From: a virus
Strand: one strand, 5' to 3'
Length of the DNA: 20,409 bases
Virus record (IMG/VR): IMGVR_UViG_3300006920_005296
Location: 1-20,409 of that record
This document shows, one piece after another, positions 1-20,409 of this stretch. How positions within the stretch are numbered: the first letter of the stretch is position 1; every line of letters starts with the position of its first letter. Below the pieces are notes generated by a model. The model saw only the letters and a program-made list of their open reading frames with translations, did no database searches and was not told the origin of the DNA. The translations under genes and the position numbers were made by a program.

Positions 1-54
1 CCAATCCTCTTCCTTTATTTCAATTGTATGTGTTTTCACTATTCAATTATTTTG

Positions 55-130
55 TATCCCTAGTGGGAATTGAACCCACGAAATAACGGTGTTTAAGACC
101 GTTCTGTATTCCAACGTTCAGCATAGGGAT
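55..130 (-). tRNA. tRNA with UAA anticodon (Leu-like), short variable loop
   Basis: Read on the minus strand it folds as a cloverleaf. The acceptor ATCCCTA pairs with TAGGGAT and the discriminator is A. The anticodon stem ACGGT/ACCGT encloses loop CTTAAAC, giving anticodon TAA. The T-arm is GTGGG-TTCAATT-CCCAC. The D-stem is weak, with three pairs. The variable region is only about 6 bases, although bacterial leucine tRNAs normally carry a long variable arm, so the charging identity is doubtful. CCA is not encoded. Confidence 0.75.
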
Positions 131-137
131 ATATTAG

Positions 138-211
138 TAGTTCCAGTCAGATTCGAACTGACGACCCTCTGCGTGTAAAACAGATGCTCTAAACCCCTGA
201 GCTATGGAACT
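138..211 (-). tRNA. tRNA-Val(UAC)
   Basis: Canonical cloverleaf on the minus strand. The acceptor AGTTCCA/TGGAACT is followed by discriminator A. The D-stem is GCTC/GAGC. The anticodon stem TCTGT/GCAGA encloses loop TTTACAC, giving anticodon TAC. The variable loop is 5 bases and the T-arm is GTCAG-TTCGAAT-CTGAC. CCA is not encoded. Confidence 0.9.
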
Positions 212-223
212 ATTTTAATCTAA

Positions 224-364
224 ACAACGCAATGGGACTCGAACCCATACGCTTTAAGCCTTAAGCAACGCTTTTACCCATAAACCCCAATGACCTTTTC
301 GGGGGCTAGTTACCTTTACAAGCAACGGTCAGAGCATCGTGTCTACCAATTCCACCATACGCTA
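224..364 (-). tRNA. Interrupted class II tRNA (Leu-like body) with about 53-base insertion in the anticodon loop
   Basis: Two separated blocks on the minus strand complement each other as one tRNA. The 5' block (364-331) has TAGCGTA, then TG, then the leucine-type D-arm GTGGAATTGGTAGACACG, the stem half ATGCT and loop bases CT. The 3' block (277-225) has stem half AGCGT, a long variable arm, T-arm ATGGG-TTCGAGT-CCCAT and acceptor TGCGTTG. Acceptor halves pair 7/7 with three G-U pairs, and anticodon-stem halves pair 5/5 with one G-U. About 53 bases (278-330) would have to be removed to leave a 7-base loop (CTGTAAA by the simplest junction). A broken pseudogene is the alternative. The insertion is far too short for a normal group I intron. 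Confidence 0.5.
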
Positions 365-423
365 TTTAGATATTCAGACCATTCATTAAGTTTGCAACCT
401 TATAAACGACCTCACAATTGTTG

Positions 424-508
424 TGCGAAAGAAGGGAGTCGAACCCTCACACCCATTACAGGTACCAGATTCTTAATCTGGCGTGTCTACCAATTCCACC
501 ACTTTCGC
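424..508 (-). tRNA. tRNA-Leu with AAG anticodon
   Basis: Class II cloverleaf on the minus strand. The acceptor GCGAAAG/CTTTCGC has discriminator A. The D-arm is leucine-type. The anticodon stem CCAGA/TCTGG encloses loop TTAAGAA, giving anticodon AAG. There is a long variable arm and the T-arm is GAGGG-TTCGACT-CCCTT. A34 is unusual in a bacterial leucine tRNA. It would read CUU, or more codons if edited to inosine. Confidence 0.88.
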
Positions 509-512
509 AAAG

Positions 513-598
513 TGGGGATGAAGGGAGTCGAACCCTCACGCCCCTTTCGGAGCACAAGATTTTAAGTCTTGCGTGTCTACCAGTTCCACCACATCCCC
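513..598 (-). tRNA. tRNA-Leu(UAA)
   Basis: Class II cloverleaf on the minus strand. The acceptor GGGGATG/CATCCCC has discriminator A. The D-arm is leucine-type. The anticodon stem CAAGA/TCTTG encloses loop CTTAAAA, giving anticodon TAA. A long variable arm and the T-arm GAGGG-TTCGACT-CCCTT follow. Its D- and T-arms closely match the neighbouring AAG tRNA, suggesting duplication of one ancestor. Confidence 0.93.
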
Positions 599-614
599 GT
601 GATAGTTATTTTTG

Positions 615-702
615 TAGGGGTACTGGGACTCGAACCCAGACTTGGCGGTATACGTCTCTTGCGTGTAAAACAAGCGTTTTTATCCAGTTAAACTATACCC
701 CT
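615..702 (-). tRNA. tRNA with UAC anticodon (Val-like) and an enlarged 18-base variable region
   Basis: On the minus strand the acceptor AGGGGTA/TACCCCT has discriminator A. The D-stem is GTTT/AAAC. The anticodon stem CTTGT/GCAAG encloses loop TTTACAC. The T-arm is CTGGG-TTCGAGT-CCCAG. Between the anticodon and T-arms lie 18 bases instead of the usual 5. They begin AGACG, a normal-looking variable loop, followed by 13 extra bases. Valine tRNAs are normally class I, so this is atypical. Confidence 0.75.
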
Positions 703-720
703 ATATAATCTCCATAATAT

Positions 721-774
721 ACTTCTCGTCTCTTCCATGTAAGGGAAGGATGTTTGCCGCTACACCACAGAGCT
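721..774 (-). pseudogene. 5' fragment of a tRNA gene (acceptor strand, D-arm, anticodon arm only)
   Basis: The minus strand reads AGCTCTG, TG, D-stem GTGT/ACAT, then anticodon stem CTTCC/GGAAG around loop CTTACAT (anticodon TAC), followed by AGACG. After that there is no T-arm and no CAGAGCT acceptor strand before the next tRNA begins at 702. The bases AAGAGACG at the break also occur at the matching position in tRNA 615-702, which suggests recombination between tRNA genes. It could only work if its 3' half came from elsewhere. Confidence 0.6.
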
Positions 775-780
775 ATTTTG

Positions 781-864
781 AACACTAGGTTGGATTCGAA
801 CCAACGATGAGATTTCTCTGGCGGTTTTGCAGACCGCCCCTTTCGGCCACTCAGGCACTAGTGC
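781..864 (-). tRNA. tRNA-Cys(GCA), long variable arm
   Basis: On the minus strand the acceptor GCACTAG/CTAGTGT has one G-U pair. The discriminator is U, the cysteine identity base. The anticodon stem GCGGT/ACCGC encloses loop CTGCAAA, giving anticodon GCA. The variable region is about 15 bases and the T-arm is GTTGG-TTCGAAT-CCAAC. The D-arm (CCTGAGTGGCCGAAAGG) looks serine-like, so this is a class II-like cysteine tRNA. Confidence 0.88.
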
Positions 865-866
865 AT

Positions 867-898
867 AAAAAAAGCCCGATAATTTCTTATCGAGCTTT
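867..898 (-). terminator. Rho-independent terminator after the 31-residue ORF
   Basis: On the minus strand, AAAGCTCGATAA pairs with TTATCGGGCTTT across a 4-base loop with one internal mismatch. The right arm runs into an uninterrupted T tract. It lies just upstream of tRNA-Cys, so the tRNA array must be read by read-through or from an unseen promoter. Confidence 0.75.
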
Positions 899-926
899 AT
901 ATTTAGTTAATTAGTTTTTTAATTTC

Positions 927-1022
927 TCACGAATGAAAATGACTTTGATTAACTGCATAGCTCGATGTGTTAGTGACTAAGACCAACAGACATAAAGATA
1001 ATAAGTTTACTAAAGTTTTCAT
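927..1022 (-). CDS. 31-residue peptide with a signal-peptide-like sequence
   Basis: The translation is MKTLVNLLSLCLLVLV then TNTSSYAVNQSHFHS. A short basic start, a 13-residue hydrophobic core (residues 4-16) and a polar stretch ending SYA before VN look like a signal peptide with a signal peptidase I site after residue 23. That would release an 8-residue peptide. Alternatively it is a tiny single-span membrane protein. The ORF is framed by a host-type promoter about 55 bases upstream and a rho-independent terminator about 30 bases downstream, making a self-contained transcription unit, which is the main reason to believe it. No family is recognised. Confidence 0.55.
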   Translation of the reverse strand: MKTLVNLLSLCLLVLVTNTSSYAVNQSHFHS

Positions 1023-1076
1023 TTCGTTTCTTTTTAATAATTTGAGAGACACTTAGCCTCTTTCTAATATATAGTA

Positions 1077-1107
1077 CAAATATATGTAATGTTCTTTAAA
1101 TAAACAA
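1077..1107 (-). promoter_or_regulatory. Bacteroidetes-type promoter for the 31-residue ORF
   Basis: The minus strand reads TTG, 20 bases, TATATTTG (-7 box at 1077-1084). It is followed by a leader of about 50 bases before the ORF start at 1022. Confidence 0.7.
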
Positions 1108-1167
1108 GTTTTTTTCGTACTTTTTTAATTTTATTTTATAAATTACTGATTATTAAGGTAATAGTTT

Positions 1168-1764
1168 TTATAATTTTGCTCTATAATCATTTAATCGTTG
1201 GTGATATTTATCTAGTGCTTCTAAATCAGCTTTTTCAATTGCTTTGATAAATTTAGGTTTAAGCTCTTTCATTAAATCAATAAGACCACTATTCCAATCT
1301 CTTAATCTAGCTGCTTCTTCGAACTCTTCATTTTCAACTGCATAATCTAATTGCTCTTGAAATGTCATTGGTTCTATATCTTCAAATTCTATATCTACTA
1401 TTTTATTATTAAAATTAAAGAATGGATTTAAAAAGTCATCGTTTGTTGAATTCATATTATAGTTATAATCTAGGTTTAATTGTGAAAAGTCTATGTCGGT
1501 TGGCAATGGACCAACTTTTTTTAAATATACATGATACTTTGGTCCCTTTTCAGTTACCCATTTTACTCTTGACATTTCCCATTCGGTGCCTTTAACGGTT
1601 TCCACTTCATCGGGGTCACCAAATCCAGAAACACTTTCAGGAGGGTTATCAATAGCATATTCTAACGACTCTAACATCTCATTAATTTCATTTTTTGAAA
1701 AAAAGAAAGTTAGAATTTGTTGATTCGTTGGAGGTTCTTTTTTATTTAAAAAATCTTTATCCAT
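1168..1764 (-). CDS. UVR-motif protein of unknown function
   Basis: This 198-residue protein has a C-terminal UVR-like helical hairpin at about residues 133-160 (FQEQLDYAVENEEFEEAARL followed by RD). That motif mediates UvrB-UvrC contact and also occurs in clamp-loader-like and protease-adaptor proteins such as McsA. The N-terminal part (about 1-130) is acidic with an Asn/Phe-rich stretch near 100-120 and is not recognised. The start at MDKDFL is chosen because the longer reading frame begins inside the -7 box of the promoter at 1775-1805. That leaves a very short leader. An adaptor for a host protease or repair complex is possible but is only inference from the motif. Confidence 0.75.
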   Translation of the reverse strand: MDKDFLNKKEPPTNQQILTFFFSKNEINEMLESLEYAIDNPPESVSGFGDPDEVETVKGTEWEMSRVKWVTEKGPKYHVYLKKVGPLPTDIDFSQLNLDYNYNMNSTNDDFLNPFFNFNNKIVDIEFEDIEPMTFQEQLDYAVENEEFEEAARLRDWNSGLIDLMKELKPKFIKAIEKADLEALDKYHQRLNDYRAKL

Positions 1765-1774
1765 AAACTTAATA

Positions 1775-1805
1775 CAAATATACATATTATTTTTCTATCT
1801 CGCAA
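1775..1805 (-). promoter_or_regulatory. Bacteroidetes-type promoter for the UVR-motif gene
   Basis: The minus strand reads TTG, 20 bases, TATATTTG. It lies inside the 3' end of rmlC. The -7 box ends 11 bases before the chosen ATG, so the leader is only a few bases. Confidence 0.65.
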
Positions 1806-2335
1806 AGATTTGGCCACTTTTTATCTTTATCTGACATAATTGCTTCATCAGTGTTAACATACCAATGAATATTTAAATCAGGGTCAAAAGGGTTAATCCC
1901 AGCTTCAGAATCTTTATTATAATAATTATCACACTTATAAATAAATATGGTCTCATCTGTAATAACTGAAAATCCATGTGCAAATCCTCTAGGAATATAT
2001 AATTGTTTCTTATTTTCACCACTTAAATGAACGCTATAATGTTGACCGAATGTTTTAGAATCTGGTCTCAAATCTAATGCAACATCAATTACTGAACCTT
2101 CTACTACCCTAACCAATTTGGCTTGTGCATCTTTACCTTTTTGATAATGAAGCCCTCTAACAGTAAATATATCGGACATTGATTCATTATCTTGTACAAA
2201 TACTGGTGATATACCACCCGTTTCTTCAGCAAACTTTAATGCATTGAAGGTCTCCAAAAAATACCCTCTTTCATCTTCAAATACCGTAGGTTCAATTACA
2301 AATAAACCTTCAAATTCTGTTTCTTCTATTTTCAT
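1787..2335 (-). CDS. rmlC: dTDP-4-dehydrorhamnose 3,5-epimerase RmlC
   Basis: This 182-residue protein is the usual length for RmlC, the cupin enzyme that epimerises C3 and C5 of dTDP-4-keto-6-deoxyglucose on the way to dTDP-L-rhamnose. Visible family signatures are FEDERGYFLETF (19-30), VRGLHYQ (59-65, catalytic His63), a basic residue at Lys73, the cupin strand with IPRGFAHGF (114-122) and YKCDNYY (133-139, catalytic Tyr). It follows rmlA with a 1-base gap in the same minus-strand operon. RmlB and RmlD are absent here, so the phage may boost or redirect a host pathway, for example for surface glycan or glycosylation of its own components. The family assignment is firm; the pathway role in infection is inferred. 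Confidence 0.95.
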   Translation of the reverse strand: MKIEETEFEGLFVIEPTVFEDERGYFLETFNALKFAEETGGISPVFVQDNESMSDIFTVRGLHYQKGKDAQAKLVRVVEGSVIDVALDLRPDSKTFGQHYSVHLSGENKKQLYIPRGFAHGFSVITDETIFIYKCDNYYNKDSEAGINPFDPDLNIHWYVNTDEAIMSDKDKKWPNLCEIEK

Positions 2336-2336
2336 A

Positions 2337-3206
2337 TTATCCTTCTCTTATTATTTCTCTCAAATACTCACCATAACCTGATTTATTTAATAATAAGGAT
2401 AAATCATGTAACTGTTGTGAACCAATATAACCCATTCTCCATGCAACTTCTTCAATTGAACCAATCTTAACGTTTGAGTTGCTTTGAGTTGCTTTGATAA
2501 AATTATTAGCTTCATTCAATGAATCAAATGTGCCAGTATCTAACCATGAAGAACCTCTAGGTAAAATCCTAGCTAGTAATTGATTCCTTTCTAAATAAAT
2601 CTTATTTATATCAGTGATTTCTAATTCACCTCTATCACTTGGTTCTAAATTTTTAGCAATCTCAACCACGCTATTATTATAAAAATAAAGACCTGGTATT
2701 GCGTAAGGTGATTTTGGATTTTTAGGTTTTTCTTCAAGTGATAAAACCTCACCACTTACATTAAATTGAACTACCCCAAATCTTCTTGGGTCTTTAACTT
2801 TATAAGCAAATATAACACCACCTTTAATATCACTCTTTGAGTCTTGTAGAATTTGTGACAATCCACTGCCGTGAAATATATTATCACCTAAAATTAAAGC
2901 AACATCATCATTACCAATGAATTCTTCACCAATAATAAATGCTTCAGCTAAACCATTAGGTTCTTCTTGATGAGCATACTCAAATTTACATCCCAATTGT
3001 GAACCATCACCCAATAAATTTTGGAATGCTCCTTGTTCATATATTGTTGTTATAATTAAGATTTCCCTAATACCAGCCAACATCAAAGTTGATAGTGGAT
3101 AATAAATCATTGGTTTATCATATATTGGCATTAGTTGTTTACTAACGCTAATTGTAAGTGGGTGCAACCTTGTTCCAGCACCACCAGCTAATATAATTCC
3201 TTTCAT
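2337..3206 (-). CDS. rmlA: Glucose-1-phosphate thymidylyltransferase RmlA
   Basis: This 289-residue protein is full length for RmlA. It makes dTDP-glucose from dTTP and glucose-1-phosphate, the first step of dTDP-sugar synthesis. The nucleotide-binding signature GGAGTRLHPLT (8-18) and LGDNIFHG (106-113, metal and sugar-phosphate region) are intact. EEKP and GSSWLDTGT further along are typical of the family. The start ATG overlaps the stop of the preceding 76-residue gene in an ATGA junction (3203-3206), implying translational coupling. It is followed immediately by rmlC. All catalytic landmarks are present, so it is probably active. It may draw on the dTTP pool, which is also needed for phage DNA. 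Confidence 0.95.
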   Translation of the reverse strand: MKGIILAGGAGTRLHPLTISVSKQLMPIYDKPMIYYPLSTLMLAGIREILIITTIYEQGAFQNLLGDGSQLGCKFEYAHQEEPNGLAEAFIIGEEFIGNDDVALILGDNIFHGSGLSQILQDSKSDIKGGVIFAYKVKDPRRFGVVQFNVSGEVLSLEEKPKNPKSPYAIPGLYFYNNSVVEIAKNLEPSDRGELEITDINKIYLERNQLLARILPRGSSWLDTGTFDSLNEANNFIKATQSNSNVKIGSIEEVAWRMGYIGSQQLHDLSLLLNKSGYGEYLREIIREG

Positions 3207-3433
3207 TTTTCTTTACCTTTTAAAAAATCATTTCTACTATTCCAAACCTTATCATAATGTTCTTTATATTTTCGTTTATCTTCTTCTGATTCAAAAATCA
3301 TTGGAGTTGTTTGCATTATATAATTAGGGTCTTTTATTGCGTTTATTAAATCGTTATTAATCTCTTCACGAATAGCTTCCAATAATAGTTTTGTAGCCAT
3401 AGCTTCAGCGTAATCTTTTTCTTTTTTATTCAT
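3203..3433 (-). CDS. Small charged protein of unknown function
   Basis: This 76-residue, lysine- and glutamate-rich, mostly helical protein starts at MNKKEKDY. The start is fixed by an ATGA overlap (3430-3433) with the stop of the upstream zinc-ribbon gene. The stop in turn overlaps the rmlA start by 4 bases. The longer reading frame would use a TTG and is less likely. No motif is recognised. Its position ties it to the rmlA-rmlC operon. Confidence 0.75.
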   Translation of the reverse strand: MNKKEKDYAEAMATKLLLEAIREEINNDLINAIKDPNYIMQTTPMIFESEEDKRKYKEHYDKVWNSRNDFLKGKEK

Positions 3434-3804
3434 TCTATTATACAATTTCTACATTCCCAACTGGAGCCTATAGTGTTACAAGCTTGGTCATAAAAATAAG
3501 CTCTATCAACTTTTTCCATACCATATTTTTGTTCTAATGTAATTTGTATACCATCATCCCATTGATTATTATTTTGCTTCATCAAAGTATCTTGTTCTCG
3601 AAGAATTAGGTCTAATTCTGGACAACTACCTTCTTCAGCTAAAGCCCTAAAAGTTTTGACTAATTTAGCACCATCGAAATTGCCAACTAATGGGTCACCC
3701 TCTTTTCCAAATGGGTTTAAATCATCCACATGAGTTTCACAAATATGACATTTCCTATCTATAGGTGGTGGGTTTAAATAAATTTTTTTAGTTTCTGTTT
3801 CCAT
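3430..3804 (-). CDS. Putative zinc-ribbon protein of unknown function
   Basis: This 124-residue protein has a CHIC pair near the N-terminus (about residues 19-22) and a CRNC pair at the C-terminus (about 118-121). Together they could form one zinc site joining the two ends. The middle is acidic and not recognised. It belongs to the operon running from 4885 to 1787. It is translationally coupled to the next gene by an ATGA overlap and begins about 20 bases after the HNH-like gene ends. No function can be assigned. Confidence 0.7.
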   Translation of the reverse strand: METETKKIYLNPPPIDRKCHICETHVDDLNPFGKEGDPLVGNFDGAKLVKTFRALAEEGSCPELDLILREQDTLMKQNNNQWDDGIQITLEQKYGMEKVDRAYFYDQACNTIGSSWECRNCIIE

Positions 3805-3824
3805 ATTTATTTTAATTTAAATTA

Positions 3825-4148
3825 TTATCTTCCCTCATATTGCCACATTACTGCATTACAGTAACTATGTACCGCACCTTCAGTCATACCAGTTCCATGG
3901 TCATGTTGAAGATGAATTGGATGGTTAAGGAATCCACTAGGGAATAAATCCCAATCAATTCTCTTTTCCGTTATATATTCTGGAGCATCTTGGTCTAATC
4001 GTTCATTACAATAGAAACACATGTTTTGCTGTTCTTTAACGTACTGTACTCTAACAGCTCTACGTTCTTGCCATTCCAATTTATCGTAATCAACTGGTAA
4101 ATCGTATTCATCTTCTATTGGGTCCCACCAATTTTTATTCTTATTCAT
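3825..4148 (-). CDS. HNH/endonuclease VII-like protein
   Basis: This 107-residue protein has CFYC (about residues 44-47), then HLQHDHGTG (about 79-87) and GAVHSYCN (about 91-98). The order C-x2-C, HDHxTG, H/C-x2-C-N matches the zinc-binding beta-beta-alpha metal fold of recombination endonuclease VII and related HNH proteins of phages. One usual zinc Cys is replaced by His (HSYC). It could resolve branched DNA during replication or packaging, or act as a small homing-type nuclease. Its place inside an operon of short unknown genes argues for a housekeeping phage role. The N-terminal 40 residues are acidic and unassigned. The gene starts 1 base after the stop of its upstream neighbour. Confidence 0.65.
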   Translation of the reverse strand: MNKNKNWWDPIEDEYDLPVDYDKLEWQERRAVRVQYVKEQQNMCFYCNERLDQDAPEYITEKRIDWDLFPSGFLNHPIHLQHDHGTGMTEGAVHSYCNAVMWQYEGR

Positions 4149-4149
4149 A

Positions 4150-4455
4150 TTAATATTGTATTTTTATTTGAATCCAATCTGGTGATTTATCGAATGTTTC
4201 AAAATTATTAGTAATTATTACCCATTCTTGGTTATTACCCCAACTAATCATTACGCCCCCACCTTCAGAATTACTATCAACTTTCCATCCAATTCCAAAA
4301 TCATCGTTATATTCTTTTACAATATCTTCAATATCTTTTATATCATAGTATTTTATATACCATAAAGCATCTCCATCACCACCCGCACTTAATACTTCTT
4401 CATATAAAAATGTAAGTAATTTGTAAATGTGATTTTTATTAGGTGTTATTATCAT
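4150..4455 (-). CDS. Hypothetical protein, 101 residues
   Basis: The protein is acidic and aromatic-rich (several Trp, Tyr and Ile) with no recognised motif. Its start overlaps the end of the upstream 148-residue gene by 17 bases, and its stop lies 1 base from the next start, so it is the second gene of the operon. The glycine-rich stretch SEGGGVMISWGNN (about 63-75) looks like a turn between beta strands, suggesting a small alpha/beta fold. Confidence 0.65.
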   Translation of the reverse strand: MIITPNKNHIYKLLTFLYEEVLSAGGDGDALWYIKYYDIKDIEDIVKEYNDDFGIGWKVDSNSEGGGVMISWGNNQEWVIITNNFETFDKSPDWIQIKIQY

Positions 4456-4885
4456 TATGTATTTTTTTTAATAACGTTAAGACATTTTTGATTGTCATTT
4501 CGTTATAAGTCTTTTGACCTAACCAGATACAATATTTAATCAAATCCAGCCTATCTATTTCATTATCTTTTTTTCCCTTATACTTTCCACCTATTATATG
4601 GAATTCGTCCTTAAAACGTCTAAAAATGTCACACCTACGGTTTTTATTAACCTTCTTAGTCTGACAAATGTCTTTAAGTACAAAATTCTCCATATAACCA
4701 TACTTAACCATGTATCTATCACCGAATTTTAAATTCATACATAAAATAACCATGGCATTATCGATATGTGCATAACCAGAGACTTCATCACCAAAATCAT
4801 CACTTAAATTAGTTAAAACAATTTTTCGTGTACCATCGGGATTATTAATGAATTTCTTGAAAGTTCCAAACAATGTTTTTGTCAT
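4439..4885 (-). CDS. Hypothetical protein, first gene of the rml operon
   Basis: This 148-residue basic protein has no secure family. The segment HIIGGKYKGKKDNEI followed about 13 residues later by IWLGQ resembles the short C-terminal module (GKYKGK then a Trp-Leu) found beside exonuclease X-type proteins, but no exonuclease core is present. The start ATG lies 5 bases after the -7 box of a perfect host-type promoter, so the mRNA is predicted to be leaderless. Genes from here down to rmlC are packed with overlaps or gaps of 20 bases or less. Confidence 0.7.
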   Translation of the reverse strand: MTKTLFGTFKKFINNPDGTRKIVLTNLSDDFGDEVSGYAHIDNAMVILCMNLKFGDRYMVKYGYMENFVLKDICQTKKVNKNRRCDIFRRFKDEFHIIGGKYKGKKDNEIDRLDLIKYCIWLGQKTYNEMTIKNVLTLLKKIHNDNNT

Positions 4886-4889
4886 ATTA

Positions 4890-4920
4890 CAAATATACTA
4901 GTTTTTAACTTAAAAAACAA
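4890..4920 (-). promoter_or_regulatory. Bacteroidetes-type promoter of the rml operon
   Basis: The minus strand reads TTG, 20 bases, TATATTTG. The final G of the box is at 4890 and the ATG begins at 4885, which predicts transcription starting at or next to the start codon. Confidence 0.75.
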
Positions 4921-4951
4921 GGTATTTCGTTTACTTTTTTTAATAAATGTT

Positions 4952-4962
4952 TATATTTATTA
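4952..4962 (+). promoter_or_regulatory. Second-class promoter motif upstream of the GIY-YIG-type gene
   Basis: TATATTTATTA lies 14 bases before the ATG at 4976 and has no TTG 20 bases upstream. The same ATATTTAT core precedes four other genes in the window (starts at 7619, 9092, 12763 and 16487). Confidence 0.45.
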
Positions 4963-4975
4963 AAATAATTAGAAT

Positions 4976-5290
4976 ATGAAAATGGTGTACTTATTGGTTG
5001 AGAATGGAGATAAACCTAGATATAAAATTGGTATTACAAAACATAACGCAAAGAAAAGAATCAAAGGGTTAAGTACGGGTAATAGTAACGTTATTGAAGT
5101 GGTATCTGAATTCAAATCAGAATACAATAATAAAATAGAAGGTAGTCTCCATAGAAGATATGGGACTAAACGTTTAAAAGGGGAATGGTTTGAGTTAGAA
5201 AAAGAAGACATCCAGAATTTTATTTCTGAATGTCAATCTTTACATGATACATTTAAAATGTTAGAGGATTCAGGAAACCCTTTTATTTAA
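4976..5290 (+). CDS. GIY-YIG superfamily nuclease (T5orf172/Mug113-like)
   Basis: This 104-residue protein consists of one compact nuclease domain. VYLLVENG (4-11) and YKIGITKH (16-23) correspond to the GIY and YIG strands. They are followed by the helix with LHRRYGTKR (about 58-66) and GEWFEL (69-74), the arrangement of the T5orf172 branch. It lies on the plus strand between minus-strand genes. Its stop codon overlaps the stop of the convergent nucleotidyltransferase gene by 4 bases (5287-5290). With no added DNA-binding domain it may be a free-standing homing nuclease or a phage nuclease acting on host DNA. Its second-class promoter is shared with other nuclease genes here. Confidence 0.8.
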   Translation: MKMVYLLVENGDKPRYKIGITKHNAKKRIKGLSTGNSNVIEVVSEFKSEYNNKIEGSLHRRYGTKRLKGEWFELEKEDIQNFISECQSLHDTFKMLEDSGNPFI

Positions 5291-6306
5291 ATACCCCAAG
5301 TCAAAGCATTACCAAAATCCTCATATATTTGTTCCACATGAGTTTCTAATACATAATCATCAAAATTATCGTAAATACCGTTGTATGAATGATTTATAAT
5401 GATATCTTTAAAACCTTTAATAGCATTTCCAAGTTCCTTACCTTCTAACTCAAACTTTTTCATAATAATACCACCACTAAATTTGGCATTCACCAAAGTC
5501 TTCCTAGCGTGTTTATAATTGATTTCAGCAAGGTGTAAATCAATATTTGATTCAGGGAATGCCTCTCTTATAATATCAATAACATTTTCTTTTGCTATCA
5601 TTACTATACTTTTATTATAATCAGGGTGTGCACCCTTATTCTTAATAAACTCTAAGAAAGCCATATAAGATGCTCGTTTAAGATTTCTCTCACGGTTAAT
5701 CTTATTTAACTGACTTAATTGAAACATCTCAGGATTAAATAACGAAGATGTCATTGCATATTCAAATATTTCTTCAAGTGTATTAAAACCTTTAACCCAT
5801 TTATTATAATCAAGACCTAAGAATTTGAAAATTTTAGGGTAATCTTTACTTACAATAATTTTGGTTTTAGTGTTTTGGTCACTATAATGATTATACCATA
5901 AACCTTCCTGACCATATTTAAGACCAATTGATTGTGCTAATCTACCGATAAAGTTACCAAGGTCATTAAACGCAAGGTAATGGTAGTTAGAATCAAAATC
6001 TTCTGGCGCACAAGTAATAAAGTCAACTTGAATCTCTTTATAATCAAATGACCATGCATTGCCATTATGAAAAGTTTCATTAGGTTTAAATGTTTCGTCA
6101 ATATAATCAGTCATATTACCCTCGAATCCTTCCAATGATATGATGATATCAATATCACCAAAGGTTTCTTTATGACTAAAGAAACGTGGAATATCATATC
6201 TATCAAATGTTTTTGAAAGGATATCAAAAATTTCATTCTTGATATCTTCAAACTCTTGACGTTCATAACGCCTAGTATATGTATTTTTAAGTGCTCTCCC
6301 CCCCAT
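5287..6306 (-). CDS. Predicted nucleotidyltransferase (Pol beta superfamily)
   Basis: This 339-residue protein carries an N-terminal nucleotidyltransferase core. FGDIDIIIS (49-57) holds the paired metal-binding aspartates Asp51 and Asp53, and QVDFITC (93-99) holds the expected third carboxylate Asp95. The region after about 110 is helical and may bind nucleic acid. The Pol beta superfamily includes CCA-adding enzymes, poly(A) polymerases and antibiotic or toxin nucleotidyltransferases. The substrate cannot be told from sequence. It follows the alpha-CTD-like gene and converges on the GIY-YIG-type gene. A role in tRNA or nucleic-acid end modification would fit the nearby ligases but is inference. 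Confidence 0.75.
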   Translation of the reverse strand: MGGRALKNTYTRRYERQEFEDIKNEIFDILSKTFDRYDIPRFFSHKETFGDIDIIISLEGFEGNMTDYIDETFKPNETFHNGNAWSFDYKEIQVDFITCAPEDFDSNYHYLAFNDLGNFIGRLAQSIGLKYGQEGLWYNHYSDQNTKTKIIVSKDYPKIFKFLGLDYNKWVKGFNTLEEIFEYAMTSSLFNPEMFQLSQLNKINRERNLKRASYMAFLEFIKNKGAHPDYNKSIVMIAKENVIDIIREAFPESNIDLHLAEINYKHARKTLVNAKFSGGIIMKKFELEGKELGNAIKGFKDIIINHSYNGIYDNFDDYVLETHVEQIYEDFGNALTWGI

Positions 6307-6333
6307 GATTTCTAAGTTTTAAATTATTAATTA

Positions 6334-6672
6334 TTATTCTTCTCTACATCCTTTAATATCAATACCCAATTCCTCATAAAGGGTGGTGACATTCTTTAAA
6401 GTTTTTTCACCTACATTTCTAAACTGCTTATAATCACTAATAGTCATTCCAATTAAATCACTAACATGATGAATTTCTGAATAGTGAAACATATATTTTA
6501 ATTTAGCGTTATAATCAAATTTTGTGTTTTTTGGTAGTAAATCTTTAACATGTGAGATTAAGGTGCTACCATTAATATTATGATTATTTTTATAAACATA
6601 ATTTAATCTCTCTTCAAAAATCCTAATAATTTCTTTAGCCGCTAAATATTCTTTCATAGTTATATCTCTCAT
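6334..6672 (-). CDS. RNA polymerase alpha C-terminal-domain-like protein
   Basis: This 112-residue protein ends in a segment (about residues 70-108) that resembles the helix-hairpin-helix alpha-CTD of bacterial RNA polymerase. VSDLIGMTISDYKQFRNVG and EKTLKNVTTLYEELGIDI follow the pattern in which a helix leads to the N-x-G-x-K/x-S/T-L turn. The N-terminal 65 residues are a charged helical region without the alpha NTD. A free alpha-CTD-like module could bind UP-element DNA or compete with host alpha for activators. Alternatively it is a generic HhH DNA-binding protein. It lies upstream of the nucleotidyltransferase gene and downstream of a leader with a 22-bp stem-loop. Confidence 0.6.
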   Translation of the reverse strand: MRDITMKEYLAAKEIIRIFEERLNYVYKNNHNINGSTLISHVKDLLPKNTKFDYNAKLKYMFHYSEIHHVSDLIGMTISDYKQFRNVGEKTLKNVTTLYEELGIDIKGCREE

Positions 6673-6761
6673 CTTATATTTTATATGGTCTTAATCTTTT
6701 AAAATTATAATTTAATATTTGTGTTGTTTTTACCTTCTTAACTCTTTCAGAAAATATTAAA

Positions 6762-6816
6762 GATTTCTTATTGGTATTTATAATTCGAAACCCATTATAA
6801 ATACCAATAAGAAATC
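6762..6816. repeat. Perfect 22-bp inverted repeat with 11-base loop
   Basis: The left arm (6762-6783, GATTTCTTATTGGTATTTATAA) is exactly reverse-complementary to the right arm (6795-6816). The loop contains TTCGAA. There is no following T tract, so it is not a typical terminator. It lies about 90 bases upstream of the alpha-CTD-like gene and downstream of the promoter at 6898-6928, so a transcript would fold it into a long hairpin. Confidence 0.9.
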
Positions 6817-6882
6817 AAATCTTACCCAGAACTCACCGTTCATAATACATGCATAGAATAATTTATTCTTATAAAATTTCAT
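6778..6882 (-). CDS. Possible 34-residue ORF overlapping the stem-loop
   Basis: The frame MKFYKNKLFYACIMNGEFWV continues to RFDFLLVFIMGFEL. The ATG is 16 bases after the -7 box of a good promoter, similar to the spacing at the 12473 gene. The second half is hydrophobic and is encoded within one arm and the loop of the 22-bp inverted repeat. It may be a leader peptide, a small membrane protein or a chance frame over a structured RNA. Confidence 0.3.
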   Translation of the reverse strand: MKFYKNKLFYACIMNGEFWVRFDFLLVFIMGFEL

Positions 6883-6897
6883 TACTTTTAATTTATA

Positions 6898-6928
6898 CAA
6901 ATATACAAATTAAAAATGAGATAACCAA
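6898..6928 (-). promoter_or_regulatory. Bacteroidetes-type promoter upstream of the stem-loop leader
   Basis: The minus strand reads TTG, 20 bases, TATATTTG. It overlaps the last codons of the secreted-protein gene by a few bases. The transcript would cover the 22-bp stem-loop and then the alpha-CTD-like gene. Confidence 0.65.
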
Positions 6929-6929
6929 A

Positions 6930-7619
6930 TTATTGTGAAGTTTTATAAAATGGTATTGGGTTGAAACCTGATATTTTACCATAATCAACAAACCTTCTAA
7001 CATCATAAATTTCATATACTGTTAAACGATTAAACTTCCCTGTAATTGTTTTTATATCGTGTTTATTTTTATTAATTTTACGAATCACTCTTTTATACCT
7101 AAGTAATGATTCTCGTTTCCAAGAACCAAACCGAGGGTTAGTTTCTTCAATTACCCAATATAATTGTATTATTTGTTTTACACTATCATTTACTTTGATA
7201 GGGTTATTTTTTTGAGGATTATTGGTATTAGTTAAATTATTATCAATTAATTCAGTTTCTTTTAATTTATCTGTCGAGAAATATTCTTTATGTCTTAATA
7301 ATGTTAACATTATAATTTTTCTATCAACAAATACAGCAATAGCGTATCTACCTAATGGAATATCATCAATAGGTAATATTACACTCCTTTCATAAGTTTC
7401 GTATTTTTTAGAATAAACAGTATTAAAGATTTCAACTTTATATATTGTAGTTTTATTTTTTAAAATTAGTGAATCTTGTGTTGAATTTAGAATTTGAATT
7501 AGCCCCTCAGCTCTAGGGTTTACATTCGTTTGTATTTCTGATATTTGAGCATTTAATGATGTAACAATAAATGTAAAAAAATATATAAAAATTTTTAATT
7601 TTTTGTTAAATAAGGACAT
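6930..7619 (-). CDS. Secreted or periplasmic protein with signal peptide
   Basis: This 229-residue protein begins with a clear signal peptide: KK near residue 6, a hydrophobic core (about 9-20) and SLNAQ, with likely cleavage after Ala24. A region from about 45 to 110 has alternating strands ending PIDDIPLGRYAIAVFV, like a small beta-sandwich. An Asn-rich linker (about 125-145) and a basic C-terminal region follow. The style is typical of Bacteroidetes envelope proteins. The strand region faintly recalls a type IX secretion tail, but it is N-terminal rather than C-terminal. Possible roles are superinfection exclusion or envelope modification, neither shown. The second-class promoter motif and a hairpin cover its start. 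Confidence 0.7.
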   Translation of the reverse strand: MSLFNKKLKIFIYFFTFIVTSLNAQISEIQTNVNPRAEGLIQILNSTQDSLILKNKTTIYKVEIFNTVYSKKYETYERSVILPIDDIPLGRYAIAVFVDRKIIMLTLLRHKEYFSTDKLKETELIDNNLTNTNNPQKNNPIKVNDSVKQIIQLYWVIEETNPRFGSWKRESLLRYKRVIRKINKNKHDIKTITGKFNRLTVYEIYDVRRFVDYGKISGFNPIPFYKTSQ

Positions 7620-7647
7620 GTTTGATGTTTACAATAAATATCAAACA
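7619..7647. repeat. Imperfect inverted repeat over the start of the secreted-protein gene
   Basis: TGTTTGATGTTT and AAATATCAAACA pair with one G-U position around a 5-base loop. The repeat spans the ATATTTATT motif and touches the ATG at 7619, so it could be an operator or a translational control hairpin. Confidence 0.6.
7633..7641 (-). promoter_or_regulatory. Second-class promoter motif of the secreted-protein gene
   Basis: The minus strand reads ATATTTATT, 13 bases before the ATG, without a matching -33 TTG. Confidence 0.4.
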
Positions 7648-7669
7648 TAACCCCCTAAATTATTAAAAT

Positions 7670-8959
7670 TTATTGAAATTCAATCAAATATGCGATTGTG
7701 CATTGTTTTCCATCATAAATAATAAATTCATCATTTCTAAGGTCTGCACCCCCATGAGCATAAACACTATCATAACCTTCTTTATCCATAACCGATTTTG
7801 ATAAAGAATAACATGAACTATCATGATTAGTGATGTTTTTTTGTTTTCCATGATAAACATCATATAAAGCTAAGAAACCTTTATTTGAATTACCACCAGC
7901 CCAATAAGAACCCCTTACTGAACTATAGCCCAATGATTTTTGAGCTTTATTAGCAAAATATATTCCATCACCAAACATACTTCCAGTGTGTTGTACACCA
8001 GAAGGTCTAATCATTAATCCAGTTTGGATGATATTAAACCAGTTTTGATTTCTAGAGCCATGCCAGAATAATTTTCTATCCTTAAATCTAGCTTTACCAT
8101 AATGTTTATCAAATATAGCTTGAGTTTTCTTATTAACACATTTATAAATGGTTTTAGCTCTATCTTTAGTAGAACCCATTAACTTTTCAATCAACACTAT
8201 TTGTTTAGGGTCAGTTTCAACTGAAACTTCTAATCCCATTTGTTCTAATAATGTAATTTGTTTAGCAGTGTCACTATCTTTATCATCACTATCAACAGCA
8301 TCTTGTTGTTGAGAAATAAGTTTTACCTGACCAGCCATCGTATCTAACGTATCTTGTTCATTAGATAAAAAGTCATTTATTTTTGAAATATCGTTCTTAG
8401 TATCGGCTTTTTCCAATAGATAATCACGAACATCCTTCATTTGTCTTGGAATGATTGTATATAATTCAATTAACAAGTCGTTAATATCCTTAATATCTAC
8501 ACCAACTTTAACTTTTTTAGCGACCTTATTTAAAATATCTTGCGCTGCATCAATTTGAGATTGAGTTACAGACTCTTGTGTAACCTTATAGTTTGTTTGA
8601 ATAGATTTATTTGCAAAAGCCATTAAATCTTCAAATAATGCTTTAACTTTATAATCTTGAATATCTACAATATCACTTGCAGTTGAGCCACTTGAAGTGA
8701 ATACGGTTTCAGTAATCAAGTCAGTTACATCTTTATAACCCTTTCTAGGGTTTGTTTTACTTCTTAAGACTTTTTCCCATTCATAAGAATCTTTATAAAC
8801 TGTAACTAAGTCTTTACCAACTCTACCATATTGGCATTTGATTTTACCATCACTTTGTTCTTCCATGATGTAAACCTTATTACTTTGCGCTGTCAACCCA
8901 TTATCAACTGATACGTGGATTAATTTAGCATATCTTAAACCGTCTTCTTTAGTGACCAT
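7670..8959 (-). CDS. WGR-domain poly(ADP-ribose) polymerase (PARP)
   Basis: Counting from the ATG at 8959, this is 429 residues. Residues about 10-80 form a WGR-like domain (NKVYIMEEQSDGKIKC then YGRVG; the usual Trp is Tyr). A helical region about 100-250 includes LYTIIPR, matching the PARP regulatory domain signature. The catalytic ART domain is about 290-429. LFWHGS carries His300, GDGIYFANKAQKSLGYSS carries Tyr334, and NDEFIIYDGKQ carries Glu411. This completes the H-Y-E triad of polymerising PARPs, so NAD+-dependent ADP-ribosylation is likely. The architecture is that of compact DNA-break-dependent PARPs. A TTG start at 9007 adding 16 residues is possible but weaker. Targets in host or phage are unknown. 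Confidence 0.93.
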   Translation of the reverse strand: MVTKEDGLRYAKLIHVSVDNGLTAQSNKVYIMEEQSDGKIKCQYGRVGKDLVTVYKDSYEWEKVLRSKTNPRKGYKDVTDLITETVFTSSGSTASDIVDIQDYKVKALFEDLMAFANKSIQTNYKVTQESVTQSQIDAAQDILNKVAKKVKVGVDIKDINDLLIELYTIIPRQMKDVRDYLLEKADTKNDISKINDFLSNEQDTLDTMAGQVKLISQQQDAVDSDDKDSDTAKQITLLEQMGLEVSVETDPKQIVLIEKLMGSTKDRAKTIYKCVNKKTQAIFDKHYGKARFKDRKLFWHGSRNQNWFNIIQTGLMIRPSGVQHTGSMFGDGIYFANKAQKSLGYSSVRGSYWAGGNSNKGFLALYDVYHGKQKNITNHDSSCYSLSKSVMDKEGYDSVYAHGGADLRNDEFIIYDGKQCTIAYLIEFQ

Positions 8960-9030
8960 ATTTTTAAATGTTTTAACAAATGTAATAAAAATTTTAGAAA
9001 CCACCAAATGTTTCTTTAGTTTTATTATAT

Positions 9031-9061
9031 AGAATATACTAAAATTTTTCTGGTTTTACAA
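9031..9061 (-). promoter_or_regulatory. Bacteroidetes-type promoter of the PARP gene
   Basis: The minus strand reads TTG, 20 bases, TATATTCT, a two-base variant of the -7 box. It leaves a leader of about 65 bases to the ATG at 8959, in which GAAAC and GTTTC can pair. It is divergent from and adjacent to the plus-strand motif at 9072. Confidence 0.5.
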
Positions 9062-9071
9062 GTTTTTCTAC

Positions 9072-9080
9072 ATATTTATT
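9072..9080 (+). promoter_or_regulatory. Second-class promoter motif of the small membrane protein gene
   Basis: ATATTTATT is followed by ACTATAAAAAC and then the ATG at 9092. There is no -33 TTG at the 20-base spacing. Confidence 0.45.
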
Positions 9081-9091
9081 ACTATAAAAAC

Positions 9092-9289
9092 ATGATAATT
9101 ATGATAACAAAAATTAAAAATTGGTTAGTAGCCACAGGATTACAAAACTTCGGTTATGCCGCAGCTGCAATAGGTTCATTCGCTTTAATAGGTGGTGGGT
9201 TAGGTACTTTCTTAGCGGGAGGCTTCACAGGATTATTTATCTATTTCAACTATGCAAAAATTAAAGAGTTAATTAACAAAATTGATTAA
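9092..9289 (+). CDS. Small glycine-rich membrane protein
   Basis: This 65-residue protein has a short basic N-terminus and then a long hydrophobic, Ala/Gly-rich stretch (about residues 16-53), including FALIGGGLGTFLAGGFTGLF. It is enough for one long or two short membrane spans joined at the glycine turn. The tail is charged. A second in-frame ATG is 9 bases downstream and could be the true start. The size and glycine-rich hydrophobic core would suit a holin-like or phage membrane protein, but no family is recognised and no lysin gene is nearby. It has its own second-class promoter motif and a strong terminator just after the stop. Confidence 0.75.
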   Translation: MIIMITKIKNWLVATGLQNFGYAAAAIGSFALIGGGLGTFLAGGFTGLFIYFNYAKIKELINKID

Positions 9290-9313
9290 CTTAAAAACAA
9301 AATTATGAAATTT

Positions 9314-9346
9314 AAAAGGCCCACTTTAAGTGGGCCTTTTTATTTT
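9314..9346 (+). terminator. Strong terminator between convergent genes
   Basis: AAAAGGCCCAC pairs perfectly with GTGGGCCTTTT (11 bp, 5-base loop), followed by TATTTT. It ends the plus-strand membrane protein gene. The A-rich left side may also serve the minus-strand 2H phosphoesterase gene, whose stop codon overlaps the right arm. Confidence 0.92.
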
Positions 9347-9885
9347 ATTAAACCTTTGTTTAATAATCTTAATATATATCTGGAATGTTCTTCAGTCTTC
9401 CTTACTGGTCTTACAAGACCATCAGGATATAAATCATCATCTTTAGCATCTCTAGCGACCCCAAATGTCATGTGAAGTCCGAAGTAAGGTCTTCCAAGAC
9501 CTAATTCAGCTCTAATGTTATGTAAACCATCTCTAGCTTCTTCAGGAACCACTAACCACCAATTAATACCATCTGACCTAACATCTGTTGATAATTCGAT
9601 TTCAATGGTTTTACCATTCCACTTCTTCTTAACTTCAGCCCATTTATTTGCTTTATCGCCCATATCTCTAAGACTGTCGTTAATAAATGTTACATGAGCT
9701 TTTCTAATTGATTCACCTAAAAATAGATGATATCTTTTCTTTATAAACCATCGGTAGTAACCTTTAATATCACCATCAAATTCAACTATAGCAACTTTCT
9801 TCCACTTACCTTGATTCCTGTGTTTCTCAGTAATGTTAGGTGGGTCAAATAATATTTTACCTTTTATTTTAAATGATTGCTTCAT
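9340..9885 (-). CDS. 2H phosphoesterase superfamily protein, possibly Acb1-like
   Basis: This 181-residue protein has the two HxT motifs that define 2H phosphoesterases: KAHVTF (His64, Thr66) and GLHMTF (His138, Thr140), 74 residues apart. The superfamily includes LigT-type RNA ligase/cyclic phosphodiesterases, tRNA-processing CPDases and the phage anti-CBASS enzyme Acb1 (T4 gp57B), which cleaves cyclic nucleotide signals. Size and motif spacing are compatible with Acb1, but the sequence alone does not decide. The ATG starts 5 bases after the -7 box, predicting a leaderless, single-gene transcript ended by the terminator at 9314. It is independent of the genes around it, as a counter-defence gene often is. 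An RNA-end role beside the RNA ligase is the alternative. Confidence 0.75.
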   Translation of the reverse strand: MKQSFKIKGKILFDPPNITEKHRNQGKWKKVAIVEFDGDIKGYYRWFIKKRYHLFLGESIRKAHVTFINDSLRDMGDKANKWAEVKKKWNGKTIEIELSTDVRSDGINWWLVVPEEARDGLHNIRAELGLGRPYFGLHMTFGVARDAKDDDLYPDGLVRPVRKTEEHSRYILRLLNKGLIK

Positions 9886-9889
9886 TTTT

Positions 9890-9920
9890 CAAAGATACAA
9901 TAATTATTTGATATGGGCAA
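9890..9920 (-). promoter_or_regulatory. Bacteroidetes-type promoter of the 2H phosphoesterase gene
   Basis: The minus strand reads TTG, 20 bases, TATCTTTG. The box ends at 9890 and the ATG begins at 9885, the same 5-base spacing as the rml operon and the 11991 gene. Confidence 0.75.
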
Positions 9921-9923
9921 ATT

Positions 9924-10145
9924 TTATTTTACATCATCCGCTTTTGACGTATTTATGGTAATTTGGAATTCTTTCCTATCACCATCATCCATTTTTCGCA
10001 TAATACTCAAACAAGGTTCATAAGTAAATGGATTAAACATCAAAATTTCACCATTTACATCAGCTAAATAATGATTTTCATTTAACCTAACATCATTTTT
10101 TATTGCTTCAGCAATAATTCTAACTAAATCTATATTATTCATCAT
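9924..10145 (-). CDS. Hypothetical protein, 73 residues
   Basis: A small mixed-charge protein begins MMNN, and either Met could start it. The middle (GEILMFNPFTYEPC) looks like a beta hairpin. No family is recognised. It starts 4 bases after the stop of the metallophosphoesterase gene and so probably belongs to the same transcript. Confidence 0.65.
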   Translation of the reverse strand: MMNNIDLVRIIAEAIKNDVRLNENHYLADVNGEILMFNPFTYEPCLSIMRKMDDGDRKEFQITINTSKADDVK

Positions 10146-10149
10146 ATTT

Positions 10150-11781
10150 TTATATTAAATCTGATATTTCACCATTATCATCAAAAACTAATAACTGTCT
10201 TTTACCATTTCCATGTATTAAACAGTGAGCATATGCGTGGGTACTAACACCCTTACGAGTATAATATTGGTGAACATTACCTGTAAGACCCACAGAGGTC
10301 ACACCATCCATTATAATTGGTGAATGGTTATGTCCATGTATCATCTTAAAATTAAGTCGCTTATACTGTGTTATACTCCCTCTAGAACCATTTGTACCAT
10401 GGTCACCATGCATAGCACAGTTGAACCCTCTGATATCTAAATGGTCACCATATTTAAGATATTTAATTTTCTTTCCAGAATATTTCTCATTTAATAGATA
10501 CCCAAAGATATTACCATATTGTTCTAAATCGATTTCTTGTTGAATCATTGCATGTTTTAGATATGCTGGTGAATTATGTAAATCATTTTTCCAATTCATA
10601 TCAGTGATATGTCTATCTAAAAATTCATCATGGTTTGATTGAACAATATAAACTTTTTTACCACCACAATCTTTTAATAATTGTTTTGGAAAATTTACAG
10701 CTTCATCTATTTCTTCTTGTATGAGATATTTACCACTAGCTATTTTACGCCTTAATACAAATACATCTTTTCTTTCGTGGGGATTAAATCTACCACCATC
10801 AAGTAAATCATGTAAAATATGTTTTTTAGGTTTTAAAATCTTACATAACTTTTTAGTTTTCTTGTAGATATTTTCATTCATAACTTCTTTATGAATATCA
10901 CCCCAAACAATAGCTTCAGTATCTGTATTTTCACTCACCCCTTCTGGTGTTACTTTATAACGTAAATCAATAAATTCACCATCATCAGTAACATAGATGT
11001 TTCTAGGAATATGACAAGTTCCATCTTCCTTTAATTCAATGATTGAGAATCCATATGAATGATGAATAGCGGCCTTATCTCCAGCTTTACTTCTAGAGTA
11101 ATTCTTTCTAGTAATTGAACCAGTGGTACTCATAGTTCTTAGAGCTTTATTTCTAAGTCTAGCTTGTGTCTTGAAGTGGATTCTAAACGCACCCACAATC
11201 AAATGACCATCATCGGTTAATGTATCTAAACCACTTAATGGCATAGTAGCTGTTGGTGATACGTGAGTATCGGCAGCTATTGTAGTATCACCGAATTCTA
11301 GTTTTTGATAATAAATATTATCCTTAACTTCATCAACCCACCACATATCTTTTTTCTTGTTTTGGTCTTCAGTTGGTGTCGTAGGATTACGATACCTTAC
11401 TGGAATTACCGCCATGTTAGTTTCCTTACCAAGTTCATTAGTGATAAAGTCTTTATAAACTAACATGGACGCTAATTGCTTTCTGTTAATTGGGGTTTCA
11501 TTTTGTGCTGAAGTTACCAATAGAACTTTTGTACCTAAAGGTAAATTTCTATCTCTCGCTTCAACCAATTGTGAAGGTAGCCTTGAAGACGGTTTCTGTA
11601 GGTCCATCTTGTTTAACCACCAACGTCTGATGGTTCTACCTTCTACACCAAACTTATTACTTAGGATTTCCATTTTCTCTTTATGGTTTAATCCTTCATC
11701 ATAATAAGTCATTGTGATGTAATCTTTATTCTCATCAGTTAAATCCTTAAATTTAACTTGTTTTACTTTCTGTTTTTCCAT
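10150..11781 (-). CDS. Metallophosphoesterase with N-terminal helix-turn-helix, T5 A1-like
   Basis: This 543-residue protein has a predicted helix-turn-helix near residues 40-55 (NKFGVEGRTIRRWWLNK). The C-terminal half is a calcineurin-type metallophosphoesterase. The metal ligands appear in family order: WGDIH, then HDLLDGGRFNPHE, QSNHDEF, CAMHGDHG and IHGHNHS. The length and layout resemble the A1 protein of T5-like phages, which is needed for host DNA breakdown and second-step DNA transfer. That comparison is from memory of the family and is moderate in confidence. An SbcD/Mre11-type nuclease would be an alternative, but no SbcC partner is present. The gene follows the 67-residue gene by 6 bases under the promoter at 11996. 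Confidence 0.75.
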   Translation of the reverse strand: MEKQKVKQVKFKDLTDENKDYITMTYYDEGLNHKEKMEILSNKFGVEGRTIRRWWLNKMDLQKPSSRLPSQLVEARDRNLPLGTKVLLVTSAQNETPINRKQLASMLVYKDFITNELGKETNMAVIPVRYRNPTTPTEDQNKKKDMWWVDEVKDNIYYQKLEFGDTTIAADTHVSPTATMPLSGLDTLTDDGHLIVGAFRIHFKTQARLRNKALRTMSTTGSITRKNYSRSKAGDKAAIHHSYGFSIIELKEDGTCHIPRNIYVTDDGEFIDLRYKVTPEGVSENTDTEAIVWGDIHKEVMNENIYKKTKKLCKILKPKKHILHDLLDGGRFNPHERKDVFVLRRKIASGKYLIQEEIDEAVNFPKQLLKDCGGKKVYIVQSNHDEFLDRHITDMNWKNDLHNSPAYLKHAMIQQEIDLEQYGNIFGYLLNEKYSGKKIKYLKYGDHLDIRGFNCAMHGDHGTNGSRGSITQYKRLNFKMIHGHNHSPIIMDGVTSVGLTGNVHQYYTRKGVSTHAYAHCLIHGNGKRQLLVFDDNGEISDLI

Positions 11782-11787
11782 GATGTT

Positions 11788-11991
11788 TTATGCTAATTTT
11801 TTTCCTATTAGGAAATCCCTTAGAAATTCGTTTTTGGGACCACCTATAAACTCAACCCATTCAGAACGTTTAATTGCATTTATTTTACCCCATTCCATAA
11901 GCTCACCTGTACTTGGCTCATGTGATAAATGTGGTGCTACGTAATCTGGGTAAAGTTTTTTATTAAAAACTCTCTCGAGTTTTTTTATCAT
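11788..11991 (-). CDS. Stand-alone copy of a C-terminal domain shared with the 14344 gene
   Basis: This 67-residue protein aligns over nearly its whole length with the C-terminal 60 or so residues of the 240-residue protein at 13622-14344. Both have FxKKLYxD, then W-x2-FIGG-x-KN-x-FLR-x-FL-x-GKKLA at the very end. It is therefore a duplicated or excised domain. No known family is recognised. The ATG is 5 bases after the -7 box, predicting a leaderless mRNA, and it heads the transcript that carries the metallophosphoesterase. Confidence 0.75.
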   Translation of the reverse strand: MIKKLERVFNKKLYPDYVAPHLSHEPSTGELMEWGKINAIKRSEWVEFIGGPKNEFLRDFLIGKKLA

Positions 11992-11995
11992 AAAT

Positions 11996-12026
11996 CAAAT
12001 ATACTGATTAATTAATAAAAAAACAA
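11996..12026 (-). promoter_or_regulatory. Bacteroidetes-type promoter of the metallophosphoesterase operon
   Basis: The minus strand reads TTG, 20 bases, TATATTTG. The box ends at 11996 and the ATG begins at 11991. Confidence 0.75.
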
Positions 12027-12031
12027 GTTAT

Positions 12032-12241
12032 TTAATATTTTATTGCATCAATATACATAAACCTCTCTGTTTTAACAACTCCTTGTAAACAATTGAAACC
12101 CATTTTGGTTAATTCTTCATTTAATTTATCTTCATTTCGCTCACCCTTACCTATTGGTTCGCATATGAATAACATACCATACGGTTTAAGTACTCTACAA
12201 GCCTCTTTAAGGTAATCTTTATAGTTAGACGTTTTTTTAAA
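12032..12241 (-). pseudogene. C-terminal remnant of a SAM-dependent methyltransferase
   Basis: An open frame of 69 codons with no good start encodes NYKDYLKEACRVLKPYGMLF, ICEPIGKG and FNCLQGVV, ending in IDAIKY. The pattern WxDYLxEAxRVLKPxG followed by a strand ending in a Glu-Pro is the late part of class I methyltransferases (the RRP8-like or generic Methyltransf_11 type). The glycine-rich SAM-binding motif that should lie about 70-100 residues earlier is missing. The upstream DNA instead encodes an unrelated 73-residue protein whose stop lies 10 bases before this frame opens. A short translated product from the internal Met is possible but would not bind SAM. Confidence 0.6.
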
Positions 12242-12251
12242 TTAAGAATAA

Positions 12252-12473
12252 TTATGTCACCCATTTTAAACTATTGTATTGTGGACCCTGTACATTTTTT
12301 ATTTTATACCTATTATATTCCACTTTACCACCATTTAATATTTCACCTTTAAATGATTTATCTTTTTTAGATGGGTCTAATTCATTGATATCTACCTTTA
12401 ATTTAGAGTCACCTACTTTAATAGTTACCGTATCTCCAACACTATATTGGTTATAAAAATCTTGTATATCCAT
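12252..12473 (-). CDS. Hypothetical protein, 73 residues
   Basis: This is a small lysine- and aspartate-rich protein with alternating strands (YSVGDTVTIKVGDSKLKVDI), suggesting a small beta-barrel such as an SH3- or KOW-like fold. That is inference from pattern only. It is divergent from the first ribbon-helix-helix gene, with their -33 elements 8 bases apart, and directly precedes the methyltransferase remnant. It may have replaced the lost 5' part of that gene. Confidence 0.6.
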   Translation of the reverse strand: MDIQDFYNQYSVGDTVTIKVGDSKLKVDINELDPSKKDKSFKGEILNGGKVEYNRYKIKNVQGPQYNSLKWVT

Positions 12474-12489
12474 AATTTTGTATTTAATA

Positions 12490-12520
12490 CAATTATACTG
12501 AAAATAATTTTAATAACCAA
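12490..12520 (-). promoter_or_regulatory. Bacteroidetes-type promoter of the 12473 gene
   Basis: The minus strand reads TTG, 20 bases, TATAATTG, a one-base variant of the usual box. The leader is about 10 bases. Confidence 0.6.
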
Positions 12521-12527
12521 GAAAATA

Positions 12528-12558
12528 TTGACTTATTACGACCATTTTATTATATTTA
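12528..12558 (+). promoter_or_regulatory. Bacteroidetes-type promoter of the first ribbon-helix-helix gene
   Basis: The plus strand reads TTG, 20 bases, TATATTTA. The box ends 6 bases before the ATG at 12564, predicting a leaderless mRNA. It is back-to-back with the promoter at 12490-12520. Confidence 0.6.
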
Positions 12559-12563
12559 CCAAT

Positions 12564-12698
12564 ATGAAACAAGAGAAAACTAAAATATCGGTAGCATTAG
12601 ATAAAAACCTTCTAAATAAATTAGAGGAAGGTAACTACAATAAATCTAAACTAATCGATTCACTACTTACAGAACACTTCAAAAATAAATTTAAATAA
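12564..12698 (+). CDS. Ribbon-helix-helix (CopG/Arc-type) DNA-binding protein 1
   Basis: This 44-residue protein has the ribbon-helix-helix pattern: strand TKISVALD, helix 1 KNLLNKLEEG and helix 2 SKLIDSLLTEHF. It ends in a lysine-rich tail. A longer frame begins at 12447, but the promoter spacing and the domain boundaries support the ATG at 12564. Such proteins bind DNA as dimers and usually repress their own promoter. Here the divergent promoters at 12490-12558 are the obvious target. A second, related protein is encoded 65 bases downstream. Antitoxins of this family exist, but no toxin-like partner is seen next to it. Confidence 0.75.
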   Translation: MKQEKTKISVALDKNLLNKLEEGNYNKSKLIDSLLTEHFKNKFK

Positions 12699-12722
12699 AG
12701 TTCGCATTTAGGCGACTTTTAC
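12697..12722 (+). terminator. Weak terminator-like hairpin after ribbon-helix-helix gene 1
   Basis: AAAGT-T-CGC pairs with GCG-ACTTT around a 6-base loop with a single bulge, followed by a T-rich but broken tract. It separates the two ribbon-helix-helix genes. Confidence 0.5.
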
Positions 12723-12733
12723 TTTATTTCTAG

Positions 12734-12742
12734 ATATTTATT
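12734..12742 (+). promoter_or_regulatory. Second-class promoter motif of ribbon-helix-helix gene 2 and the HNH gene
   Basis: ATATTTATT followed by AATATAAAC lies about 20 bases upstream of the ATG at 12763. No -33 TTG is present. Confidence 0.45.
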
Positions 12743-12762
12743 AATATAAACAAATAAGTATT

Positions 12763-12924
12763 ATGGGGAGGAAAGCATACAAAGAAGAAAATAAGAAAGG
12801 TAAATTATCCATTACCATATCATCAGATAATTATCAAAAATTGGTTGGTGATGGAATTAATAAGTCTAAGTTAATCAATTGGTTATTAGACCAGCATTTT
12901 AACACTATTAATCATGGAAAGTAA
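12763..12924 (+). CDS. Ribbon-helix-helix DNA-binding protein 2
   Basis: This 53-residue protein has a basic N-terminal arm (MGRKAYKEENKK), then strand KLSITISSD, helix NYQKLVGDG and helix NKSKLINWLLDQHF. It shares NKSKLI and the spacing LLxxHF with the protein encoded at 12564, so the two are paralogues. The stop overlaps the start of the HNH endonuclease gene by 11 bases, linking their translation. The GGGGAGG just after the ATG is unusual for this AT-rich DNA. Likely a transcription regulator of this small plus-strand unit. Confidence 0.7.
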   Translation: MGRKAYKEENKKGKLSITISSDNYQKLVGDGINKSKLINWLLDQHFNTINHGK

Positions 12925-13621
12925 AATATGTAGTAAATGTAAAATAGAAAAATCTACCAATGATTTTCATAAAGATAAAACACATAAAGATGGGTATAGA
13001 AGTATTTGTAAATTATGTGTAAAGGAATATCAAAAATCAAGATATGTTAAAGTTATAAAGAATAATTCACCTAAAATTAGTATTAAAGAATATAATAAAG
13101 AATATTATTTAAAACATAAAGATAAAATTAAATCAAGAACTAAAAAATATTATAAAGATAATAAAGAAAAAATAAAATTAACTAAAATTAAATATAGACC
13201 TAAAAAACGCATTCTAGATAAAATTTATAGGGAAAATAATAAAGAACAAAGAAATTTAAAAGAACGTGAGAGAAGGATTAATGACCTATTATATAGATTG
13301 ACTACTAATATTAGAAAATTAATTTTAAAATCATTTAAAGATAAAAAGTATTCCAAACAATCTAAAACTTATGAAATACTTGGTTGTACTTATAAAGAAT
13401 TTAAAAACCATATCGAATCTCAGTGGGAATCATGGATGAATTGGGATAATTATAGTTTATATAATGGTGAAAAAGATTATGGTTGGGAAATGGACCATAT
13501 AATTCCATTATCTTCAGCTAAAACAGAAAAAGATGTTATTAGATTAAATCATTACTCTAATTTTCAACCCTTATGTTGTTTTACTAATCGTTATATCAAA
13601 AAGGATAATCTTATTTATTAA
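12914..13621 (+). CDS. HNH homing-type endonuclease
   Basis: This 235-residue, very lysine-rich protein has an N-terminal four-cysteine zinc finger (CSKC at 6-9, CKLC at 32-35) with the FHKDKTHKDGYRSICK pattern common in phage HNH endonucleases. A basic helical linker (about 40-140) follows. The C-terminal HNH core has GWEMDHIIPLSSA with the catalytic His, an Asn in RLNHYSNFQPL and a final Asn (YIKKDN). Free-standing HNH endonucleases introduce breaks that favour their own spread between phages. It lies on the opposite strand to most neighbours, is more AT-rich than they are, and its stop abuts the stop of the convergent 13622-14344 gene, all consistent with insertion. Confidence 0.88.
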   Translation: MESKICSKCKIEKSTNDFHKDKTHKDGYRSICKLCVKEYQKSRYVKVIKNNSPKISIKEYNKEYYLKHKDKIKSRTKKYYKDNKEKIKLTKIKYRPKKRILDKIYRENNKEQRNLKERERRINDLLYRLTTNIRKLILKSFKDKKYSKQSKTYEILGCTYKEFKNHIESQWESWMNWDNYSLYNGEKDYGWEMDHIIPLSSAKTEKDVIRLNHYSNFQPLCCFTNRYIKKDNLIY

Positions 13622-14344
13622 TTACGCAAGTTTTTTACCCCTCAAAAATTCCCTTAAAAAGGCATTCTTTTCACCACCGATAAAATCAAGCCATTTGGAA
13701 TAAGCTTCATCTTTTTCTTTAAACCAAGTAGCAACTTCTGTTGGTGTTGCATCTTCAGATAATGGTTTATCAAATGTGAAATCTTCATATAACTTCTTAT
13801 CAAAGCACCTCTCGTCAACTAAGAATACTATTGCTGTTAACATTGAGTTTAAATCAGGTTCATTGAATGTTGAAACTCTGACATTATTTTGCTTTAAATC
13901 TGCTAGGTGTTGTTGCATAGAACCAACATACATCTCTTGTTTAAAACCATGTGTTACTAAATGACCTTCATTAGAAGTACCACCATTTAATAATATATTT
14001 GTTTTCCACTGAAGAAGAAAATTCAAATAGTCTTCATCATCACGATAAATAAGACGATATTCATCATTAGCGTGATTAAATTGGATACCTTGTTGTATAG
14101 GAGATAGATTGTATGGCACAAGACCGTACATTCTTAACTCCAAATACTTTTCAGGTTTTTGTGGGGGTGTATTTTCTTTAAAATTTCCAGTACTTAGGAA
14201 CCCCTTAAATTCTGTATAATTAATTTCTTCTAACATAAACCAATCCTCATCTTGAGTTTTATTTGGTCTAATGTTATTAACTAAACACCAGTTATATGGA
14301 GTTTGGTATTTTTCTAAAATGTCGTTACCATCTTCTTGTGTCAT
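13622..14344 (-). CDS. Possible PTH2-fold protein with a duplicated C-terminal domain
   Basis: This 240-residue protein has a middle region that follows the peptidyl-tRNA hydrolase 2 pattern. YNLSPIQQGIQFNHANDEY (about 78-96) resembles the PTH2 signature G-x2-xxQ-xxHA-xxE. It is followed by a Lys-rich strand, then HLADLKQNNVRVSTFNEPDL and a TAI strand. PTH2 itself is shorter and acts on peptidyl-tRNA; phage relatives with the same fold are of unknown role. The last 60 or so residues form a separate domain ending FIGGEKNAFLREFLRGKKLA, shared with the 67-residue protein at 11788-11991. It overlaps the upstream gene by 20 bases. The fold assignment is tentative. Confidence 0.5.
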   Translation of the reverse strand: MTQEDGNDILEKYQTPYNWCLVNNIRPNKTQDEDWFMLEEINYTEFKGFLSTGNFKENTPPQKPEKYLELRMYGLVPYNLSPIQQGIQFNHANDEYRLIYRDDEDYLNFLLQWKTNILLNGGTSNEGHLVTHGFKQEMYVGSMQQHLADLKQNNVRVSTFNEPDLNSMLTAIVFLVDERCFDKKLYEDFTFDKPLSEDATPTEVATWFKEKDEAYSKWLDFIGGEKNAFLREFLRGKKLA

Positions 14345-14525
14345 TCTTAAATAATTCTTTATTATTTTGCATCCAACTTAAAATAGTTTGTTGTGCTCTG
14401 CTATCAATTGGGAAACCACCCATGTATAGAACATCTCTAACTACTTCGAACTCTTGACCTTTCTTAAAAGTTAGTCCGTTTTTTAGTGTTGCATCTTTAA
14501 TTAATTTGTATACTCCGCTTTTCAT
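14325..14525 (-). CDS. Hypothetical protein, 66 residues
   Basis: A small basic protein starting MKSGVYKLIKDATLKNG is followed by a strand pattern (FKKGQEFEVVRDVLYMGG) that suggests a small beta-barrel, and a helix that holds SWMQNN. A longer frame upstream runs through the promoter and the terminator at 14593 and is rejected. Its stop lies inside the next gene (20-base overlap). No family is recognised. Confidence 0.65.
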   Translation of the reverse strand: MKSGVYKLIKDATLKNGLTFKKGQEFEVVRDVLYMGGFPIDSRAQQTILSWMQNNKELFKNDTRRW

Positions 14526-14552
14526 AATATTAAGGTTTAACTCAATATAGAA

Positions 14553-14583
14553 CAAATAAACCGAAAATATAGTTAATAAACAA
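14553..14583 (-). promoter_or_regulatory. Bacteroidetes-type promoter of the 14525 and 14344 genes
   Basis: The minus strand reads TTG, 20 bases, TTTATTTG (one mismatch to TANNTTTG). The leader is about 20 bases. Confidence 0.55.
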
Positions 14584-14592
14584 GTTTTTAAT

Positions 14593-14625
14593 AAAAAAAA
14601 CCCAGAAAAATAAATTTCTGGGTTT
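14593..14625 (-). terminator. Rho-independent terminator ending the ligase operon
   Basis: On the minus strand, AAACCCAGAAA pairs perfectly with TTTCTGGGTTT (11 bp, 6-base loop) and runs into a long T tract. It closes the transcription unit that ends with the C-terminal half of the RNA ligase. No gene is seen in 14626-14709. Confidence 0.9.
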
Positions 14626-14709
14626 ATATTGGGGTTTAAGTGACATTTCAAGTTCTTAGGAAACCTGAATCAACAAATATGGTTTATCACATTACTGTGA
14701 GTGTCCTTA

Positions 14710-15678
14710 TTAAAGCCCTACTTGTGCGTTAAGTTTACTAAAAAACATTTGTCTTACTCGATTAGATAAATATTTTCCAACATCTTTCATTTCAAGACCA
14801 TTATCAGCTAAAGTATCACTTTCTTCAGAAACAATATCTGATACAACCCATTTGATGATTTCACCAGTCTTTTTCTGGTCCAATATTCCATCAGGGAAAA
14901 CAATACCTAAACCTTGTTCAAGTCTATTCTCAGTTGCAGCATATTCAACAAATTCATTAATAGAATTAAGTTTTTCAGTATCAACTTTAGCAAGTGTTTT
15001 GTTTTTAGTAACACTATGTTTATCACCCTTAACCTTGAATCTATAATCATGACCGTTTACTTGGGCCACCCAAACAACACCTTCACCAATCCCCTCAAAG
15101 CCAAACGCTTTAGCTACTGGACATAACTTCTCAACTTCAGTAGTTATATCAGCTAATTCATTTTGAGCCATCTCAGGTGCGTTAAAATCGATTTCTATAT
15201 CATAACATAAGAAATCTTCTATGTTATATACCCTATTATCTTTATCCCTTAAGTAATCTGATGGTAAATGATATGCTTCGCTACCATCTTCAGGCACTAT
15301 CTTAACATCAAAGATGAATAATGACTTCTCGATTTGAGAAACTCCAACGCCTTTTTGGATTGAGCTACCAGCCCATTCACCGAATATAAACACCCCATCG
15401 TTAGGATTTAAGTTGGTGTTTACATATCTTACATGCTCAACCAATTCAAGAAATGTCTTTTTATTATCTTCAACGTATCTAGCAAAACCAAAATTATCAT
15501 TTTCTGGTGTGATTATGTTGGTTCTGGATTGTGCCCAAAGACCATCTTCTTCAGTATGCCCAATACCAGCATTAGAATTATGAACTAATACGCTGTTAGC
15601 GAAAAAACAATTTGTTTCATCAACAGAAATATCGTAAGACCTTCTATTTTCTATTTTATTAATTGACTTAAGTTTCAT
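14710..15678 (-). CDS. Split intein C-fragment fused to the C-terminal half of an Rnl2-type RNA ligase
   Basis: This is a 322-residue protein. Residues 1-34 are an intein C-fragment: block F is YDISVDETNCFFAN and block G is VLVHN, followed by Ser35 as the first extein residue. The rest begins SNAGIG, completing nucleotidyl-transfer motif I of an RNA ligase whose KLHG is encoded in another gene. Motif III is FGEWAG (99-104), motif IV is GEGVVW (198-203) and motif V is RFKVKGDKH (213-221, Lys215 and Lys217). The Rnl2 family seals nicks in duplex RNA via a ligase-AMP intermediate. Alone this half lacks the catalytic lysine, so it needs trans-splicing with the product of 16542-17360. Its ATG overlaps the stop of the intervening endonuclease gene (ATGA, 15675-15678). 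Confidence 0.92.
   Translation of the reverse strand: MKLKSINKIENRRSYDISVDETNCFFANSVLVHNSNAGIGHTEEDGLWAQSRTNIITPENDNFGFARYVEDNKKTFLELVEHVRYVNTNLNPNDGVFIFGEWAGSSIQKGVGVSQIEKSLFIFDVKIVPEDGSEAYHLPSDYLRDKDNRVYNIEDFLCYDIEIDFNAPEMAQNELADITTEVEKLCPVAKAFGFEGIGEGVVWVAQVNGHDYRFKVKGDKHSVTKNKTLAKVDTEKLNSINEFVEYAATENRLEQGLGIVFPDGILDQKKTGEIIKWVVSDIVSEESDTLADNGLEMKDVGKYLSNRVRQMFFSKLNAQVGL
15577..15678 (-). other. Intein C-fragment coding segment (34 residues)
   Basis: It encodes blocks F and G, ending in His33-Asn34 before Ser35. This is the penultimate His and terminal Asn needed for Asn cyclisation, with Ser as the splicing nucleophile. Confidence 0.9.
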
Positions 15679-16487
15679 TTTTTTTCTATAAATTTAATTA
15701 TTTTTTTCTTAATTTTTTCCCTATTTTCATACCAATCATCTTCCCAAACCATAAACACTCGATAACCCTTTCTTTTTAAAAACCAAGTTCGTTTTCTATC
15801 TTTTTCCCATTTATCTGAACAAAACATTTTAATTGCTGTGTTATAATAATCCCCATCATATTTTCTAGGGTTACAATGGTATAAATCCCCATTGTATTCA
15901 ACAACAATTTTTTTATCAATATTACATTCATCAACTTCAAGTTTATCTATTACATGGTGTTGTTTAAATCCGTAATTTTTTAAAAAATCGTGTAATTCAT
16001 TATGACCTTTAGATGTAAAACCAATTTTAGAATTTTTAAAAATCTTTAAATAATGTTTCAACCTAAATTCTTCATCTGAATTTAATTTATCATGCAATGC
16101 CTTATTCGCTCTTGTTACTTGTTTATATTGTTCTTTTTTAGACATAGATTCCCACCTTTCTGTTGAAAATCTACCTACATTGTCATGGTTCAAAGCTGAT
16201 GCATCACCACCTAATTTAGCGTTTTTAATCCTATTTTTTTTACTTATTTTAGATAAACTTTTTTTACCAATTTCTGAAATAATTTTACCTTCAACAATTT
16301 TAGCGCACTCAACACATAAATCTTTATTATATCGCTCAAACCTTTTTTTTGTTTTATCGAACCTTTCGTCATAAATTAAATTACAACTATCACATTCTAT
16401 TTTATTTATTGGGAATTTAATTTTAGATAAATGTTTAGAGTAGCCCCACCTACCATTAACTAATTCACACCATGTCGTTTTAATCAT
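15675..16487 (-). CDS. Vsr/EDxHD-like homing endonuclease between the split-intein halves
   Basis: This 270-residue protein has an N-terminal cysteine zinc site (CDSC at 32-35, CVEC at 58-61). A basic region about 75-135 holds RIKNAKLGG and RWESMSKKEQ, which look like nuclease-associated DNA-binding modules. The C-terminal PD-(D/E)xK nuclease resembles Vsr. IVVEYNGDLYHCNPRKYDG (194-212) and RTWFLKRKGYRVFMVWEDDW (233-252) match its strand-D/H and 'KGYRVxxVWExDW' patterns. Such free-standing endonucleases are known between the halves of phage genes fractured by split inteins, where they probably promote homing of the break region. It has its own second-class promoter motif and a 12-base palindrome upstream, and ends in an ATGA overlap with the downstream half gene. 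Confidence 0.85.
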   Translation of the reverse strand: MIKTTWCELVNGRWGYSKHLSKIKFPINKIECDSCNLIYDERFDKTKKRFERYNKDLCVECAKIVEGKIISEIGKKSLSKISKKNRIKNAKLGGDASALNHDNVGRFSTERWESMSKKEQYKQVTRANKALHDKLNSDEEFRLKHYLKIFKNSKIGFTSKGHNELHDFLKNYGFKQHHVIDKLEVDECNIDKKIVVEYNGDLYHCNPRKYDGDYYNTAIKMFCSDKWEKDRKRTWFLKRKGYRVFMVWEDDWYENREKIKKKIIKFIEKK

Positions 16488-16500
16488 ACTTATTCTTTAT

Positions 16501-16509
16501 TATAAATAT
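16501..16509 (-). promoter_or_regulatory. Second-class promoter motif of the Vsr-like endonuclease gene
   Basis: The minus strand reads ATATTTATA, then AATAAAGAATAAGT, then ATG. It sits in the 54-base gap between the N-terminal ligase half and the endonuclease gene, so the latter could be expressed on its own schedule. Confidence 0.4.
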
Positions 16510-16514
16510 GAATA

Positions 16515-16526
16515 GTTTCATGAAAC
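16515..16526. repeat. 12-base perfect palindrome GTTTCATGAAAC
   Basis: It lies in the 54-base gap between the two coding regions, just upstream of the second-class motif at 16501. It could be an operator or the endonuclease's recognition element. Confidence 0.5.
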
Positions 16527-16541
16527 CAATGCTTAAATGTG

Positions 16542-17360
16542 TTAAATTTTTATAAATTCATCTTCAGAAGTTAAATCAGACGCTTCAACCCAACCTCTAT
16601 TTTTGGTATAAAATTTATGGTCTTCAGTACATTTAATAATATTACCATCGTCAAATTCTAATTCCAACCAATTTTTATCAGAATCAAAATTTTGAGTATT
16701 AGTAACTATTTTATTTACCATTATATTTTTTTTAGTGTCATAACTTAAAACTGAATCACCAATATTGATTTCACTAATTGAGACTTCTTCCCCGTTACTC
16801 AAAGTAACTAAAGTGTCTTTATCAAAACACCCATGTAATTTTACAGTACCCTTAAATTTAATGGTAGGGGATGCTTTAGAAGGGTCATATATCGGGTCAC
16901 CATTTTCATCTTTCCCAACGTATGAAGCTCTTTGTCTAGCTTCTTTTACTACTTGTCTATATTGCCCTATTTTAGGGAATGCACTATGTTTTTTCATTTT
17001 ATTATATTTTGTTAAATTTTCTAAGTCGTAATGATATTTACATTCATTAGCAACTCTACTTGGTAATATATAACCCTTTTCCCTACCCTTTTTAGCAATC
17101 CCAAAAGATTTACATAACCAATGTTTTAAATATAATCGGATACAAAATTCTGAATAACTATCCGCTGTAATCCAAGTTCCCCTTGAATCTAGGTTATATT
17201 TTTCTATAGCAATCTTCAAATCTTTAGAGTAGTTACCATATTTATCATATGCGAGTCCAGCCGCTATTTCTTGAATAGCTTTATGAGAATATGGTGATAA
17301 CTTATATACCGTATATACATTATCTGAAATTCTATGTCGATATTTTAGTCTACTTCCCAT
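16542..17360 (-). CDS. N-terminal half of an Rnl2-type RNA ligase fused to a split intein N-fragment
   Basis: This is a 272-residue protein. Residues about 123-177 are the start of an RNA ligase: KKHSAFPKIGQYRQV, then TIKFKGTVKLHG, with the AMP-accepting Lys174 of motif I. At residue 178 an intein begins. Block A is CFDKDTLVTLSNG with Cys178 as nucleophile, and block B is KCTEDHKFY with the T-x2-H pair. It stops after 95 intein residues, and the C-fragment lies two genes downstream. The junction KLHG/SN interrupts the ligase active site itself. Residues 1-122 form an extra N-terminal domain that I do not recognise. The ATG overlaps the preceding ATPase fragment by 11 bases. Trans-splicing with 14710-15678 should rebuild a ligase of about 465 residues. 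Confidence 0.92.
   Translation of the reverse strand: MGSRLKYRHRISDNVYTVYKLSPYSHKAIQEIAAGLAYDKYGNYSKDLKIAIEKYNLDSRGTWITADSYSEFCIRLYLKHWLCKSFGIAKKGREKGYILPSRVANECKYHYDLENLTKYNKMKKHSAFPKIGQYRQVVKEARQRASYVGKDENGDPIYDPSKASPTIKFKGTVKLHGCFDKDTLVTLSNGEEVSISEINIGDSVLSYDTKKNIMVNKIVTNTQNFDSDKNWLELEFDDGNIIKCTEDHKFYTKNRGWVEASDLTSEDEFIKI
16545..16829 (-). other. Intein N-fragment coding segment (95 residues)
   Basis: It encodes blocks A and B of a Hint fold and ends FIKI at the stop codon. No endonuclease domain lies within the intein itself. Confidence 0.9.
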
Positions 17361-17559
17361 TTATTAAATTTACGTGGTCCATTGGAAAAAAACCAAGATA
17401 CCTATCTTCACCAGTATTTGGTATTAATTCTATTAGACTCGTATGACCACTGAATTTGCGTGGTGGTTGTTGGGTTGTCCATATCACCACATTATGTTCT
17501 TTAGCGATTTCCCTTAACTTTCCATAAAGTTCCATGGCTTTATTGTAATCCATTTCCAA
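17350..17559 (-). CDS. C-terminal fragment of a RecA/DnaB-like ATPase
   Basis: This 69-residue frame encodes YGKLREIAKEHNVVIWTTQQ followed by PPR. That is the helix, strand and sensor segment following Walker B in RecA/DnaB-type ATPases, where the Gln contacts the gamma-phosphate. A Walker A loop and Walker B aspartate are absent. The upstream DNA is the 3' end of the DNA ligase gene, overlapping by 20 bases, so the N-terminal part of the ATPase is not encoded here. It ends with an 11-base overlap with the RNA ligase half gene. Most likely a remnant of a helicase or recombinase gene displaced by recombination. A functional small protein, or trans-spliced partner elsewhere, cannot be excluded. 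Confidence 0.5.
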   Translation of the reverse strand: MEMDYNKAMELYGKLREIAKEHNVVIWTTQQPPRKFSGHTSLIELIPNTGEDRYLGFFPMDHVNLINGK

Positions 17560-18982
17560 CTTTTTGACTTAATCCTTTTGCCATTACTTCAATTTCTTGA
17601 GCTGACTGTAAAGAATCGCAAGAATTCTTATCGTCTCTCAACTCAACAACTGATGGGTGTAATGTTGACCAATCACCATCAGAGTTTTGTGATAAACCAC
17701 AACATCTGATTTCTACTATTGTACCCATAAGGTTATCAGCATTTTCAGTGATATTACTCATCATTTTCTCAGTCATACCAGAAGCATTGGTTCTTAATGT
17801 ACCGCATGATGATTCTAAATTTATCGTTGAGAATACATTCTCATTCTTAGTCCCTTTATCACCATATTCAAATCCGATAACTCTAAGGTCAATATTCATC
17901 TCTAGTTTCATTTTGCACTGTGTTGAAGGTTTTCCATCTTTCCATCCAGCAGTAGGTGCTTTAAGAATTGTACCTTCTTCACCTCTATTTAAAATCTCTT
18001 GAAAGTGAGTCATTGCTTCATCATAAGAATATACTTTTTTACGTTCAACTACTGATACTCTCTTACATTCTAAGATAGGAGTCTTTTTAAATAAGAAATC
18101 CAAACGATGTCTATACTCAATATCTGATTTTCTTTCGAAATAATTTTCAAGGGTAATTGAATCCCAAACAGTATATCTGATTTTAGATACCGCATCAAAA
18201 TAGTTACCATGTTTTTTATCAAAAGCAACCAATTTTTTTAATGTATCTTCATCACTTCTATCACCCATTTTACCACGACCTTCAATATCAACGATTGATG
18301 CTATGATTCCATTACTTGTATAACGGTCCATTACTGAACCATCTTCATTTATCATTGTTAATTCACCATTTAATACCCCATCAGGGAATTTGGATAATTC
18401 TTCTATCAATAATGAATCTTGTGGTATATATGTGGTTTCACCTTGACGTGATTCTAATTCTACTTCACCACCTTGGATTATTGCATTAGCATATCTACCA
18501 TCCATCTTAACATCACTGTAAGCATATCCAAATTTTTTGAATATATCTCTAGCTAATTTTTCACTAAATGATTTAGCACCTTGATATGGTGTTTTTTCAA
18601 TTAAATTAGGGATTATCTTATTGATAAATGTAGTCCCTAGACCATTTTTAGGGTCTTTATCTATAATTCTTTCAATAATATAAGCATCATCTGGATGAAG
18701 CTTCTCTAACATTAATTGTAAATGTAAAGTAGCTGAATTGCCAGTTAATTTACGTTCACTTAATAATTTAAGGTCTTCTAAAGCATCTTTAAGTGTTAAT
18801 TTAGAATACCCTAAATATGTATATTCAGGTATTTGTTTAATGAAGAATTTAACTCGTTTAGATTTTATCAAATATAAAACCTCTTTAAGTAATTCATTAT
18901 CCTTATACTTACGTAAAACATCCATTTTGGCATTATTACCAGAAGTCTCACTAATTTCGTCAAAAATCGCTTTAATTGTCAT
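17540..18982 (-). CDS. ATP-dependent DNA ligase
   Basis: This 480-residue protein, similar in length to T4 DNA ligase, joins nicks in duplex DNA using ATP. Motif I is VKMDGRY (158-164) with adenylated Lys159, motif III is LNGELTM (204-210), the DSITL region corresponds to IIIa, motif IV is EGTILKAP (336-343) and motif V is CKMKLE (356-361). The N-terminal 150 residues are the helical DNA-binding region. The C-terminal OB domain follows motif V. All catalytic motifs are intact. It starts 1 base after the nucleotidyltransferase gene in a minus-strand operon with the RNA ligase halves. The C-terminal tail overlaps the ATPase fragment by 20 bases. Confidence 0.95.
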   Translation of the reverse strand: MTIKAIFDEISETSGNNAKMDVLRKYKDNELLKEVLYLIKSKRVKFFIKQIPEYTYLGYSKLTLKDALEDLKLLSERKLTGNSATLHLQLMLEKLHPDDAYIIERIIDKDPKNGLGTTFINKIIPNLIEKTPYQGAKSFSEKLARDIFKKFGYAYSDVKMDGRYANAIIQGGEVELESRQGETTYIPQDSLLIEELSKFPDGVLNGELTMINEDGSVMDRYTSNGIIASIVDIEGRGKMGDRSDEDTLKKLVAFDKKHGNYFDAVSKIRYTVWDSITLENYFERKSDIEYRHRLDFLFKKTPILECKRVSVVERKKVYSYDEAMTHFQEILNRGEEGTILKAPTAGWKDGKPSTQCKMKLEMNIDLRVIGFEYGDKGTKNENVFSTINLESSCGTLRTNASGMTEKMMSNITENADNLMGTIVEIRCCGLSQNSDGDWSTLHPSVVELRDDKNSCDSLQSAQEIEVMAKGLSQKVGNGLQ

Positions 18983-18983
18983 A

Positions 18984-19601
18984 TTATTTTTTTAATTTAT
19001 TAACTAACTCGTCAAAGATACGAAAATAATCTCGACTATCAAAATTTTCTTCCTCAATTTTCATAAATTCTTCGTACATCCCATTACATTCTTTAAAATC
19101 TACTATTTTTTGATGTTCCTTTAACTGTAACCCAAAATGTAATATCCTCAAAGCATGATACATACTTTTAATTGCACGTTCTTTATCACCATTTTTTGAT
19201 GCCATACATGAGTAGTGGCGACTATCTGAAGCTTTTCTAATAATAGCTTTAACCAATCGTTTATTATTCCAATTGGTTACCTTAAAAGGCCATTTCTTTA
19301 AAACTATTTGAGATTTATCTAAAGATAGACATTCTAATGCAGCAATTTCGTAATTGTTTATTGCATCCAAAAACCCACCCCTAGAATATACAACACCTTG
19401 AATACTCCAATCAGCATTTGAAATTGCATTATTCCTAAACGCACCGTTATCTAACATAGCACCTTTCATAACAATGATATAATCACGGTCAGACTTTTCA
19501 GTTGCGGTTCCATATACATGAGACCCATAAGGAAATATAGCTAATACATCACCTTCAACACCCAATTCTTCTAATATGTGTTTAGCCATTTCATCTTTCA
19601 T
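18984..19601 (-). CDS. Small nucleotidyltransferase (YGSxxYGTA-type)
   Basis: In this 205-residue protein, FPYGSHVYGTATEKSDRDYI (23-42) is the signature of minimal nucleotidyltransferases of the Pol beta superfamily, with metal-binding Asp38 and Asp40. The C-terminal half is helical (RHYSCMASKNGDKERAIKSM) and resembles the HEPN-like or substrate-binding helices found with this group. It is common in large phages, but the substrate is not established. The A of its ATG is the last base of the upstream stop (TAATG), so translation is coupled to the HD hydrolase gene. Together with the larger nucleotidyltransferase at 5287 the window has two members of the superfamily. Confidence 0.85.
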   Translation of the reverse strand: MKDEMAKHILEELGVEGDVLAIFPYGSHVYGTATEKSDRDYIIVMKGAMLDNGAFRNNAISNADWSIQGVVYSRGGFLDAINNYEIAALECLSLDKSQIVLKKWPFKVTNWNNKRLVKAIIRKASDSRHYSCMASKNGDKERAIKSMYHALRILHFGLQLKEHQKIVDFKECNGMYEEFMKIEEENFDSRDYFRIFDELVNKLKK

Positions 19602-20107
19602 TACACTATTTCTTTAATTTTTAATAATTCATCTAAATGTTCCCACATTCCATGTGCAGAATGTGGTGTATTTAAAAATAAAGCACCTTTAAATTCTTGA
19701 TATTCTTTAGCATACATATCAATCTTACCACCATGTTCGATGTTGGCAATTCTATCAGCCAACTTAAGAATTATTGCATCAGGGTTTGAAGCTGTTTTTG
19801 GGAGAGTTTTTCTTTTCTTTTCTTTACGGTCTCTACCTAATTCATCTGTAACACAATAAACCATTTCAGCTATTTCATGACCAAAATATCTCTTAACCTT
19901 GTTATACGATAAAGCACAATCCTCTATGATGTCATGAAGTGCCGCTGCAATTAACATTTTATTACTTTTGATGTCAAACCTTTTTAAAACTTCAATAACA
20001 TCGTTAATGTGCTTCATGTAAGGAAATATTTCATCGTAAGATTGACCTCTATGTGCCAATTCAGAGACCAATAAAGCCTCATTAAATAATTTATCTGTAT
20101 ATTCCAT
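19601..20107 (-). CDS. MESH1/SpoT-type HD-domain hydrolase (small alarmone hydrolase)
   Basis: This 168-residue protein is a single HD domain of the (p)ppGpp 3'-pyrophosphohydrolase group. The order of residues matches RelA/SpoT hydrolases: AHRGQ (18-22), His33 in YMKHINDV, HDIIED (58-63, with His58, Asp59, Glu62, Asp63), then KLADRIANIEH (115-125) with Asp118 and Asn122. There is no synthetase, TGS or ACT domain, so it is hydrolase-only like MESH1. It would remove the stringent-response alarmone during infection. MESH1 proteins also act on NADPH, so that is an alternative. It is the upstream partner of a coupled pair with the nucleotidyltransferase. Confidence 0.88.
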   Translation of the reverse strand: MEYTDKLFNEALLVSELAHRGQSYDEIFPYMKHINDVIEVLKRFDIKSNKMLIAAALHDIIEDCALSYNKVKRYFGHEIAEMVYCVTDELGRDRKEKKRKTLPKTASNPDAIILKLADRIANIEHGGKIDMYAKEYQEFKGALFLNTPHSAHGMWEHLDELLKIKEIV

Positions 20108-20128
20108 AATTTTTTTCTGTATAGGTTT

Positions 20129-20409
20129 TCATACTATATCACCATTTTTAATTTCCTCACATCTTTTTATAAGTGCGATTTGTTTATCTAATTTTTTATT
20201 AATTTCTTCTTTAGTAATCTTACAACTTTCAATATTAAAATCTAACGTAAACCATTCTTCATAATCATCATATTCAACATCTGCCCCCCAAAGCCAATAT
20301 TTTTTTTTAGTGGCTTTACCTAAGTACTTATAAAATATAGTCTCATAACAAGTGAATATTCCATAGTCACCACAATCAAATTCTTTTATTTCATAAAAAA
20401 ATGTGTAAC
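20129..20409 (-). CDS. Partial gene, C-terminal part of an unknown protein
   Basis: The frame is open from the right edge to a TGA at 20129-20131 and gives about 92 residues. They are rich in Tyr, Trp and acidic residues (KKYWLWGADVEYDDYEEWF), ending with a charged helix (EEINKKLDKQIALIKRCEEI). No family is recognised. The start lies outside the window. It stops 21 bases before the HD hydrolase gene on the same strand, so it is probably co-transcribed. Confidence 0.7.
   Translation of the reverse strand, partial: YTFFYEIKEFDCGDYGIFTCYETIFYKYLGKATKKKYWLWGADVEYDDYEEWFTLDFNIESCKITKEEINKKLDKQIALIKRCEEIKNGDIV

What the first reader, a model, noticed from the sequence alone, without database searches (positions are those of the whole stretch)
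7670..8959. Phage-encoded PARP with WGR, regulatory and catalytic domains
All three residues of the H-Y-E triad (His300, Tyr334, Glu411) and a WGR-like domain are visible. Phage ADP-ribosyltransferases such as T4 Alt and ModA lack this architecture. A DNA-break-sensing PARP in a phage could modify host polymerase, drain NAD+ or counter NAD+-based defences. The regulatory region has an acidic Asp/Gln-rich insertion near residues 215-235.
Basis: partly seen in the sequence, partly recalled or inferred. Interest (0 to 1): 0.82.

Follow-up and report, generated by a model that had tools for sequence, protein, structure and literature searches.

The report
Phage PARP beside DNA/RNA repair genes
A large, uncultured phage that probably infects Bacteroidota carries a complete PARP enzyme like the one human cells use to sense broken DNA, and in its relatives this gene sits in a conserved block of DNA- and RNA-joining enzymes, so it may be a viral strand-break sensor; phage PARPs as such were already known.

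Summary
Window 7670-8959 (minus strand) encodes 429 aa: a WGR-type DNA-binding domain (motif YGR), a helical autoinhibitory domain and a PARP catalytic domain with H300-Y334-E411. Pfam PARP E=2.4e-24. The AlphaFold model aligns over residues 3-429 with human PARP1 bound to a DNA break (Z 24.6).

It is not the first phage PARP. Cellulophaga phi4:1, Aeh1 and XacN1 versions are published. New here: a phage-specific clade (40 distinct sequences, 99% support) in contigs up to 368 kb, all motifs conserved, under purifying selection. In most of them PARP sits among an Rnl2-type RNA ligase, an ATP-dependent DNA ligase and a 2H-like phosphoesterase. Relatives of 200 kb or more nearly all carry nicotinamide salvage (NadV); in the one island read in full it lies with NadM, NADAR, macrodomain and sirtuin genes. 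PARP has its own Bacteroidota-type promoter. Macrodomain co-occurrence is only at the jumbo-phage background rate; no PARG was found.

Most likely reading: a DNA-end-activated ADP-ribosyltransferase serving phage nucleic-acid end repair. Rivals: ADP-ribosylation or NAD+ drain against host or rival phages; direct ADP-ribosylation of DNA/RNA ends. Activity, DNA dependence and polymer formation are untested.

The parts
7670..8959 (-). PARP gene, 429 aa, WGR - helical domain - ART catalytic domain
   Evidence: PF00644 E=2.4e-24; PHROG 23333 E=3.9e-58; A2 profile against PARP1 E=1.6e-29; AF2 model against 4dqy Z 24.6
8714..8935 (-). WGR-type domain, residues about 9-82; YGR motif (residues 44-46) at 8822-8830
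   Evidence: Y44, G45, R46, K68, K73, Y75 invariant in 43 phage homologues; Pfam WGR over cut-off in RAS14 and phi4:1 homologues; strands and helix in the model
8306..8665 (-). Helical (PARP regulatory) domain, residues about 99-218
   Evidence: Helices 103-123, 133-149, 156-169, 188-224 in the model; aligned to the PARP1 helical domain; the PARP_reg Pfam model itself does not score
7676..8233 (-). ART catalytic domain, residues about 243-428; H300 at 8060-8062, Y334 at 7958-7960, E411 at 7727-7729
   Evidence: PF00644; H300 and Y334 invariant, E411 present in every homologue that reaches that column
8977..9008 (-). Bacteroidota-type promoter TTTG-N20-TAnnTTTG just upstream of the PARP start codon
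   Evidence: same signature within 150 bp upstream of PARP in 17 of 30 dereplicated homologues against 2.2% at random positions
9314..9340 (.). Symmetric intrinsic-terminator hairpin that separates PARP from the upstream gene
   Evidence: 12-bp stem; sequence
9340..9885 (-). 2H-like phosphoesterase candidate (181 aa), conserved neighbour of PARP
   Evidence: Two H-x-[ST]-x motifs (HVTF at 64, HMTF at 138) present in 35 of 35 family members; within 6 kb of PARP in all 24 dereplicated loci that hold it; no Pfam match
13622..14344 (-). Conserved neighbour of unknown function (240 aa, cluster C)
   Evidence: 25 of 30 dereplicated loci, median 199 bp from PARP; no Pfam match
14710..15678 (-). Rnl2-type RNA ligase, C-terminal part, preceded by a C-intein
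   Evidence: PF09414, PHROG 548 RNA ligase E=5e-55; BLAST to intact ligases of relatives
16542..17360 (-). RNA ligase N-terminal part ending at the KLHG motif, followed by an N-intein (Hint)
   Evidence: Hint PF01079 E=2.5e-11; residues 122-178 match the start of intact ligases
17540..18982 (-). ATP-dependent DNA ligase (KMDG active site)
   Evidence: PF01068 E=3.6e-11, PHROG 114 E=5e-100; KxDG; in 21 of 30 dereplicated PARP loci
18984..19601 (-). Pol-beta-type nucleotidyltransferase (RlaP-like at weak score)
   Evidence: PF01909 E=4e-4 just over cut-off; RlaP E=0.04 below cut-off
5287..6306 (-). Nucleotidyltransferase of PHROG 'DNA polymerase' type (cluster N), downstream of PARP
   Evidence: PHROG 24943 E=3e-31; in 11 of 30 dereplicated loci, all within 6 kb of PARP

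Best explanation
It is a genuine PARP1/2/3-type ADP-ribosyltransferase of a large phage that probably infects Bacteroidota. The WGR domain should bind a DNA end or nick; this relieves the helical domain's block of the NAD+ site; the H-Y-E ART domain then attaches ADP-ribose (mono or poly) to itself, to proteins at the break, or to the nucleic-acid end. I think it serves the phage's own nucleic-acid repair, marking or handing over strand breaks to the ATP-dependent DNA ligase, RNA ligases and end-healing enzymes encoded around it, much as PARP1 acts ahead of ligase and kinase in eukaryotic single-strand-break repair. The nicotinamide released can be returned to NAD+ by the NadV enzyme these phages carry, and ADP-ribose may be removed by their macrodomain, NADAR or ARH proteins. 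Shown: gene, domains, motifs, fold, conservation, promoter, linkage. Inferred: DNA-dependent activation, acceptor, repair role.
For: Domains and triad. YGR and the K68/K73/Y75 residues invariant, H300 and Y334 invariant (43 sequences); these correspond to the co-evolving WGR and donor-site residues described for bacterial PARPs (PMC5966428). Purifying selection: dN/dS 0.06-0.32 where measurable, 0.21 for window against L002. The 40 phage proteins form one clade at 99% support, so the gene has been kept long within phages. Linkage: of 30 dereplicated loci, RNA ligase in 24 (21 within 6 kb), 2H-like protein in 24 (all within 6 kb), DNA ligase in 21 (18 within 6 kb), plus PNK, RlaP and Pol-beta-type enzymes in fewer. 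Partly independent repeat of the linkage: phi4:1 has a poly(A)/CCA-type nucleotidyltransferase directly before PARP and the DNA ligase two genes after. In L059 a P-loop kinase ORF (weak AAA_33 match) ends 10 bp before PARP. NadV in 15 of 23 PARP-bearing records, and in all 9 records of 200 kb or more (one of them below the curated cut-off), against 33% of jumbo phages (PMC9503650); the L147 island holds NadM-Nudix, NAMPT/NadV, NADAR, macro and SIR2.
Against: No activity data. PARP has its own promoter and a terminator hairpin before it, so it is not simply co-transcribed with the ligases. Gene linkage in one phage lineage can be inherited rather than functional; the L060, L064 and RAS14 lineages lack the ligase block. 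The neighbourhood is as much an RNA-repair as a DNA-repair one. H-Y-E does not guarantee polymer: human PARP3 has it too (own knowledge). No PARG in any of 23 phage records, although PARP-bearing bacteria often have one (4 of 9).
Confidence: 0.5

Rival explanations
1. Takeover or counter-defence enzyme: break-activated ADP-ribosylation of host proteins (or of DNA of rival phages), or local NAD+ consumption that starves NAD+-using host functions, including host NAD+-dependent ligase and TIR/SIR2 effectors, while the phage relies on its own ATP-dependent ligases.
For: Iyer and colleagues suggest phage ARTs and PARPs modify host proteins (PMC7824862, PMC9503650). The NAD+-dependent ligase family is absent from all 21 PARP records other than LR756500 and RAS14, and the phage DNA ligase has the ATP-type KxDG motif. 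The phages carry a rich NAD+/ADP-ribose gene set.
Against: The NAD+ salvage genes in the same phages work against draining NAD+. The neighbours are repair genes, not known takeover or defence genes. Absence of the NAD+-type ligase could be lineage history. No head-packaging fusion; in the isolated phage phi4:1 the PARP is not among the proteins annotated as structural by mass spectrometry.
Confidence: 0.25
2. End-modifying enzyme: it ADP-ribosylates 5'- or 3'-phosphate ends of DNA or RNA, as a reversible cap or as part of tRNA/RNA repair with the neighbouring RNA ligases, RlaP nucleotidyltransferase, kinase-phosphodiesterase and 2H-like enzyme; macro, NADAR or ARH remove the cap.
For: The tightest conserved neighbours include the Rnl2 RNA ligase and the 2H-like protein; a T4 Rnl1-type RNA ligase, RlaP, a kinase with a tRNA-ligase phosphodiesterase match and Nudix lie further out; KptA lies about 8 kb from PARP in L060. 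ADP-ribosylation of DNA and RNA by ARTs is the subject of the review PMC8385414 (abstract seen).
Against: WGR domains of characterised PARPs respond to DNA ends. The synteny does not say which substrate is used. The 2H assignment rests on two short motifs only.
Confidence: 0.2
3. Inert or decaying host-derived gene that hitch-hikes in the phage without function.
For: Related PARPs occur in Bacteroidota.
Against: Invariant motifs in 43 homologues, purifying selection, an old phage-specific clade, a dedicated promoter in most members.
Confidence: 0.03

Closest known systems
Cellulophaga phage phi4:1 gp031 (AGO49444.1), named as a viral PARP by Perina et al. 2014 (PMC4245714)
   Same: Full-length homologue (31% identity), YGR + H-Y-E, phage-encoded, near a DNA ligase and a nucleotidyltransferase
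   Different: Neighbouring genes differ except the ligase; shorter; long branch in the tree, placement unresolved
Bacterial PARPs (Herpetosiphon HaPARP, Clostridioides CdPARP; Bacteroidota homologues L066-L099 here)
   Same: WGR(YGR)-HD-ART architecture, H-Y-E; 38-46% identity to Bacteroidota copies; HaPARP is DNA-activated (PMC5966428)
   Different: Separate clade; position 327 next to the active site is Ser in most phage copies and Lys in most bacterial copies; no PARG in the phage records
Human PARP1/PARP2/PARP3
   Same: Same three-domain order and fold; model fits PARP1 on a DNA break, Z 24.6, 25% identity
   Different: No zinc fingers or BRCT of PARP1; no acceptor or polymerisation data
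Xanthomonas phage XacN1 PARP (BBA65562.1, PMC7824862) and Klebsiella phage PARPs
   Same: PARP catalytic domain in large phages
   Different: Only the catalytic part matches by tblastn (residues 257-429); context not compared
T4 Alt/ModA/ModB
   Same: Phage ADP-ribosyltransferases
   Different: R-S-E clade (PMC9503650), no WGR or helical domain; Alt is head-packaged

Membership tests
DNA-dependent PARPs (PARP1/2/3 clade and bacterial PARPs) | ART catalytic domain with H-Y-E triad | tested here: met
   PF00644 E=2.4e-24; H300, Y334, E411
DNA-dependent PARPs (PARP1/2/3 clade and bacterial PARPs) | WGR domain | tested here: met
   YGR form; family profile covers the PARP1/2 WGR; homologues over Pfam cut-off; structure. 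Pfam WGR alone does not score on the window protein
DNA-dependent PARPs (PARP1/2/3 clade and bacterial PARPs) | Helical autoinhibitory (PARP_reg) domain | tested here: met
   Met by fold and profile alignment; the Pfam PARP_reg model does not score on the window protein and is below cut-off for RAS14
DNA-dependent PARPs (PARP1/2/3 clade and bacterial PARPs) | Activation by DNA breaks | not testable with these tools
   Needs enzyme assay
DNA-dependent PARPs (PARP1/2/3 clade and bacterial PARPs) | Poly(ADP-ribose) synthesis | not testable with these tools
   H-Y-E is needed but not sufficient
Complete PAR cycle (PARP + PARG) | PARG in the same genome | tested here: not met
   PF10021 absent in 23 phage records (records may be fragments); the same model finds it in 4 of 9 PARP-bearing bacteria
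Phage Alt/Mod ARTs | R-S-E catalytic motif | tested here: not met
   Catalytic residues are H-Y-E; only PF00644 matches
Head-packaged phage ARTs | Fusion to MuF/portal or location in the head-gene cluster | tested here: not met
   No extra domain; neighbours in the window and main clade are ligases and small proteins. In phi4:1 it lies about 1.5 kb from an MS-verified structural gene but is not annotated as structural itself
ART toxin-antitoxin pairs (DarTG, ART-ARG) | Antitoxin (macro, NADAR or ARG) directly adjacent | tested here: not met
   None adjacent among the window proteins scanned; macro or ARH genes lie 7 kb or more away in relatives

The most novel reading that the evidence does not exclude
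A lineage of huge Bacteroidota phages runs its own strand-break signalling circuit: a WGR-HD-ART PARP senses nicks or breaks and marks them with ADP-ribose for phage ligases and end-healing enzymes, while phage NadV/NadM recycle the nicotinamide and phage macro/NADAR/ARH proteins erase the mark. That would be a viral counterpart of the eukaryotic PARP1-XRCC1-PNKP-ligase pathway.
Probability: 0.25. Interest if true: 0.85.

Novelty: new member of a known kind. Interest (0 to 1): 0.5.

Why it matters
The native function of prokaryotic PARPs is unknown; bacterial ones are scattered and their role untested (PMC4245714, PMC5966428). A phage clade that keeps the break-sensing architecture, with a constant set of ligases and end-healing genes and a promoter of its own, gives a natural setting in which that function can be tested, in a phage (phi4:1) that is already in culture. 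It also bears on where PARPs came from: Iyer and colleagues propose that phage and bacterial PARPs precede the eukaryotic ones (PMC7824862).

Tried and rejected
Macrodomain partner as proof of a reversible system: 13 of 23 records have one, but the published background is 56% of jumbo and 40% of medium phages, so no enrichment; dropped as evidence. ARH in 4 of 23 against about 5% of jumbo phages, but two of the four are near-identical genomes; kept only as a remark. 'Operon' with the ligases: rejected for the window, because PARP has its own promoter and a terminator hairpin precedes it; called a syntenic block instead. Acidic insert as a special feature: rejected. First scan of bacterial genomes with the single protein found nothing; the family profile found 58 loci. 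Pfam WGR, PARP_reg and NCBIfam on the single protein: no match. Terminase model phrog_2 misses phi4:1 and several records, so absence there means little. Sigma-70 consensus scan gave only chance numbers. Paper searches for phage PARP with repair genes found no such report in the held open-access library; subscription papers were not searched. The 2015 review of ART history by Aravind and colleagues was not read here.

Full report
What is there. The gene lies on the minus strand at 7670-8959 and encodes 429 residues. The Pfam PARP catalytic model matches at E=2.4e-24 and PHROG 23333 ('polymerase', probably named after poly-ADP-ribose polymerase) matches nearly end to end at E=3.9e-58. Pfam's WGR and PARP_reg models do not score on this sequence, so those two claims were tested separately.

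Domains. A search for relatives in viral contigs gave 61 loci, and tblastn against named phages gave 15 records. With the window, 43 distinct full-length proteins remain. In these Y44-G45-R46, K68, K73, Y75, H300, Y334, K341 and Y345 are invariant, and E411 is present in all 42 that reach it. A profile of 12 of them matches human PARP1 and PARP2 through the WGR, helical and catalytic domains (E=1.6e-29). The RAS14 and phi4:1 members pass the Pfam WGR cut-off. The AlphaFold model from 27 phage sequences (mean pLDDT 79) aligns with PARP1 on a DNA double-strand break over residues 3-429, Z 24.6, rmsd 4.0, 368 residues; Foldseek agrees. The YGR form is the commonest one in bacterial PARPs (PMC5966428), so it is not a defect. 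The same paper notes that many bacterial PARPs lack a Pfam PARP_reg match yet model with a helical domain, as here.

Phage, not host. The window is an IMG/VR virus record of 20,409 bases. Its homologues sit in virus contigs of up to 368 kb in IMG/VR and 462 kb in LR756500, terminase is found in most of the large ones, and the window carries a T5 A1-type DNA-transfer protein (PHROG 1745, E=5e-126) and six tRNA genes. In the isolated phage phi4:1 the PARP lies near MS-verified structural genes and a DNA ligase. Host: a Bacteroidota-type promoter (TTTG, 17-23 bases, TAnnTTTG; the consensus is from my own knowledge) lies at 8977-9008, just before the start codon. The same signature occurs within 150 bp upstream of PARP in 17 of 30 dereplicated homologues, against 2.2% of random positions in the same loci. 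The named closest phages infect Cellulophaga, and the closest cellular homologues are Saprospiraceae and Cytophagales. All of this points to a Bacteroidota host; it is an inference.

Descent. On a tree of 96 proteins, 40 phage PARPs form one group (99% SH-aLRT) beside a Bacteroidota-plus-Bacillota group (97%). phi4:1 and LR756500 are near but unresolved, and RAS14 falls elsewhere (quick tree, several long branches). So phages have kept this gene for a long time and probably obtained PARPs more than once. Pairwise dN/dS is 0.06-0.32 where synonymous sites are not saturated.

Neighbourhood. In the main lineage the order is DNA ligase - (small) - Rnl2 RNA ligase - (67 aa) - PARP - 240-aa protein - (188 aa) - 2H-like protein, all on one strand; the window has the DNA ligase, RNA ligase, 67-aa, 240-aa and 2H-like genes in a rearranged order with insertions. 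After dereplication at 90% identity (30 loci): RNA ligase in 24, 2H-like protein in 24, 240-aa protein in 25, DNA ligase in 21; several loci are too short to show all. The 2H assignment rests on two H-x-[ST]-x motifs present in 35 of 35 members, with no Pfam support. Further out lie a T4 Rnl1-type RNA ligase, a kinase with a tRNA-ligase phosphodiesterase match, RlaP, Nudix and HD enzymes. Both DNA and RNA end repair are thus represented. The DNA ligase is ATP-type (KMDG); the NAD+-type ligase was found only in LR756500 and RAS14. In the window PARP has its own promoter and a terminator hairpin at 9314-9340 separates it from the upstream gene, so 'syntenic block' is right and 'operon' is not shown.

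NAD+ economy. A NadV-type gene is in 15 of 23 PARP-bearing records (14 over cut-off) and in all 9 records of 200 kb or more (one under the curated cut-off), against 33% of jumbo phages in a published survey (PMC9503650). The records are related (some near-identical), so this is suggestive only. One island read in full (L147) holds NadM-Nudix, a NAMPT-type NadV (uses nicotinamide, the PARP by-product), NADAR, macro and sirtuin genes; NadV lies about 36-42 kb from PARP in several relatives (positions). Macrodomains occur at background frequency. PARG was not found, while 4 of 9 PARP-bearing bacteria have it. None of these genes was found in the window itself, which is a fragment.

Mechanism. Identity as a PARP of the DNA-dependent type is as good as sequence and fold can make it. 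That it is switched on by DNA ends is inferred from the conserved WGR contact residues and helical domain. That it serves repair is inferred from neighbours, and I put it at about one in two. Counter-defence or takeover and direct end modification are live rivals and are not exclusive of one another.

Known and new. Phage PARPs were listed by Perina et al. 2014 (phi4:1, Aeh1; PMC4245714) and by Iyer et al. 2021 and 2022 (PMC7824862, PMC9503650), who suggest host-protein modification. BFVD already holds a close structural relative annotated as NAD(+) ADP-ribosyltransferase of a 'Bacteriophage sp.'. I found no report of the linkage with ligases and end-healing enzymes, of the phage-specific clade, or of the dedicated promoter; the library searched is open-access only. 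The protein is therefore a new member of a known kind in an undescribed, conserved setting.

Noticed in passing
14710-17360 (minus strand): The RNA ligase is split exactly at its catalytic motif: the N-part ends at KLHG and runs into an N-intein (Hint, PF01079), a free-standing ORF with a DUF559/REase_MTES_1575 match (15675-16487) follows, and the C-part starts with a short C-intein ending VLVHN before SNAGIGH. This looks like a split-intein 'fractured gene' with its own endonuclease; near relatives L002-L006 have the same arrangement, most others have an intact ligase.
   Followed up: partly
16542-17360, residues 1-121: About 120 extra residues precede the RNA ligase start in the N-part ORF; a similar stretch occurs as a separate ORF in L059 (13021-13491).
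   Followed up: no
L147 (11 kb), with counterparts in L148, L150 and L152: NAD+ salvage island of the large relatives: NadM-Nudix, NAMPT/NadV, NADAR, macro and sirtuin genes in L147; NadV and macro (or NADAR-like) genes recur together in the others.
   Followed up: partly
L149 / LR756500 40000-50000: ARH (ADP-ribosylhydrolase) lies about 0.7 kb from NadV and about 13 kb from PARP; a macrodomain gene lies about 10 kb on the other side of PARP.
   Followed up: partly
L060:1380-1910: KptA/Tpt1 RNA 2'-phosphotransferase (E=1.5e-55) about 8 kb from PARP in a 340-kb phage contig.
   Followed up: no
13622-14344: Conserved 240-aa family (Y.WC, RMYG, LSPIQQGIQ..HA, LNGGT, EPDL, FLVDER) present in 25 of 30 dereplicated PARP loci, with no known family; the LSPIQQGIQ..HA stretch recalls peptidyl-tRNA hydrolase 2 (from memory, untested).
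   Followed up: no
window, 5 sites on the minus strand (1775, 6898, 8977, 9890, 19013): Bacteroidota-type promoter signature occurs 5 times against 1.9 expected, all on the coding strand and several directly before start codons.
   Followed up: partly
1787-3206 (minus strand): dTDP-sugar genes (a nucleotidyl transferase of the glucose-1-phosphate thymidylyltransferase kind and a dTDP-4-dehydrorhamnose 3,5-epimerase) carried by the phage.
   Followed up: no
1168-1785 (minus strand): Protein with a UvrB/UvrC (UVR) motif, E=1.5e-4 just over cut-off, possibly another repair-related gene.
   Followed up: no
PARP residue 327 (window 7979-7981): Next to the active site the phage clade has Ser where bacterial PARPs mostly have Lys and PARP1 has Tyr (PARP1 from the alignment), a clade-specific change that could affect acceptor choice.
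   Followed up: no

What the first reader, a model, noticed from the sequence alone, without database searches (positions are those of the whole stretch)
14710..17360. RNA ligase gene fractured by a split intein with an endonuclease gene in the gap
The N-half ends in KLHG plus an intein N-fragment (block A Cys, block B TxxH). The C-half begins with an intein C-fragment (blocks F and G, His-Asn) followed by SNAGIG. The two extein edges rebuild Rnl2 motif I. A Vsr-like nuclease gene lies between them. This is the 'fractured gene' layout reported for some phage replication and nucleotide genes by Dassa and colleagues (recalled). I do not recall an Rnl2 RNA ligase as the host gene, and here the break sits in the catalytic motif, so activity should depend entirely on trans-splicing.
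Basis: partly seen in the sequence, partly recalled or inferred. Interest (0 to 1): 0.92.

Follow-up and report, generated by a model that had tools for sequence, protein, structure and literature searches.

The report
Phage RNA ligase split by intein
A phage RNA-repair enzyme gene is broken in two in its catalytic motif by a self-splicing split protein element with a DNA-cutting gene in the gap, so a working enzyme probably forms only after two separate proteins are stitched together; the same element sits at the same spot in at least six other phage lineages.

Summary
On the minus strand an Rnl2-type RNA ligase is encoded as two genes: N-extein ending KLHG plus a 95-aa intein N-fragment, and a 34-aa intein C-fragment (..VLVHN) followed by SNAGIG. 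Both fragments pass NCBIfam's curated intein cut-offs at the exact splice residues. A 270-aa nuclease gene fills the gap; its family profile and its AlphaFold model both hit I-Bth0305I and Vsr. Close intein-less homologues (L001, L050; 81-91% identity) read KLHG|TN without a break, giving the empty site, and dN/dS of about 0.09 says the split ligase is still selected. Beyond the finding: the same element occurs at the same site in six more lineages, including one without a nuclease and one with only a nuclease remnant. Host ligases carrying it do not form a clade (AU p 5e-6) while their inteins and nucleases group together, as expected of a mobile element. This is the known 'fractured gene' kind in a host gene I found nowhere reported; trans-splicing and homing are inferred, not shown. 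One correction: the first 121 codons of the N-half ORF are an unrelated, window-specific in-frame extension, not ligase.

The parts
16998..17360 (-). In-frame N-terminal extension of the N-half ORF (121 codons), no detectable relatives, absent from L001, L050 and L067
   Evidence: No tblastn hit in phages at E<=1; PHROGs best E 0.031; in L050 the homologue of the 69-aa ORF runs straight into the ligase start; L067 ligase starts at MKKHSAF; codon-position GC looks coding
16830..16997 (-). Rnl2-type ligase N-extein, 56 aa, MKKHSAF...GTVKLHG, with the motif I lysine (codon 16839-16841) four residues before the splice point
   Evidence: 91% identical to contiguous L001 ligase; K53 invariant in A6
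16545..16829 (-). Intein N-fragment, 95 aa, Cys1 (block A) and TEDH (block B)
   Evidence: TIGR01445 34.1 bits > 24.5; PF01079 Hint 44 bits > 29.7
15675..16487 (-). Vsr-like / DUF559 (MTES_1575) homing-type endonuclease gene, 270 aa, with CxxC..CxxC zinc-ribbon-like N-terminal part; its stop overlaps the next start (ATGA)
   Evidence: DUF559 32 bits > 20.6; family profile hits 3R3P E 4e-6; AF2 model hits I-Bth0305I 4e-5 and Vsr 3e-4; omega 0.17 against L067
15577..15678 (-). Intein C-fragment, 34 aa, block F YDISVDETNCFFAN and block G SVLVHN
   Evidence: TIGR01443 21.2 bits > 15.6
14713..15576 (-). Rnl2-type ligase C-extein, 288 aa, +1 Ser (SNAGIG...), remaining catalytic motifs and C-terminal domain; stop 14710-14712
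   Evidence: phrog_548 5e-55; PF09414 29.3 bits > 27; 82% identical to L001
17350..17559 (-). 69-aa ORF that directly precedes the ligase in L050; marks the upstream edge of the in-frame extension
   Evidence: tblastx/blastn with L050, ORFs of L050

Best explanation
A mobile 'fractured gene' element: a natural class-1 split intein (95 + 34 aa, Cys1, His-Asn, +1 Ser) with a Vsr-like homing endonuclease gene between its halves sits in motif I of an Rnl2-type phage RNA ligase, between KLHG and SN. The three genes are translated separately. The two intein fragments bind, fold and splice in trans, excising themselves and joining KLHG to SNAG, which rebuilds motif I and gives a 344-aa ligase (465 aa if the upstream start is used). 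The nuclease is expected to cut uninvaded ligase alleles at motif I, so that repair copies the element in (homing). Shown: anatomy, empty site, selection on ligase and nuclease, discordance between host-gene and element relationships. Inferred: trans-splicing, cleavage of the empty allele, ligase activity.
For: Intein halves pass curated cut-offs at the exact splice residues. Contiguous homologues at 81-91% identity. Window/L001 dN/dS about 0.09; the three-taxon dN branch of the split gene (0.039) is shorter than those of the intein-less L001 (0.062) and L050 (0.078), so no decay (computed). Same element at the same site in L065-L072, L153-L155, L156-L158, L196, L197 and L073. Host ligases with it are not a clade (AU p 5e-6), and window with L067 is also rejected (p 0.001); inteins group together (75/98, not starred) and five ligase-associated nucleases fall in one 100/100 group with one free-standing relative, L074. 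+1 residue is Ser in 7/7 invaded and 3/21 uninvaded genes. Nuclease family hits I-Bth0305I by profile and fold and sits in the gap of fractured PolB of Klebsiella phage KP13-7 and of fractured dUTPase genes.
Against: No biochemical proof of splicing, cleavage or ligation. Gain cannot be told from loss on the trees: L001 and L050 could have lost the element. HEN dS against L067 (0.63) is only slightly below neighbouring genes (0.9-1.1), so no recent transfer between these two. Intein tree support is weak because the fragments are short. The ligase scores below NCBIfam's Rnl2 equivalog cut-off, but so does the intact L001.
Confidence: 0.9

Rival explanations
1. Genes in pieces: the halves no longer splice but assemble non-covalently into a working ligase, as reported for NrdA of Aeromonas phage Aeh1.
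For: Precedent summarised in PMC3653736; L197 has a further ligase break with no recognisable intein edge, compatible with such a state.
Against: The intein edge motifs are intact in seven lineages, and +1 Ser is kept in all; the fragments would sit inside the nucleotide-binding motif.
Confidence: 0.05
2. Decaying locus: the element killed the ligase and the halves are remnants.
For: Lineages D (L157) and G (L197) show loss or decay of the nuclease part.
Against: dN/dS about 0.09 with no acceleration on the window branch, no frameshift or stop, nuclease omega 0.17, intein N-fragment omega about 0.3.
Confidence: 0.04
3. Assembly artefact joining unrelated fragments.
For: Single metagenomic contig.
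Against: Same arrangement in 8 further contigs of lineage B and in five other lineages from different samples.
Confidence: 0.01

Closest known systems
[quoted passage not shown] 2009, doi 10.1093/nar/gkp095; cited through PMC7090010 and PMC3653736, paper itself not held)
   Same: Conserved phage enzyme gene interrupted by a split intein with a separate endonuclease gene between the intein halves; Vsr-like nuclease (the last point recalled)
   Different: Host gene is an Rnl2-type RNA ligase, broken just after the catalytic lysine; includes a nuclease-less and a nuclease-remnant derivative at the same site
gp41-1 / NrdJ-1 split inteins
   Same: Same split position and similar fragment sizes (recalled); NrdJ-1 is the nearest solved intein to the N-fragment (8ubs, E 7.5e-7)
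   Different: Different extein, low sequence identity
T4 RNA ligase 2 (2HVQ/2HVR/1S68)
   Same: Best solved match by profile and by fold, motif I K-x-H-G-[TS]-N aligned
   Different: Uninterrupted; the ligase here is below the Rnl2 equivalog cut-off of NCBIfam
I-Bth0305I (3R3P) and Vsr (1CW0, 1VSR)
   Same: Catalytic domain by profile and by fold
   Different: Here a separate gene between intein halves, with its own zinc-ribbon-like N-terminal part
UvsW of Salmonella phage S16 and PolB of Klebsiella phage KP13-7
   Same: Isolated phages with the same split-gene layout; KP13-7 has a related nuclease in the gap
   Different: Other host genes; S16's gap protein is of another type; KP13-7's intein starts with Ser instead of Cys
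Split PolB of Pseudomonas phage MIJ3 (PMC6892783)
   Same: Split intein with an endonuclease gene in the gap
   Different: HNH nuclease, PolB host

Membership tests
Fractured gene (split intein plus separate endonuclease) | Conserved gene encoded as two halves whose join restores an uninterrupted homologue | tested here: met
   L001, L050 and about 20 others contiguous at the exact join
Fractured gene (split intein plus separate endonuclease) | Intein N- and C-fragments with blocks A, B, F, G at the edges | tested here: met
   TIGR01445 and TIGR01443 over cut-off at the exact residues
Fractured gene (split intein plus separate endonuclease) | Free-standing endonuclease ORF between the fragments | tested here: met
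   15675..16487, 54 nt after the IntN stop, 4-nt overlap with the IntC start
Fractured gene (split intein plus separate endonuclease) | Endonuclease of the Vsr-like family | tested here: met
   Profile and fold hits to 3R3P and Vsr; exact EDxHD residue assignment not tested
Fractured gene (split intein plus separate endonuclease) | Protein trans-splicing in vivo | not testable with these tools
   Needs co-expression
Rnl2 RNA ligase | Motif I K-x-H/D-G with conserved following residues and the other nucleotidyltransferase motifs | tested here: met
   Profile alignment to T4 Rnl2 E 3.9e-14; PF09414 over cut-off for the C-half
Rnl2 RNA ligase | NCBIfam TIGR02307 equivalog cut-off (197 bits) | tested here: not met
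   35.5 bits for the C-half, 35.2 for intact L001; so called 'Rnl2-type' here, not a member of the T4-like equivalog
Rnl2 RNA ligase | RNA nick-sealing activity | not testable with these tools
   Needs enzyme assay
Homing endonuclease | Mobility: presence discordant with host-gene phylogeny | tested here: met
   AU tests p 5e-6 and 0.001; gain versus loss not resolved
Homing endonuclease | Cleaves the element-less allele near the insertion site | not testable with these tools
   Needs cleavage assay

The most novel reading that the evidence does not exclude
A long-lived element lineage specialised on motif I of polynucleotide ligases: the same kind of split intein plus Vsr-like nuclease sits at or beside the catalytic lysine motif of Rnl2-type RNA ligase (seven lineages), of another PF09414 RNA ligase (L200) and of an ATP-dependent DNA ligase (L206, L207), and a nuclease-free state (L157) shows that the split can persist once homing has stopped, perhaps because trans-splicing delays ligase activity.
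Probability: 0.25. Interest if true: 0.72.

Novelty: new member of a known kind. Interest (0 to 1): 0.58.

Why it matters
It adds an RNA-repair enzyme to the host genes of fractured elements, with a rare comparative series at one site: empty alleles, full elements, a nuclease remnant and a nuclease-free split. That makes the invasion, decay and persistence of split genes testable in one system, and it offers several new natural split inteins with a +1 Ser as candidate protein-engineering tools.

Tried and rejected
Single-sequence searches with the nuclease found nothing in viral contigs; only an alignment of distant relatives did, which then revealed the other fractured ligases. An intron in the gap was considered: Rfam gave no intron hit in the window or in L197. 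The PF09414 search of the window's own record returned 0 although the C-half scores over the cut-off by hmmscan, so that negative says nothing. The N-terminal extension was searched in Pfam, PHROGs and phages without result. Genome contigs gave no fractured Rnl2. Literature searches found no Rnl2-intein report; Dassa 2009 is not held. Two computed rows are unusable and were not relied on: L118_RNR in the intein tree was cut in the wrong frame, and 'down_hydrolase' used wrong coordinates.

Full report
OBSERVATION. The window is the whole 20,409-base IMG/VR virus record held, with six tRNA genes at 54-864. On the minus strand three ORFs follow each other: 17360..16542 (272 aa), 16487..15675 (270 aa) and 15678..14710 (322 aa). 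The first ends ..FKGTVKLHG then CFDKDTLVTLSNGEE..CTEDHKFYTKNRGW..DEFIKI; the third begins MKLKSINKIENRRSYDISVDETNCFFANSVLVHN then SNAGIG. NCBIfam's intein_Nterm (34.1 bits, cut-off 24.5) starts exactly at the Cys after KLHG, and intein_Cterm (21.2 bits, cut-off 15.6) ends at the Ser after His-Asn. Pfam Hint is also over its cut-off. The C-half matches phage RNA ligase family phrog_548 at 5e-55, PF09414 over its cut-off, and T4 Rnl2 in the PDB.

EMPTY SITE. In L001 and L050 the same ligase (90-91% N-extein, 81-82% C-extein identity) is one ORF with KLHG and TNAGIG adjacent; some 20 further homologues are uninterrupted at the same place. A profile of intact relatives aligns KLHGTN to motif I of T4 Rnl2 (E 3.9e-14), the lysine is invariant among them, and an AlphaFold2 model of intact L001 (pLDDT 91.5) has T4 Rnl2 as its best solved match (E 1.6e-12). 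The break therefore falls inside motif I, four residues after its lysine begins, and parts that lysine from the rest of the active site.

SELECTION. Between window and L001 dN/dS is 0.09; from the pairwise dN values (0.101, 0.117, 0.140) the window branch is 0.039 against 0.062 for L001 and 0.078 for L050, so the split gene evolves no faster than intact ones. Against L067 the nuclease has omega 0.17 and the intein N-fragment 0.30.

THE NUCLEASE. The gap gene matches DUF559 over its cut-off. A 34-member alignment keeps D186, E197, G200-D201, H204, N206-P207, W227 and W248 invariant; its profile hits I-Bth0305I (3R3P, 4e-6), a Neisseria endonuclease-like protein (3HRL), and weakly Vsr. The AlphaFold2 model (pLDDT 80.7; catalytic domain above 90) hits I-Bth0305I (4e-5) and Vsr (3e-4). 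NUMOD3, a motif of homing endonucleases, is found in 16 of 34 family members. Related nucleases lie in the gap of other split genes: PolB of Klebsiella phage KP13-7 and of metagenomic phages, and dUTPase; others lie beside intein fragments in helicase and terminase genes (host genes of the last two named by eye).

RECURRENCE. Searches with alignments of the nuclease and intein found the same element at the same KLHG|SN site in L065-L072 (one group, eight contigs; N-extein 86, IntN 68, nuclease 84, IntC 65, C-extein 71% identity), L153-L155, L196, and L073 (a far diverged ligase, 25%), plus two derived states: L156-L158, with split intein but no nuclease and a gap of about 120 bp, and L197, with only a 99-aa C-terminal remnant of the nuclease. 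The +1 residue is Ser in all seven invaded lineages against 3 of 21 uninvaded ones (Fisher p 1e-4, rows not independent).

MOBILITY. In the ligase tree the window groups with intein-less L001 and then L050 (96/92 and 97/93), not with split L067 (clade of window and L067 rejected, p 0.001); all seven split lineages as one clade are rejected (p 5e-6). The element parts do group: five ligase-associated nucleases lie in one 100/100 group with one free-standing relative (one clade of the five not rejected, p 0.20), and the seven inteins form one side of a branch at 75/98, not starred. L073's intein (51/44%) is far less diverged than its ligase (25%), as expected if the element moved between ligase alleles. 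The trees cannot separate gains from losses, and dS between window and L067 shows no recent transfer between those two.

MECHANISM. Most likely the halves splice in trans through a class-1 route (Cys1, block-G Asn, +1 Ser) to a 344-aa ligase (465 aa from the upstream start), and the nuclease spreads the element by cutting intact motif I DNA. Anatomy, selection and discordance are shown; splicing, cutting and ligase activity are inferred from established intein and homing biology.

THE EXTENSION. In L050 the homologue of ORF 17350-17559 overlaps the ligase start, and in L067 the split ligase begins at MKKHSAF; the window has an extra segment of about 360 bp, open and in frame, between them. No relatives of it were found. 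Whether translation starts at 17360 or at 16997 is open.

KNOWN OR NEW. The layout is that of the 'fractured genes' of Dassa et al. 2009; that paper is not held and is cited through PMC7090010 and PMC3653736, the latter noting 7 nrdA and 2 nrdJ cases in ocean metagenomes. MIJ3 PolB (PMC6892783) is a further published split case with an HNH nuclease. My full-text searches found no RNA ligase 2 as host. I therefore file it as a new member of a known kind, with a new host gene and an unusually complete comparative series.

Noticed in passing
window 16998-17360: 121-codon in-frame extension of the ligase N-half without relatives, absent from three close homologues; possibly another insertion fused to the ligase.
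   Followed up: partly
L200 2475-4594 (also L202): A different PF09414 RNA ligase split at KYDGEN|C..HN|CSIYND with a related nuclease in the gap.
   Followed up: partly
L206 2385-4840, L207 2397-4837: ATP-dependent DNA ligase split right after motif I (KLDG|C..HN|CRAIV) with a related nuclease in the gap.
   Followed up: partly
L197 3203-6755: Phage seems to read TGA as Trp in several ORFs; its ligase is broken a second time near motif IV (GVKGI / GEGIVF) by about 800 bp holding an antisense ORF and no Rfam intron.
   Followed up: partly
L139, L140, L143 about 2674-4500; L123 6246-8190: dUTPase-like genes split by inteins (NSPGT[IV]D|C); in L139, L140 and L143 a related nuclease lies in the gap.
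   Followed up: no
L062 3314-6040 (Salmonella phage S16): UvsW encoded as two genes with a split intein and a different endonuclease-like gene in the gap; annotated only as helicase, hypothetical, helicase.
   Followed up: partly
L051 5488-8861: Terminase-like gene with two inteins; the second has its N-fragment fused to a nuclease-like region and its C-fragment in a separate overlapping ORF, an intermediate layout.
   Followed up: no
window 11788-11991 and 13622-14344: Two ORFs with similar C-terminal ends (..GG.KN.FLR[DE]FL.GKKLA) lie on either side of a region that holds an HNH-like endonuclease gene (12914-13621, + strand).
   Followed up: no
window 7670-9007: Phage-encoded protein with a PARP catalytic domain (PF00644, 2.7e-24).
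   Followed up: no
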